From positions 198,280-253,766 of the forward strand of contig NZ_KL591017.1 in the NCBI RefSeq assembly GCF_000716335.1: a stretch of 55,487 bases of DNA, in the 5' to 3' direction. Source of the stretch: Streptomyces sp. NRRL S-118. GTDB lineage: Bacteria; Actinomycetota; Actinomycetes; Streptomycetales; Streptomycetaceae. Shown one piece after another: positions 1 to 55,487 of the stretch (the first letter of the stretch is position 1; each line of letters opens with the position of its first letter). Made by a program: the position numbers and the translations under genes. The notes under the pieces are model-generated. The model saw only the letters and a program-made list of their open reading frames with translations. It was not told the DNA's origin and made no database searches.

Positions 1-33
1 TCCTGGCCCGCGTCCCAGCCCTTCGCGGAACCG

Positions 34-47
34 CCGCACGCGTGCGG
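34..47. terminator. GC-rich perfect palindrome, possible terminator
   Basis: Bases 34-47 are a perfect 14-bp palindrome (CCGCACG/CGTGCGG) about 30 bases beyond the stop of the leftward gene ending at 76. There is no T-run, but Streptomyces terminators often lack one. The rest of 1-75 holds nothing I can identify. Confidence 0.35.
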
Positions 48-75
48 GCGCCCCGGTGACGCCCTGCGGCCCCGG

Positions 76-1251
76 TTACTCCGCCGGGCGCGGGGCGGTG
101 TGGTACACCGTGCCCGCGCAGGCGTTGGGGATCGTGGTCTCGACCGCGGGGCCGCCCGCGTCCGGGGTGTAGGACACGGTGACGCTGCCCTCCACCGGGG
201 TGTCCTCCGCGGCGAGCTGGGGCTGCGTACCCTCCGCGGCCGTACCGGCCGAACCGCTCGAGGACGTGCTCTCGCCCGGCGGGGTCGGGTCCGGCGAGGC
301 GCCGCCGCCACCCGTCGGAGCCGGACAGGTCTCGCTCGGCACCCAGGCGAACTTCACCTCGTACGCCGCCGACGCCTTCAGCAGCAGCGGCTCGGCCGCC
401 TGCTGCGCGGGGTCCGGCAGGCCCGGCGCCCCGTCGCCCGCCGTGTGCTGGACGACCGTGATCTTCGCCGGGTCGGCCGCGCCGTTCGCCTGGCGGCCGA
501 CCGTCCCGTCGCCGCCGACCACGCAGTCCGTGCCGGAGACGTTGCCGACGCGGAAGGAGCCGTACACCGTGCCGTCCGCGTCCGGCTTGTCCGTCTGCGT
601 CGCGGCCACGCCCAGCTGGGCGGCCGTGCACACCGGCGTGCTCACCGGCACCGAGGTGGTCGGGGCCGCGGTGCCGCCGGCCGTGCCGTCCGAGGCGCCG
701 GAGGCCGACTCCGTCGGCTTGTCCTCGTCGCCCTGCCCGCTGCTGGCGGCGCCGTCCGTGCCGTGGCCGCTGCCCCCCGGGCCGCCGCCGGGGCCGGCCT
801 CGCCGCCCTCACCGCCGTTCGCCTCGCCCGTACCGCCCTGCGCCTCCTCGCCGTGCCCGGCGTTGACCGGGCGGTCGTCGGAGGTGCTGTCGGAGCTCGC
901 GACGTGGACGAAGGCGGGCACCGCCGTGCCGAAGAGCAGCGCCGCCGCGGCCATGCCGACGAGGGCCTGCCGCTTGCGCGCCCGCCGCGCGGGGACCGCC
1001 CGGCGCAGGTGGTCGAGGGCGCCGTCGGAGGGCCGCAGGTCCTCCACCGCCCCCTGGAGCATCCGGCGCAGCGCCAGCTCGTCCCCGCCGAAGCCGTCCT
1101 CGCCGAAGCCGTCCCCGCCGAAACCGTCCAGGCGGTCGCCGCCGCGCTCGTCGTCGCCGTCGCCGTCGTTCACAATTCCGTTCCCAGTCCGGTCGTTCAA
1201 CGGTCCGTCCGGCCCGTACTGCTCGAAGCTGTCCTTGTGCTGCTCGCTCAT
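76..1251 (-). CDS. Membrane-anchored DUF4232-like protein, putative partner of the adjacent ECF sigma factor
   Basis: 391 aa. The ATG at 1251 overlaps the sigma-factor stop (ATGA at 1248-1251), so the two genes are translationally coupled; the upstream extension of the frame reads into the sigma gene. Residues 1-60 are acidic and Gly-rich with GFGGD/GFGED repeats. Residues 60-95 are a basic-amphipathic segment (LRRMLQGAVEDLRPSD) and about 96-117 a single membrane helix. A Gly/Ser/Thr-rich linker and an extracytoplasmic C-terminal domain with Cys residues follow, resembling DUF4232 cell-surface domains. The topology (cytoplasmic head, one helix, outer domain, coupled to an ECF gene) suggests a sigma-factor regulator, but I see no zinc-binding anti-sigma motif, so that role is inference. 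Confidence 0.75.
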   Translation of the reverse strand: MSEQHKDSFEQYGPDGPLNDRTGNGIVNDGDGDDERGGDRLDGFGGDGFGEDGFGGDELALRRMLQGAVEDLRPSDGALDHLRRAVPARRARKRQALVGMAAAALLFGTAVPAFVHVASSDSTSDDRPVNAGHGEEAQGGTGEANGGEGGEAGPGGGPGGSGHGTDGAASSGQGDEDKPTESASGASDGTAGGTAAPTTSVPVSTPVCTAAQLGVAATQTDKPDADGTVYGSFRVGNVSGTDCVVGGDGTVGRQANGAADPAKITVVQHTAGDGAPGLPDPAQQAAEPLLLKASAAYEVKFAWVPSETCPAPTGGGGASPDPTPPGESTSSSGSAGTAAEGTQPQLAAEDTPVEGSVTVSYTPDAGGPAVETTIPNACAGTVYHTAPRPAE

Positions 1252-1853
1252 GCCGTGGCCTCCATGGCGACGCGCAGCGCCGCGATGCCACGTGAGCCGT
1301 AGGCCTTCACCGAGCCCAGCGATATGCCCAGGGTCTCGGCGACCTGGGCCTCGGTCATGTCCGCGAAGTACCGCAGCACCAGTACTTCGCGCTGCCGGCG
1401 CTGCAGCCCGCGCATCGCCTTGATCAGCGCGTCGCGCTCCAACTGGTCGTACGCGCCTTCCTCGGCGCTCGCCATGTCGGGCATCGGCTTGGAGAGCAGC
1501 TTCAGCCCGAGGATGCGGCGGCGCAGGGCGGACCGGGACAGGTTGACCACGGTCTGCCGCAGGTACGCGAGGGTCTTCTCCGGGTCGCGTACGCGACGCC
1601 GTGCCGAGTGGACGCGGATGAACGCCTCTTGGACGACGTCCTCGCACGAGGCGGTGTCGTCCAGCAGCAGCGCGGCGAGACCCAGCAGCGACCGGTAGTG
1701 GGCGCGGTAGGTCTCGGTGAGGTGGTCGACGGTCGTTCCCGCGGTCGTCGCCCCGGCGGTGGCGTCCTGGACGCCCTGGGCGCCGTCGGCGCCGCGCTGG
1801 GACGGTATGCGGGTGGTACGCCTAGCCGCGGGCATGGGGGCGATCACCGGCAT
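1248..1853 (-). CDS. RNA polymerase ECF sigma factor, SigE (Streptomyces) family
   Basis: About 201 aa. Region 2 lies around residues 47-105 (YRSLLGLAALLLDDTASCED, then VVQEAFIRVHSARRRV). Region 4 is C-terminal, with the helix-turn-helix MTEAQVAETLGISLGSVKAY. The C-terminus SRGIAALR is typical of the Streptomyces SigE-type family. It would direct core RNA polymerase to a small stress or envelope regulon. The start is uncertain: I use the ATG at 1853, with an in-frame ATG at 1835 and a GTG-initiated extension to 2027 as alternatives. The stop overlaps the start of the membrane protein downstream, its most likely regulator or target. Confidence 0.85.
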   Translation of the reverse strand: MPVIAPMPAARRTTRIPSQRGADGAQGVQDATAGATTAGTTVDHLTETYRAHYRSLLGLAALLLDDTASCEDVVQEAFIRVHSARRRVRDPEKTLAYLRQTVVNLSRSALRRRILGLKLLSKPMPDMASAEEGAYDQLERDALIKAMRGLQRRQREVLVLRYFADMTEAQVAETLGISLGSVKAYGSRGIAALRVAMEATA

Positions 1854-2295
1854 GCCGCCGGGCTGACGGGGCCGCCGGAGCGGTCGCACCGTACTGCCGC
1901 CGGCTCGCAGGACGCCGCTCCCCGGCCCGCCGGCCCGCGCCGGTGCCCCGGACGCCGGCCCGGCGCGCAGCGGGGCCACGGCGCCGCGAAGCGGGGCCGC
2001 CGCTGTGATGTCGAGTACCTCTGCCACGCCTGTTGGACACGCTTCCCCCCGTCAGGGTTGTACGCGCACGCCACCGCTTTTGACGGTGCGTCGTTTGCCC
2101 TCATGCGTACCCGCTCTTCCCCATTGCCCCAGTTTCCACGGTGCCTCGCAGGGGCGACCGCAGAGACGCTTCCCGCCCAACTACCGGTTGCAGCAAGGGG
2201 GAAGAGCATCGTCGAACATGCCATCGCCCCAGTTCAAGCGGTCCCGACCGAAGACTTGCTCACAGGGCGTTCACAGATCCTACAAAGTCCGTTGA
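1854..2295. other. Intergenic region between ECF sigma gene and asd, with a 14-bp repeat spaced 100 bp
   Basis: No convincing gene. It must hold the promoter of the leftward sigma gene and the 3' region of asd. A 14-base motif, CCAT(T/C)GCCCCAGTT, occurs at 2121-2134 and 2221-2234, exactly 100 bp apart with one mismatch. On the minus strand each copy sits next to a GAA(A)C-like element (GGAAAC and TTGAAC), so the repeats could mark tandem promoters of the sigma gene. That is inference. Confidence 0.4.
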
Positions 2296-3411
2296 TCAGT
2301 CCACCGACAATTCGGCGGCGATCGCCTCGGCGACCTGAGCGGCGTTCAGGGCGGCGCCCTTGCGCAGGTTGTCCCCGCACACGAACAGCTCCAGGGCCCG
2401 CGGGTCGTCCAGCGACCGGCGCACCCGCCCCACCCATGTCGGATCGGTGCCCACCACGTCGGCGGGCGTGGGGAAGTCACCGGCCGCCGGGTCGTCGTAG
2501 AGCACCACACCCGGCGAGGTCGCCAGGATCTCGTGCGCCCGCGCGACGGTCACCTCGCGCTCGAAGCGCGCGTGCACGGAGACGGAGTGCGCGGTCACCA
2601 CCGGCACGCGGACGCAGGTCGCCGCCACCGGGAGCCCGGGCAGGTCCAGGACCTTGCGGACCTCGTCGCGCACGCGCAGCTCCTCGGAGGACCAGCCGCC
2701 CTCCCGCAGGGAGCCGGACCAGGGCACCACGTTCAGCGCGAGCGGGGCGGGGAAGGGACCGGTGTCGTCGCCCACGGCCCGGCGCACATCGCCCGGGGTG
2801 GTGCCCAGCCCCGCGACGGCAGCCGGACCGGCACCGGGAGCGGCACCGGCGCCGGAGCCCGCACCGGCGCCCGCCACGCGCGCCAGCTGGCTCCGCAGGG
2901 CCTCGACGCCGCCGCGCCCCGCACCGCTGGCGGCCTGGTACGCGGAGACGACGAGCTCGCACACCCCGAATTCGGCGTGCAGCGCGCCCACCGCCACGAT
3001 CAGCGCCAGCGTGGTGTCGCCCGGGCAGGCCACGATGCCGCGCGGCCGGGACCGTACGCAGTGGGGATTGATCTCCGGTACGGCCAGCGGCACGTCCGGG
3101 TCGTCGCGGAAGGCCGGCGAGGTGTCGACCACGACGCAGCCCCCGGCGGCGGCGACCGGCGCCCAGTGGGCGGCGACCTCCTCCGGCGCCAGGAAGAGCG
3201 CCACGTCGGTGCCCGCCAGCGCCTCCTCCGAGAGCGCGACGACCTCGGTCTCCACACCGCGCACGGCCAGCTTGCGGCCGGCCGAGCGCGGCGAGGCGAC
3301 CAGACGGATGTCGCCCCAGACGTCGGCGTGCTGGGACAGGATCTGGAGCATCACCGCACCGACCGCTCCGGTCGCTCCCACGACCGCGAGCGTCGGCTTG
3401 CGGAGCGTCAC
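2296..3411 (-). CDS. asd: Aspartate-semialdehyde dehydrogenase family protein with altered active site
   Basis: 371 aa, GTG start at 3411 overlapping the ask stop (GTGA at 3408-3411). The canonical enzyme reduces aspartyl-phosphate to the semialdehyde for Lys, Thr, Met and diaminopimelate. The NADP-binding loop [10 protein letters not shown] is at residues 12-21; the QAASGAGR motif and AHS (catalytic-His region) are present. The canonical active-site stretch NPNCST reads CPGDTT here: Cys129 stands where Asn is expected and Asp132 where the catalytic Cys is expected. An Ala/Gly/Pro-rich insertion ([15 protein letters not shown]) follows. The operon with aspartokinase supports a link to the pathway, but catalysis by the standard thioester route is doubtful. 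Streptomyces usually have a second asd elsewhere (from memory). Confidence 0.85.
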
Positions 3412-3929
3412 CGCCCGGTGCCTCCGTACACCACTGCCTCGTCGGAGTCGGAGTCGAGACCGAAGGCGGTGTGGACGGCGCGGACGGCCTCGTTGACGTC
3501 GTCGGCGCGGGTCACGACCGAGATGCGGATCTCGGAGGTCGAGATCAGCTCGATGTTCACGCCCGCGTCGGACAGCGCCTCGAAGAAGCCGGCCGTGACG
3601 CCGGGGTTGGTCTTCATGCCGGCACCGACGAGCGAGATCTTGGCGATCTGGTCGTCGTAGCGCAGCGAGTCGAAGCCGATGACGTCCTTGCGCTTCTCCA
3701 GGGCGTCGATGGCCTTGCGGCCCTCCGCCTTGGGCAGCGTGAAGGAGATGTCCGTCAGACCGGTCGACGCGGCGGAGACGTTCTGCACCACCATGTCGAT
3801 GTTGATCTCGTTGTCCGCGATGGTGCGGAAGATCGCGGCGGCCTCGCCCGGCTTGTCCGGCACCCCGACGACGGTGATCTTCGCCTCGGAGGTGTCGTGG
3901 GCGACACCGGAGATGATGGCCTGCTCCAC
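3408..3929 (-). CDS. Probable internal in-frame start producing the aspartokinase beta subunit
   Basis: In-frame GTG at 3929 within ask, preceded by GAGGGG with 8 bases of spacing. The 173-aa product starts [20 protein letters not shown] and consists of the two ACT regulatory repeats. In Corynebacterium the ask gene is known to yield an alpha2beta2 enzyme through such an internal start at the equivalent place with a beta subunit of about 172 aa. Use of this site here is inference from the position and the ribosome-binding site. Confidence 0.6.
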
Positions 3930-4679
3930 CTTGCGGTCCCCTCGCGGTTCGTTGCTGACCCACGTGCCCTGGAGTCCCGAGAAGGAGGACCGGACGTGGA
4001 TCGGGATGTTGTAACGGCGTGCGTACTCGACGCAGCGGTGCAGCAGCACCTTGGAGCCGGAGCTGGCGAGCTCCAGCATGTCCTCGAAGGAGATCCAGTC
4101 GATCTTCCGGGCCTTCTTCACGACCCGCGGGTCGGCGGTGAACACACCGTCGACGTCCGTGTAGATCTCGCAGACCTCGGCGTCCAGCGCGGCGGCCAGG
4201 GCGACGGCGGTCGTGTCCGAACCGCCGCGGCCGAGGGTGGTGATGTCCTTCTTGTCCTGGGACACACCCTGGAAGCCGGCCACGATGGCGATGTTGCCCT
4301 CGTCCAGCGCCGTACGGATCCGGCCCGGCGTGACATCGATGATGCGCGCTTTGTTGTGGACCGAGTCGGTGATGACGCCCGCCTGGCTGCCGGTGAACGA
4401 CTGGGCCTCGTGGCCCAGGTTTTTGATCGCCATGGCCAGCAGCGCCATGGAGATGCGCTCTCCGGCGGTCAGCAGCATGTCGAACTCACGCCCGGCAGGG
4501 ATCGGGGATACCTGCTCGGCGAGATCGATCAACTCGTCCGTCGTGTCGCCCATCGCCGAAACCACGACGACCACTTGGTGGCCGTTCTTCTTGGCATCGA
4601 CGATTCGCTTGGCGACGCGCTTGATGCCTTCGGCATCGGCAACGGAGGAGCCTCCGTACTTCTGCACGACAAGGCCCAC
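3408..4679 (-). CDS. ask: Aspartokinase (alpha form)
   Basis: 423 aa, the usual length for actinobacterial aspartokinase. It phosphorylates L-aspartate, the committed step to Lys, Thr, Met and diaminopimelate. The N-terminal amino-acid kinase domain has [19 protein letters not shown] at residues 7-25 and [18 protein letters not shown] for aspartate/ATP binding. The C-terminal third carries two ACT repeats (start at [14 protein letters not shown]), the site of concerted Lys+Thr feedback in this family. The ATG at 4679 gives the conserved [10 protein letters not shown] start. It is directly coupled to the asd-like gene downstream, and an internal start for a beta subunit is visible at 3929. Confidence 0.97.
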
Positions 4680-4858
4680 GTGCGCTCCTCGCTCAGTCCG
4701 TTTGCGGTCAGCTCAGTCTAACGAGCGGCCGGGAATCGCCCCTCCTATATCACATGGTGAGATGTCCCGCTCACTCAGTGATCGCACCCGGGGGCGCTCA
4801 CGGCCGCTCGGGCTGTGCCTGCCCCTCCCCGGGCCGGGTACGCGCAATGTGGGGCGGG

Positions 4859-5890
4859 TCACGCCGCGGGCACGTACGCCAGACCGTGCGCGCCCGGTTC
4901 GCCGGACCTGCCCACCTCCAGCGTCGCGACCGCCGTCGCCGCCGCGAGGTCCACGACCGTCACCGTGCTGGAGACGACCGCGGCCACGTACCCGTACCGG
5001 CCGTCCGGCGAGGAGGTGATCGTCAGCGGGAAGGCGCCCACCGGCACGCGTGCCGGCTCCTGGCGGCCCGCGCCGTCGTACACGCGCAGGAGGCCCGGGG
5101 CCTGCCCTCCCAGCGCCGAGTCGCCCTCCGTCGTGCGCAGCTCGCCGGCCAGGAGCAGCCCGGTGGCGGTCACGTGGACGGGGAAGACGTACCCGTCCGC
5201 GGGCAGGGTGCCCGCCACGGCGCCGGTCGCCGTGTCGACGATCCGCACACCCCCGTCCCGCACCGGGGCGCCGGCGCCGAAGTCCGCCTTCGGCCCCGCC
5301 ACGTACAGGTGCCGCCCGTCCCCCGACACCGCGATGCCCTCGCTGCCGCCCGGGAGCGCCACGCGGTCGAGCAGCTCGCCCGACGCCAGGTCGAGGACCG
5401 AGACGAAGGGCGCCTCCTTGTTCGCCGTGCAGGCGCGCCGGCCGTCCGGGGTGATGACGAACCAGTGCGGTCCGGGCGCACCGGCCGGCACGCGCCGCAC
5501 CGGCTCGAGAGTCTCCGCGTCCAGCGCGAGCAGGCCCCCGCTCTCGTCGCCGTACGCCTCGACGCTCACCCACAGCAGCTCGCCCGAGGGGTCCAGGGCG
5601 ATCCCGTGCGGGCCCCGCTCGGGCCCGAGGTCGACGACGTCGACCAGCCGGCGCGAGTCCGGGTCGATGACGGCCAGCTCCCGCGCCCGGCCGCCGTTGG
5701 CGTGGTAGTAGCCCGAGCGGTAGGTGATCGTGCAGTACAGCAGGCGCCGGGCCGCGTCGAAGCACAGCTCGTGGGGTTCCCGCGGGACGGCGACCTCGCC
5801 GAGCCGGTCGTACGTCACCGCGTCGAAGAAGGTCACGGTGGCGCCGCTCTGGCTCGCCACCGCCAGGACATCGTTCTGGTTCCGGGTCAT
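4859..5890 (-). CDS. YncE/lactonase-like beta-propeller protein
   Basis: 343 aa, ATG at 5890. The sequence is built of repeated blade motifs such as GEVAVPREPHELCFDAARR, GIALDPSGELLWVSVEAYG, HWFVITPDGRR, GIAVSGDGRHLYVAGP and LTITSSPDGRYGYVAAVVS. This is typical of YncE/6-phosphogluconolactonase-type propellers. There is no signal peptide, so it is probably cytoplasmic. Substrate unknown. It is divergent from the LysR regulator at 6017 with a shared 126-bp promoter region containing a palindrome (5938-5952), so it is the likely target of that regulator. Confidence 0.85.
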   Translation of the reverse strand: MTRNQNDVLAVASQSGATVTFFDAVTYDRLGEVAVPREPHELCFDAARRLLYCTITYRSGYYHANGGRARELAVIDPDSRRLVDVVDLGPERGPHGIALDPSGELLWVSVEAYGDESGGLLALDAETLEPVRRVPAGAPGPHWFVITPDGRRACTANKEAPFVSVLDLASGELLDRVALPGGSEGIAVSGDGRHLYVAGPKADFGAGAPVRDGGVRIVDTATGAVAGTLPADGYVFPVHVTATGLLLAGELRTTEGDSALGGQAPGLLRVYDGAGRQEPARVPVGAFPLTITSSPDGRYGYVAAVVSSTVTVVDLAAATAVATLEVGRSGEPGAHGLAYVPAA

Positions 5891-5937
5891 GGGCTCAGCT
5901 TCCGCAAGGGCGGTCGGTTGACTCCAGTGCAATCCTG

Positions 5938-5952
5938 GCAAGGTGTCCTTGC
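5938..5952. promoter_or_regulatory. Palindrome in divergent lactonase/LysR promoter, probable LysR operator
   Basis: GCAAGG-TGT-CCTTGC is a perfect 6-bp inverted repeat with a 3-bp centre, midway between the divergent starts at 5890 and 6017. A second overlapping pair, GTGCAA (5927-5932) and TTGCAC (5949-5954), flanks it. Dyads of this size between a LysR gene and a divergent target are the usual recognition site of the family. Confidence 0.55.
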
Positions 5953-6016
5953 ACCGGACGCAAAGAACGCGGTCGTGTCGCGGCAGCACGCGCCCGTCCG
6001 TGAGGGGAGTCACACC

Positions 6017-6925
6017 ATGGAAGCGGTGGAGGAGGCCGTGGGGGCCCTCGATCTGAACCTGCTCGTCGCCCTCGACGCCCTGCTCGAGGAGGAGAGCGTC
6101 ACCCGCGCCGCCGCCCGCCTCCATGTGTCCGCCCCCGCCATGAGCCGCACCCTGGGCCGCATCCGTGCCGTGCTGGGCGACCCCGTGCTCGTCCGTGCCG
6201 GGCGGCACCTCGTCCCCACGCCGCGCGCCGTCGAGCTGCGTCCGCGCGTGAGCGCCGTCGTCCGCCAGGCGCGCGGGCTGCTCGCCCCGGCCCCGGCCGC
6301 GGACCCGGCGGTGATGGTCCGCGCGTTCGCCGTCCAGTCGAGCGACCTGCTCCTGGCCGGGTTCGCCGCCCGGCTGATCACCGCCGTCGCCCGTGAGGCG
6401 CCGGGCGTCACGCTGCGCTTCCTGCCCGAGAGCCTGGAGGGCACCCCGGCGCTGCGCGACGGACGCCTCGACCTGGAGCTCGGCGTCATCGGGCACCCGG
6501 ACCCCGAGACGCTGGTCGAGCCGCTCGGCGAGGCCCGGCTCGTGGCAGCCGTCCGCACGGACCATCCGCTGGCCGCCGGCCGTACGAAGGTCTCCGCGCG
6601 TGCCTTCGCCGCCGCCGACCACCTCGGCGTCTCGCGGCAGGGACGGGTGCGCGGCCCGGTCGACGAGGCGCTCGCCGCACGCGGGCTGCGCCGGCGGGTC
6701 GTCGCCGTCGTCCCCAGCTGGACCGCCGCGCTCCACCTGTGCCGCGGGACCGATCTGGTGTGCCTGGCCCCCGCCGGGGCCGCCGGCGCGTTCGGCCTGC
6801 ACACCTTCGAGGTTCCGCTGGACCTGCCGCCCGTGGCGCTGGGCATGGCCTGGCACCCGCGCAACGACGCGGACCCGGCGCACAGCTGGCTGCGCGACCG
6901 GGTCCGTACGACCTGGAATGCCTGA
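6017..6925 (+). CDS. LysR family transcriptional regulator
   Basis: 302 aa. The N-terminal winged helix-turn-helix is at residues 10-70 (LDLNLLVALDALLEEESVTR, then AAARLHVSAPAMSRTLGRIR). An effector-binding domain covers about 95-300. The ATG at 6017 follows GTGAGGGGAG. It probably controls the divergent beta-propeller gene and itself through the palindrome at 5938-5952. No inducer can be guessed; the family needs a small coinducer in the C-terminal domain. Confidence 0.9.
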   Translation: MEAVEEAVGALDLNLLVALDALLEEESVTRAAARLHVSAPAMSRTLGRIRAVLGDPVLVRAGRHLVPTPRAVELRPRVSAVVRQARGLLAPAPAADPAVMVRAFAVQSSDLLLAGFAARLITAVAREAPGVTLRFLPESLEGTPALRDGRLDLELGVIGHPDPETLVEPLGEARLVAAVRTDHPLAAGRTKVSARAFAAADHLGVSRQGRVRGPVDEALAARGLRRRVVAVVPSWTAALHLCRGTDLVCLAPAGAAGAFGLHTFEVPLDLPPVALGMAWHPRNDADPAHSWLRDRVRTTWNA

Positions 6926-6954
6926 TCCACCGCCTGCCGGCCGTCGGCCGCCGG

Positions 6955-7614
6955 TTACTTGCGGGTGCGGAGTCCGAGCGGGCCCGCGATCTCCTGGACC
7001 ATCACCCGGCCGGCCTCCTCCGCGAGCGCCTCCTCGGTGAGGTCCTCGTCCGTGTCGAGCCCGTCGAGCTCCTCCAGCGGCTGGTCCAGCCGCACGTGCG
7101 AGACCAGTGACTGCAGGGCGCGCAGGGTCGCCGAGGCCGTCGGGCCCCAGTTGGAGAAGTACGAGAACTGCCACCACCACAGGGCCTCGGTGGTGCGGCC
7201 CGCCCGGTAGTGGGCGAGCCCGTGCCGCAGGTCCATGACGATGTCGGCGAGGTTGTCGGAGATCCGGCAGGGCACGGGTGCCTTGCGCGGCTCGTACGGG
7301 TCGAAGACCTCGGAGAACACGTCCACCGGGTCGAGCATGGCCGCGAAGCGCATCCGCAGCTCGTCCACGTCCATGTCGGGACCCGGGTCGGGCTCGTACC
7401 GCTCCTCGGGGACGATGTCCTCGTGCGCGCCGAGCCGGCCCCCGGCGAGCAGCAGCTGGGAGACCTCCAGGAGCAGGAAGGGAACGGCGCTGTCGGGCTC
7501 GTCGCCCTTGGCCACTTCCGTGGTCGCGACGATGAAGGACTCGATCGAGTCGGCGATCTGGACCGCGAAGCTGTCCGGATCCAGCGAGTGCGCGTGCAGA
7601 GTGGCGTCAGACAT
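6955..7614 (-). CDS. DUF5063 domain-containing protein
   Basis: 219 aa, acidic, no signal peptide or membrane segment. It is a conserved actinobacterial protein of unknown function that regularly follows recR. Motifs seen: [20 protein letters not shown] near the N-terminus, [20 protein letters not shown], and a Trp-rich centre [19 protein letters not shown]. The ATG at 7614 overlaps the 3' end of recR by 8 bases, so it is co-translated with it. Association with recombination repair is inferred only from this linkage. Confidence 0.85.
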
Positions 7615-8206
7615 CGAGGAGTCGTCTCCCTTCGAACGCTCGCCCGAGCGTGACCTCGTCGGCGTATTCCAGGTCTCCGCCAACGGGGAGACCGCTGGCG
7701 AGGCGCGTGACCTTCAGGCCCATGGGTTTGACCATCCGCGCCAGGTACGTCGCGGTGGCCTCCCCTTCCAGGTTCGGGTCAGTCGCCAGAATCAGCTCGG
7801 TGACCGTGCCGTCGGCGAGCCGGGCCAGCAGCTCCCGGATCCGCAGATCGTCCGGGCCCACGCCCTCGATCGGGCTGATCGCGCCGCCGAGCACGTGGTA
7901 CTTGCCGCGGAACTCGCGCGTCCGCTCGATCGCGACGACGTCCTTCGGCTCCTCGACCACGCAGATGACCGCCTCGTCCCGGCGCGGGTCGCGGCAGATG
8001 CCGCACCGCTCCTCCTGTGCGACGTTGCCGCACACGGCGCAGAAGCGCACCTTGTCCTTGACCTCCAGGAGGGCATGGGCGAGGCGGCGTACGTCGGTGG
8101 GCTCGGCCTGCAGGACGTGGAAGGCGATCCGCTGCGCGCTCTTCGGACCGACGCCGGGCAGTCTGCCCAGTTCGTCGATGAGGTCCTGAACCACGCCTTC
8201 GTACAC
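7607..8206 (-). CDS. recR: Recombination protein RecR
   Basis: 199 aa, full length. RecR works with RecO (and RecF) to load RecA on gapped DNA. Visible in order: helix-hairpin-helix [20 protein letters not shown] (residues 9-28), a four-Cys zinc finger [16 protein letters not shown] (57-72), the Toprim domain ([14 protein letters not shown], and [16 protein letters not shown] with the acidic cluster) and the C-terminal [20 protein letters not shown] motif. It lies 54 bp downstream of the ybaB homologue, forming the classical ybaB-recR pair. Confidence 0.98.
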
Positions 8207-8260
8207 GGGACGCCTCTCCTGGAGTGCTGTGATGCTTACGGTAGTTGCTCGGCGTACGGG

Positions 8261-8596
8261 TTAGAAGGGCAGGCCCGGCATCCCGCCCAGGCCCTGCGCG
8301 AGCGGGCCGAGCTTGGCCTGCTGCAGCGCCTGCGCGTTCTCGTTCGCGGCCTGGACGGCGGCGACGACGAGGTCGGCGAGGGTCTCGGTGTCCTCCGGGT
8401 CGACCGCCTTGGGGTCGATGACCAGGGCGCGCAGCTCACCGGCGCCGGTGACGGTGGCCTTCACCAGGCCGCCGCCGGCCTGGCCGTCGACCTCGGTCTG
8501 CGCCAGCTCCTCCTGGGCGCGGGCGAGGTCCTGCTGCATCTTCTGGGCCTGCTGGAGGATCTGCTGCATGTTGGGCTGGCCGCCACCGGGAATCAC
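8261..8596 (-). CDS. YbaB/EbfC family nucleoid-associated protein
   Basis: 111 aa. Small basic-acidic helical DNA-binding protein that forms dimers. [20 protein letters not shown] starts the long helix, and the conserved [20 protein letters not shown] is followed by [23 protein letters not shown] at 8596 was chosen because AGGAG lies 5 bases upstream and the resulting [12 protein letters not shown] is the usual Streptomyces start; an in-frame GTG at 8602 would overlap that site. First gene of the ybaB-recR-DUF5063 operon. Confidence 0.93.
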
Positions 8597-8868
8597 GGTC
8601 ACTCCTGGTATTTCGACGATGAGTATTCGGTATGCCGAGCCTACGTGGTCGCCGGACGGTGTGCCGCACCCACGTGGCTCCACTCGTCCGGGTGAAAAAC
8701 GGGCGTGCCTTCTACCCGATCAGGACCCTCTTGCGGGCGGAAATACCGGGAATCCAGGCCGCCCACCCACCATTCGGCGGTAGGAAGGGGGCATGCGCAC
8801 CCCGCGCACCGTAGGTCACCGCACGTCACGTCATCGATATGTCACGTTGAGCGCAGAGGAGTGCCCCG
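8597..8868. other. Divergent promoter region, ybaB operon / SLATT gene
   Basis: 272 bp, no gene seen. I checked for an SRP RNA (ffs), which often sits by dnaX-ybaB-recR, and did not find its conserved GGAAGGAAGCAGCC-type core. The right part has repeated GTCACGT elements (around 8825-8845) before the GTG at 8869. Promoters cannot be assigned with confidence. Confidence 0.4.
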
Positions 8869-9585
8869 GTGAGCCAGCCGGAGATGCAGCCCGGGGGCCC
8901 GGCCCGGGGGGAGGGCGACAGCCCGGAGGGGTACGGCGGCGACCTGACCGGACGGCCGTTTCCGCTCGGTGACTGGGGCGAGCCGGCGCAGCGGCTGGAC
9001 GAGCTGTACCGGTGGGTCGAGAGCAATGCGCTGCGCACGGCCGAGTGGTACCTGTCGGACCGCGTCTGGAAGCGCCGCTGCGCCCGGGCGCTGCGGGTCG
9101 GTACGGCGCTGGGCGCGGTCGTCGGCGCCGCGCTGCCGCTGCTGGGGCGGTGGGAGTGGGGGTACGTGTCGCTGCTGGTCGCGGCGGCGTGCGTGATCGG
9201 CGACCGGTACTTCGGACTCACCTCGGGCTGGATGCGGGACGTGGCGACGGCGCAGGCGGTGCAGCGGCGGCTCCAGGCGCTCCAGTTCGACTGGGCCTCG
9301 GAGAGCGTGCGGGAGGTGCTGGGCCCGGCGGAGGGCACGGCGAGCGAGGCGGCGGAGCGCTGCCTGGGGGTGCTGCGGCGGTTCGCGGAGGACGTGACGG
9401 AGCTGGTGCGCGCCGAGACGGCGGACTGGATGGTGGAGTTCCGCTCGGGTTCGGCCCCCCTGGTGCTGCAGTCCACGCTCCCGCCCCCTCCGCGCACCGA
9501 CGCCCCGCCCTCCCCCGGCCGCTTCCCGCTGCCGCCGGGCACCCGCCCGAACATGCCCCGGCAGCGGCCCCCGGAGCCGCGGTAG
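8869..9585 (+). CDS. SLATT domain-containing two-helix membrane protein
   Basis: 238 aa, GTG start preceded by GAGGAG. It has a hydrophilic N-terminus (about 60 residues) and two adjacent membrane helices at about 78-112 (LRVGTALGAVVGAALPLLGR and WGYVSLLVAAACVIGDRYFG). A helical cytoplasmic segment (MRDVATAQAVQRRLQALQFD) and a Pro-rich tail follow. This arrangement fits the SLATT family, two-TM proteins associated with SMODS/SLOG nucleotide-signalling systems as pore-forming effectors. No nucleotidyltransferase or SLOG gene is next to it, so if it is SLATT it is an orphan copy; a housekeeping role is equally possible. Confidence 0.7.
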   Translation: MSQPEMQPGGPARGEGDSPEGYGGDLTGRPFPLGDWGEPAQRLDELYRWVESNALRTAEWYLSDRVWKRRCARALRVGTALGAVVGAALPLLGRWEWGYVSLLVAAACVIGDRYFGLTSGWMRDVATAQAVQRRLQALQFDWASESVREVLGPAEGTASEAAERCLGVLRRFAEDVTELVRAETADWMVEFRSGSAPLVLQSTLPPPPRTDAPPSPGRFPLPPGTRPNMPRQRPPEPR

Positions 9586-9639
9586 CGCCCGCCGGGGCCA
9601 CCGTGGGGCCCGGGCGTCCGGAAGCGCCCTCACCGGGGC

Positions 9640-10512
9640 TCAGCGCCCCAGCGCGCGGGCCAGGCGGCGCAGACGGCCCCCGCGGGAAGCCGGGGCGGTG
9701 GCCGCGGGACGCGGCGCCGCGGGGGCGGGAGCCGGCCCGGGTTCCGCAGGACCGGCGCCCGCCGCGGGCGCGTGCCGGGGCCGCGGGGTCCACGGCGGGA
9801 CGACGCCCTGCGGCTTGAGGCGGACCAGCGGGGCACCCGCGACGGACTCCACGCTGTGCCGGACGTCCGTACGCGGCTCCAGCCGGCGCAGCAGCGCCTC
9901 CCGCGCGGGTGCCGGGTCGCCCCAGGTGCCGTACAGCTTGGTGCCGGTCAGGCACACCACGCGCAGACCGCCCGCGGCGACCGCGCCCCAGACCGCCGCG
10001 GCCACGCCGGGGCAGTGCTCGGCGCGGTAGTCGTCGAACGCGACGATGCCGTCCGGGGCCAGCAGTTCCCGCGCCGCCTCGACGTCGCCGCGCACGTGCT
10101 CGTACAGGTGCGAGGCGTCGACATGGACGAAGCGGCAGCTTCCGGCGGGCACCCGGCCGGTGATCACGGACGTGGGGCCCTGGACCACCGTCGGCAGGGT
10201 CTCGTGGAAGGCGAGGTAGTTCGTCTCGAAGGCACGGCGCGTCAGCGAGGCGTAGGACCGGGTCATCTCGGCGCCGTTCGGCTCGTCCGGCGCCGGGGAG
10301 TCGAACAGGTCGCACACCGTGAAGCGCTCCCCCTCGCCCCGGTAGAAGCCCGTGTAGATCGCGCTCTTGCCCAGGTAGGCGCCGAGCTCCAGCAGGTCGC
10401 CGCGGACACCGGCGTCCCGCTGGCCGGTCAGGATCCAGTCGAACAGCAGCTGGTCCACGGGGGCGAACCAGCCCTTGACGTCTTCGTACCGCGCGGGGGT
10501 CTGAAGGGACAT
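9640..10512 (-). CDS. Class I SAM-dependent methyltransferase (Methyltransf_24 type)
   Basis: 290 aa. Rossmann-fold SAM-binding motif LLELGAYLGKSAIYTG (about residues 40-56), acidic loop FTVCDLFDSP, post-I motif FVHVDASHLYEHVRGDVEAA and IVAFDDYRAEHCPGV. Methyltransf_24/TylF-like enzymes often methylate sugars or small metabolites. The C-terminal 60 residues are a Pro/Ala-rich low-complexity tail ending in basic residues (GGRLRRLARALGR). It is last in a leftward run with the glycosyltransferase fusion and an unknown protein, suggesting modification of a surface glycan. Substrate unknown. Confidence 0.8.
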   Translation of the reverse strand: MSLQTPARYEDVKGWFAPVDQLLFDWILTGQRDAGVRGDLLELGAYLGKSAIYTGFYRGEGERFTVCDLFDSPAPDEPNGAEMTRSYASLTRRAFETNYLAFHETLPTVVQGPTSVITGRVPAGSCRFVHVDASHLYEHVRGDVEAARELLAPDGIVAFDDYRAEHCPGVAAAVWGAVAAGGLRVVCLTGTKLYGTWGDPAPAREALLRRLEPRTDVRHSVESVAGAPLVRLKPQGVVPPWTPRPRHAPAAGAGPAEPGPAPAPAAPRPAATAPASRGGRLRRLARALGR

Positions 10513-10596
10513 GTCCCGAAGTCCTACCGGGCGCAGGTGTCCGCGGCCTTACGCCCGGCTGAAGAGGTGCGGCCGGACCGGCGGGGCACCCGCCGT

Positions 10597-11280
10597 TCAG
10601 CTGAAGATGATCATCGAGCCCTGTCCGAGGCTCCGGGTGGCGGCCGCGTGCAGCCCCAGCCACACGTGCCGTTCCCGTGCGAAGGGGCTCTCGTCGTGCG
10701 GGATCGGGCCGGCCGGCTCCTCCAGGGCCGTCGGGCGGGCGGGCGGCAGCGGCGCCGCGGGCGGGTTCGCCGGGTCGATGCCGATCGAGGGGGCGACGTA
10801 CTCCAGCTCCCGCAGCAGCCCCTGCGCCGAGCCCAGCGGGCCGCCGCCGGCCAGCAGTTCGTCGGTGGACAGCGGAGCCGGGAAGTCGACGGGGACGTAC
10901 GCGCCCGCGTGGTCGTAGTGCCACACCAGGTGCGACTGCTGGGCCGTCGACTCGAACATCTCCAGCAACTGCTCGTAGTCACCACCCAGTTCGTCCACGG
11001 GGGTGACGGCGAGTCCGCAGATCTGCAACAGGTAGGCGCGGCGCAGGAAGTGCAGGGCGTCGTAGTCGAAGCCGGCGACGGGCGCCACGTCGCCCGAGAG
11101 GCCCGGCATGTAGGCGAAGACGGGCACCGTGGGCAGACCGGACTCGGTCAGCGCCTTGTCGTACGCGGCGATCTCTTCCGCGAACGGGTTGTCGGGGCTG
11201 TGGCACAGCACGTCGACGAGCGGGACCAACCACAGGTCACAGGCCAAGGGAGACTCGCTCTCCTCACGGGGGTCGGGCAC
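10597..11280 (-). CDS. Conserved hypothetical protein
   Basis: 227 aa, GTG start at 11280, no membrane helix or signal peptide. I do not recognise the family. Visible features: N-terminus LACDLWLVPLVDVLCHSPDN, central acidic stretch VDELGGDYEQLLEMFESTAQ, a HYDHAGAYVPVDFPAPLS segment and a Pro/Ala-rich region before the end. It lies 18 bases after the glycosyltransferase fusion stop and 84 bp before the methyltransferase start, so the three are probably co-transcribed. Confidence 0.75.
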   Translation of the reverse strand: MPDPREESESPLACDLWLVPLVDVLCHSPDNPFAEEIAAYDKALTESGLPTVPVFAYMPGLSGDVAPVAGFDYDALHFLRRAYLLQICGLAVTPVDELGGDYEQLLEMFESTAQQSHLVWHYDHAGAYVPVDFPAPLSTDELLAGGGPLGSAQGLLRELEYVAPSIGIDPANPPAAPLPPARPTALEEPAGPIPHDESPFARERHVWLGLHAAATRSLGQGSMIIFS

Positions 11281-11298
11281 GGCGAACGTCAGGGAAGC

Positions 11299-13734
11299 CT
11301 AGTTCAGGACCGGGAGCTCACGGCTTCGGTGCAGGTCCCATACCCACGCACCGGCGATCCGCTCACCGGGCCGCCCCAGAAGCTTGGACACGGTCTCGTA
11401 AAGGGCCGCGTCGTTGAACTGCGCCGGCAGCACGACCACGCCCGCCCGCCAGTACTCCAGGTCCTTGCGGGCCTGGGCCTGCCACTCCGGGCCGATGTCC
11501 GGCACGCGGCCGCTCCACCGCACCTCGCGCAGCAGGTTGGAGGTGTGCCGGGGCACGGGCCCGTAGATGCCCACCCGATCCGGGCCGTAGGGGCCGTTGA
11601 AGTACCCGCCGGGCAGCGGGAAGCCGAAACCGGTGGTCGCCTGCCAGTGCAGCGCGTCGGCGCTGCCCGGGTCGGGCAGCGGTACCGGCACGAGCGTCTC
11701 GCCCGGCCCGAGGTAGTGCCGCCAGGCGCCGTACGCGATGAAGCCGGGGACCACCGCCCGCTCCCGCACCGGGTACGGCGTCGGCACGATCGGCAGCAGC
11801 GCGAGCGCCACCGCCGCGAAGCCCACGGCGCGGTTCGTCCGCGAACGGGACGCCGCGAGCCGGTCGGCGGCCAGCGCCACCAGCATCCCGAGGACCGGAG
11901 CGCAGATCATGGCGACCCGCGACTCGATGACCGACTCGAACAGCGGCTTGTCGGCGAGCAGCCGCCACGGCCCCGGGACGATCACGTCCGTGTACGGGAT
12001 GCGGATGCGGGGCCCCAGGGACAGCAGCGCCGCGCCCAGCGCCGTACCGGTCAGCGCCTTCACCAGGGGCAGGTGCCACAGCCGTACGACGACGGCGAAG
12101 GCGAGGGCGACGAGCGGCCAGCCGTAGAAGGCGTTCTGCTCGGTGCGGTTCATCGCGAGCCTGTCGGCCGTGGCCTCGTCGCCGAGCAGGGACCGGCCGG
12201 CGAACTCCAGGAAGGCGAGCGGGCCGTTGCCGGCGTTCGAGCCGTGCAGCACGCTGTGGTAGCTCTGCGGGCCGAAGAACTGCCAGTACAGGGGGAAGGC
12301 GACCAGCGGCAGGCAGACCGCGAGGGCCACTCCCAGCCCCTTGGCCAGCGGCCGCCACGCCGCCCGCGCGACGTCGCGGCGCGCGAGCGCGTACGACAGG
12401 GCGAAGAGCAGCATGCCGACGGCGGCGAGCAGCAGCGGCTCCTCGCCGAGGAAGATCTGGTACGTCGTGAAGAGTCCGAGCAGCACCCCGTCGCGCACCA
12501 CCGCGCGGCCCTCGCACAGCCGCAGGGCCCGGTCGACGAGGACCGGCATCATGAAGAGCAGCAGGAAGTTGGGGTGGGCGTTGCCGTGGGAGATCATCGG
12601 CGGTGCGAAGGCCGCCAGCCCGGCGCCGGTCGCGGCCGCCCACCTGTTGCGCACCACCCTCCTGGCGAGGAGCCAGTACCAGGAGCAGGCCGTCGCGGCC
12701 AGGCCCAGGGTCAGCACCAGTGCCCAGGTCACGGTCGGCCCGAAGGCGAGCGTGACGGGCGTGAGGGGGACGGACAGGCCCAGCATGACGGTGTTGGCCA
12801 TGAGGTTCACGCCGTCGGGATGGTTCTGGACGGTGGTGAAGAGCGGGTTGCGAAGGTGGGTGACGTTGTCGGCGGTGACGGCGAAGAACCACTCCCACTG
12901 GTTCTGGTCCTGGCCCGCGTCGGCCAGGTACGCCCGGTCCAGATCGGCCCACAGCCCCCGGTAGAGGAGCACGGAGGCGAGCAGGAACAGCCCGGCGACG
13001 GCCAGGTCGGTCCGGCGCACGGCGCGCGCCCGGAGCCGCACCAGTTCCCCCAGCACGCGCGCGTAGTCCAGGGGCGCCACCTTGGAGCCCTCCTGGTGGG
13101 CCCAGCGCACCGGCACCTCCGTCACCGGCCAGCCGGCCTGGCGGAAGAAGCGCAGGATCTCGACGTCGATCCCCCACCCGTCCAGCCGGGAGTCGGCGAA
13201 CGCCGCCCGCGCCTTGTCGCCGTCGAAGAGCTTGAAGCCGCACTGGGTGTCGCGCACCCCGGGGACGGCGACGGCCCGTATGAGGCGGTTGCCGAGGCGG
13301 CCGAGCCACTCGCGCAGCCGCCGCTGGTGGATCTCGATGCGGGACTCGGGGTGCGCGCGGGAGCCGATCGCGGCCGCCGTGCCTTCGGCGGTGAGCTCCT
13401 TGTCGAGCCGGTCGAGCTCCTCGATGGGCGTGGCCAGATCGGCGTCGGTGACCAGGACGCGGCGGCCGTAGGAGGCGAGGACGCCGCGCCGCAGGGCGTG
13501 GCCCTTGCCGCGGTTGGCCGGGCCCCCGGTGATGACGTGGACGCGCGGCTCGTCGGCGGCGAACTCCCGCGCCACCCGCGCGGTGGCGTCCGTGGAGCCG
13601 TCGTCGACGACGATGACCTCCCACTCGCCCCAGCGGCCGGGGTCGGCGGACAGGTGGGCACGGATGGCGTCGAGGGTGGGGCGCAACCGCGCTTCCTCGT
13701 TGTACGCCGGGACGACAACGCTGAGGTCGGTCAC
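11299..13734 (-). CDS. Glycosyltransferase family 2 fused to a multi-span membrane domain
   Basis: 811 aa. Residues 1-205 are a dolichyl-phosphate-glucose/mannose synthase-type GT2 domain: VVVPAYNEEARLRPTLDAI, DDGSTD (44-49), NRGKGHALRRGVL and VTDADLATP with the metal-binding DAD at 97-99. Residues 240-680 contain about ten membrane helices and resemble GT-C-type polytopic transferases (loop HGNAHPN, LFTTYQIFLGEEPLL); the C-terminal 130 residues are extracytoplasmic. In one chain it would make a polyprenyl-phosphate sugar and act on it at the membrane. Acceptor unknown. GTG start at 13734 overlaps the GntR stop. Confidence 0.85.
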   Translation of the reverse strand: MTDLSVVVPAYNEEARLRPTLDAIRAHLSADPGRWGEWEVIVVDDGSTDATARVAREFAADEPRVHVITGGPANRGKGHALRRGVLASYGRRVLVTDADLATPIEELDRLDKELTAEGTAAAIGSRAHPESRIEIHQRRLREWLGRLGNRLIRAVAVPGVRDTQCGFKLFDGDKARAAFADSRLDGWGIDVEILRFFRQAGWPVTEVPVRWAHQEGSKVAPLDYARVLGELVRLRARAVRRTDLAVAGLFLLASVLLYRGLWADLDRAYLADAGQDQNQWEWFFAVTADNVTHLRNPLFTTVQNHPDGVNLMANTVMLGLSVPLTPVTLAFGPTVTWALVLTLGLAATACSWYWLLARRVVRNRWAAATGAGLAAFAPPMISHGNAHPNFLLLFMMPVLVDRALRLCEGRAVVRDGVLLGLFTTYQIFLGEEPLLLAAVGMLLFALSYALARRDVARAAWRPLAKGLGVALAVCLPLVAFPLYWQFFGPQSYHSVLHGSNAGNGPLAFLEFAGRSLLGDEATADRLAMNRTEQNAFYGWPLVALAFAVVVRLWHLPLVKALTGTALGAALLSLGPRIRIPYTDVIVPGPWRLLADKPLFESVIESRVAMICAPVLGMLVALAADRLAASRSRTNRAVGFAAVALALLPIVPTPYPVRERAVVPGFIAYGAWRHYLGPGETLVPVPLPDPGSADALHWQATTGFGFPLPGGYFNGPYGPDRVGIYGPVPRHTSNLLREVRWSGRVPDIGPEWQAQARKDLEYWRAGVVVLPAQFNDAALYETVSKLLGRPGERIAGAWVWDLHRSRELPVLN

Positions 13735-14435
13735 CGCTGACGACCGTCCAGCCGGTGCGCGGGGCCGGTCCCGTCCAGGTGGTCGGCCCAGGCCAGCGCG
13801 TGCGCGTTGTGCGCGTCGATGGCCTTGGTCACGGCGGCCGGGTCCCCCGACGTGACCGCGTCGACCAGGTCTTCGTGGCCGCTCCACAGCCAGGTGGCGG
13901 CCCGGTCGTCGGCGCGCAGGTGGGGGACGGCGAAGACCCATGCCTGGACGCGCAGCCGGTGCAGGAATTCGGCGACGTAGCGGTTGGCCACGAAGCCGCT
14001 GAGCTCGCGCCAGAACCGCAGGTCGTAGCCGATGAGGACGTCCAGGTCGCCGGCGCGTGCCGCGCGGGATGCCTCCTCGGCCCGGCGCCGCACCGACACC
14101 AGCGGCGCGCCCTGGACGGCCTTCACGTGGTCGGCCGGCCGCTGGAAGACGCCGTCCACGATGAGGGCGCGGGCCTCGACCATGCCCCGGTAGTCGTCCA
14201 CCGAGAACCGGTGGACGCGGAAGCCCTTGTGCTGGTCGGAGTCGAGGAGGCCCTGGGCGGCCAGGTCGACGAGCGCTTCCCGCACGGGTGTCGCCGACAC
14301 CCCGTACTGCTCGGCGATCTGCTTGACGGTGAACTCCTGGCCGGGTTGCAGACGCCCCGCGAGCACCTCGTCACGCAGCGCGTCCGCGATCTGCTGGCGC
14401 AGAGTGCTGCGGGTCACAGCTCCGCTCGCGGGCAT
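13731..14435 (-). CDS. GntR family (FadR-like) transcriptional regulator
   Basis: 234 aa with start at the ATG 14435; a GTG at 14468 in the same frame is an alternative. The N-terminal winged helix is at residues 8-75 (LRQQIADALRDEVLAGRLQP, then YGVSATPVREALVDLAAQGL). The C-terminal all-helical FCD-type domain has the metal/ligand His positions (YDLRFWRELSGF, HEDLVDAV, HNAHALAW). It lies directly downstream of the class III aminotransferase and overlaps the glycosyltransferase gene by 4 bases, so it probably senses a metabolite of the aminotransferase and represses the run. Confidence 0.88.
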   Translation of the reverse strand: MPASGAVTRSTLRQQIADALRDEVLAGRLQPGQEFTVKQIAEQYGVSATPVREALVDLAAQGLLDSDQHKGFRVHRFSVDDYRGMVEARALIVDGVFQRPADHVKAVQGAPLVSVRRRAEEASRAARAGDLDVLIGYDLRFWRELSGFVANRYVAEFLHRLRVQAWVFAVPHLRADDRAATWLWSGHEDLVDAVTSGDPAAVTKAIDAHNAHALAWADHLDGTGPAHRLDGRQR

Positions 14436-14501
14436 GGCTTCTGGCCCCCTCCGTCCGGTTCCGGACACCTTAAGCCAGTCGGAGGGGGCGCACGGAGGTG
14501 G

Positions 14502-15875
14502 TCACACGGTGTGCTCGTCGGCCACGGCGAGCGCCGCGTCGAGGGCGGCGAGGCCCTCCTTGGCCTCGGCCTCGGTGATGTTGCAGGCGGGGACGGCGTG
14601 GGTGCGGTTCATGTTGACGAAGGGCCACAGGCCGTTCTTCCTGGCCGCGGCGGCGAAGGCGGCCATGGGCGCGTTGGCCTCGCCCGTCGCGTTGTACGGG
14701 ACGAGCGGCTCGCGCGTCTCCTTGCTGCGGACCAGGTCGAGGGCCCAGAAGACGCCGAGGCCGCGGACCTCGCCGACGCAGGGGTGGCGCTCGGCGAGCT
14801 CGCGCAGACCGGGCCCGAGGACCGTCTCGCCGATGCGGGCGGCGTGCTCGACGACCTTCTCCTCGGCCATGACCTGGATGGTGGCGACGGCGGCGGCGCA
14901 GGCGAGGGGGTGGCCCGAGTACGTCAGGCCGCCCGGGTAGGGCCGCTTGTCGAAGGTCGCGGCGATCTCGGCGGAGATCGCGACGCCGCCGAGCGGCACG
15001 TAGCCGGAGTTGACGCCCTTGGCGAAGGTGAGCAGGTCGGGTACGACGCCGAAGTGCTCGGCGGCGAACCAGGCGCCGGTGCGGCCGAAGCCGGTCATGA
15101 CCTCGTCGAGCACGAGGACGATCCCGTACCGGTCGCAGATCTCGCGGACCCCGGTGAGGTAGCCGGGCGGCGGCGTCATGATGCCGGCGGTGCCGGGGAC
15201 GGTCTCCAGGATGATCGCGGCGATCGTCTGCGGCCCCTCGAAGGCGATCGTGTCCTCCAGGTGCTGCAGTGCCCGCTCGCACTCCTGCGCCTCGGTCCCG
15301 GCGTAGAACGGCGAGCGGTAGAGGAAGGGCGCCCAGAAGTGCACGACGCCGGCGGAGGCGGTGTCGGAGGCCCAGCGGCGCGGGTCACCGGTGAGGTTGA
15401 TCGCCGTGGAGGTGGCGCCGTGGTACGAGCGGTAGGCGCTCAGGATCTTGGGGCGGCCCGTGTGCAGCCGGGCCATACGGGCGGCGTTCTCGACGGCCTC
15501 GGCGCCGCCGTTGGTGAAGAAGATCTTGTCGAGGTCCCCGGGGGTGCGCTCGGCGATGAGGCGTGCGGCCTCGGAGCGCACGTCGACGGCGAAGGCGGGC
15601 GCGAAGGTGGCGAGCCGCCCGGCCTGCTCCTGGATCGCGGCGACGACCTTGGGGTGCTGGTAGCCGATGTTGGTGTAGACGAGGCCGCTGGTGAAGTCGA
15701 GGTAGCGGTTCCCGTCGTAGTCCCAGAAGTACGCCCCCTCGGCGCCGGCGACGGCGAGCGGGTCGATCAGGCCCTGGGCGGACCAGGAGTGGAACACGTG
15801 CGCGCGGTCGGCGGCCTTGACGGCGGCACCGGCCCGGGGGTCGGGGGAGGGGACGCGATCGGCTTGAGGGGTCAT
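14502..15875 (-). CDS. Class III (aspartate family) PLP-dependent aminotransferase
   Basis: 457 aa. Fold-type I omega-aminotransferase: FDYD-like start GAYFWDYDGNRYLDFTSGLV, phosphate loop NGGAEAVENAARMAR, SYHGATSTAIN, DEVMTGFGRTG (cofactor ring binding) and catalytic Lys in FAKGVNSGYVPLG. Closest in feel to taurine:pyruvate and related amine:pyruvate aminotransferases; the donor cannot be told from sequence alone. ATG at 15875 is preceded on the minus strand by a weak purine run. It is first gene of the leftward run aminotransferase-GntR-glycosyltransferase-unknown-methyltransferase. Confidence 0.9.
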   Translation of the reverse strand: MTPQADRVPSPDPRAGAAVKAADRAHVFHSWSAQGLIDPLAVAGAEGAYFWDYDGNRYLDFTSGLVYTNIGYQHPKVVAAIQEQAGRLATFAPAFAVDVRSEAARLIAERTPGDLDKIFFTNGGAEAVENAARMARLHTGRPKILSAYRSYHGATSTAINLTGDPRRWASDTASAGVVHFWAPFLYRSPFYAGTEAQECERALQHLEDTIAFEGPQTIAAIILETVPGTAGIMTPPPGYLTGVREICDRYGIVLVLDEVMTGFGRTGAWFAAEHFGVVPDLLTFAKGVNSGYVPLGGVAISAEIAATFDKRPYPGGLTYSGHPLACAAAVATIQVMAEEKVVEHAARIGETVLGPGLRELAERHPCVGEVRGLGVFWALDLVRSKETREPLVPYNATGEANAPMAAFAAAARKNGLWPFVNMNRTHAVPACNITEAEAKEGLAALDAALAVADEHTV

Positions 15876-15985
15876 GCGGGTCAGGGTAGGGACGGGCTGG
15901 TGGGCGGCGGTATGGCCATCTTGTATGGCGGAAGGCGCGGGGGTCGGCAGGGTGTCGGGGGCCGGCCGGCCGGGCGCCCCACGCA

Positions 15986-16021
15986 TTGACAGTATCCTGT
16001 CGATGTGACAGTATTCTGTCA
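15986..16021. promoter_or_regulatory. Two tandem palindromic operators over the DJ-1/MarR promoter
   Basis: GACAG-TATC-CTGTC at 15988-16001 and TGACAG-TATT-CTGTCA at 16006-16021 are two near-identical inverted repeats with centres 19 bp apart. The first overlaps a consensus -35 hexamer (TTGACA, 15986-15991), and TATTCT inside the second (16012-16017) is -10-like. A repressor bound here would block polymerase. The MarR protein at 16686-17165 in the same transcript is the obvious candidate (autoregulation). The divergent aminotransferase start is 111 bp away and may also be affected. Confidence 0.7.
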
Positions 16022-16083
16022 TTGCTGGAACGATGGAACCGAACGACGGAACACGGCATCAGCCGCAGGCTCAGGAGGCCACG

Positions 16084-16689
16084 ATGGCCGGCACCACCGC
16101 ACCGAAGACCGTTCACCTCGCCGTCTACGACACCTACGCCGACTGGGAGACCGGCCACGCCACCGCCTGGCTGGCCCGCGGCGGGTACGAGATCCGCACG
16201 GTGGGACCGACCACCGAACCGGTCACCACCACCGGCGGCCTGCGCATCACCCCGGACCTCGCCCTGGCGGACCTGCGCCCCGAGGACAGCGCCCTGCTCA
16301 TCCTGACCGGCGCGGACCTGTGGGACACCAGCGACGACCTGGCACCCTTCGCCGCGGCGGCGCGCACCTTCCTGGACGCGGGTGTGCCCGTCGCCGCGAT
16401 CTGCGGCGCCACCGCCGGGCTGGCCCGGGAAGGCGTGCTCGACGACCGCGCCCACACCAGCGCCGTCCCCTTCTACCTCTCGGTCACCGGCTACCGGGGC
16501 GGCGAGCACTACGTGGAGGCGGACGCCGTCACCGACGGCGACCTCATCACGGCCGGCCCCACCGAGCCGGTCGCCTTCGCCCGCGAGGTCCTGGCCCGGC
16601 TCGGCGTGTTCGAGGGCGCCAAGCTGGACGCCTGGTACCGGCTGTTCCACGAGTCGGACCCCGCCGCCTACGAGGAGCTGAACGGGTGA
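16084..16689 (+). CDS. DJ-1/PfpI family protein (type 1 glutamine amidotransferase-like)
   Basis: 201 aa from the ATG at 16084, chosen for the AGGAGG 7 bases upstream; an ATG at 16033 lies without such a site. Class I glutamine amidotransferase-like fold: VHLAVYDTYADWETGHATAW at the N-terminus and the nucleophile elbow VAAICGATAGLAREG with Cys in AICGAT. The family includes chaperones/deglycases, stress proteins and isonitrile hydratases. It sits behind a double operator and overlaps the following MarR gene by 3 bases, suggesting induction by a small molecule sensed by MarR. Confidence 0.9.
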   Translation: MAGTTAPKTVHLAVYDTYADWETGHATAWLARGGYEIRTVGPTTEPVTTTGGLRITPDLALADLRPEDSALLILTGADLWDTSDDLAPFAAAARTFLDAGVPVAAICGATAGLAREGVLDDRAHTSAVPFYLSVTGYRGGEHYVEADAVTDGDLITAGPTEPVAFAREVLARLGVFEGAKLDAWYRLFHESDPAAYEELNG

Positions 16690-17165
16690 GCGAGCCGAGC
16701 GGCCCCGACCGCGCGCGGCAGGACCTGCTCACCGGCACCGCGCTCGCCGTCTTCCGGCTCAACGGCCAGTTGCTCGCCGTCTCGGAGAAGCTGGCCCGCC
16801 CGGCGGGACTCACCGCGGCGTGGTGGCAGGTGCTCGGCGCCGTCCTGCGCGAACCGCTGCCCGTCTCGGGGATCGCCCGCGCCATGGGCATCACCCGCCA
16901 GAGCGTCCAGCGGATCGCCGACCTGCTGGTCCGGGAGGGCCTCGCCGCGTACGTCCCCAACCCCGCGCACCGGCGGGCGAAGCTCCTCACACCCACCCGG
17001 GCGGGCCGGGAGGCCGTCGCCCGAATAGACCCGGGGCACGCGGAGCTCGCGGCCCGGCTCGCCGCCGAGCTGGGCGAGGAGGCGTTCGCGGAGACCGCGC
17101 GGGCGCTGGAGCGCCTGTCGCAGGCCCTCGACGCCATCACGGACGACGCCGACCCACCGGGGTAG
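16686..17165 (+). CDS. MarR family transcriptional regulator
   Basis: 159 aa, GTG start at 16686 overlapping the DJ-1 stop (GTGA). Winged helix-turn-helix: WQVLGAVLREPLPVSGIARA, MGITRQSVQRIADLLVREGL and wing PNPAHRRAKLLTPTRAG; helical dimerisation segments are at both ends. It is likely to be the repressor of its own operon through the tandem palindromes at 15988-16021. No conserved Cys suggesting a thiol switch is seen. Confidence 0.92.
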   Translation: MSEPSGPDRARQDLLTGTALAVFRLNGQLLAVSEKLARPAGLTAAWWQVLGAVLREPLPVSGIARAMGITRQSVQRIADLLVREGLAAYVPNPAHRRAKLLTPTRAGREAVARIDPGHAELAARLAAELGEEAFAETARALERLSQALDAITDDADPPG

Positions 17166-17168
17166 GGT
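17163..17168 (+). promoter_or_regulatory. Candidate -10 element of the PrmC-like gene leader
   Basis: TAGGGT overlaps the MarR stop codon (17163-17165). It resembles Streptomyces vegetative -10 boxes and would start a leader of about 125 nt. The -35 region is weak, so read-through from the DJ-1/MarR operon is also possible. Confidence 0.35.
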
Positions 17169-17193
17169 GGGGACTTCGACATCGGCACGACCC

Positions 17194-17293
17194 AGGAGGT
17201 GAGACCCATCAACGCCACGTCAGGCCGGGTGCTCACCTCTCACGGCTCGTAGGGACACAGGACCCCTCGGGAGCACCCGCAGCTCCCGAAAGG
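17194..17293 (+). promoter_or_regulatory. Attenuator-type leader with mutually exclusive helices, upstream of PrmC-like gene
   Basis: Three pairings can be drawn. 1:2 is GAGGTGAG (17196-17203, including a Shine-Dalgarno) with CTCACCTC (17232-17239). 2:3 is CGGGTGCTC (17226-17234) with GAGCACCCG (17271-17279). 3:4 is TCGGGAGC (17267-17274) with GCTCCCGA (17282-17289), which reaches the GAAAGG ribosome site of the gene. 1:2 and 3:4 exclude 2:3, the classical attenuator layout. A ribosome stalled early in the upstream ORF would cover 1, let 2:3 form and free the gene start. The helices are read directly; the regulation is inference. Confidence 0.7.
17199..17252 (+). CDS. Putative leader peptide (upstream ORF) of the attenuator
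   Basis: Short frame ending at TAG 17250-17252. Read from GTG 17199 it gives 17 residues (VRPINATSGRVLTSHGS). The strong AGGAGG at 17194-17199 is however ideally spaced (8 bases) for an ATC codon at 17208, giving a 14-residue peptide INATSGRVLTSHGS from an unusual start. The coding strand overlaps helix segments 1 and 2, so translation would directly control their pairing. No annotation pipeline would call this; expression is unproven. Confidence 0.45.
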   Translation: MRPINATSGRVLTSHGS

Positions 17294-17299
17294 CTTTCC

Positions 17300-18163
17300 A
17301 TGGCTTCGCATTCCGCGTCCCGTCCCGCAGGTCCCGCACACCCCTCCGCTGTCTCAGCCGCTTCCTCCGCCCCCGCCGCCGCTTCCTCCGTCAGCGCTTC
17401 CGTCGTCGCCCGGCTCCGCGCCGCGGGCTGTGTCTTCGCCGAGGAGGAGGCGGAGTTGCTGCTGTCCGCGGCCCGGTCCGCCGGGGAGCTCGACGCGATG
17501 ATCGGGCAGCGGGCCGCCGGCCGCCCGCTCGAACACGTCGTCGGCTGGGCCGAGTTCCGCGGGCTGCGGATCGCCGTCGACGACGGTGTCTTCGTACCGC
17601 GCCGCCGCACCGAGTTCCTCGTCGAACGGGCCGAGGAGCTCGCGCGGCCCGGCGCCGTCGTCGTCGACCTGTGCTGCGGGTCCGGCGCACTCGGCGCCGC
17701 GCTCGTCGCGGCAGTGGACGGCGCCGAACTGCACGCCGCCGACATCGACCCCGCCGCGGTGCGGTGCGCCCGCCGCAACATCGCCGCGGCCGGGGGCCGG
17801 GTCCACGAGGGCGACCTGTACGCGCCACTGCCGCGGGACCTGCGCGGCCGGGTCGACGTGCTGCTCGCCAACGTGCCGTACGTCCCCACCGGGGAGGTGG
17901 AACTGCTGCCCGCCGAGGCGCGGGTGCACGAGGCACGGGTCGCGCTCGACGGAGGCCTGGACGGGCTGGACGTCCTGCGGCGCGTGGCCGCCGAGGCGGC
18001 GGCCTGGCTGGCCCCGGGCGGGAGCCTGCTGTTCGAGACCAGCGAGCGCCAGGCCGGCGCGGCCACGCGGATCACCGCGGCCGGCGGCCTCACCCCGCGG
18101 GTGGTGCACTGCGAGGACCGCTACGCCACGGTGGTCATCGCGACGCGGCGGCGGGAACCGTGA
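17300..18163 (+). CDS. PrmC/HemK-like protein (glutamine-N5) methyltransferase paralogue
   Basis: 287 aa, ATG at 17300, ribosome site GAAAGG. An Ala/Ser/Pro-rich N-terminal tail (about 35 residues) is followed by a HemK-like helical domain (GQRAAGRPLEHVVGWAEFRG), the conserved FVPRRRTEFLVERA (family FiPRPeTE), SAM motif VVDLCCGSGALGAAL and the catalytic-loop motif. The last reads NVPYVP instead of the canonical NPPYVP. PrmC methylates the GGQ glutamine of release factors; the housekeeping prmC normally sits by prfA, so this is likely a paralogue with another or conditional role. It sits behind an attenuator-like leader, and its 3' end overlaps the convergent gene by 29 bp. Confidence 0.85.
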   Translation: MASHSASRPAGPAHPSAVSAASSAPAAASSVSASVVARLRAAGCVFAEEEAELLLSAARSAGELDAMIGQRAAGRPLEHVVGWAEFRGLRIAVDDGVFVPRRRTEFLVERAEELARPGAVVVDLCCGSGALGAALVAAVDGAELHAADIDPAAVRCARRNIAAAGGRVHEGDLYAPLPRDLRGRVDVLLANVPYVPTGEVELLPAEARVHEARVALDGGLDGLDVLRRVAAEAAAWLAPGGSLLFETSERQAGAATRITAAGGLTPRVVHCEDRYATVVIATRRREP

Positions 18164-19241
18164 CGGGAGCCGCCGTCACCGGAGCCGCCCACGGGAGCCG
18201 GTCGGCGAGGGACGAACCGGGCCGGTACTCGTAGGCGTACCCGTGGCTGTACGCCGTCGCGATCCGCCCCGCGGTCGACCAGCCGCCGTGCACCAGCACG
18301 AAGTCCCCGTCCCGGACCTGTACGTGGAGCGAGAGGCGGAGCCGCTCGCACCCGGCGGGCAGGTCCCTCTTGCGCAGCTCCAGCGCGTTGGGCATGGTCC
18401 GGTGGTGCTCGGCCGCCGAGATCCGGGCACGGCTGACCGGCCCCCGCAGCGGCGGGCCGCACACGCCGCCCGCCCGGTCCACCGGCTGCGCCTGCACCCA
18501 GGTGGACACCTCGCTGTACTGGTGGGACCCGATGGGGCAGGCCCGGTAGGGCGTCTGCCGCTTGCACGTGGACAGTTGGGCGTCCTGCCGCACCGCCACG
18601 GCCGGCCGGGTCGCCGACACGGGCTCGTACGTCCGGTCCAGGGCGACCGCCGTCGCGCCGGGGGAGACCACGTCCCACGCCTGCTGCACGGGGTCCAGCG
18701 TGGCGGGCAGCCCCCAGTGCGCGACGCCTCCGTGCTCGCCCTCCGCGTGCAGCACCACCCGCCCGGTCAGGGAGGTGACCCGTACGTCCGTGCCCACCGG
18801 GGCGTTGCTGGAGTAGAAGTCGACGGCCACCGTGCACGTGTAGACCCGCACGCCCGAGGTGTGCGGCGCCTCGAACACCCAGCGGACGGCCGGCTCCACC
18901 GTCTCGTTGAGCACAGGCACGACGTTGTTGCCGTAGTGCGCGCCGTTGGGCTTCCCCTCGGCGGAGCAGAACAGCCCGGTCGTCGTGCCGAGGTAGTCCC
19001 GCCCCGTCAGCGGTTCGACGGTCCGCATCGCGAACCGGTCCGCGTGCAGGACGTACCGCTGTCCGGGCGCGGCGGCGAGCCGTACGCTCGCCCCGGGCAC
19101 GTCCCGGTACCCGCCCGGTTCCAGTACGTCGGTGAACACGGTCACGGTCGAGTCGGCGGCCCGCGCCGACCCGGGCGCGTGGAGCCCGCCCGCCAGCGCG
19201 ATCAGTCCGGCCCCCAGGGCCCACAGCGTCATCCGGATCAC
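18135..19241 (-). CDS. Secreted hypothetical protein
   Basis: 368 aa. Signal peptide at residues 1-28 (MTLWALGAGLIALAGGLHAP, cleavage near ARA/ADS). GTG start at 19241, with ATG 19232 as alternative. The mature part is beta-rich with several Cys (FCSAEG, YTCTVAVDF, STCKRQTPYRACP, GGVCGPP) suggesting disulfides. I recognise no domain; a cell-surface or secreted binding role is a guess. The last 29 bp overlap the convergent methyltransferase gene. Confidence 0.8.
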   Translation of the reverse strand: MIRMTLWALGAGLIALAGGLHAPGSARAADSTVTVFTDVLEPGGYRDVPGASVRLAAAPGQRYVLHADRFAMRTVEPLTGRDYLGTTTGLFCSAEGKPNGAHYGNNVVPVLNETVEPAVRWVFEAPHTSGVRVYTCTVAVDFYSSNAPVGTDVRVTSLTGRVVLHAEGEHGGVAHWGLPATLDPVQQAWDVVSPGATAVALDRTYEPVSATRPAVAVRQDAQLSTCKRQTPYRACPIGSHQYSEVSTWVQAQPVDRAGGVCGPPLRGPVSRARISAAEHHRTMPNALELRKRDLPAGCERLRLSLHVQVRDGDFVLVHGGWSTAGRIATAYSHGYAYEYRPGSSLADRLPWAAPVTAAPVTVPAAASR

Positions 19242-19370
19242 GCCGGGCGCAACGCGCGCGCGGGCCGGGGGTCACCGTCCGATAGGCCTCTTGGCCTACG
19301 TACCGATCACCGGAGGGTGTCGGCCGGCACCGAGTAGGGTGGTCGGTGGAATCACCCGAAAGGGGGCGAC
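19242..19370. promoter_or_regulatory. Divergent promoter region with a small hairpin and -10-like box
   Basis: 129 bp between the secreted protein and the SRPBCC gene. It contains an inverted repeat TAGGCC-TCTT-GGCCTA (19283-19298) and a TAGGGT box (19335-19340) suitably placed for rightward transcription. The ribosome site AAAGGGGG precedes the ATG at 19371. Confidence 0.4.
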
Positions 19371-19817
19371 ATGTCCGCGATCAGGCAGAGCATCGAGATC
19401 TCCCGTCGTCCCGAGGACGTCTTCTCCTATCTCACCGACGCCTCGCACCTGCCCGAATGGCAGGAGAGCGCGGTCGCGGCCCGGCCGGTCGGCGACGCGC
19501 CCATGGCCGTCGGCTCACGGGTCAGGGTGATCCGGCGGATCGGCCGCCGGCAGTTCCCGATGACCCTGGAGGTGAGGGAGTTCGACCCTCCGAGGAGCTG
19601 GAGCATGGACGGTGTCGACGGACCCGTCCGGGGCCATGTGCGGGGCACGGTCGAGCCGGTCGGCGACGGCGAGCGGTCGCGCGTGACGCTGGACCTCGAC
19701 TTCGAGTCGCACGGGATCGGCAAGGTCCTCCTTCCGCTGGTCGTCCGCCCGCACGCCAAGAAGGAGCTGCCGAAGAACGAGCGGCATCTGAAGGAGCTGC
19801 TGGAGGCAGGTTCCTGA
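19371..19817 (+). CDS. SRPBCC family protein (polyketide cyclase/dehydrase-like)
   Basis: 148 aa, full-length single START-like domain. N-terminal IEISRRPEDVFSYLTDASHL PEW-type motif, GSRVRVIRRIGRRQF in the middle and a long C-terminal helix with basic residues (KKELPKNERHLKELL). The fold makes a hydrophobic ligand cavity; members bind or modify lipids and polyketides. No neighbouring biosynthetic genes, so the ligand is unknown. Confidence 0.88.
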   Translation: MSAIRQSIEISRRPEDVFSYLTDASHLPEWQESAVAARPVGDAPMAVGSRVRVIRRIGRRQFPMTLEVREFDPPRSWSMDGVDGPVRGHVRGTVEPVGDGERSRVTLDLDFESHGIGKVLLPLVVRPHAKKELPKNERHLKELLEAGS

Positions 19818-19850
19818 ACCGCTCCCGAGCCGCCCGGGGAGGGGCACCGG

Positions 19851-20513
19851 TCAGTCGGGGCCCGACCAGTCGAAGGTGATGTGCTTGCTGGACTGCCCCT
19901 CCCTGCCCCACCGGAACCCGTACGCGTCGGCGCGGTCCACCACCGACCGGCCCCAGGTGGCCACCTGACCCGGCCCGGTCTCGCACCCGGGCAGGTTGGT
20001 GGTCTGCACGCGCGCGCCCTCGGGGGTGGTCGGGCCGGTGAGCGCCTCGGCGCGGGCTTCGACCCGGCCGGGGACGGAGGCGCTCCAGGAGCCGAGGTCG
20101 TCGTCGATCCGGAACTCGATGGGCGCGTATTCCATGCCCCGCATCTCCATGCCGGCGACCTCGACGAAGGCGGCGGGCCAGCTGCCCGCCCGGCCACCGA
20201 AGATCATCTCGAGGGCGTCGCGCTGCCCGGTGTCGGCCCGTTCGTCGATGAAGACGGCGCCGTACGCGTCGGAGTGCTTTCCCCAGACGTTGCCGACGAA
20301 GGCCCCGAGCATCAGGACGTTGAGCCCGTCCAGGACGACGTCTCCGTACCGGCCCTCCCGGATGTGCCAGACCAGGACCCCGTCGCAGTCGCCGAAGGTG
20401 GGTGGCTGGGCGAACGAGCACGGACACGGAACGTTGCACTTGCAGGTGTCGAACCAGTCGCCGGCGACGCGCCAGCGGGGAACGGTCGCAGCTGCCGAAT
20501 CGGTGTCGGTCAT
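19851..20513 (-). CDS. DUF1326 domain-containing protein
   Basis: 220 aa, ATG at 20513. Hallmark N-terminal Cys cluster DWFDTCKCNVPCPCSFAQPP (about residues 19-38) and GDCDGVLVWHIREG; these Cys probably bind metal. The rest is a beta-rich domain with GNVWGKHSDAYGAVF and MRGMEYAPIEFRIDDD. DUF1326 and DUF2182 proteins often occur next to each other; here they are divergent across 168 bp. Function unknown. Confidence 0.9.
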   Translation of the reverse strand: MTDTDSAAATVPRWRVAGDWFDTCKCNVPCPCSFAQPPTFGDCDGVLVWHIREGRYGDVVLDGLNVLMLGAFVGNVWGKHSDAYGAVFIDERADTGQRDALEMIFGGRAGSWPAAFVEVAGMEMRGMEYAPIEFRIDDDLGSWSASVPGRVEARAEALTGPTTPEGARVQTTNLPGCETGPGQVATWGRSVVDRADAYGFRWGREGQSSKHITFDWSGPD

Positions 20514-20681
20514 GTCGGGGCCTCCCTGGTCTTCCACGCGCCGGCCCTCTTCCTCCAGCGTGCACCCGCCGGGGTGCCCGGGGCCAGTTCCCCGGGGGAG
20601 GGGCGCGGGGTGCGGGCCCTGCGGGCGCGTGCTGTCCTGGAAGTGACCCTGTCCTTGGCGGCCTGACCGCGGAGGGGCACT

Positions 20682-21542
20682 GTGAACCACTCCGGAACCA
20701 CCGAGCCCACGCGGCACCGCGCGTATCACCGCCGGATGGGCACCGAGCCTCCGCTGCGCCAGGGCAATCTGCTCCCGGCCCGGGCGCTGGTGACCGCCTG
20801 GGGCCTGCTCGTCCTGCTCGCCGTCCTGGCCTGGGTGCTCACGGTCGGGCAGGCCCGCGACATGGGGGTCGAGCCGGGGACCATGGGGATGGCGATCCCC
20901 CTGTTCCTGCTGCTGTGGCTGACGATGATGGCGGCCATGATGCTGCCGTCGGTCGCTCCGGTGGCGATCACCTGGGCGCGGGGCATCGCCCGCCGGTCGA
21001 CGGGCGTCGTACGGGCGGGGCGGACGGCCGCCTTCGTCGGGGGCTACCTGGTGGTGTGGACGGCCTTCGGGCTGCTCGCGTACGGCGCGCTCGCCGCGAC
21101 CGGCGACCTCGTGCACGACCACCCCGGCGCCGGGCGGTGGATCGGCTGCGCCGCGTTCGCGCTGGCGGGGCTCCAGCAGCTCGGACCGCTGAAGAACGTG
21201 TGCCTGCGGCACTGCCGCAGCCCGATGGCCCAGCTCATGCGGTACGCCCAGTTCCGGCACGCGGCCCGGGACTTCCGGGTGGGGGCGCACCACGGGCTGT
21301 ACTGCGTCGGCTGCTGCTGGGGCCTGATGGTGGTGCTGATCCCGCTGGGCGTGATGAACATCGCGGCGATGGCGGGGATCGCAGCGGTGATCTTCGTCGA
21401 GAAGCTGTGGCGGCTGGGGCCGGTGTTCTCGACGGTGGTCGGGCTGGTGTTCCTGGTGTTCGCGGGGCTCGCGCCGTTCCAGGACTGGCTGCTGCCGGGG
21501 CTGCAGCCGGCCGGCGAACCGATGCACATGGACATGCGCTGA
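20682..21542 (+). CDS. DUF2182 predicted metal-binding integral membrane protein
   Basis: 286 aa, GTG start at 20682 with GGAGGGG upstream. About seven membrane helices: ALVTAWGLLVLLAVLAWVL, LFLLLWLTMMAAMMLPSVAP (the Met-rich motif of the family), FVGGYLVVWTAFGLLAYGAL and others. Putative metal ligands: KNVCLRHCRSPM and YCVGCCWG, plus a C-terminal HMDM tail. Resembles the YybN/DUF2182 family of predicted copper- or metal-handling proteins. Functional partner of the divergent DUF1326 protein by conserved association. Confidence 0.9.
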   Translation: MNHSGTTEPTRHRAYHRRMGTEPPLRQGNLLPARALVTAWGLLVLLAVLAWVLTVGQARDMGVEPGTMGMAIPLFLLLWLTMMAAMMLPSVAPVAITWARGIARRSTGVVRAGRTAAFVGGYLVVWTAFGLLAYGALAATGDLVHDHPGAGRWIGCAAFALAGLQQLGPLKNVCLRHCRSPMAQLMRYAQFRHAARDFRVGAHHGLYCVGCCWGLMVVLIPLGVMNIAAMAGIAAVIFVEKLWRLGPVFSTVVGLVFLVFAGLAPFQDWLLPGLQPAGEPMHMDMR

Positions 21543-21580
21543 CGCCGGGCCGGGCGCGCCCCGGCCGGAGGAAGCGAACA

Positions 21581-21608
21581 GGGCCGGCCACCCGCCGGTG
21601 GCCGGCCC
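21581..21608. terminator. Bidirectional terminator
   Basis: Perfect 12-bp stem GGGCCGGCCACC / GGTGGCCGGCCC with a 4-base loop, placed between the convergent DUF2182 and chitinase genes. No T-tract. Confidence 0.75.
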
Positions 21609-21650
21609 CCTGCGTGCCGCATGGCGGCCCGCCCCGGAGGGAGGGGCGGT

Positions 21651-22541
21651 TCAGCAGCTCAGGTTCGCGCCCGTCGGGACGCCCAGGATCTGCGTGAAGC
21701 GCTGGTAGTTGTTGATGCGGCTCTGCACCTGGGCCGGGTTCTTGCCGTCGCACTCCAGGGCGCCGTTGATCGAGCGGATCGTCTGGCCGAAGCCCGCGCC
21801 GGTCACCATCGCGTGGTGCCCTGTCATCGTGCCGGGGCCGTTCTGGGTGTTCCAGTACCAGAGGCCGGTCTTCCAGGCGACGGCCGGCTCGCGCTCGACG
21901 CGGTGGGGGTTGTTGAGCAGGTCGATGCCGAGGGCGTCGCCCGCCGCCTTGTAATTGAAGTTCCAGCTCAGCTGGATCGGGCCGCGTCCGTAGTACGCGG
22001 CGGTGCCGGCCGGGCAGCCGTAGGGCTGGCTGCGGTCGCAGTAGTGGGGGTAGTTGGCCGTGTTCTGCTCCACGATGTGGACCAGGCCGCCCGTCTCGTG
22101 GCTGACGTTGGCGAGGAAGGCGGCGGCCTCCTGCTTCTTCACCGTGTCGCTGCCGGTGTTGGCGAAGCCGGGGTAGGCGCTCAGTGCGGCGGTCAGGCCG
22201 CTGTACGTGTAGAACGAGTTCCGGTTCGGGAACATCTGGTTGAACTGGGCCTCGCTCACGACGAATCCGGAGGGCGAGGGTTCGGGCTCACCGGAGCCGC
22301 CGCCGCACGCGCCCTGGTCGGACCAGACGTCGGAGCTGCCGGGGCGCTCGTTCTGGGTCCACCACTTCGCCAGCCAGTTGCGGCCGTTGTACGAGGCGGT
22401 CTTGCCGCCCGTGTAGACGGTGGAGGAGCTCCAGGGCGCCGCGCACTCGGCGGCCGAGGCGGTGGCTGCGGGCAGGAGGAACACGGCCAGTCCGAAGGCC
22501 GTGGCGAAAGCGGCGAGCAGGGTCGACAGACGTCGCAGCAT
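21651..22541 (-). CDS. Secreted chitinase, GH19 with N-terminal carbohydrate-binding module
   Basis: 296 aa. Signal peptide at residues 1-30 (LLAAFATAFGLAVFLLPAAT). A chitin-binding CBM5/12 module covers about 32-80 (YTGGKTASYNGRNWLAKWWT), followed by a short Gly/Pro/Ser linker and the GH19 domain from about 92. Catalytic acid Glu in ANVSHETGG, plus CPAGTAAYYGRGPIQLSWNF NY-type family signatures. Hydrolyses chitin outside the cell. The upstream region has the direct-repeat/dre-like elements of Streptomyces chitinase genes, so it is probably induced by chito-oligosaccharides through DasR. Confidence 0.95.
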   Translation of the reverse strand: MLRRLSTLLAAFATAFGLAVFLLPAATASAAECAAPWSSSTVYTGGKTASYNGRNWLAKWWTQNERPGSSDVWSDQGACGGGSGEPEPSPSGFVVSEAQFNQMFPNRNSFYTYSGLTAALSAYPGFANTGSDTVKKQEAAAFLANVSHETGGLVHIVEQNTANYPHYCDRSQPYGCPAGTAAYYGRGPIQLSWNFNYKAAGDALGIDLLNNPHRVEREPAVAWKTGLWYWNTQNGPGTMTGHHAMVTGAGFGQTIRSINGALECDGKNPAQVQSRINNYQRFTQILGVPTGANLSC

Positions 22542-22589
22542 GGAGAACAACCCTTTCGTGGGGTGGGTCGCTCCATACCGAAGCGTGAA

Positions 22590-22617
22590 TGGTCTGTACC
22601 TGTCAAGGTCTAGACCA
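22590..22617. promoter_or_regulatory. Chitinase-type direct repeat / DasR-like (dre) box
   Basis: TGGTCTGTACCT (22590-22601) and AGGTCTAGACCA (22606-22617) are 12-bp elements 16 bp apart. They match the tandem repeats of Streptomyces chitinase promoters and the DasR consensus TGGTCTAGACCA (one end differs). On the minus strand TTGACA lies between them as a -35. The box also lies 48 bp upstream of the divergent kinase start, so it might control both genes. Confidence 0.75.
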
Positions 22618-22664
22618 GCCATCGTTGCATTCGCCTGGCGGCGCCGCTCTGGCATGCTCTCCGG

Positions 22665-24515
22665 GTGGAACCTGTGGAGCCCGTCACGGCGTTGGAACCC
22701 CTGAGCGCGGACGACCCCGCGCAGATCGGCCCGTTCCGCCTGCTCGGCAGGCTCGGGTCCGGCGGCATGGGGCGCGTCTATCTCGCGCGGTCGGCCGGCG
22801 GCCGGACCGTCGCGGTGAAGGTCGTGCATCCCGAACTCGCCGCGCAGGACGAGTTCCGCAGGCGCTTCGCGCGCGAGGTCGCCGCGCTGGAGCGGGTCGG
22901 CGGACTCGGCACCGCACCCGTGCTCGGCGCGGACACCGGGGCCGAGGCCCCCTGGGTGGCCATCGGGTACGTCGCCGGGCCTTCCCTGCGGACGGTGGTC
23001 GCCAAGGAGTACGGGCCGCTGCCGGCGGCATCCGTGCGGTCGCTGGCCGCCGGGCTGGCCCGCGCGCTGGAGCACATCCACGCCGCGGGGCTGGTCCACC
23101 GGGACCTGAAGCCCGCCAACGTCCTGCTCACCGTGGACGGGCCGCGCGTCATCGACTTCGGCATCGCGCGCGCCGTCGACACCGTCACCGACGGCGGACT
23201 GACCAGCACCGGCGCGGTCGTCGGCTCACCGGGCTTCATGTCGCCCGAGCAGGTGCGCGGCGAGCGGGTCACCGCCGCCTCCGACATCTTCTGCCTCGGC
23301 TCGGTCCTGGCGTACGCGGCGACCGGCCGCGCCCCCTTCGGTACGGCCGACAGCGGCGTCCACGCCATGATGTTCCGCATCGCCCACGACGAGCCCGACC
23401 TCTCCGGGCTGCCCGCGGAGCTGGACGAGCTCGTCCGCGCCTGCCTGGCCAAGGACCCGGCCGACCGGCCGGCCGCCGCGTGGCTGGCCGCGCACGTCGA
23501 GCCCGCCGAACCCTGGCTGCCCGCGGGGCTGCTGGCCCGGCTCGGCCGTCACGCGGCGCGGCTGCTGGACGAGGACGGCGACCCGACGCCCCTGCCGCAG
23601 GAGCCCCCGCGGCCCGCCCGGAGCCGGCGCCGGCTGGTCGCCGGACTCGGGGCCGCCGCCGCGCTGACGGGCGCCGCCGTCGCCGGGGCCCTCATCCTGT
23701 GGCCCGGCGAGCGGCCCACCACCCCGGCCGGCTCAGCCACCGGCTCCACCGGCCGTGAGGCGCCCGGCACCGTCCCCGCCGGCTTCCGGGGCGCCTGGGA
23801 GGGTGTCGTCAAGGGCACGCAGGACGCCCCGTACGAGACCGCCCGCATCGAGATCACCGACGGGGCGCCCGGCGACAGGGCGGCCACCTGGGTCCAGGTG
23901 ACCGGCGAGCGGCTGTGCATGGGGCGGTCCACGCTCGTCTCGGCCGACGAGGACGAGGTCGTCCTCGGCGAGAGCGACGTGACGGCCGGCGTGCCCGCCA
24001 AGCGGTGCACCCCCGCCGCGCACCAGACGCTGACCATGACCTCCCCCGACGTCCTCCAGTGGAGGTCGGGCGCGGTCACCGCCGCCTTCCGCAGGGTGCG
24101 GGCGGCCACCGAGGTGGTCCCGAAGGCGTTCATCGGGACGTGGAAGCAGGCGCCGCCCCCGGAGGTCACCGGGGACGGCGGCGAGCTGTACAGCTCGGAG
24201 ATCACCATCAGCCAGGGCCCGGTCGGCGCACCGCTCGTGCACTTCTCGGAGAGCTATCCGAAGACGGACGAGGAGACCGGCGAACCGACCGGGGGCACGC
24301 TGAACTGCGCGAGCACGGCCGTCCTCGGCGGCGCCGGCAACCTGCTGATCATCGGCCCGCCGACACCGGACGACGGCTCGGACGCGGGCTGCGAGGAGTA
24401 CGGCGCGGGCTCGTCGCAGAGCCTGCGCGTCGACCGCTTCGAAGGCAAGGAGCGGCTGCTGGTGTACGGCATGGCCGCGGACGGCGAGCCCGGCGAGTAC
24501 TTCAGGAAGTTCTGA
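22665..24515 (+). CDS. Membrane-anchored Ser/Thr protein kinase
   Basis: 616 aa, GTG start. Hanks-type kinase domain at residues 22-275: GSGGMG (31-36), catalytic Lys52 in VAVKVV, HRDLKPAN (145-152), DFG (164-166), activation segment SPGFMSPEQ. A Pro/Arg linker and one membrane helix at about 323-347 follow. The extracellular C-terminal part of about 260 residues has two repeated modules starting GTVPAGFRGAWEG and VVPKAFIGTWKQAP, both of a lipocalin-like type common in Streptomyces kinases. No PASTA repeats. Divergent from the chitinase; signal unknown. Confidence 0.93.
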   Translation: MEPVEPVTALEPLSADDPAQIGPFRLLGRLGSGGMGRVYLARSAGGRTVAVKVVHPELAAQDEFRRRFAREVAALERVGGLGTAPVLGADTGAEAPWVAIGYVAGPSLRTVVAKEYGPLPAASVRSLAAGLARALEHIHAAGLVHRDLKPANVLLTVDGPRVIDFGIARAVDTVTDGGLTSTGAVVGSPGFMSPEQVRGERVTAASDIFCLGSVLAYAATGRAPFGTADSGVHAMMFRIAHDEPDLSGLPAELDELVRACLAKDPADRPAAAWLAAHVEPAEPWLPAGLLARLGRHAARLLDEDGDPTPLPQEPPRPARSRRRLVAGLGAAAALTGAAVAGALILWPGERPTTPAGSATGSTGREAPGTVPAGFRGAWEGVVKGTQDAPYETARIEITDGAPGDRAATWVQVTGERLCMGRSTLVSADEDEVVLGESDVTAGVPAKRCTPAAHQTLTMTSPDVLQWRSGAVTAAFRRVRAATEVVPKAFIGTWKQAPPPEVTGDGGELYSSEITISQGPVGAPLVHFSESYPKTDEETGEPTGGTLNCASTAVLGGAGNLLIIGPPTPDDGSDAGCEEYGAGSSQSLRVDRFEGKERLLVYGMAADGEPGEYFRKF

Positions 24516-24536
24516 CCGGGCCCGCCGCGGGGCCGC

Positions 24537-25820
24537 CTACAGGAAGGAGTTGATCTCGATCGTCTCGGTGCGGCCCGGGCCGACACCGATGGCCGAGATC
24601 GGCGCGCCGGACATCTCCTCCAGCGCCTTCACGTACGCCTGCGCGTTCTTCGGCAGGTCGGAGAAGGTCTTCGCCTTGCTGATGTCCTCGGACCAGCCGG
24701 GCAGGTATTCGTAGACCGGCTTCGCGTGGTGGAAGTCCGTCTGCGAGTACGGCAGCTCCTCGACGCGCCGGCCGTCGATCTCGTACGCGACGCAGACCGG
24801 GATCTGCTCCCAGCCGGTGAGCACGTCGAGCTTGGTGAGGAAGAAGTCGGTCAGACCGTTCACCCGGGTCGCGTAGCGCGCGATGACCGCGTCGAACCAT
24901 CCGCAGCGACGGTCGCGGCCGGTGGTCACGCCCCGCTCGCCGCCGATGCGGCGCAGCGCCTCGCCGTCCTCGTCGAACAGCTCCGTCGGGAACGGGCCGG
25001 CGCCGACGCGGGTGGTGTACGCCTTGAGGATGCCGATGACGCGGCTGATCTTCGTCGGTCCGACACCGGCACCGGTGCAGGCGCCGCCCGCAGTCGGGTT
25101 GCTGGACGTGACGAAGGGGTACGTGCCGTGGTCGACGTCGAGGAGCGTGCCCTGGCCGCCTTCGAAGAGGACGACCTTGCCCTCGTCGATGGCGTCGTTC
25201 AGGATCAGCGTGGTGTCGGCGACGTACGGCTTGATCTGCTCCGCGTAGCCGAGCATCTCCTCGACGATCTTGTCCGTCTCGATCGCGCGGCGGTTGAAGA
25301 CCTTGGCCAGGAGCTGGTTCTTGTTCTCCAGCGCCGCCTCGACCTTCTGGGTGAGGATCGACTCGTCGTACAGGTCCTGGACCCGGATGCCGACGCGGTT
25401 GATCTTGTCGGCGTACGTGGGGCCGATGCCGCGGCCGGTGGTGCCGATCTTGCGCTTGCCGAGGAACCGTTCCGTCACCTTGTCGAGGGTGACGTTGTAC
25501 GGGGTGATCAGGTGCGCGTTACCGCTGATCAGGAGCTTGGAGGTGTCGACACCGCGCTCGTTCAGCCCGCTCAGCTCGGAGAGCAGGACCGCCGGGTCGA
25601 CGACGACGCCGTTTCCGATGACCGGGGTGCAACCCGGGGAGAGGATTCCGGACGGCAGCAGATGCAGCGCGTACTTCTGGTCGCCGACGACGACCGTGTG
25701 GCCGGCGTTGTTGCCGCCCTGGTAGCGCACCACATAGTCCACCGATCCACCGAGCAGGTCGGTGGCCTTTCCCTTGCCCTCGTCACCCCACTGAGCACCG
25801 AGCAGCACAAGTGCGGGCAC
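24537..25820 (-). CDS. purA: Adenylosuccinate synthetase
   Basis: 427 aa, full length. Converts IMP, aspartate and GTP to adenylosuccinate, first committed step to AMP. Signature [20 protein letters not shown] at residues 8-27 (P-loop), [42 protein letters not shown] and the C-terminal [12 protein letters not shown]. Starts [12 protein letters not shown] at 25820. Monocistronic by orientation, with a strong hairpin in its leader (25903-25930). Confidence 0.98.
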
Positions 25821-25902
25821 AGGCGTACACCCCTTCCGGGCGGGGCATGCCCAAGGTCAGGGGCGTGAACGCCGCCTGTCTGGTGTGCCCCGGAATAGAC
25901 GA

Positions 25903-25930
25903 AGCCCCTGGCGCAATAGCGCAAGGGGCT
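25903..25930. promoter_or_regulatory. Strong hairpin in purA leader / divergent region
   Basis: AGCCCCT-G-GCGC-AATA-GCGC-A-AGGGGCT: 7 plus 4 base pairs with one internal mismatch and a tetraloop, 83 bp upstream of the purA start and 35 bp before the divergent gene start. It could be an attenuator or a stabilising 5' hairpin of purA mRNA, or an operator for the two genes. Confidence 0.5.
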
Positions 25931-25964
25931 CTTGCACAAAGAGACTACCCGAGGAAGGACCGAG

Positions 25965-26789
25965 GTGTCGGCTCACGACCAGCTCCTGGTGGTCATCGAC
26001 CCGGTCGCCCGCCGAAGTGACGGCGAGTCCGTGCGGATCGCGAAAGATGTGCTGTGTGCGGGTGCAGATGCGAAAATCTGCCTTCCGGACGGGCCGGAGG
26101 AGTTCGCCCGGGTGCTGGCCCGGCGCGGATCGCGCCGCCCGGTGGTGATCGGGGACGACCGGGCGCTGCTGCGGGCCGTGGCCCATTTGCACCGGTTCCG
26201 GGAGCTGGCCGACGGCGCCCTGTCCGTGGTGCCGGTCGGGCCGCGCGGCTCGGTGGCGCTGGCCGGGTCGCTGGGCGTGCCGCTGAGCTCGGTGGCCGCC
26301 GCGCGGGCGGTGCTGGACGGGGTGACGCGGCGGCTGGACCTGCTGGTCGACGACAGTGACGGGGTGGTCGTGGGGGGCCTGCGGATCCCCGCGGCGGCCG
26401 CCGTGCCGGCGGCGGTCCCCACCGTGTGGGACACCTGCCGCTCGCTGGTGCGCACGCTGGTGCGCCCTGCCCCGCCCGCACCGGCGATACGCACCCACCG
26501 GCTGCGCGTCGAGGCGGACGGGAGGCTGCTGAGCGACCTGGACGAGCCGGTGGAGGACGTGACGGTGAGCTCGCGCGGCGGGATCGCGGAGGTGATCGTC
26601 CGCCCCGCGGGGCCGCTGCAGCCGGTACGGGCGAGGGCGACGGCGGTGACCGTCTCGGGCGCGTCGTACCACTACCGCGCGGACACCCGCGTGAGCGGCC
26701 CGGTGCACCACCGGACGTGGACGGTCCGCGCGGAGGCGTGGTCCCTCACGGTCCCGGTCCCGGTCCAGCGCTCGGCCCCGCCGGCCTGA
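25965..26789 (+). CDS. Diacylglycerol kinase-like protein with degenerate motifs
   Basis: 274 aa from GTG 25965 (GAGGAAGGA upstream); an ATG at 25932 is an alternative but lies in the purA-side hairpin region. The overall pattern follows the lipid/diacylglycerol kinase fold: LLVVIDPVARRSDGES, VVIGDDRALLRAVAHL where GGDGT is expected, and VPVGPRGSVALAGSLGVP where PxGTGNDFAR is expected. The nucleotide-binding glycine motif is missing, so kinase activity is questionable. Partner of purA only by divergence. Confidence 0.75.
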   Translation: MSAHDQLLVVIDPVARRSDGESVRIAKDVLCAGADAKICLPDGPEEFARVLARRGSRRPVVIGDDRALLRAVAHLHRFRELADGALSVVPVGPRGSVALAGSLGVPLSSVAAARAVLDGVTRRLDLLVDDSDGVVVGGLRIPAAAAVPAAVPTVWDTCRSLVRTLVRPAPPAPAIRTHRLRVEADGRLLSDLDEPVEDVTVSSRGGIAEVIVRPAGPLQPVRARATAVTVSGASYHYRADTRVSGPVHHRTWTVRAEAWSLTVPVPVQRSAPPA

Positions 26790-26853
26790 GCCCCCCGGGC
26801 GCGGCGCCGCGGGGCGGCGTCGGGCCCGGGGCCGGGACGTCCTGCCCTGACGG

Positions 26854-28053
26854 TCAGACCTCGACCGGCAGCCCCTGCACCCCCCGCATCACGAACCCCG
26901 GCTTGCGCTCCGGCTCCGCGAGGGGACGGAGCGACGGGGCCCGCCGGAGCAGCGCCTCCAGCGACGCCGCCAGCTCGATGCGGGCCAGCGGGGCGCCGAT
27001 GCAGTAGTGGATACCTGCGCCGAAGGAGATGTGCGGGTTGTCCCCCCGGGACAGGTCCAGCGCGTCGGGGCGGTCGAAGACGGCCTCGTCACGGTTGGCC
27101 GACCCGAAGAGCAGGGCGACCTCCGCACCGCGCGGGACGGTCGTGCCGCCGATCTCGATGTCGTCCAGCACCCAGCGCTCGAAGAGCTGGAGCGGGGTGT
27201 CGTGACGGAGCAGCTCGTCCACAGCTGTGGACAACTCCACGCGGCCCTCGCGCAGGGCCGCGAGCTGCCCGGGGTGCCGGAACAGCGCCCACCAGCCGTT
27301 GACCGTGGCATTCACCGTCGCCTCGTGGCCCGCGTTCAGCAGCAGGACGCAGGTGGAGACCATCTCCTGCTCGGTGAGCCGCTCCCCGTCCTCGTGGGCC
27401 GCGATCAGGGCGCTGATCAGGTCCTCGCCCGGGGACGTCCGCCGCTCGGCGATCAGCTCGCGCAGGTACGCGGAGAACTCCAGCGACGCCCGGACCGCGC
27501 GGGCGGCCGTCTCCTCGTCCGGGTTCAGCTCGTACATCCCGCAGATGTCCGCCGACCACGGCCGCAGCGGCGCCCGGTCCCCCTCCGGGACACCGAGCAT
27601 CTCCGCGATGACCGCCACCGGCAGCGGCTCGGCGACGGCGGTCAGCAGATCGCCCCCGCCCTCGGCGACCAGGGAGTCGACGAGCCCGGCGGCCAGCCGG
27701 TGGACGTAGGGCTTCAGCCGCTCGACCGTCCGCGGGGTGAACGCCTTGGACACCAGGCGCCGGATCCGCGTGTGGTCCGGCGGCTCCAGATCCAGCATGC
27801 CGTGGTCGTTGAGGGTGTGGAACGGCTCATGCGCGGCGGGCGGCGCCGTCCGGCCGAAGTCCGCGTCCGTGAAGCGGTGCCGGTACGTCCGCCCCAGCCG
27901 CCGGTCCCGCAGCAACGCGGACACATCGGCGTGGTGCGGCACCAGCCACTGCCGCGTCGGCTCGAACCAGTGCACCCGGCCCCGCTCCCGCAGTGCGGCG
28001 TAGGCGGGGTGCGGATCGGCGACGAAGGCGGGCGACCACGGGTCGAAGTCCAT
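26854..28053 (-). CDS. Cytochrome P450 (CYP107-like)
   Basis: 399 aa, soluble bacterial class I P450. I-helix LLLNAGHEATVNATVNGW with the acid/alcohol pair region (AGHEAT), K-helix ELLR (ExxR), and heme loop SFGAGIHYCIGAPLARIELA with Cys351 as thiolate ligand. Closest in general appearance to the CYP107 family of Streptomyces; from memory a CYP107T1 lies at this place in S. coelicolor. No ferredoxin or biosynthetic cluster beside it, so it depends on electron donors elsewhere and its substrate is unknown. Confidence 0.95.
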   Translation of the reverse strand: MDFDPWSPAFVADPHPAYAALRERGRVHWFEPTRQWLVPHHADVSALLRDRRLGRTYRHRFTDADFGRTAPPAAHEPFHTLNDHGMLDLEPPDHTRIRRLVSKAFTPRTVERLKPYVHRLAAGLVDSLVAEGGGDLLTAVAEPLPVAVIAEMLGVPEGDRAPLRPWSADICGMYELNPDEETAARAVRASLEFSAYLRELIAERRTSPGEDLISALIAAHEDGERLTEQEMVSTCVLLLNAGHEATVNATVNGWWALFRHPGQLAALREGRVELSTAVDELLRHDTPLQLFERWVLDDIEIGGTTVPRGAEVALLFGSANRDEAVFDRPDALDLSRGDNPHISFGAGIHYCIGAPLARIELAASLEALLRRAPSLRPLAEPERKPGFVMRGVQGLPVEV

Positions 28054-28080
28054 GGACGGACGCTAGCCGCCGCACCCGCC

Positions 28081-28190
28081 CGGCGTCACCGGCCCGTGCG
28101 CCGTCCCCCGCTGGCCCGCCGTCACCCCCGGCGTCACCGGCCCGGGCGCTGTCCCCGCTGCCCCGCCGTCACCCGCCCGGCGTCATCGCA
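28081..28190. repeat. Tandem repeat of about 48 bp, 2.3 copies
   Basis: Copies begin at 28081, 28129 and 28178 with CGGCGTCA(C/T)C; the first two are full (about 48 bp, a few mismatches), the third partial. They fill the space between the P450 start and the response-regulator stop. Each copy has CGTCACC and CCCCGC elements and could form a terminator or be neutral slippage expansion. Confidence 0.6.
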
Positions 28191-28209
28191 CCCGACCCGC
28201 CGGCCCCCG

Positions 28210-28869
28210 CTACCCGGGCGTCACCAGCCGCGCCTCGTACGCGAACACCGCCGCCTGCGTCCGGTCCCGCAGCCCCAGCTTCACCAGGATGCGGCTCACA
28301 TGGGTCTTGATGGTCGACTCGGCGACCACCAGGTGCGTGGCGATCTCCGAGTTCGACAGGCCCTGGGCGATCAGCACCAGCACCTCCGTCTCGCGTTCCG
28401 TCAACTCGCCCACCTGCGACAGCGCCGGGGGGCGCGGCGCCTCGGCGGCCTTCGCGAACTCGGTGATCAGGCGCTTGGTCACGGTCGGGGCCAGCAGCGC
28501 CTCGCCCGCCGCGACGACCCGCACGCCCTCCGCGAGCTGCCGCGCCGACGCGTCCTTCAGCAGAAAGCCGGACGCCCCCGCGCGCAGCGCCTGGTACACG
28601 TACTCGTCCAGGTCGAACGTCGTCAGCACCAGCACCTTGGCGTCGCCGTCCGCGGCGACGATCTCCCGGGTGGCGTCGATGCCGTTCATCTCCGGCATGC
28701 GGATGTCCATCAGCACGACGTCCGGCCGCAGGGCGGCGACCTGGGCGACGGCCTCACGGCCGTTGACGGCCTCGCCGACGACCTCGATGTCCGGCATCGC
28801 GTTGAGCAGGACCGAGAAGCCCTCGCGCACCATCATCTGGTCGTCCACGATCAGTACCCGGATGGTCAC
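28210..28869 (-). CDS. LuxR/NarL-type two-component response regulator
   Basis: 219 aa. Receiver domain at residues 3-118: RVLIVDDQMMVREGFSVLL, phospho-acceptor Asp in VVLMDIRMPEMNG, and LTTFDLDEYVYQAL with Thr, then Lys in FLLKDAS. The C-terminal LuxR HTH is LTERETEVLVLIAQGLSNSE to TIKTHVSRILVKLGLRDRTQ. GTG start at 28869 overlaps the kinase stop (GTGA), so the two are a coupled pair. Targets unknown. Confidence 0.96.
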   Translation of the reverse strand: MTIRVLIVDDQMMVREGFSVLLNAMPDIEVVGEAVNGREAVAQVAALRPDVVLMDIRMPEMNGIDATREIVAADGDAKVLVLTTFDLDEYVYQALRAGASGFLLKDASARQLAEGVRVVAAGEALLAPTVTKRLITEFAKAAEAPRPPALSQVGELTERETEVLVLIAQGLSNSEIATHLVVAESTIKTHVSRILVKLGLRDRTQAAVFAYEARLVTPG

Positions 28870-30149
28870 GACTCCCCCTGGCCCGCGTGCGGCACTGGCA
28901 GGAACACGGCCACCTCGTAGCCGCCGTCCGCCGTCGCCTCCGCCGTCATCCCGCCGTCCAGCATCGCCACCCGCTCGCGCATGCCCGTGATCCCGTGCCC
29001 GGCCCCCGGGGAGGGTTTGACCAGACCCTTGGCGGGCCCGTTCACGATCCGCAGGCCGAGGCCGCCGAGCACGTACGACACCTCCACCTTCGCCGACGCC
29101 CCGGGCGCGTGCCGCAGCACGTTGCTCAGCGCCTCCTGGATGATCCGGTACGCGGACAGCTCCACACCCTGCGGCAGCTCGCGCACCGCTCCCGTCACCG
29201 TGGCCTCGACGGCCAGGCCCGCGTCGCGGACGTTGGCGACGAGCCCGTCGAGGTCGGCGAGCGTCGGCTGCGGCGCGTCCGGCGCCTCGTAGTCCTCGGC
29301 CCGTACGACGCCGAGGATGCGGCGCAGCTCGGTCAGCGCGGCCACCGCGTTCTCGCGGATCGTGGCGAAGGCCTGCTCCAGCTCGGGCGGCGGGTTCTCC
29401 ACGCGGTACGGGGCGGCCTCGGCCTGGATGGCGACGACCGACATGTGGTGGGCGACCACGTCGTGCAGCTCGCGGGCGATGGTGGTGCGCTCCTCCAGCA
29501 GCGTGCGCTTGGACCGCTCTCGCTCGGTGACGGTCAGCTGCGCCGTGACCTCCTCCTCCGCCTGCCGCCGCGTGTGGAAGACGGTCACGCACAGCAGCGC
29601 GATCGCGGAGACGACGAGCAGCGGGCCGGTATGGGCGCCGACGCCCCGGCTGAGGACCGTCTCGCAGAAGAAGCCGAACGCACCGGTCAGCACCCACATC
29701 CAGGCGGCGGTGCGCGGGCGGGTCCGGGCCGCGACCACCGTCATCACGGTGAGCTGCCCGGTGAAGGTGGTCGGCGCCCAGGGCCAGCCGTCCCAGTAGC
29801 CGGACATGATGCTCACGAACGGGGCCGTCGCCAGCGACAGCCAGAAGGCGGCGACGGGCCGGGCCAGGGTCAGCAGGATGGCGACGGCCGGGATGAGCCC
29901 GGTGACCGGCTTGCCCTCGGTGTACCCCAGGGACAGGACGATGAAGGCCGCCCCGGCCACGAGGGCATGCGGGAACCAGGCCAGGTACCCGCGTATGAAC
30001 CGCGGTGTCCGCCTGGTCACCGGCCCGTCGGTCCGCATGGGGAGCAGCGGCCGGTAGGCGAGGGCGTCGTCGAGCAGTTCGCGGCGCATGCCCATGAACA
30101 TGCCGTGCGCCATGCGGTACTCGGGGCTGCGGGTCTTGGTGTCGGTCAC
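28866..30149 (-). CDS. Sensor histidine kinase, DesK/NarX type (HisKA_3)
   Basis: 427 aa from GTG 30149. Residues 1-55 are cytoplasmic, then about five membrane helices (LVAGAAFIVLSLGYTEG through PLLVVSAIALLCVTVFH). A coiled linker, the phospho-acceptor helix ARELHDVVAHHMSVVAIQAE and a HATPase domain follow (N-box AYRIIQEALSNVLRHA, G-box GHGITGMRERVAML). Membrane-embedded sensing is typical of the family. Pair partner is the overlapping NarL-type regulator. Confidence 0.95.
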   Translation of the reverse strand: MTDTKTRSPEYRMAHGMFMGMRRELLDDALAYRPLLPMRTDGPVTRRTPRFIRGYLAWFPHALVAGAAFIVLSLGYTEGKPVTGLIPAVAILLTLARPVAAFWLSLATAPFVSIMSGYWDGWPWAPTTFTGQLTVMTVVAARTRPRTAAWMWVLTGAFGFFCETVLSRGVGAHTGPLLVVSAIALLCVTVFHTRRQAEEEVTAQLTVTERERSKRTLLEERTTIARELHDVVAHHMSVVAIQAEAAPYRVENPPPELEQAFATIRENAVAALTELRRILGVVRAEDYEAPDAPQPTLADLDGLVANVRDAGLAVEATVTGAVRELPQGVELSAYRIIQEALSNVLRHAPGASAKVEVSYVLGGLGLRIVNGPAKGLVKPSPGAGHGITGMRERVAMLDGGMTAEATADGGYEVAVFLPVPHAGQGES

Positions 30150-30235
30150 GTCGGCAACAGTAGGCAGGCGCGGGGACGCGGTCGTCACCTTGGATGCGGA
30201 TCCTTCCGCGTCCCCCTGGAGTACTACGCCGCTGA

Positions 30236-31084
30236 TCAGGCGCGGAACGCCTCGGCGTGCTCCCGCGCCCACTGCCGGAAGCTGCGGGCCGGGCGACCGG
30301 TGACCTTCTCCACGGTGTCGAGGACGGTACGGCCCTCCACGGGCGTGTTCCCGTAGACCTCCAGGAGGAAGTCGATGACGTCCTGCGGCCGGCCCTCCGC
30401 CCGCCACTGCTCGACGGCTTCCGCCTCGGACAGCTCCACCACCCGTACCGCGCGCCCCCGGGCCGCCGCGATGGCGTCGGCCTTGTCGTGCAGGGTGAGC
30501 ACCTCGGGGCCGGTGACCAGGTACTCCTGTCCCGCGTGCCCGTCCTCGGTGAGGGCGACGGCCGCGACCGCGCCGATGTCGCCCTCGTGGACCATGGCGC
30601 TGAGCCGGCCGGTGAAGGGCTCGCGCACCTCGTCGTGGGCCCGGATGCGCTCGGCCCACTCCAGGGCGTTGCTCATGAACTCCACGGGCATGACCACCGT
30701 CCAGGGCAGGCCGCTCGCCCGCACGGCCTCCTCCAGCGGTGTGGGCCCGCCACCGTTGAGCACGGTGACGCGCCGGACGCCGGCCTCGCGGGCCAGCTCC
30801 ACGATGCGCGGTCCGGTCTCCAGCGGGGCGAAGTACGCGCCGCCGAAGGTGATCAGGTGCAGGCCCGTGACCCCCTCCAGGGCGGGGCCGAGGGTGCCGG
30901 GGTCGGTGAGGTCGCCGCGGACGACCTCGACGCCGTCCGGCAGGGCGGCGGTGGCGGGGTCCCTGGTGAGCGCCCGGACGGGCTGTCCGAGACGGAGCAG
31001 CTCGGCGACCACCTGGCGGCCGACGGTGCCGGTCGCTCCGGTCACGAGGTTCACACGGTCGGTGGAGTGCATGCGGTTCGTCAT
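30236..31084 (-). CDS. NmrA-like NAD(P)-binding protein (SDR a5)
   Basis: 282 aa. Extended Rossmann fold: NLVTGATGTVGRQVVAELLR (GxxGxxG), VRALTRDP after beta2, VEVVRGDLTDPGTL, and FMSNALEWAE region. It lacks the YxxxK active-site pair of classical SDRs, typical of NmrA/quinone-reductase-type members that act as redox sensors or reductases. ATG at 31084. Last in the leftward kynurenine run, 53 bp after the hydrolase stop; its link to that pathway is only positional. Confidence 0.88.
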   Translation of the reverse strand: MTNRMHSTDRVNLVTGATGTVGRQVVAELLRLGQPVRALTRDPATAALPDGVEVVRGDLTDPGTLGPALEGVTGLHLITFGGAYFAPLETGPRIVELAREAGVRRVTVLNGGGPTPLEEAVRASGLPWTVVMPVEFMSNALEWAERIRAHDEVREPFTGRLSAMVHEGDIGAVAAVALTEDGHAGQEYLVTGPEVLTLHDKADAIAAARGRAVRVVELSEAEAVEQWRAEGRPQDVIDFLLEVYGNTPVEGRTVLDTVEKVTGRPARSFRQWAREHAEAFRA

Positions 31085-31137
31085 GGAGCCGACGCTACGA
31101 ACCCTTGCGGTCAGGGACTGTCCGCAAGGAGCCGGCT

Positions 31138-32061
31138 TCACCAGGCGAGCTGGGCGATCTCCTCCGCGACCACCGCGGACGCGTCGGCCGCCGGATCGAT
31201 CAGCGGGAAGTGCCCCACGCCGTCCAGCAGCGTCAGGCCGACCATCTCCCCGGCCTTCGCCGCCGCGTCCGCGTACGCCTCGGCGACGGCCGGCGGGACG
31301 ACGGTGTCGTCACGGCCCTGGACGACGGTCGTGGCGATCCCGGTGGGCAGCAGCACCGCCGGGTCGGCCACCGCCGCCCGCGCCTCGAACTCCTCCGGCG
31401 GGCCGAGCAGTTGACGCACCGCGCCACCGCACACGTCCAGCTCCACCGCCCGCCCGAAGTGTGCGATGGGCGCGAGGGCGACGACCCCGCGCAGCTCGGG
31501 CGCCGCGTCCAGCCGCCACCGGGAGCCGCCCGCACCCGCCGGCAGGACGTGCCGGGCCGCGGCCCACAGCGCCAGGTGCCCGCCCGCCGAGTGCCCGGTG
31601 ACGACCGTACGGCGCGGATCGGCCTGCGGCAGGTGCGTGCGAGCGAGGCCGGGCAGCGCGTCCAGCGCGGCGGCCACGTCGTCGAACGTCTCCGGCCAGC
31701 GTCCGGCGACCGGGCCGGCGGCCGCCCCCGGCCCCCCGGGCGTCCGCGGCGCCGGGATCTCCCCGCCCCGCCGGTACTCGACGTTGGCGACGGCGAAACC
31801 CCGTCGCGCCAGCTGGTCCGCGAAGGGCGTGATGTGGCGGCGGTCGTACGGAGCACGCCACGCCCCGCCGTGCAGCACGACCACGAGCGGCACCCGGTCA
31901 CCCCGGCCGCCGGGCCCGCCCTCACGCGGCGCGTAGAAGTCCACCACCTGGTCCGGATGGTCACCGTACGCGGCGGTGGAGTCCGGGTCGACGGCCGGAT
32001 GCGACAGGGCCGACGCCTCCTCGGCGGCGTCGCGCTCGGCGCGTGCGGCGGGGTCGGGCAT
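31138..32061 (-). CDS. Alpha/beta hydrolase, probable kynurenine formamidase
   Basis: 307 aa. Oxyanion motif LVVVLHGGAWRAP (the HGGxW signature shared by kynurenine formamidases and HSL-type esterases), nucleophile elbow VVTGHSAGGHLALWAA, acid in VVQGRDDTVVPP and His in LLDGVGHFPL. It would hydrolyse N-formylkynurenine to kynurenine, the step missing between the two upstream genes (tryptophan dioxygenase and kynureninase). The 88-bp gap is compatible with one transcript. Assignment rests on motif plus context. Confidence 0.78.
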   Translation of the reverse strand: MPDPAARAERDAAEEASALSHPAVDPDSTAAYGDHPDQVVDFYAPREGGPGGRGDRVPLVVVLHGGAWRAPYDRRHITPFADQLARRGFAVANVEYRRGGEIPAPRTPGGPGAAAGPVAGRWPETFDDVAAALDALPGLARTHLPQADPRRTVVTGHSAGGHLALWAAARHVLPAGAGGSRWRLDAAPELRGVVALAPIAHFGRAVELDVCGGAVRQLLGPPEEFEARAAVADPAVLLPTGIATTVVQGRDDTVVPPAVAEAYADAAAKAGEMVGLTLLDGVGHFPLIDPAADASAVVAEEIAQLAW

Positions 32062-32149
32062 GGTGCTCAGCCTTTCGGTGACGGGGCCGAGTCGGCCCGG
32101 ACTGCGGGGACCGTACCAGGACCGGCGCCCCCGCAATCCGGGCCCGGCC

Positions 32150-33337
32150 TCAGCCCAGCACCTCCGCCAGGACGCGCGCCGCGCGCTCGGCGTCCGCGAA
32201 CCCGACGTACAGCGGTGTGAAGCCGAAGCGCAGCACGTCGGGGCGGCGCAGATCGCCCACGACGCCCCGTGCGACGAGCTCCTTCATCACGGCCGGCGCG
32301 TCCGGGCAGCTGAGCGAGACCTGACTGCCGCGCTCCCCGTGCGCCCGGGGCGTCACGGACGTCACCCGGCCCTCGGGCACGTACGCGCCGACGCACTCCA
32401 GGAAGAAGTCCGTCAGCGCCAGGCTCTTCGCCCGTACGGCGTCGACCGACACCCCGTCCCACACGTCCAGCGCCGCCTCCAGCGCCAGCATGGAGAGGAT
32501 GTCGGGCGTGCCGACGCGCCCGCGCAGCGCGCCCTCGGCCGCCGCGTAGCCCGGCGTCATGGCGAAGGGGTCGGCGTGCGAGTTCCAGCCCGGCAGCGGC
32601 GAGTCGAAGCGCCGCTGGTGGCGCTCCGCCACGTACAGGTAGGCGGGCGCGCCCGGACCGCCGTTGAGGTACTTGTACGTGCAGCCGACGGCCAGGTCCA
32701 CGCCGTGCGCGTCCAGGCCCACGGGCAGGGCGCCCGCGCTGTGGCACAGGTCCCACACCGCGAGGGCCCCGGCCGCCCGGACCGCCGCCGTGATGCCGGG
32801 CAGGTCGTGCAGCCGGCCGGTGCGGTAGTCGACGTGGTTGACCAGCGCGGCGGCCGTCCGGGGGCCGACCGCGGCCGGCACGTCGCCGGGAGCGACGGCC
32901 ACCAGGCGGCTGCCGGTCAGCCGGGCGGCCGACTCGGCGATGTACCCGTCCGTCGGGAAGGTCGTCGCGTCGACCACGATCTCGTCGCGGCCCTCGTCCG
33001 CCAGCCTGACCGCTCCCACCAGCGCCTTGAAGACGTTGACGCTGGTCGAGTCGCCGACCACCACCTGGCCGGGTGCCGCGCCGACGAGCGGCGCGATCCG
33101 GTCGCCGATCCGCTCCGGCGCGGTCCACCAGCCGCTCTCCTCCCAGGAGCGGATGCGCAGCTCGCCCCACTCGCGGGAGATCACATCGGCCATCCGGGCG
33201 GGCACGTGGCGGGGCAGCGCGCCGAGCGAATTGCCGTCCAGGTAGACGACACCGTCGTCCAGCGCGAACAGCTCACGCCGCTTCGCCAGTTCGTCCCCGG
33301 CGTCCAGCGCCTGCGCCCTGTGCTCCAGATCAGACAT
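32150..33337 (-). CDS. kynU: Kynureninase
   Basis: 395 aa. PLP fold-type I enzyme cleaving kynurenine to anthranilate and alanine (or 3-hydroxykynurenine to 3-hydroxyanthranilate). YLDGNSLGALPRHVPARM near the N-terminus, VNHVDYRTGRLHDLPGI, DLCHSAGALPVGLDAHGVD (cofactor Asp) and GCTYKYLNGGPGAPAYLYV with the Schiff-base Lys. ATG at 33337 overlaps the tryptophan dioxygenase gene by 8 bases, implying coupling. Anthranilate could feed catabolism or secondary metabolites. Confidence 0.96.
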   Translation of the reverse strand: MSDLEHRAQALDAGDELAKRRELFALDDGVVYLDGNSLGALPRHVPARMADVISREWGELRIRSWEESGWWTAPERIGDRIAPLVGAAPGQVVVGDSTSVNVFKALVGAVRLADEGRDEIVVDATTFPTDGYIAESAARLTGSRLVAVAPGDVPAAVGPRTAAALVNHVDYRTGRLHDLPGITAAVRAAGALAVWDLCHSAGALPVGLDAHGVDLAVGCTYKYLNGGPGAPAYLYVAERHQRRFDSPLPGWNSHADPFAMTPGYAAAEGALRGRVGTPDILSMLALEAALDVWDGVSVDAVRAKSLALTDFFLECVGAYVPEGRVTSVTPRAHGERGSQVSLSCPDAPAVMKELVARGVVGDLRRPDVLRFGFTPLYVGFADAERAARVLAEVLG

Positions 33338-34175
33338 GACTGCGCGCCGTCCACAGCTCGGGGAACACGTTCTTGCGGGCCCGCTTCTCCAGCCAGGCCA
33401 CGCCGGCGGAGCCGCCCGTGCCCGTCTTCGAGCCCATCGCGCGGCGCGTCGCCACCAGGTGGTCGTTGCGCCAGCGCCACACCAGCTCGGCGACGTCCGT
33501 CAGGGCCTCGCCGAGCCGCACCAGCTCGGCGTTCTGGTCCTGACCGGCGTACACCTGTGCCCAGATCTCCTCGACCGCCTGCGACGGCTCGTACTTCTGC
33601 GACAGGTCCCGCTCCAGGACCTCCGCCGGCACGGGCAGCCCGCGCCGCGCGAGGAGCCGCAGCACCTCGTCGTACAGGCTCGGCTCGTGCAGTGCCTTCT
33701 CCAGCTCGGCGTGGACGCGCGGCGCGCCGCGGTGCGGCACCAGCATCGACGCGGACTTGTCACCGAGGAGGAACTCCATGCGCCGGTACATCGCCGACTG
33801 GAAGCCCGAACCCTCGCCCAGGGCGCTGCGGTACGAGTTGAACTGCGCCGGGGTCAGCTGCGCGAGCGGTGTCCAGGACGCGTTCAGCGCCTCCAGCTCG
33901 CGGACGGAGCGCTTCAGCGCGTCCATCGCGACACGGACGTCGTCCCGGCGCAGCGCGCGGCTCGCGGTCTCCCACTCGTGGACGATGACGGTGAACCACA
34001 GCTCCATGACCTGGGTGGTGACCAGGAAGACCATCTCTCCCGGATCGTCCGAGAGGGGGTGCTGGAGGTGGGTGAGGACATCCGCCTGGACGTAGTCCTC
34101 GTACGGTGTCGTGCCTGCGAAGTCCAGGTTCGGGGTGTCCGAACCGGCCGCGGAGGCATCGGGGGCAGTAGACAT
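33330..34175 (-). CDS. kynA: Tryptophan 2,3-dioxygenase
   Basis: 281 aa from ATG 34175 (GGAG 6 bases upstream); in-frame starts up to 34190 are less well placed. Heme enzyme opening the indole ring of L-Trp to N-formylkynurenine. Family motifs LDFAGTTPYEDYVQADVLTH, PGEMVFLVTTQVMELWFTVI, FNSYRSALGEGSGFQSAMYR and the C-terminal VWRWRNDHLVATRRAMGSKT GTGGS-type segment with the heme His. First gene of a Trp-to-anthranilate operon with kynU and the probable formamidase. Confidence 0.96.
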   Translation of the reverse strand: MSTAPDASAAGSDTPNLDFAGTTPYEDYVQADVLTHLQHPLSDDPGEMVFLVTTQVMELWFTVIVHEWETASRALRRDDVRVAMDALKRSVRELEALNASWTPLAQLTPAQFNSYRSALGEGSGFQSAMYRRMEFLLGDKSASMLVPHRGAPRVHAELEKALHEPSLYDEVLRLLARRGLPVPAEVLERDLSQKYEPSQAVEEIWAQVYAGQDQNAELVRLGEALTDVAELVWRWRNDHLVATRRAMGSKTGTGGSAGVAWLEKRARKNVFPELWTARSHV

Positions 34176-34307
34176 CGCTGTCTCCATCAATGCGTGCTAC
34201 CGGGTAGCGGTCTGCCCTCGTCCCGGGCGCTCACTCGCGCCGGGAGAGAGCCCCGGTCCCCTCGGAACCGCGCACAGGTGTTCGTCGGGTGCGCGGCCCC
34301 AGACGCA

Positions 34308-35132
34308 TCATGACACGACGGGCCCGGTGATGTACCGGCCGTCCTCCGCGTACGGCCAGGCGTTGGACCGGCACCCGTCCAGGCCCTTGATCTGCTGCAT
34401 CATCACCGGCGCGGGCCGCCCGGGACCGGAACAGCCCAGGTGCTCCCGCAGGCCGATCTCGTGCCCGATCTCGTGGTTGATGATCAGGTGCCGGTACTCG
34501 GCGGGGGGACCGCTGAAGGTCGGCGAGCCGAGCGTCCAGCGCTTGAGGTTGACCACGACACCGTCGCGCGTCTCGCAGTTCAGCTCGCCGCCCGTGTCCA
34601 GTCCCTCGGCGCGGCACAGCGCGTCGGCGGTGTCGGGGGTGGCGATGCGGATGACGAAGTCGGGGTCCTCCGTCACCAGCTGGAAGGAGCCGCGGCCGTG
34701 GGCGGCCCAGCCCCGCGGGTGGGCGAGGATCCGCTGGATCTCGCCGGCCGTCTGCGCGGCGGAGAGGCCGGTGCCGTCCTCGACCTGGACCTGGTAGCGG
34801 CGCAGCGGCCCGGAGCCGGTCCTGTCCCCGGTGGTACGGGCGGTGGTGAAGGTTCCGTCGCCGGAGGTCGGCACGGCGGGGGGTGCGTCGCGCGGCGGAG
34901 CGTCGCGGCTGCCTCGCGGCGGCGGTCCGGAGGCGGACCTCTCGGGCTCGGGCTCGACGTCCCGGGCGCCGGGCGGCGGGGCCGCGGGCGGCGCGAGAGG
35001 CCCGGCGGCGGCCGGCTCGCCGTCGCCCTGCCGGTGTGCGAGCAGGGCGCCCCCGCCGAGACACGTGGCGGCCAGAGCGAGGGTGAGCAGCGCCGTCGGG
35101 GTGCGGCGGCGGCCCTTGCGTCGCTTGCCCAC
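34308..35132 (-). CDS. DUF3152 domain-containing putative secreted zincin
   Basis: 274 aa. Basic N-terminus and one hydrophobic segment (LLTLALAATCLGGGALLAHR, residues 15-34), then a Pro-rich region to about 95. The DUF3152 domain from about 108 starts YQVQVEDGTGLSAAQTAGEI. Zinc-protease-like motif INHEIGHEIGLREHLGC (HExxHxxGxxxH) and C-terminal QIKGLDGCRSNAWP. Likely surface-exposed metalloprotease; substrate unknown. Confidence 0.9.
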   Translation of the reverse strand: MGKRRKGRRRTPTALLTLALAATCLGGGALLAHRQGDGEPAAAGPLAPPAAPPPGARDVEPEPERSASGPPPRGSRDAPPRDAPPAVPTSGDGTFTTARTTGDRTGSGPLRRYQVQVEDGTGLSAAQTAGEIQRILAHPRGWAAHGRGSFQLVTEDPDFVIRIATPDTADALCRAEGLDTGGELNCETRDGVVVNLKRWTLGSPTFSGPPAEYRHLIINHEIGHEIGLREHLGCSGPGRPAPVMMQQIKGLDGCRSNAWPYAEDGRYITGPVVS

Positions 35133-35273
35133 GGCAGATGCCCCCCGGATCGATGGTGTGTGCGATCGTACCGGCCGGTCAGGCGCCTGCCGCTGAGATC
35201 ACTTTCACGCCATTCGGAGGGAACCCCTCCGCTTGCCGGGCTCCTGCCGCGCGGCCGCGGACCCGACGGGTAC

Positions 35274-35306
35274 GCCCGCCCCGCCCCCGGAAAGGGGGCA
35301 GCGGGC
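35274..35306 (-). terminator. Terminator downstream of DUF3151 gene
   Basis: Stem GCCCGC-CCC-GCCCCC / GGGGGC-A-GCGGGC with a 5-base loop, 33 bp beyond the stop of the leftward DUF3151 gene. Confidence 0.65.
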
Positions 35307-35338
35307 GGGCGCTGGGCACGGACGGGCCAGGCCGGGCA

Positions 35339-35752
35339 TCAGCCCAGGGTGTCGGCCGCCGTGGTGGAGGAGTCGCGCAGGAACGCCGAGCAGCGCTCGT
35401 ACTCCTCCTGCTCGCCGATCGACTCCGCGGCGCGAGCGAGAGCGTGCAGGGCGCGCAGGAAGCCGCGGTTCGGCTCGTGCTCCCACGGCACCGGGCCGTG
35501 CCCCTTCCAGCCGTTGCGGCGCAGGGCGTCCAGGCCGCGGTGGTAGCCGGTCCGGGCGTAGGCGTACGACTCGACGACCCGGCCGCCCGCGAACGCGTCA
35601 TCGGCGAGCTGGGCCCAGGCCAGCGAGGACGCCGGGTACTTCGCGGCGACGTCGGCGGGCGCGGTGCCCGACGCCAGCAGCTCGCGCGGCTCGGGGTCGT
35701 CGGGCAGGTGGGTGGGGGGCGGTCCCCCCAGGAGGTTTTCGTGGATACCCAT
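35339..35752 (-). CDS. DUF3151 domain-containing protein
   Basis: 137 aa, soluble, full length for this actinobacterial family. Seen: PDDPEPRELLASGTAPADVA, SSLAWAQLADDAF and VPWEHEPNRGFLRALHALA RAAE-type C-terminal helix, resembling a small TPR-like helical bundle. Regularly follows fba in Streptomyces. Function unknown. Confidence 0.88.
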   Translation of the reverse strand: MGIHENLLGGPPPTHLPDDPEPRELLASGTAPADVAAKYPASSLAWAQLADDAFAGGRVVESYAYARTGYHRGLDALRRNGWKGHGPVPWEHEPNRGFLRALHALARAAESIGEQEEYERCSAFLRDSSTTAADTLG

Positions 35753-35767
35753 GCCCCCAGTGTCACA

Positions 35768-35797
35768 GGCCCGGCACCGCTGGTGCGATGCCGGGCC
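35768..35797 (-). terminator. Hairpin between DUF3151 and fba
   Basis: GGCCCGGCA (35768-35776) pairs with TGCCGGGCC (35789-35797), loop 12 bases, about 20 bp after the fba stop. Likely fba terminator, so DUF3151 would be read from its own promoter or by read-through. Confidence 0.65.
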
Positions 35798-35816
35798 CGT
35801 GTCCGCGGGCGGGGTG

Positions 35817-36839
35817 TTACTTCAGCTTCGTGCCGGCCGAACGCAGCGCGGTGCAGGCCTCGGCCACCCGCTGGGCCATGCCCGCCTCGGCCAGCTTGCC
35901 CCAGGTGCGCGGGTCGTAGGTCTTCTTGGAGCCGACCTCGCCGTCGACCTTCAGCACACCGTCGTAGTTCTTGAACATGTGGTCCGCGACCGGACGGGTG
36001 AAGGCGTACTGGGTGTCCGTGTCGAGGTTCATCTTCACGACGCCGTTCTCCAGCGCGGTGGCGATCTCCTCGGCCGTGGAGCCGGAGCCGCCGTGGAAGA
36101 CGAAGTCGAACGGGTCGGCCTTGCCGAAGCGCTCGGCGACGCCCTGCTGGAGGTCCTTGAGCAGCTCGGGACGGAGCACGACGTTGCCCGGCTTGTACAC
36201 GCCGTGGACGTTGCCGAAGGAGGCGGCCAGCAGGTAGCGGCCCTTCTCGCCCAGGCCCAGCGCCTCGGCGGTGCGGACGGCGTCCTCGACGGTCGTGTAC
36301 AGCTCGTCGTTGATCTCGTGGCTGACGCCGTCCTCCTCGCCACCGGTCGGGGTGATCTCGACCTCGAGGATGATCTTGGCGGCGGCGGCCTGCGCGAGCA
36401 GCTCCTGGCCGATGGCCAGGTTGTCGGCGAGGGTCTCGGCCGAGCCGTCCCACATGTGGGACTGGAACAGCGGGTTCTCACCCTTGGCGACGCGCTCGGC
36501 GGAGACGGCGAGCAGGGGACGTACGTAGCCGTCCAGCTTGTCCTTCGGGCAGTGGTCGGTGTGCAGCGCGACGGTGACGTCGTACTTCGCGGCGACGATG
36601 TGCGCGAACTCGGCCAGGGCGACCGCACCGGTCACCATGTCCTTGTTGTGCTGGCCGCCCAGGAACTCCGCACCACCGGTCGAGATCTGGATGATGCCGT
36701 CGCTCTCGGCCTCCGCGAAGCCGCGCAGGGCGGCGTGCAGCGTCTGCGACGAGGTGACGTTGATGGCGGGGTAGGCGAACTTGCCGGCCTTCGCCCGGTC
36801 GAGCATCTCGTTGTAGATCTCGGGGGTTGCGATGGGCAT
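35817..36839 (-). CDS. fba: Class II fructose-bisphosphate aldolase
   Basis: 340 aa, the standard length. Zinc-dependent reversible cleavage of fructose 1,6-bisphosphate in glycolysis/gluconeogenesis. Motifs: PAINVTSSQTLHAALRGFAE, zinc His in VALHTDHCPKDKLDGYV, EVEITPTGGEEDGV, ASFGNVHGVYKPGNV and FDFVFHGGSGSTAEE with phosphate-binding residues. ATG at 36839 with AAGGAGC upstream. Monocistronic by its flanking hairpins. Confidence 0.98.
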   Translation of the reverse strand: MPIATPEIYNEMLDRAKAGKFAYPAINVTSSQTLHAALRGFAEAESDGIIQISTGGAEFLGGQHNKDMVTGAVALAEFAHIVAAKYDVTVALHTDHCPKDKLDGYVRPLLAVSAERVAKGENPLFQSHMWDGSAETLADNLAIGQELLAQAAAAKIILEVEITPTGGEEDGVSHEINDELYTTVEDAVRTAEALGLGEKGRYLLAASFGNVHGVYKPGNVVLRPELLKDLQQGVAERFGKADPFDFVFHGGSGSTAEEIATALENGVVKMNLDTDTQYAFTRPVADHMFKNYDGVLKVDGEVGSKKTYDPRTWGKLAEAGMAQRVAEACTALRSAGTKLK

Positions 36840-36951
36840 GTGTCCGCTCCTTGTGATGTGCGGGTTGCGTTCGTTGCTATCCCTGACCTGGGGGCGACGT
36901 CATCGTCGCACTCATCATCCCAGACCGGCGCGCGGGCTCCACCAGCACGTG

Positions 36952-36997
36952 CCGAGAGGGGCGGACGGTTTCACGTGAAACCGTCCGCCCCTCTCGG
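36952..36997. terminator. 46-bp perfect palindrome, terminator of the pyrE operon containing parS
   Basis: Bases 36952-36997 are perfectly self-complementary around centre 36974.5 (23 base pairs, arms CCGAGAGGGGCGGACG...). It lies 36 bp after the pyrE stop and about 110 bp upstream of fba, so it can fold as a terminator in either direction. Its centre is a parS site, which is unusual. Confidence 0.8.
36968..36981. other. parS centromere site (ParB binding)
   Basis: GTTTCACGTGAAAC matches the Streptomyces parS consensus at all 14 positions. Streptomyces chromosomes carry about 20 such sites clustered within a few hundred kb of oriC, where ParB assembles segregation complexes. Its presence fits a core, origin-proximal position of this window. 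Confidence 0.92.
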
Positions 36998-37033
36998 AAG
37001 ACGCAGGTCAGGCGCGTTCTGGCGCCCTGCGGG

Positions 37034-37582
37034 TCAGGCCAGACCCAGCTCGTCCAGGGCGTACGCGTAGAAGTACGGCACCCCCGCCGTCTCGCTGATC
37101 TTCTCCGCAGCGCCGGTCGCCCGGTCCACGATGGTGGCCACGGCGACGACCTCGGCACCGGCCTCGCGGACCGCCTCGACGGCGGTGAGCGGCGAGCCGC
37201 CGGTGGTGGAGGTGTCCTCCACCACGAGGACGCGGCGGCCCTTGATGTCCGGGCCCTCGACCCGGCGCTGCATGCCGTGCGCCTTGGCGGCCTTGCGGAC
37301 GACGAAGGCGTCGAGCTGCCGGCCGCGCGCGGCGGCGGCGTGCAGCATCGACGTGGCGACCGGGTCCGCACCGAGCGTCAGACCGCCCACCGCGTCGTAG
37401 TCCAGGTCGGCGGTCAGATCGAGCATGACCTGACCGACGAGCGGCGCCGCGGCGCCGTCCAGGGTGATCCGGCGCAGGTCGACGTAGTAGTCGGCCTCCA
37501 GACCCGAGGAGAGGGTCACCTTGCCGTGCACCACGGCCTTGTCCTTGATCTGCTGCAGCAGCTCGGCACGTACGTCAGTCAT
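37034..37582 (-). CDS. pyrE: Orotate phosphoribosyltransferase
   Basis: 182 aa from ATG 37582. Makes OMP from orotate and PRPP in pyrimidine synthesis. N-terminal VVHGKVTLSSGLEADYYVDL RR-type motif, VGGLTLGADPVATSMLHAAA, Lys in VRKAAKAHGMQRRVEGPDIK and the PRPP-binding loop VLVVEDTSTTGGSPLTAVEA. It starts 24 bp after the aldose epimerase stop, so it is the last gene of a leftward operon ended by the 46-bp palindrome. Confidence 0.97.
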   Translation of the reverse strand: MTDVRAELLQQIKDKAVVHGKVTLSSGLEADYYVDLRRITLDGAAAPLVGQVMLDLTADLDYDAVGGLTLGADPVATSMLHAAAARGRQLDAFVVRKAAKAHGMQRRVEGPDIKGRRVLVVEDTSTTGGSPLTAVEAVREAGAEVVAVATIVDRATGAAEKISETAGVPYFYAYALDELGLA

Positions 37583-37606
37583 GCCCACGAGCTTAAGCGC
37601 CGCCGC

Positions 37607-38413
37607 TCAGAGCCGTCGCCACGTCCAGGTGGCGGCGATCTCCAGCGGCTCGATGGGCGTGACCAGGCGCGGGTGGGTGTTGAGGCCGTTGGGCGGGCCC
37701 GTCTGCGGCTCCACGCACACGGCCTCCTCCTGCTCGTCGTAGACCACGACCCATTCGGCGCGGCTGGCGACCTTCAGTTCCACCTGCCCGGGCCAGGTCA
37801 GGGTGACGTCGACGCCGTCGGGCATGCCGAAGCAGTCGTCCCAGGGGCCGGGACGGGGGTCGATCCGCCGGCCGGTCGGCAGGTGGTCCTCCCCGCGCTC
37901 CTCCTGCCAGGCGGCGCTGAAATCGACGCGCACCGCCTCCCCGCCGCCCAGCGTGCGGTTGAACCACGGGTGCCAGCCGGCCTGCGCCGGGAAGGAGTCG
38001 TCGTACGTCTCGACGCCAAGCTGGAGGGTGAGCGCGTCCTCGGTCAGCTCGAAGGTCTGCGTGACCCGTCCGGAGTACGGCCAGGGCTCGGCGAGGTCGT
38101 ACGTGAACGCCGCCTCCGCCTTGTCGGCCCGGGCGGTGCGCCAGGCGACGTCCCGTCCGGTGCCGTGGATGGCGTGGGGCGGGGAGTTCAGCGGCAGCTG
38201 GTGCCACGTGGCGCCGTTGAGGAACCGGCCGTCGGCGACCCGGCCGCACCAGGGAACCATCGGGAAGCAGCCGTACCGCTCCCCCTGGCGGAGCAGCTCC
38301 GTACCGCCGATGCGGAGGCTCTCGATACGGCATCCGTTGTCCGGACGGACGGTCAACTCCACGTCGCCGGCCAGGAGCCGGACGCTCTCGCTCGCTGTGC
38401 TGCTAGTCGTCAC
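37607..38413 (-). CDS. Aldose 1-epimerase family protein
   Basis: 268 aa. Galactose mutarotase-like beta-sandwich: GCFPMVPWCGRVADGRF (RNRI-equivalent), HAIHGTGRDVAW with the first catalytic His (HGxxR-type position), and HPWFNRTLGG with the second His. A Glu-containing strand near the end (TGPPNGLNTHPRLVTPIEPL) fits the catalytic base region. Interconverts sugar anomers; actual sugar unknown. Between an SRPBCC gene (10 bp) and pyrE (24 bp). Confidence 0.92.
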   Translation of the reverse strand: MTTSSTASESVRLLAGDVELTVRPDNGCRIESLRIGGTELLRQGERYGCFPMVPWCGRVADGRFLNGATWHQLPLNSPPHAIHGTGRDVAWRTARADKAEAAFTYDLAEPWPYSGRVTQTFELTEDALTLQLGVETYDDSFPAQAGWHPWFNRTLGGGEAVRVDFSAAWQEERGEDHLPTGRRIDPRPGPWDDCFGMPDGVDVTLTWPGQVELKVASRAEWVVVYDEQEEAVCVEPQTGPPNGLNTHPRLVTPIEPLEIAATWTWRRL

Positions 38414-38423
38414 GGCACCGACA

Positions 38424-39284
38424 CTACTTGCGCCGCCGCAGGGCCCGCCCCACCACGACGGCGGAAGCCAGCGCGAGCACGGCCGCGGGGGCGAGCCAGC
38501 GCAGGGTGGCGGTGGCCGACGCCGTCTCCGGTCCCGGGGTGGGGGCGTAACGCCCCCGCGGCGGGGCGTGGTCGACCTCCTCGGCGCTGCGGCCGATCAT
38601 CGTCCGGCGGGCGTGCGCGGCCTCGGCCGGAGGCACGCCGGCGATGAAGTCGTCGTCGGCCTCGTCGTCCAGGGGGCTCAGTCCGGGGGGCGGCACAGGG
38701 GTGTCGTACAGCCCCGTTTCCGCTCCCGTCCCCATTCCCGTCACCGCCCCGTGGTCCACGCCGTCGTCGTCGATGTCGCTCTCGTCGCTGTCGCCCTCGT
38801 CGAGGCCGTCCGCGCCGGCGTCCGCGTCCCCGGCGGAGTCGGTGGGGCCGCCCGACGCGGCCGTCGACGTCAGCGACTCGGCGAAACGGTCCAGCAGACG
38901 GTGGGCCGTGGCGGCCGCCGCCTCCGGCGGGAGGTCCGTGAGGCGGCCGTCCGCCTGGACGGAGCCGCTGATGGCGAGGGACGTGCCGCCCTCCGCCTCG
39001 GCGAGACGCACCGTCAGCACGAGCTTGACCGAGCCGGAGCCGCGGACCTCCGTGCCCTCGCCCTCGACGGCGTACGTGCCGTCCTGCTGCGCGACGAGGC
39101 GCAGGGCGCCGCGGTACGTGATGGAGTGCCCGCCGGCCCGCACCTTGAGCCGGCCCGACAGTGGACCGGCCGACGCGTCGGCGTCCTGTTGGAGCCCTGG
39201 GACGCAGCGGGCGACGCGGGCGGGGTCCGCCAGCACGTCGCGGACGGCTTGCACGGTGACCGGAACGAACACCTCATGCTCCAT
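38424..39284 (-). CDS. SRPBCC/CoxG-like protein with C-terminal membrane anchor
   Basis: 286 aa. Residues 1-145 form a CoxG-type START-like domain: MEHEVFVPVTVQAVRDVLAD, VARCVPGLQQD and GSGSVKLVLTVRLAEAEGGT SL-like strands. Residues 145-255 are acidic and Pro-rich. A tail-anchor helix (TATLRWLAPAAVLALASAVV) ends in RALRRRK, so the globular domain is cytoplasmic. CoxG proteins are linked to CO-dehydrogenase membrane attachment, but no such genes are near. Second gene from the end of the pyrE operon. Confidence 0.85.
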   Translation of the reverse strand: MEHEVFVPVTVQAVRDVLADPARVARCVPGLQQDADASAGPLSGRLKVRAGGHSITYRGALRLVAQQDGTYAVEGEGTEVRGSGSVKLVLTVRLAEAEGGTSLAISGSVQADGRLTDLPPEAAAATAHRLLDRFAESLTSTAASGGPTDSAGDADAGADGLDEGDSDESDIDDDGVDHGAVTGMGTGAETGLYDTPVPPPGLSPLDDEADDDFIAGVPPAEAAHARRTMIGRSAEEVDHAPPRGRYAPTPGPETASATATLRWLAPAAVLALASAVVVGRALRRRK

Positions 39285-39317
39285 GGGAGCCGAGCCTACC
39301 GACGCCCGGCCGTCACG

Positions 39318-40937
39318 TCACTCGGCGTACCGGGGGTGCACCAGTGTGGAGGACGGCAGATCCCGCGGCGGGTCCGGTACGGCGCAGCGACCGGCCGTCG
39401 CGGGCGGCACGGCGGGCGGGGGAGGCGGTCCGGACACCGCCGCGAGGAGGAAGCCCCGGTCCTCCGGAGCGCCTCCGCGGTCGGCGGAGCGGTCGGGCCC
39501 GGCGGGGAACCCGGACAGCCTGCCCTGCGCGCAGTACGGCCGGGTGGTGAACCCCGCGGCCCGCAGCGTGGCGTCCACCGTCCAGTACGTGTGCGGGCGG
39601 GACGCCATCGGCCCCGCGTGGACGACGAGGCGCCCGCCGTCCGCCAGGGCCCGCGCGGCCAGGGCGTAGAACTCCTCCGCATAGAGCTTGGTGCTGGCGG
39701 TGATGCCGGGGTCCGGCAGGTCCGAGACCACCACGTCGTACCCGCCCGGCTCCGCCGCCCCGCGCAGCCAGCGGAAGGCGTCGCCGTGCACCACCCGCAC
39801 CCGCGCGTCGCCGTACGCGCCACCGTTGAGCCGGGAGAGCGCCGGGTCCGTCCGGGCGAGGCGCACCACGCCCGGGTCCAGCTCGACCACCGTCACGGAC
39901 TCCACGTCCCGGTACCGCAGGACCTCCCGCAGCGCGAGTCCGTCGCCCCCGCCCAGGATCAGCACGCGCGTGTGCCGCCCGCGCATCGCCGGGTGCACCA
40001 GCGCCTCGTGGTACCGCCGCTCGTCGCGGCCGCTCACCCGCAACCGCCCGTCCAGGAACAGTTCCAGCGACTCGTCCGCCCCGCCGGTCAGCACCACCTC
40101 CTGGACGCCGGTCTGCACGGCGACGCGCACCCGCTCGCCGTAGACCGCCCGCCGCGCCGCGCGCTCGAAGTCGTCGACCAGGGCGGCCGCGGTCGCCAGC
40201 AGCCCGAGGACCGCCACGTTGGCGGCGACCAGCAGCCAGCGCTCCCGGCTCGTCAGGTCGCGGCCGAACAGCCACAGCACCAGCATCCCGCCCGCCACCG
40301 CGTTGACCGCCCCGGTGAACAACGCGCTGGTCAACTGGCCGAGCCAGGGCAGCAGCAGGAAGGGGAACGCCAGCCCGCCGACGAGCGCGCCCACGTAGTC
40401 CGCGGCGAACAGGTCGGCGACCGTGCCGCCCGCGTCCTGCTCGGACCGCCGTGAGACGCGCTGGATGAGCGTCATCAGCAGCGGTATCTCCGCCCCGATC
40501 AGCACGCCGATGGCGAGCGAGAACGCCACCAGCACGGGCCGTGACCCGCCGCCCGGCCCGTCGGCCGGCAGGATGTGCCCGCCCCATGCGAACGCGGCGT
40601 ACAGCACCAGCGCGGAGCAGCCCCCGACCAGCGCGAGCGCGGCCTCCACCAGCCCGAAGCCGACCGCGGCCCGGCAGCGCAGCCGCTTGGCGAGCAGCGA
40701 CCCGACACCCATGGCGAACACCATCACGGACAGGACGACCGAAGCCTGCGTGACCGAGTCCCCGATCAGGTACGAGGCGAGCGCCACCAGCTCGAGCTCG
40801 TACACCAGACCGCAGGCGGCGCAGACGAAGACCGCCAGCAGCACCAGGAACCGGCCCGCGCGCTGCCGCACCGGCAGCGGCGCCCCGCCCCGCGCGGACG
40901 GCGGCACGGGCAGAGGAGCGGACGGCGCTTCGATCAC
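39318..40937 (-). CDS. Membrane-bound spermidine synthase-like protein (polyamine aminopropyltransferase family)
   Basis: 539 aa. The N-terminal half has about seven membrane helices ([20 protein letters not shown] at residues 28-47 is the family start). The C-terminal half is a spermidine-synthase fold: [33 protein letters not shown] (SAM/dcSAM loop), [24 protein letters not shown] and [10 protein letters not shown] with the catalytic Asp. Such proteins are common in actinobacteria; true substrate is not settled. 35 bp after the DUF2617 gene. Confidence 0.9.
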
Positions 40938-40972
40938 CCCATAACGCTACGTCACACCAGGATGACCCTTTG

Positions 40973-41509
40973 TCACCCACAAGGGTGCAACTGAGCAGTG
41001 GCAGGCATACGGACGCCCACACTCGTCCTGGTGACGACGAGCTGGCCTTCCTGCGGGTACGCGTGCCAGGTGCGCCACTGCACCTGCCCCTCGTGCCGCT
41101 GCGCCAGCATCGCCGTGAAGGCGTGCGGCGAGCCGGGGAACGTGCCGGCGAGACCGTTCGGGTGGTCCGCGACGAGCGCCAGCAGCTCCTGCGCCCGCCC
41201 CGCGAAGGAGCCCTCGGACAGCGTCTCGACGCGCGCGGCGAACTCGTACTCCCACGGCCCGATCCGCTTGGCCACGCCCAGCGGCAGCGGTGTGTTGCTG
41301 CCCGGGATGCACGCGACGGTCTCCGAGCAGCTGCCCTGCTCCTCCTCCAGCAGGACCTGGTGCGACGCGCCGAGGAGTCTGAGCTGGAGGGTGGCGCCGG
41401 ACAGTTCGAGATCGAGCACGGCGAGCGCGGGCAGCGCCTCGCGACCCAGCGCCCAGGCCAGGTCGGCGGCGCGTGTGTCGGTATAGGCGGTCTTGAGCGT
41501 CGTGAGCAT
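40973..41509 (-). CDS. DUF2617 family protein
   Basis: 178 aa, ATG at 41509. Conserved actinobacterial protein, soluble, no signal peptide. Seen: YTDTRAADLAWALGREALPA at the start, HQVLLEEEQGSCSETVACIP and VQWRTWHAYPQEGQLVVTRT S near the C-terminus. No activity known. First gene of the run leading through the spermidine synthase-like gene to pyrE. Confidence 0.88.
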   Translation of the reverse strand: MLTTLKTAYTDTRAADLAWALGREALPALAVLDLELSGATLQLRLLGASHQVLLEEEQGSCSETVACIPGSNTPLPLGVAKRIGPWEYEFAARVETLSEGSFAGRAQELLALVADHPNGLAGTFPGSPHAFTAMLAQRHEGQVQWRTWHAYPQEGQLVVTRTSVGVRMPATAQLHPCG

Positions 41510-41833
41510 GGGTCGGCTCCGCAAACAGGGTTTGGCGGGTGGACCGGGAGCGTCCCGGGAGACGTTCAGGGAGCGGACTGGGGGATCTCCGTCTCGAAAT
41601 CCACACGCGAGGTCCGGGGCTGGATGTTCTCGACAGCGAGGCAATCACGATCTGCGGCTGACTCACAGCGTTTTTACCCAACTTGACGTGCTTTCCATCC
41701 CCCAGGGGGCCTATCGGTTCAACTGTTCAACCAAAAAAGGCCCGATGGCCGTGGAACCGGTCAACCAGAGGGCGCCCGGCGGGAGTTCACCCACGCCGGG
41801 CGCCGTCCGTGGTCGCGGACCAGCTGCCCCGTG
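41510..41833. other. Intergenic region upstream of DUF2617
   Basis: 324 bp, no gene seen, noticeably less GC-rich than the surroundings (for example 41690-41755). It contains the tandem 7-mer GTTCAAC around 41717-41731 and an A-run before GGCCCGATGG. It should hold the promoter of the DUF2617-pyrE run and the 3' end of the leftward Cys/Gly-rich gene. Confidence 0.4.
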
Positions 41834-42061
41834 TCAGCTGCCTCCGCCACCGCAACCGCCCCCGCCGCCCCCACCCCCGCCGCAGGACGAACCTCCCCCG
41901 CAGGACGAGGCACCTCCGCAGGAGGAGCCACCACCGCCCGCCCACCAGCTGCCACCGCCGTGTGCGCGCGACCGGCGTCGGCTGCCGCCGCCCGCCAGGC
42001 TGCTGACGAAGAGCACGCCCAGCACGATCAGCACCGCGCCGAAGACCAGACCGATCACCAT
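41834..42061 (-). CDS. Small membrane protein with Cys/Gly/Ser-rich tail
   Basis: 75 aa from ATG 42061. One N-terminal membrane helix (MVIGLVFGAVLIVLGVLFVS), then a basic stretch SRRRSRAHG and a tail of repeated SSCGGG units (five Cys in the last 30 residues) ending in GGGG and Ser. Similar low-complexity Cys/Gly tails occur at the end of DUF2207-type proteins. Could bind metal, be lipidated or crosslinked; unknown. Confidence 0.7.
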   Translation of the reverse strand: MVIGLVFGAVLIVLGVLFVSSLAGGGSRRRSRAHGGGSWWAGGGGSSCGGASSCGGGSSCGGGGGGGGGCGGGGS

Positions 42062-42237
42062 CGCCCTCACCTTCCCCCGTGTCCGTTCCCCCGTGTTGGT
42101 GGTGACAGGGGAATGCCCATGGCCTCGCACGCGCTAATCGGAATTGAGGAACTCCAGAGGTTTCGCGCCGCCCGTCCCTCCGGACGCGCCGCACCCGGCG
42201 TCGCGCGCACTTGAGGCGGGCGGAGGTTCGTCCCAGG

Positions 42238-43434
<1,197 letters not shown>

Positions 43435-43607
43435 CCCGGCCGGGCGGACAGGACGTCCCGGGACAGCACTACTGGACGAGCAGGTCCTGGTCGCCGGTGA
43501 GCATGCCGGCCAGGACCTCGCCCGAAGCCGGATCGCACGTTGGGGGCTCACCCCGGCTCGTGGGGGCATGCGCTCACGCCGCCCGGCACGCGCCCCCGTC
43601 CCAGGCG

Positions 43608-44354
43608 TCAGCCTCGCGCAGGAAAACGTCCCGCCAGGAACTGCTCGAACGTGACCTCACCCACGGCCCGCTCCGGCGTCAGATGCCCGCCCGCCAGGAA
43701 ACCGCGGTAGGCCTTGCCGGGCAGGCGCACGTTCAGCACGGGTCGGCGTCGTCCGCTTGCGCGCAGATAGGCCCGGGCCAACTCCGGAAGCGTACGGACC
43801 TCGGGGCCGCCCATGTCCGGCACCCGCCCCGCGGGCGCCCCGGTTGCGAGCTCGGCCAGGTGGGCGGCGACCTCCGCCACCTCGATCGGCTGGTCGGCGA
43901 CCCGCGCCGGGAGCAGCATGACCGGGAGCTTCGCCGAGCCCTGGAGGAACTGCAGCACCAGGTCGTGGAACTGCGTCGTGCGCAGCACGGTCCAGCCGAG
44001 CCCCGACTCCTCGATCAGCCTTTCGACGGCAAGCTTGGTCCGGTAGTAGCCAAGCGGCACCCGGTCGACGCCGACGATCGAGATGTACGCCAGATGTCGT
44101 ACCCCGGCGCGGCGGGCCGCCTCGATCAGATGGCGTGCCGCCTGCTCGTCGCCGCCGCGCGGGTTGGTCGCGCAGTGCACGACCGTGTCCACGCCCGCGA
44201 CGGCAGCGGCCAGGCCGGTGCCCTCGCGCAGGTCCACGGCGTACGGCCGGGAGTGCCGGCTCAGCGCTCTCACCTCGTGCCCGTCCGCACGCAGCCGCTC
44301 GGTGAGGCGCCGGCCGAGCGTTCCGGTGCCGCCCGTCACCAGGATCGTGGTCAT
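43608..44354 (-). CDS. NAD(P)-binding SDR (NmrA/epimerase-like), ECF41-associated
   Basis: 248 aa from ATG 44354. TTILVTGGTGTLGRRLTERL with GxxGxxG, HEVRALSRHS, VDTVVHCATNPRG and YYRTKLAVERLIEESGLGWT with YxxxK-like spacing. ECF41 sigma genes are known to sit next to SDR/epimerase or carboxymuconolactone decarboxylase genes, which they control; this gene follows one. A 9-bp hairpin (44380-44402) and a TGTCACA element (44436-44442, minus strand) lie upstream. Confidence 0.88.
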   Translation of the reverse strand: MTTILVTGGTGTLGRRLTERLRADGHEVRALSRHSRPYAVDLREGTGLAAAVAGVDTVVHCATNPRGGDEQAARHLIEAARRAGVRHLAYISIVGVDRVPLGYYRTKLAVERLIEESGLGWTVLRTTQFHDLVLQFLQGSAKLPVMLLPARVADQPIEVAEVAAHLAELATGAPAGRVPDMGGPEVRTLPELARAYLRASGRRRPVLNVRLPGKAYRGFLAGGHLTPERAVGEVTFEQFLAGRFPARG

Positions 44355-44379
44355 CGCAGTTGTCGTCCCTTCGGTGGGC

Positions 44380-44442
44380 GGGCGCTCCCCGGTGGAGCGC
44401 CCGTCACCCGCTGGGAACCGACGAGCGTGCACAGATGTGACA
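44380..44442 (-). promoter_or_regulatory. Hairpin and ECF41-type -35 element upstream of the SDR gene
   Basis: GGGCGCTCC / GGAGCGCCC (44380-44388, 44394-44402) forms a 9-bp stem. On the minus strand TGTCACA (44442 to 44436) equals the reported ECF41 -35 motif, and CGTC follows after 12 bases (44423 to 44420), whereas 16-17 is reported. Partial match only. Confidence 0.4.
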
Positions 44443-44471
44443 GCCTCCTCGTGTCTGCACTCGCACGCGGC

Positions 44472-45371
44472 TCACGCCCCGGGAGCCATGGCGGCGAACT
44501 GGCGGCCCGCGAAGATGAGTTTGTCCGGGTTGACGACGACGCGCACCTGGGCGATGACGCCCTCGCGCAGTTCGAAGGAGGCGACGGCGATGAGCTGCTC
44601 CGCCGCGTGCGCCACCAGCGCCGGCGCCCCGTTGACCTCGGCGACCGTGAGGTCCAGGCCGCCTTCGAACCGCTGCGCGCCGCCCACCAGGAAGCGCATG
44701 ACCGTCTCCCGGCCAACGAGGGGCCGCCGGGCCGCGGTGACCTTGCCGCCGCCGTCGCTCCACCAGGTGACGTCCTCGGCGAGCAGCTTCTCCAGGCCTG
44801 CCAGATCGCCCTCACGTGCCGCTGCAACGAAGGACTCGACGAGTTCGCGCTGCTGCTCGGCTGCCGGTGTGAAGCGGGCCTCGGGCGTCGCCACCCGCTG
44901 GATGGCCCTGCGGTACAACTGGCGGCAGTTGGCCTCGCTCAGGTCAAGCACCCCGGCGATGTCCCGATGACCGTAGCCGAATGCCTCGCGCAGCACATAG
45001 ACCGCACGCTCCGTCGGCGTGAGCCGCTCCAACAGCACCAGCAGCGCCGTCGACACGGCATCGCGCTGCTCGGCCGACTCCATCGGGCCGAGCGACCCGT
45101 CCTGCGTGAACACCGGTTCCGGCAACCACGGCCCCACGTACTGCTCGCGCTGCACACGGGCCGAGGTGATCCGGTTGAGGCAGAGGTTGGTGACAACCCT
45201 GGCGAGCCAGGCCCCCGGGTGATCGATCACCGCACGGTCGGCGCTGCTCCAGCGCAGATACGCGTCCTGCACCGCATCCTCCGCCTCCTCGGCGGAACCG
45301 AGCAACCGGTAGGCCAGGCCGAACATCCTGGGGCGGTGGGCAGTGAACTCCTCGGCGATCCCTGACGTCAC
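44472..45371 (-). CDS. ECF41-type RNA polymerase sigma factor (SigJ family) with C-terminal SnoaL-like domain
   Basis: 299 aa from GTG 45371. Sigma2 (RMFGLAYRLLGSAEEAEDAV), sigma4 (LTPTERAVYVLREAFGYGHR and LDLSEANCRQLYRRA), then a fused SnoaL/NTF2-like domain. The latter contains the ECF41 signature DGGGKVTAARRP and the near-terminal NPDKL. In ECF41 factors this extension replaces an anti-sigma factor and both inhibits and activates. Likely target: the SDR gene just downstream. Confidence 0.95.
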   Translation of the reverse strand: MTSGIAEEFTAHRPRMFGLAYRLLGSAEEAEDAVQDAYLRWSSADRAVIDHPGAWLARVVTNLCLNRITSARVQREQYVGPWLPEPVFTQDGSLGPMESAEQRDAVSTALLVLLERLTPTERAVYVLREAFGYGHRDIAGVLDLSEANCRQLYRRAIQRVATPEARFTPAAEQQRELVESFVAAAREGDLAGLEKLLAEDVTWWSDGGGKVTAARRPLVGRETVMRFLVGGAQRFEGGLDLTVAEVNGAPALVAHAAEQLIAVASFELREGVIAQVRVVVNPDKLIFAGRQFAAMAPGA

Positions 45372-45555
45372 GCGCCCAGCCTGCCAGAGGCGCGGGAGCA
45401 TCCGGCATTCCGGCAGTTGCCCCGGATGGGACATCGGCCCACGTGTACCACCATGCGGTCATCCGGCTCCGCAGCCTCCGCCCCACCACATGATCGGAAC
45501 CAGGGACGCGCCCTAGCGTCTGCCGGGGCCGCTGTCACGGCGACACGCGCGCGCG

Positions 45556-45590
45556 GGGCCCGCCCGGGGAGCGACCACCCGGGCGGGCCC
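45556..45590. other. GC-rich hairpin in the divergent ECF41 / membrane protein region
   Basis: GGGCCCGCCCGG (45556-45567) pairs with CCGGGCGGGCCC (45579-45590), 12 bp, loop 11. It sits 71 bp before the rightward gene; role open (terminator, attenuator or barrier). Confidence 0.45.
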
Positions 45591-45661
45591 TCTGCGCTCG
45601 CGTGGCCGCGGTGGCCCGCCGAGGGTCGGGGTGAACGATCCCGCGCGCACGGAGGTGCACC

Positions 45662-46831
45662 CTGTCCGCCGAGACCTGTACGGGCATCCGGTCACGGCCC
45701 CGGCGGTTTCCGCGCCGGCTCGCCGCGCTGCAGCACGCGGGGCCGGCACTGGGGGTGTTCGCCGCCGCCCGGCTGACCGGGATGCTGGTGATGGCGCTGT
45801 GGGCCTGGCACACCGGACGCTCGCCGCGCGCACTGCTGGCCGGGTCGTGGGACTCCGACTGGTACCTGCGGATCGCCGCGCACGGCTACGGGCGGACGCT
45901 GCACTGGCCTGACGGTGCCGTCCAGTCCGACCTGGCGTTCTTCCCGCTCTACCCGGGGCTGGTGCGGGCGGTGACGGCGGTCCTGCCGGTGGCGGGCGGC
46001 ACGGCGGGGCTGCTGGTGTCGTGGACGGCGGCGGGGGCGGCCGCGTGGGGCGTCTTCCGGATCGGTGACCGGCTGTACGGGCGGGCGGTGGCGACGGCAC
46101 TGGTGGCCCTGTGGGGGCTGCTGCCGCACTCGATCGTGCTGTCCATGGCGTACACGGAACCGGTGATGACCGCCTTCGCGGCCTGGTCGCTGTACGCCGT
46201 GCTCACCCGCCGATGGCTGTGGGCGGGGGCCCTGGCGGCGCTGGCCGGGGCGGCGCGGCCGAACGGGGTCGCGGTCGCGGCTGCGGTGCTGGTGGCCGCC
46301 GGGTGCGAGCTGGCCGGGAACCGGGGTCGCGGCGACTGGCGGCTGTGGGCGGGGGCCGTGGTGGCGCCGGCCGGGTGGGCGGGGTACGTGCTGTGGGTCG
46401 GGGCCCGCACGGGGGACGTGCTGGGCGGGTACTTCGCGGTGCAGGCCGGCTGGACGTCGCGGTTCGACTTCGGTGCCGGGACCTGGCGCTTCGCGCGGAC
46501 CGTGGTGACGCGGCCCATGGACCTCGGTTTCACGATGTCGCTGGCGCTGACGGCGGTGGGGGTCGTGCTGTTCGCGCTGTTCCTGCTGGAGCGGCCGCCG
46601 CTGCCGCTGCTGGTGTACACGGCGGTCCTGGTGGCGATCGTGGTGGGCGGCTCGGGGTTCTTCGAGTCGAAGCCGCGCTTCCTGCTGCCGGCGTTCCCGC
46701 TGCTGCTGCCGGTGGCGTGCGCCCTGCGCAGAGCCCGGCCCGGGGCGGCGGTCGTGGTGATCGCCGCCCTGGCCGGGCTGTCCTTCGCCTACGGGGCGTA
46801 CGCACTGACGCTCGCCACCATGGCCCTGTGA
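45662..46831 (+). CDS. Polytopic membrane protein, PIG-V/mannosyltransferase-like
   Basis: 389 aa if started at CTG 45662, which has a perfect GGAGG 6 bases upstream. The first ATG/GTG/TTG start in the frame is GTG 45755, but that would cut into the first membrane helix (GPALGVFAAARLTGMLVMAL). About nine helices; an early luminal loop WDSDWYLRIAAHGYG has the acidic pair and WY typical of PIG-V/GT-C mannosyltransferases, followed by FFPLYPGLVRAV and the YTEP motif. Uses polyprenyl-phosphate mannose in the family; acceptor unknown. Confidence 0.8.
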   Translation: MSAETCTGIRSRPRRFPRRLAALQHAGPALGVFAAARLTGMLVMALWAWHTGRSPRALLAGSWDSDWYLRIAAHGYGRTLHWPDGAVQSDLAFFPLYPGLVRAVTAVLPVAGGTAGLLVSWTAAGAAAWGVFRIGDRLYGRAVATALVALWGLLPHSIVLSMAYTEPVMTAFAAWSLYAVLTRRWLWAGALAALAGAARPNGVAVAAAVLVAAGCELAGNRGRGDWRLWAGAVVAPAGWAGYVLWVGARTGDVLGGYFAVQAGWTSRFDFGAGTWRFARTVVTRPMDLGFTMSLALTAVGVVLFALFLLERPPLPLLVYTAVLVAIVVGGSGFFESKPRFLLPAFPLLLPVACALRRARPGAAVVVIAALAGLSFAYGAYALTLATMAL

Positions 46832-46832
46832 C

Positions 46833-47387
46833 TCAGGCGGTGCCGTCGCCGTCGGTGCCCTCGGGCCCCTCGGAACCCTCGGCGCCCTCCAGGCCGAACT
46901 GCTCCACGAGCCACTTGTCGAACTCGATCGACGCGCGGACCCAGCTGACCGTCGACTGCACGAAGTGCTCCAGGCTCACGCCCGTGCCGATCAGCATCTG
47001 CGCCTCGCCGATGAGCCGGACGGTGGCGCCGCCCTGCTCGTCCTCGTGGAGGTGCGTGTAGACCTTGGGCCACAGGGTGCGGCGGTTCCAGTCGTCGATC
47101 GTCTCCAGGATCCGCTCCTTGTTCTCGACCGGGTGCGGCCGGTCGTAGAACGTCCGCACCGAGAAGACCTGCTGGTCCCCCTCGCCGCGGAACATGAAGT
47201 AGGTGCGGAACTCCTCCCACGGCGCGGCGAGGTCACCCTCGTCGTCGACGACGTACTTCAGCTCCATCTGCTCGAGGAGCTGCTTGACGAGGTCCTGGTC
47301 GGGGACGACGGGGCCCGCCGGTCCTGCGGCCTGCTGCGGCTGGGGCTGGCCCCCGAAATTCGGAATCGAGGACGGGTCGATGCTCAC
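46833..47387 (-). CDS. YbjN domain-containing protein
   Basis: 184 aa, GTG at 47387 (AAGGGAA upstream). A Pro/Gln-rich head of 30 residues precedes the YbjN fold: LLEQMELKYVVDDEGDLAAP, YFMFRGEGDQQVFSVRTFYD, IDDWNRRTLWPKVYTHLHED (the conserved NxxxxxPKxY) and LIGEAQMLIGTGVS. The tail is acidic and Gly-rich. The family is linked to type III secretion-chaperone-like folds; molecular role unknown. Convergent with the membrane protein gene. Confidence 0.9.
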   Translation of the reverse strand: MSIDPSSIPNFGGQPQPQQAAGPAGPVVPDQDLVKQLLEQMELKYVVDDEGDLAAPWEEFRTYFMFRGEGDQQVFSVRTFYDRPHPVENKERILETIDDWNRRTLWPKVYTHLHEDEQGGATVRLIGEAQMLIGTGVSLEHFVQSTVSWVRASIEFDKWLVEQFGLEGAEGSEGPEGTDGDGTA

Positions 47388-47458
47388 CGTGAATTTCCCT
47401 TCGTACGATTGCGGCCATCCTCTCCCATCCCGGGCCGTCGGTGCCAAGCCCGTGCCGC

Positions 47459-47487
47459 GGGGATCCGCCTACGGCCGGCGGATCCCC
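47459..47487 (-). terminator. clpB terminator
   Basis: GGGGATCCGCC / GGCGGATCCCC, 11-bp perfect stem with a 7-base loop, 6 bp beyond the clpB stop. Confidence 0.75.
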
Positions 47488-47492
47488 TGCGC

Positions 47493-50078
<2,586 letters not shown>

Positions 50079-50136
50079 GTTCGCTTTCTCCTCCTTCTGA
50101 GCCCTGAGAAGCCTTTACTCATACAACGTACACAAA

Positions 50137-50157
50137 GTTGAGTCTATTCCACTCAAG
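50137..50157. promoter_or_regulatory. HAIR element (HspR operator) in the clpB promoter
   Basis: GTTGAGT-CTATTCC-ACTCAAG matches the HAIR consensus CTTGAGT-N7-ACTCAAG except for the first base. It lies 59 bp upstream of the clpB start and 38 bp before the divergent start at 50195. HspR with DnaK as corepressor is the known regulator of clpB and dnaK in Streptomyces. Confidence 0.9.
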
Positions 50158-50194
50158 GTGGTGGGCGGTAGCGGCCCCGGGTAGGTTCCGGCCC

Positions 50195-50608
50195 ATGGCC
50201 ATAGACCTGCGGAACCCCGGCGACTCGTACCTCGGCTTCTGGCGCGAGTACCACATGTGCACCCTGACGACGCCCCGTCCCGACGGCACTCCGCACGTCG
50301 TCGCGGTCGGCGTGACCTACGACCCCGAGGGCGGCGAGAAGGGCATCGCCCGGGTCATCACCAACAAGCGCAGCCGGAAGGTGGCCAACGTCCTGGCCGC
50401 GGGCACGGACGGCGCGCGGGTCGCGGTCTGCCAGGTGGACAAGGGGCGCTGGGCGACCCTGGAGGGCGTCGCGCGGATCCGGACGGAGCCGGAGGCCGTG
50501 GCGGACGCGGTCGCCCGGTACGCGGAGCGCTACGGCCGTACGCCGTCACCCAACCCGGACCGGGTCGTCATCGAGATCGCGCTGACGCGGGCGATGGGGC
50601 GGGCGTAG
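50195..50608 (+). CDS. PPOX-class / F420-dependent (FDOR-B) oxidoreductase-like protein
   Basis: 137 aa from ATG 50195. Split beta-barrel flavin/F420-binding fold: LGFWREYHMCTLTTPRPDGT PHVV-type start, then VITNKRSRKVANVLA and RVAVCQVDKGRWATLEG and the C-terminal AERYGRTPSPNPDRVVIEIA. Small single-domain members bind F420, heme or FMN in actinobacteria; the cofactor cannot be decided by eye. Shares the HAIR-containing promoter region with clpB. Confidence 0.88.
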   Translation: MAIDLRNPGDSYLGFWREYHMCTLTTPRPDGTPHVVAVGVTYDPEGGEKGIARVITNKRSRKVANVLAAGTDGARVAVCQVDKGRWATLEGVARIRTEPEAVADAVARYAERYGRTPSPNPDRVVIEIALTRAMGRA

Positions 50609-50716
50609 GGCCGGTCTTCCGGATCCTGCCGGGCACGCGCACCGGGCCACGCGCCCTGATCCGGCCGTACCGAAGGACAGGCCCTGGTCGCGCGGCGCGT
50701 CGCTGTGCGGGCACAG

Positions 50717-50761
50717 CACAGCGGCACCATCGCGTTTCAGGTCCGCGATGGTGCCGCTGTG
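50717..50761. terminator. Long bidirectional terminator hairpin
   Basis: 18-bp perfect stem (50717-50734 with 50744-50761; arms start CACAGCGGCACC) and a 9-base loop, between the convergent PPOX gene and the Rieske-like gene. Confidence 0.8.
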
Positions 50762-50803
50762 TGGGGGAAGCACCTGAGCGATCTACAACGACGGGGGAAC
50801 CGC

Positions 50804-51121
50804 TCAGGCGCTGCGGGGGGTGGCGGTGGTGGTCTCCACCTCGACGAGCTGATGATCGCGCTGGTCGAGGTTGACGAAAATCATGCCGTAACGAATGGCG
50901 CACCGGACGGGCTGCGGGGCGCCCCTGGGACGGCGCAGACACCGGTAGGCGCGGATGTCCTCGTCGTCGCCGCGCGTGATGACGATCGGCTCTCCGAAGA
51001 GGGTGACCATCAACGAATCGCCACTGTGCGGCACGGCCGTGACGAGGTCGATGAAGTGCCACCCCGAGCGGTAGGCGGACGCCATCTCACGCCGGAAGCG
51101 AGGGTCTTCGGGAACTGTCAT
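50804..51121 (-). CDS. Small degenerate Rieske-like protein
   Basis: 105 aa from ATG 51121, overlapping the stop of the DPGW peptide gene (ATGA). The segment FGEPIVITRGDDEDIRAYRC followed by LRRPRGAPQPVRC and YGMIFVNLDQ resembles the Rieske region of aromatic-ring dioxygenase alpha subunits. However the CxH...CxxH iron ligands are not intact: no His follow the two Cys. Too short for an oxygenase. Coupled translation with a secreted repeat peptide suggests a joint function (binding, modification or immunity), which is inference. Confidence 0.65.
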   Translation of the reverse strand: MTVPEDPRFRREMASAYRSGWHFIDLVTAVPHSGDSLMVTLFGEPIVITRGDDEDIRAYRCLRRPRGAPQPVRCAIRYGMIFVNLDQRDHQLVEVETTTATPRSA

Positions 51122-51351
51122 GCCCCCACGGACCCCCAGCCGGGATCGGCGGCGCTGGGAGCCGACTCCCAGCCCGGGTCCTGGGCCGCGGTGACGCTCT
51201 GCGTCGCCACACCCCAGCCCGGATCCTTGGCCTCCGCGACGTGCGGCGTCCTCGCGCCCCAGCCAGGATCCCCGGCGGACGCCACGGTTCCCACCGCCGC
51301 AGCAGCGAAGAGCGCGACACCGACAACGGTGCGTATGAGCTTCTTGGCCAT
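51118..51351 (-). CDS. Small secreted peptide with four DPGW repeats
   Basis: 77 aa. Signal peptide residues 1-26 (KKLIRTVVGVALFAAAAVGT, cleavage predicted after ASA). The mature part of about 51 residues contains DPGW at 28-31, 43-46, 58-61 and 69-72 (spacing 15, 15, 11), each followed by Gly or Glu, separated by Ala/Thr/Val/Ser-rich linkers; no Cys. The repeat with an invariant Trp looks like a structural adhesive, a pheromone-type precursor or a multi-core modified peptide. I do not recognise a described family. Coupled to the Rieske-like gene and divergent from a LuxR regulator. Confidence 0.65.
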   Translation of the reverse strand: MAKKLIRTVVGVALFAAAAVGTVASAGDPGWGARTPHVAEAKDPGWGVATQSVTAAQDPGWESAPSAADPGWGSVGA

Positions 51352-51481
51352 GACCGAGCAACCTCACTTGAAGGTAATACATCCCGCTCCCCCGCAGCCA
51401 TGACGATGGCTCACTCCCCACGCTTCCACCACTGGCTCAATGCATCATGTTCCTGAATCGGAAAAGCCTGGGGGTGTACAT

Positions 51482-52462
51482 ATGCAACCGGATAGGGATG
51501 AACAGGGACATCCCCATAGCCACATGGAGCTCTGCGAGACCGGTTCTCAGCTCTACGCGGATGCTCTACGGGCCGGGCGCATCTCCCGCGCGGAAGTCGC
51601 GCCGGCACCCTGCCTTCTCGACCTCGACCTGCTGCGACCGGACCCGGACGACGCGCAGTGGCTGCGGCCCGTACCGCCGTCGGCGGCCCTGGCGCAGTTG
51701 ATACTGCCGATCGAGAAGGAAATACAGGAGCGCAGGCGGCTCACCGTCGCTCTTGCCGACGCTTTCGAGCCATTCATGGCGGTCAGCGCCCACGATCCCT
51801 CCACCACCCACGCGATCAGCGTGCTGGAAGGCCTGAAACGGATCAACGCGAGCCTGGACCGCGCCGTCGGGGACTGCTCGGTGGAACTACTGACCGTCCA
51901 GCCCGGCAGCGGCCGCAGCGCGCACACCTTCGGCGAGGCGCTGCGCCGGGTCCGCCCGCTCCTGGGCCGGGGCATCCGGATGCGCACCCTCTACCAGCAC
52001 ACGGCGCGCCACCAGCCCATCACCCTGTCCTACCTGGAGCGGATCGGCCCCGAGGTCGAGGTGCGCACGCTGGAAGAGATCATCGACCGGCTCATCATCG
52101 TCGACCGCAAGGTCGCCTTCGTGCCCGCCAGCCGCGACCGGCAGGTCGCCCTGGAACTGCGCCACCCCGGGCTGGTGGAGTACCTGGTCGGCGTCTTCGA
52201 GCAGTTCTGGCTCCAGGCCATCCCGCTGGACGAGCCCGTCACCTACGAGCCCCACCCCCACGGCATCAGCGGCGTTCAGCGCTCCATCGCCAAGCTGCTG
52301 GTGGAGGGCCACGTCGACGAGGCGATCGCCCGCCGCCTCGGCATGAACGTACGGACCTGCCGGGCGCACATCGCCAAGCTCGCCTCCGCGCTGGGCAGCG
52401 GCAGCCGCGCCCAGCTCGGTTACCTGATCGCCCGGTCCGGCCTCCTCGAACGGGACCACTGA
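51482..52462 (+). CDS. LuxR-type regulator with PLD/TrmB-like sensor domain
   Basis: 326 aa from ATG 51482 (GGGGG 7 bases upstream); ATG 51440 and 51524 are alternatives. The N-terminal part is helical (ALAQLILPIEKEIQERRRLT). The middle part resembles the phospholipase D-like ligand domain found in such actinobacterial regulators (GRGIRMRTLYQHTARHQPIT, IIVDRKVAFVPASRD). The C-terminal LuxR helix-turn-helix is ISGVQRSIAKLLVEGHVDEA then LGMNVRTCRAHIAKLASALG. Divergent from the DPGW peptide operon, so probably its regulator. Confidence 0.88.
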   Translation: MQPDRDEQGHPHSHMELCETGSQLYADALRAGRISRAEVAPAPCLLDLDLLRPDPDDAQWLRPVPPSAALAQLILPIEKEIQERRRLTVALADAFEPFMAVSAHDPSTTHAISVLEGLKRINASLDRAVGDCSVELLTVQPGSGRSAHTFGEALRRVRPLLGRGIRMRTLYQHTARHQPITLSYLERIGPEVEVRTLEEIIDRLIIVDRKVAFVPASRDRQVALELRHPGLVEYLVGVFEQFWLQAIPLDEPVTYEPHPHGISGVQRSIAKLLVEGHVDEAIARRLGMNVRTCRAHIAKLASALGSGSRAQLGYLIARSGLLERDH

Positions 52463-52480
52463 CCCGGGCCGGCCGGAAGG

Positions 52481-53131
52481 TCAGTCACGCGGCCGCGCCC
52501 AGGGCGTCACCTCCACCGCACCGGTGTTGCCCAGGTCCAGCGGGCCGTCGTCCGGCGCGACCGTCTGCGCCGCGACACCCGGCGCGGGCGTCACCCGCAG
52601 ATACGCGCCGCTCGTCGCCACGACGTCCGTACGGGTCACCGTGTTCCGCCAGATCACCGACGCCTCCGCCCGCTCCCCCGGCCGCAGCACGAACGCCGAG
52701 CGCCGCGCCCCGCCGTCGACGTGGGCCCCGAGCCGTACGGCGACGTCCAGCTTCTCCCGCTCCTCGTCGAGGACTTCCAGCACCGGGTAACCGCTCACCC
52801 CGAACGGCTCCGTGCCGCAGTTGACCAGGAACACCCCCATGCCGCGCACCCCCATCGCCGCGCTGACGGGTCCCGTCGTGACCCGGACGCCGGACCCGGG
52901 GCACCGCGCATCGCCGCCACCGCCGCCCGCCGGGACCTCGGTGGCCTCCGGACCGGTGGGAGCCACCGAGGGCCCGGAAGGCGCCGTGGACGCGCTCGTA
53001 CGGGTGGGGAGGGGCGCGCTGCCCGTCCCGTCGTCGCAGGCCGCCGTGAGGGCCACCAGGGCCGCCACCGCCGCGTACAGCCCGAAGGCCCCCTTCGTAC
53101 GACGAAGGGGGCCCGGGGAAGGAGTCGTCAC
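52481..53131 (-). CDS. DUF4232 lipoprotein
   Basis: 216 aa, GTG at 53131 overlapping the hspR stop (GTGA). Lipoprotein signal FGLYAAVAALVALTAACDDG with the lipobox Cys near residue 32. A Ser/Thr/Pro linker and the DUF4232 domain follow (CPGSGVRVTTGPVSAAMGVR, FLVNCGTEPFGVSGYP and a C-terminal LDLGNTGAVEVTPW). Anchored on the outer face of the membrane; function unknown. It hangs on the end of the heat-shock operon and may be heat-induced with it. Confidence 0.88.
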   Translation of the reverse strand: MTTPSPGPLRRTKGAFGLYAAVAALVALTAACDDGTGSAPLPTRTSASTAPSGPSVAPTGPEATEVPAGGGGGDARCPGSGVRVTTGPVSAAMGVRGMGVFLVNCGTEPFGVSGYPVLEVLDEEREKLDVAVRLGAHVDGGARRSAFVLRPGERAEASVIWRNTVTRTDVVATSGAYLRVTPAPGVAAQTVAPDDGPLDLGNTGAVEVTPWARPRD

Positions 53132-53580
53132 TGCTCGCCGCGTTTGGCCGCCGGACGCCACACCACCAGCGCGCTGGCCTGCTGCACGTCCTGGTACGGC
53201 ACGAGGTCGCGCCGGTAGGAGGCGTGCACCTGGGCCTCGCGCTGGCGCATCGCCGCCGCCGCACCCTCGACCGCCGCACTGAGCTCGGCGACCCGGGCCT
53301 GGAGTGCGGCGACCTGGTTCTCCAGCTCGATGATCCGCTTGATGCCGGCCAGGTTGATGCCCTCGTCCTGCGACAACTGCTGCACCTGGCGGAGCAGTTC
53401 GATGTCGCGGGCCGAGTAGCGCCGGCCACGGCCCGCCGTACGGTCCGGCGAGACCAGGCCGAGCCGGTCGTACTGCCGCAGCGTCTGCGGGTGCAGCCCG
53501 CTCAGCTGGGCCGCCACCGAGATGACGTAGACCGGCGTCTCATCGGTCAGCTCGTACGGGTTGCGTCGACGTCCGTCCAT
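53128..53580 (-). CDS. hspR: Heat-shock repressor HspR (MerR family)
   Basis: 150 aa. MerR-type winged helix: YVISVAAQLSGLHPQTLRQY, DRLGLVSPDRTAGRGRRYS, then a coiled-coil dimer helix (IKRIIELENQVAALQARVAE). Represses the dnaK operon and clpB by binding HAIR boxes with DnaK as corepressor. Starts 1 bp after the dnaJ stop and overlaps the lipoprotein gene. The matching HAIR site in the clpB promoter is at 50137. Confidence 0.97.
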   Translation of the reverse strand: MDGRRRNPYELTDETPVYVISVAAQLSGLHPQTLRQYDRLGLVSPDRTAGRGRRYSARDIELLRQVQQLSQDEGINLAGIKRIIELENQVAALQARVAELSAAVEGAAAAMRQREAQVHASYRRDLVPYQDVQQASALVVWRPAAKRGEQ

Positions 53581-53581
53581 C

Positions 53582-54763
53582 TCAAGCCCCCTTCGCGGCC
53601 TGGAACAGCTCAGCTCGCGGATCCTCGTCCGCCGTCGCCTGACGGTACGTCTCCAGGGCCTCGCGCGCCTTGTCGTTGAGGCCCTCGGGCACCGCCACCT
53701 CGACGGTGACGAGCAGGTCCCCGCGCGTACCGTCCTTGCGCACCGCGCCCTTGCCACGGGCGCGCATCGTACGGCCGTTGGGCGTACCGGCCGGGATCTT
53801 CAGGGTGACCGGCGGCCCGCCCAGGGTGGGAACCCTTATCTCACCGCCGAGCGCCGCCTCGTCGAACGACACCGGCACCGTGACGGTGAGGTTGTCGCCC
53901 TTGCGGCCGAAGACCGGGTGGGCACCGACGTGCACCACCACGTACAGGTCACCGGCCGGGCCGCCCCGCTCGCCGGGCGCGCCCTTGCCGCGCAGCCGGA
54001 TCCGCTGCCCGTCGGACACGCCCGCCGGGATGCGGACCTGCATGGTGCGCGACGACTTGGCGCGGCCGCTGCCGTGGCAGACCTCGCAGGGGTTCTCCGC
54101 GATCAGGCCGCGGCCCTTGCAGTCCCGGCAGGGGTCGGTCAGCGAGAAGCCGCCGCCCGAGCCGCGCGACACCTGGCCGGTGCCGACGCAGGTCGGGCAG
54201 ACCCGCGGGGTGCCGTTCTTGTCGCCCGTCCCCGAACACGCCTTGCACGGCTGCTGGCTGGACATCCGCAGCGGGACCGTGGCCCCCTCGACCGCCTCGG
54301 TGAAGCTGAGCGTCACCTCGGACTCGATGTCCTGGCCACGGCGCGGCTGCGTGCGCGGGCCCGCGCCGCCGCGGCCGCCGAACAGCCCGCCGAACACGTC
54401 CCCGAGCCCGCCGCCGAAGCCGCCGGCACCGGCACCGCCCCCGCCCTGGGCACCTCCGAAGAGGTCGCCCAGGTCGAAGTTGAAGGTGCCGCCGGCCCCA
54501 CCGGGGCCGGGGCGGAAGCCACCGTTGCCGAAGAGGGCGCGCGCCTCGTCGTACTCCTTGCGCTTCTTCGGGTCTCCGAGGACGTCGTTCGCCTCGGAGA
54601 TCTCCTTGAAGCGCGCCTCGGCGGCGGCGTCGCCCTTGTTGGCGTCCGGGTGGAACTCACGGGCGAGCTTCCGGTACGCCTTCTTGATCTCCGCCTCGGT
54701 GGCGTCCTTGGGGACGCCGAGAACCTTGTAGTAGTCCTTCTCCACGAAGTCCTTCGTGCTCAT
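53582..54763 (-). CDS. dnaJ: Chaperone protein DnaJ
   Basis: 393 aa, type I J-protein. J-domain at residues 9-75 with HPD in REFHPDANKGD. Gly/Phe-rich region at about 85-145, then four CxxCxGxG zinc motifs (CKACSGTG, CPTCVGTG, CRDCKGRG, CEVCHGSG) and the substrate-binding C-terminal domains. Stimulates DnaK ATPase. Gene order grpE-dnaJ-hspR as in the Streptomyces dnaK operon. Confidence 0.98.
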   Translation of the reverse strand: MSTKDFVEKDYYKVLGVPKDATEAEIKKAYRKLAREFHPDANKGDAAAEARFKEISEANDVLGDPKKRKEYDEARALFGNGGFRPGPGGAGGTFNFDLGDLFGGAQGGGGAGAGGFGGGLGDVFGGLFGGRGGAGPRTQPRRGQDIESEVTLSFTEAVEGATVPLRMSSQQPCKACSGTGDKNGTPRVCPTCVGTGQVSRGSGGGFSLTDPCRDCKGRGLIAENPCEVCHGSGRAKSSRTMQVRIPAGVSDGQRIRLRGKGAPGERGGPAGDLYVVVHVGAHPVFGRKGDNLTVTVPVSFDEAALGGEIRVPTLGGPPVTLKIPAGTPNGRTMRARGKGAVRKDGTRGDLLVTVEVAVPEGLNDKAREALETYRQATADEDPRAELFQAAKGA

Positions 54764-54796
54764 CGACGTCCCTCCTCCCGGTTACCCCTCAACGCG

Positions 54797-55483
54797 TCAG
54801 CCCTCCTCGGGGCCACCGCTCTCCTCGTCGGCGGACTTGTCCTCCGTACCGGATTCCTTCGCGGCGCTCCCGGCGTCCTTGGGCGCCGCCCCCGGCTGGG
54901 GCTCGGCGACCGCGACACGGGCGGGCCGGATGGTCCGCTCGCCGATCCGGTACCCGGGCTGCAGGATCGCGACGCAGGTCGTCTCGCTGACGTCCGGTGC
55001 GTACGAGTGCATGAGCGCCTCGTGGATCGTCGGGTCGAAGGGCTCGCCCTCCTTGCCGAACTGCTGCAGGCCCATCTTGGCGGCGACCGTCTCCAGGGAT
55101 TCGGCCACCGACTTGAAGCCGCCCACCAGCTCGCCGTGCTCACGGGCCCGGCCGATGTCGTCGAGCACGGGCAGGAGCTCGGTCAGGAGGCTCGCCACGG
55201 CGAGCTCCTTGACCGTCACCCGGTCGCGCTCGACCCGGCGGCGGTAGTTCTGGTACTCGGCCTGGAGCCGCTGGAGGTCCGCCGTGCGCTCGCTGAGCGC
55301 GGTGCGGGTCTGGTCCAGCTGGGCCGTCAGGCCGGCCACCTGTGCGTGTGCGTCCCCGGCCCGGTCCGCCGGGACCTCCTCCGCCTGCGGCGAAGTGGTC
55401 TCGGCGGCCTCGGCGGCGTCGCCGGTGGCGTCGCCGGAGGGGACGTCGGGCTTCTCCTCGAAGCCCGGGGTCTCCTCCGTCAT
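54797..55483 (-). CDS. grpE: Nucleotide exchange factor GrpE
   Basis: 228 aa. Acidic N-terminal tail, long dimer coiled coil (LTAQLDQTRTALSERTADLQ RLQAEYQNYRRRVERDR-like), four-helix region LLTELLPVLDDIGRAREHGE, and the beta-wing with KEGEPFDPTIHEALM and VLQPGYRIGERTIRPARVAV-type end. Releases ADP from DnaK. ATG at 55483, 4 bases from the window edge; dnaK is expected just outside. Confidence 0.97.
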   Translation of the reverse strand: MTEETPGFEEKPDVPSGDATGDAAEAAETTSPQAEEVPADRAGDAHAQVAGLTAQLDQTRTALSERTADLQRLQAEYQNYRRRVERDRVTVKELAVASLLTELLPVLDDIGRAREHGELVGGFKSVAESLETVAAKMGLQQFGKEGEPFDPTIHEALMHSYAPDVSETTCVAILQPGYRIGERTIRPARVAVAEPQPGAAPKDAGSAAKESGTEDKSADEESGGPEEG

Positions 55484-55487
55484 GCGG

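Follow-up and report, generated by a model that had tools for sequence, protein, structure and literature searches.

A conserved Streptomyces leader with an AUU or AUC upstream start codon, a probable ribosome-mediated attenuator of a PrmC-related methyltransferase gene

How is the gene for a PrmC-related methyltransferase of Streptomyces sp. NRRL S-118 controlled, and what part does the short open reading frame in its leader play? The window analyzed here, a stretch of 55,487 nucleotides, contains the gene together with a leader for which a first-pass annotation had proposed three mutually exclusive helices (1:2, 2:3 and 3:4) and an upstream open reading frame (uORF). The comparison with related leaders suggests that it is a cis-acting ribosome-mediated attenuator, most likely a translational one, in which a ribosome held at the uORF start opens the gene. 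We assign this reading a probability of roughly 0.65. The leader is composed of the following elements, where SD denotes a Shine-Dalgarno sequence, AUY stands for AUU or AUC, and A2 is an alignment of 84 Streptomyces leaders.

17163..17168, + strand: likely -10 box TAGGGT, overlapping the TAG stop of a MarR-type gene
17194..17202, + strand: extended SD of the uORF, AGGAGGTGA, holding most of segment 1
17196..17207, + strand: segment 1, pairs with segment 2 (perfect complementarity; 83.7% of cells paired in the 84 leaders)
17208..17252, + strand: uORF with AUC start, 14 codons INATSGRVLTSHGS and TAG stop (start position AUY in related leaders)
17226..17239, + strand: segment 2, pairs with segment 1 or 3 (constant spacing from the start; 2:3 covariation)
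17267..17279, + strand: segment 3, pairs with segment 2 (opening) or 4 (closing) (covariation both ways)
17282..17298, + strand: segment 4 (17282-17289 local hairpin; 17293-17298 covarying SD-enclosing form)
17288..17293, + strand: SD of the methyltransferase gene, GAAAGG (CCGAAAGG nearly invariant in A2, whose leaders were also selected by that site)
17300..18163, + strand: methyltransferase gene, PrmC/HemK-related, TIGR03704 (putative protein N5-glutamine methyltransferase), assigned by profile score and motif

The three helices were found exactly where they had been claimed, and all of them are perfect complements in the window. Helix 1:2 pairs 17196-17203 (GAGGTGAG) with 17232-17239 (CTCACCTC) over 8 bp, helix 2:3 pairs 17226-17234 (CGGGTGCTC) with 17271-17279 (GAGCACCCG) over 9 bp, and helix 3:4 pairs 17267-17274 (TCGGGAGC) with 17282-17289 (GCTCCCGA) over 8 bp. 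The latter pairing is, however, only one local form of the closing hairpin. The form that covaries throughout the genus uses bases just 3' of the gene's SD and corresponds in the window to 17269-17274 paired with 17293-17298, including two G-U pairs. Segment 4 was delimited on the basis of a count of alternative pairings and of the covariation of this SD-enclosing form. Folding of the single sequence yields a z-score of -1.87, with 9 of 200 shuffles folding equally well; since this beats chance only modestly, the strength of the evidence is comparative. Rfam contains no relevant match to the window at the gathering cut-offs or to the window's leader at E-values up to 10.

For the comparison, 110 Streptomyces loci were taken from the listed matches to the PrmC-related protein, namely the 30 best and 80 picked ones, which do not amount to a random draw. 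The leader motif was present at 99 of these loci. Among the 11 loci without it, the gene overlaps the end of the upstream gene in four, L035 carries an indel in its leader, the leader of L047 is broken, and the remaining five show at most remnants. Of the 99 leaders, 94 were retained as non-duplicates in which a CCGAAAGG-like site was found, and 84 of these make up alignment A2, the remaining 10 being omitted because of long inserts, as leaders of the ATTCCCCGCC type, or as near-duplicates. In A2, 93.4% of the cells of helix 2:3 are paired and 25 cells are doubly changed, a number reached in 0 of 500 shuffles. For the SD-enclosing form of helix 3:4 the corresponding values are 89.2% and 46 doubly changed cells, again with 0 of 500 shuffles as high, while two further measures, the pairs showing double changes and the additional pair types, are no higher than in the shuffles. 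Within 3:4, columns 161 and 205 form GC in 53 and CG in 19 of the 84 leaders, and columns 162 and 204 form GC in 39, AU in 22 and GU in 17. Of the segment 3 columns, 161 and 162 covary with the segment 4 positions that they pair with, and 162 does so with segment 2 as well. Kinship among sequences can beat such shuffles without any structure, but the covariation scores of both helices exceed those of slid controls (0.143 versus a maximum of 0.077 for 2:3, and 0.349 versus a maximum of 0.116 for 3:4), so that a kinship artefact is unlikely. The covarying partner in segment 4 lies just 3' of the SD, and hence the 3:4 hairpin encloses the ribosome site of the gene. In helix 1:2, 83.7% of the cells are paired and covariation is weak, 124 of 500 shuffles having as many doubly changed cells. 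This is as expected, since segment 1 doubles as SD. Thus, of the proposed helices, 2:3 and 3:4 covary, whereas 1:2 does so little beyond the controls. Mutually exclusive helices between a uORF and a gene, as known from attenuators, are therefore conserved in this leader. Conservation in A2 extends to ATTACCGCTGT, the loop that connects segments 1 and 2.

The uORF had been proposed to follow AGGAGG and to end with the TAG at 17250-17252. Its AGGAGG lies at 17194-17199, the stop is where it had been placed, and the frame comprises 14 codons; the start codon, which the annotation had left unnamed, is ATC at 17208-17210, 8 nt after AGGAGG. The window has no ATG, GTG or TTG at a usable distance from AGGAGG, and in the 99 Streptomyces leaders none of the three occurs in any frame from -8 to +4 of the start position. 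A GTG at 17199-17201 was considered as start and rejected, as it overlaps the SD and as the aligned leader L011 keeps AUU without that GTG. The GGAGGTG of the SD is nearly invariant in A2. Start codons were counted in 142 distinct leaders out of 149, that is the 99-leader set and the 50 top matches of a covariance model of the leader (R1), with genomes partly shared between the two. AUU was found in 103 and AUC in 35 of them, CUG, AUA, GUC and GUU in one each, and AUG, GUG or UUG in none, so that 138 of the 142 leaders show a conserved non-canonical start behind a strong SD, as would be expected of an infC-like, IF3-gated start. The motif by which the leaders had been found favours C or T at the third base of this codon, but it tolerates up to six substitutions and 85 of the 99 matches had none or one; a G at this position would therefore have shown. 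In a quick tree of 72 proteins the codon changed at least 15 times among AUU, AUC, GUC and GUU, or twice if AUU and AUC are pooled. Since many of these changes are transitions, the bias in start codons is partly mutational. In Streptomyces infC, AUC stands behind GAGGAGG at 19 of 20 loci, and we take it to be the start of translation, judging from the SD and from earlier work. At the twentieth locus (L385), read by eye, an in-frame repeat puts the ATC further upstream. The spacer between SD and start measures 4 nt in infC versus 8 nt in the uORF.

Is this frame read, and does its peptide matter? Codon-position variability gave no clear-cut answer as a coding test. RNA pairing constrains codons 7-9 and blurs this test, and the position of the stop was therefore used instead. 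In the 125 leaders with a spacing of 19 nt between start and segment 2, the AUY frame stops at codons 16-22 in 112, compared with 33 for frame +1 and 1 for frame +2, which lack a stop within the first 25 codons in 76 and 108 leaders, respectively. All 13 leaders in which an indel has changed the spacing to 18 or 20 nt also stop at codons 17-21 of the AUY frame, and in all 13 the peptide differs after the indel. Several of them look alike and probably represent one clade, so that they count for fewer than 13 independent cases. As the stop position is kept through the indels and the peptide is changed, reading of the uORF and the place of its stop look selected in these comparisons, with the peptide left free. 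In the reading favoured here, the peptide would not be what is sensed.

The geometry of the leader points to the start codon. In 125 of the 142 leaders the distance from the first base of the start codon to the beginning of segment 2 is 19 nt, and a start-bound ribosome covers the RNA to roughly +15. With such a footprint, segment 2 is wholly free only when the ribosome is at the start codon or at codon 2. The three duplexes are balanced in strength, with median energies of -18.8 (1:2), -19.5 (2:3) and -16.8 kcal/mol (3:4). When the stretch covered by a start-bound ribosome, i.e. segment 1, was removed in equilibrium folds of the accordingly truncated RNAs, median pairing of 2:3 rose from 0.015 to 0.43 in 93 leaders, but the window's leader got no further than 0.11. 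Placing a ribosome at the start did not increase the probability that the 6-nt SD is unpaired: this probability was higher in only 39 of 93 leaders, and the medians (0.34 at start versus 0.36 in the free RNA) indicate a slight shift in the wrong direction. The energy needed to open the start region of the gene, a measure chosen after the unpaired probability had failed, has medians of 10.4 kcal/mol with the ribosome at the start, 12.9 with segment 2 covered and 11.9 in the free RNA. With the ribosome at the start, opening costs less than in the segment-2-covered state in 71 of 93 leaders and less than in the free RNA in 77 of 93. With segment 2 shuffled, it went up to 12.6 and was higher in 80 of 93. 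Masking of segment 3 resulted in a median of 10.9, which lies under the segment-2-covered value in 72 of 93 leaders and is no lower than the value at the start. For the window's leader the effect is small (11.3 at start, 12.9 with segment 2 covered, 12.3 free and 11.6 shuffled).

In the mechanism that we propose, helices 1:2 and 3:4 would form as long as no ribosome is on the uORF, and the enclosed ribosome site would keep the methyltransferase gene off. A ribosome held at the AUY start or at codon 2 would mask segment 1; segment 2, which starts at +20, would be left just outside the footprint, so that 2:3 could form and the gene would open. A ribosome reading on to the stop would pass segment 2, allowing 3:4 to close again. 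With an AUU or AUC start, as in infC of the same genus, initiation would be weak and IF3-sensitive and the switch would be kept quiet. The annotation had argued that a ribosome stalled early in the uORF hides segment 1, so that segment 2 can pair with segment 3, and the helices and the 19-nt spacing support this logic. The comparison of leaders provides the framework of this model, namely helices 2:3 and 3:4, the class of the start codon, the frame-independent stop position, the spacing and the association with the gene. Within it, occupancy of the start site would be the signal, IF3 a gate and translation inhibitors the inducers, with a translational output. An AUY start may also load ribosomes too rarely for a stall to matter.

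The gene had been called a PrmC/HemK paralogue of the release factor type, of which the PrmC-like part holds. Its product scores 403.8 bits against TIGR03704 (cut-off 248.8) and 172.8 bits against RF_mod_PrmC, below the cut-off of 199.1. Canonical PrmC has the motif N-P-P-Y, where the window's methyltransferase reads N-V-P-Y; all 65 readable loci among 80 have V (51), A (11) or T (3) at the second position. The protein is therefore not identified as a true PrmC, and with N-V/A/T-P-Y in place of N-P-P-Y it may act on something other than a release factor. Matches at E <= 0.001 occur in 199 of 199 Streptomyces genomes if canonical PrmC is counted in, and 188 of these genomes have a top match that surpasses 1e-60. 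In the PrmC-related leaders, TAnnnT sites preceded by G are concentrated 38-42 and 49-55 nt upstream of the uORF start, in a count to which one leader may contribute several sites.

What the annotation had overlooked are relatives of the leader in front of several other genes. At E <= 0.01, model R1 has matches, part of which were read individually, in 111 of 121 genomes from the host's family and in 81 of 296 from its class, at up to five places per genome. Two weak matches elsewhere in the host's own genome (22.3 and 19.8 bits) proved on reading to be no leaders. Further leaders precede genes for an alpha/beta hydrolase, a monooxygenase, one copy of which scores 834.9 bits against the rifampin monooxygenase model (cut-off 800), a patatin-like protein (PF01734, 41.6 bits) and a GNAT acetyltransferase (PF00583, 30.0 bits). 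A second covariance model, R2, built from 17 hydrolase and monooxygenase leaders, matches 92 of 296 class genomes and 33 of 114 genera. As it also recovers the window's leader (48 bits, E 7e-9), the leaders of the different genes look homologous, and that of the window looks like one of a family in Actinomycetia. A pattern scan found at least 119 stretches, of which 80 were listed, with Rhodococcus, Nocardia, Amycolatopsis, Micromonospora, Kribbella, Nonomuraea and Arthrobacter among their genera. The 66 stretches that could be classed comprise 35 hydrolase, 15 PrmC-related, 11 monooxygenase, four GNAT and one patatin leader, and 14 remained unclassed. The PrmC-related ones start with ATT (11) or ATC (4) and the other 51 classed ones all with ATG or GTG; the unclassed ones have ATG or GTG in ten cases and ATT or ATC in four. 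In a second sample, with repeats removed, ATG or GTG was found in 31 of 41 hydrolase, 15 of 15 monooxygenase, eight of eight patatin and three of three GNAT leaders, the remaining ten hydrolase leaders starting with ATC or ATT.

Other readings of the leader have to be weighed against an attenuator that opens when a ribosome is arrested on the uORF start. It is unlikely that the switch senses IF3 or initiation fidelity instead of drugs, with the methyltransferase serving the initiation or termination machinery. AUY has been held through the 15 or more codon changes, the AUC of infC also stands behind a strong SD, even if at the shorter distance, and the GUC and GUU variants are without a third-position G, although the one CUG has it. 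However, the sister leaders with AUG or GUG keep the same helices, indicating that the switch does not need AUY, and frequent pause-free initiation should close the gene in this geometry. Nor is transcription attenuation likely, in which 3:4 would halt RNA polymerase via Rho or as a hairpin without a U-run. Helix 3:4 is a strong GC hairpin, and PMC12421871 proposes transcription attenuation for uORFs of Streptomyces ABCF genes, but in the present leader no terminator-like site was found at 3:4, the single site detected lying within the gene, and the covarying 3:4 encloses the gene's SD.

We consider it rather improbable that the nascent uORF peptide stalls the ribosome together with a drug, or that starved codons do so in an amino-acid-specific attenuator. 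Many leaders have similar peptides (ITAVSGRVL), as have sister leaders (MNAVSTWVL), yet RVL or WVL is encoded by segment 2, where pairing fixes the sequence. The frame-shifted leaders, several of them of one clade, have lost the conserved peptide that erm-type stalling would demand, and the uORF peptides that were read contain no run of a single amino acid, which together with the lack of a terminator-like site at 3:4 argues against an amino acid attenuator. Lower still is the probability of a protein-binding RNA or riboswitch whose ORF is untranslated and whose AUY is a degenerate start. The conserved loop and the lack of a canonical start would fit such an RNA, but only the AUY frame preserves the place of the stop, the start position is AUG or GUG in most homologous leaders of other genes, a strong SD lies at the right distance, and the window's leader belongs to no Rfam family.

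Among known systems, erm-type attenuators have mutually exclusive helices, an SD that is closed in the off state and a uORF in segments 1 and 2, and they need a defined stalling peptide several codons into the ORF. The present leader resembles them in its helices and in the place of its uORF; an SD closed in the off state is favoured by the covarying 3:4 and by the opening energies, but not by the unpaired probability of the SD. The annotation had likened the logic of the leader to that of erm-type genes. Peptide-specific stalling is not supported, as the ORF length is kept through 1-nt indels at the cost of the peptide, and with frame and peptide free the 19-nt geometry fits the start codon. 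The infC gene is autoregulated through its non-canonical start codon and IF3. It shares with the present leader the strong SD and the conserved non-canonical start, but infC itself begins with the poor codon, whereas here that codon starts an upstream ORF controlling a fold; the spacer differs as well. PMC13009471 describes extended SDs followed by conserved non-canonical start codons, among them that of the S. aureus infC, which is AUA. Similar in behaviour are the uORFs of the ABCF genes are5sc and tiaA of Streptomyces coelicolor, which, according to PMC12421871, combine a short uORF, a hold at the start codon, alternative helices and antibiotic stress; the same paper reports that lincosamides and pleuromutilins stall ribosomes at start codons of Streptomyces uORFs. 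For are5sc and tiaA, a terminator and anti-terminator are proposed there and the uORFs have 3 and 9 codons, one with a TTG start, in contrast to the enclosed SD and the AUY start found here; this comparison is one of descriptions. The leader was not found reported in the open full-text literature, outside which most subscription papers lie, term searches of the main texts of an RNA survey (PMC11109978) and of a re-annotation of S. lividans (PMC8079986) included.

The uORF attenuator of wblC/whiB7 is likewise an actinobacterial leader answering ribosome-targeting drugs, and it uses a Rho-independent terminator (both according to PMC7157823 and PMC10727445), whereas the present leaders precede different genes. 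Many leaders of the present family nevertheless lie behind WblC-like promoters. The WblC consensus is given in PMC7157823 as GAAAWY 3 nt upstream of the -35 element, with 16-19 nt to TANNNT. A relaxed form of this pattern was found upstream of 14 of 15 monooxygenase, 20 of 41 hydrolase, three of three GNAT and none of eight patatin leaders, and in none of 147 PrmC-related upstream regions, which thus do not show this mark of the regulon; five leaders without a motif match (L217, L227, L252, L137 and L213) were left out of the count. The strict form matched nine monooxygenase, eleven hydrolase and one GNAT leader and no patatin or PrmC-related one, at a rate of 0.0 in letter shuffles, a control that covers the strict form only. 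Control of the window's gene by WblC was accordingly discarded, there being no WblC-like motif upstream of it. The related leaders behind such promoters suggest an indirect link of the family to translation-inhibitor stress.

A wider interpretation is possible but doubtful: the class-wide family may read the parking of ribosomes at start codons, blind to the peptide, and in the PrmC-related branch AUU or AUC may make initiation fidelity (IF3, the waiting 30S) the signal, with the methyltransferase as an effector of an arrest response outside WblC/WhiB7. Non-AUG uORF starts across many species, set against AUG/GUG homologues, constitute a natural experiment on weak start codons, and they open to experiment the question of whether leaders let bacteria sense an arrest of initiation or the activity of IF3. 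Such a switch would hint for the first time at what the PrmC-related methyltransferase does, and it would superimpose translational control on drug-response genes of the WblC/WhiB7 type, including the one that passes the rifampin monooxygenase model. The patatin leaders form an exception to the association of start codon and promoter described below, since they start with AUG or GUG and yet are without WblC-like promoters. Among the hydrolase leaders, the WblC-like pattern precedes 19 of the 31 with AUG or GUG versus one of the ten with AUY. Together with its absence from the 147 PrmC-related upstream regions, this indicates that AUY goes with non-WblC-like promoters in two gene families.

The product of the PrmC-related methyltransferase gene that follows the leader (window 17300-18163, forward strand) carries the motif N-V/A/T-P-Y, as do its relatives, in all 65 readable sequences among the 80 loci compared. 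At the corresponding site, the motif of PrmC is N-P-P-Y. A non-canonical start codon like the AUU or AUC of the uORFs in PrmC-related leaders was also found at infC, the gene of IF3: of the genus's 20 infC loci that were compared, 19 have AUC as the start codon, preceded by GAGGAGG (L031 and L374-L392; the twentieth was read by eye).

Directly 5' of the leader, the window contains:
16033-17165, two genes, one of DJ-1/PfpI type and one of MarR type
The stop codon of the MarR-type gene shares bases with the leader's likely -10 box.

At one of the compared loci, L005 (G168:C1), the middle of the leader is naturally deleted; as a result, the AUU start codon stands in frame immediately 5' of the methyltransferase, together with a weaker SD. 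Four relatives (L020, L027, L033 and L046) have no leader; there, the methyltransferase gene overlaps the end of the upstream gene, which was judged by eye to be glutathione peroxidase-like.

Leaders of the same type precede patatin-like genes at L215, L216, L221, L222, L224, L229, L231 and L237, whose classification as patatin-like was tested for L229 and made by likeness for the other seven. The uORFs in these leaders start with AUG or GUG, and scanning of the upstream sequences revealed no WblC-like promoters at these loci.

Regarding the monooxygenase genes behind related leaders, the sequences look as if the leader together with the 5' end of the hydrolase gene had captured a new gene. 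At L176 and L181, the first ~40 codons of these monooxygenase genes match the N-terminus of the alpha/beta hydrolase, and short matches of the same sort occur at several further loci.
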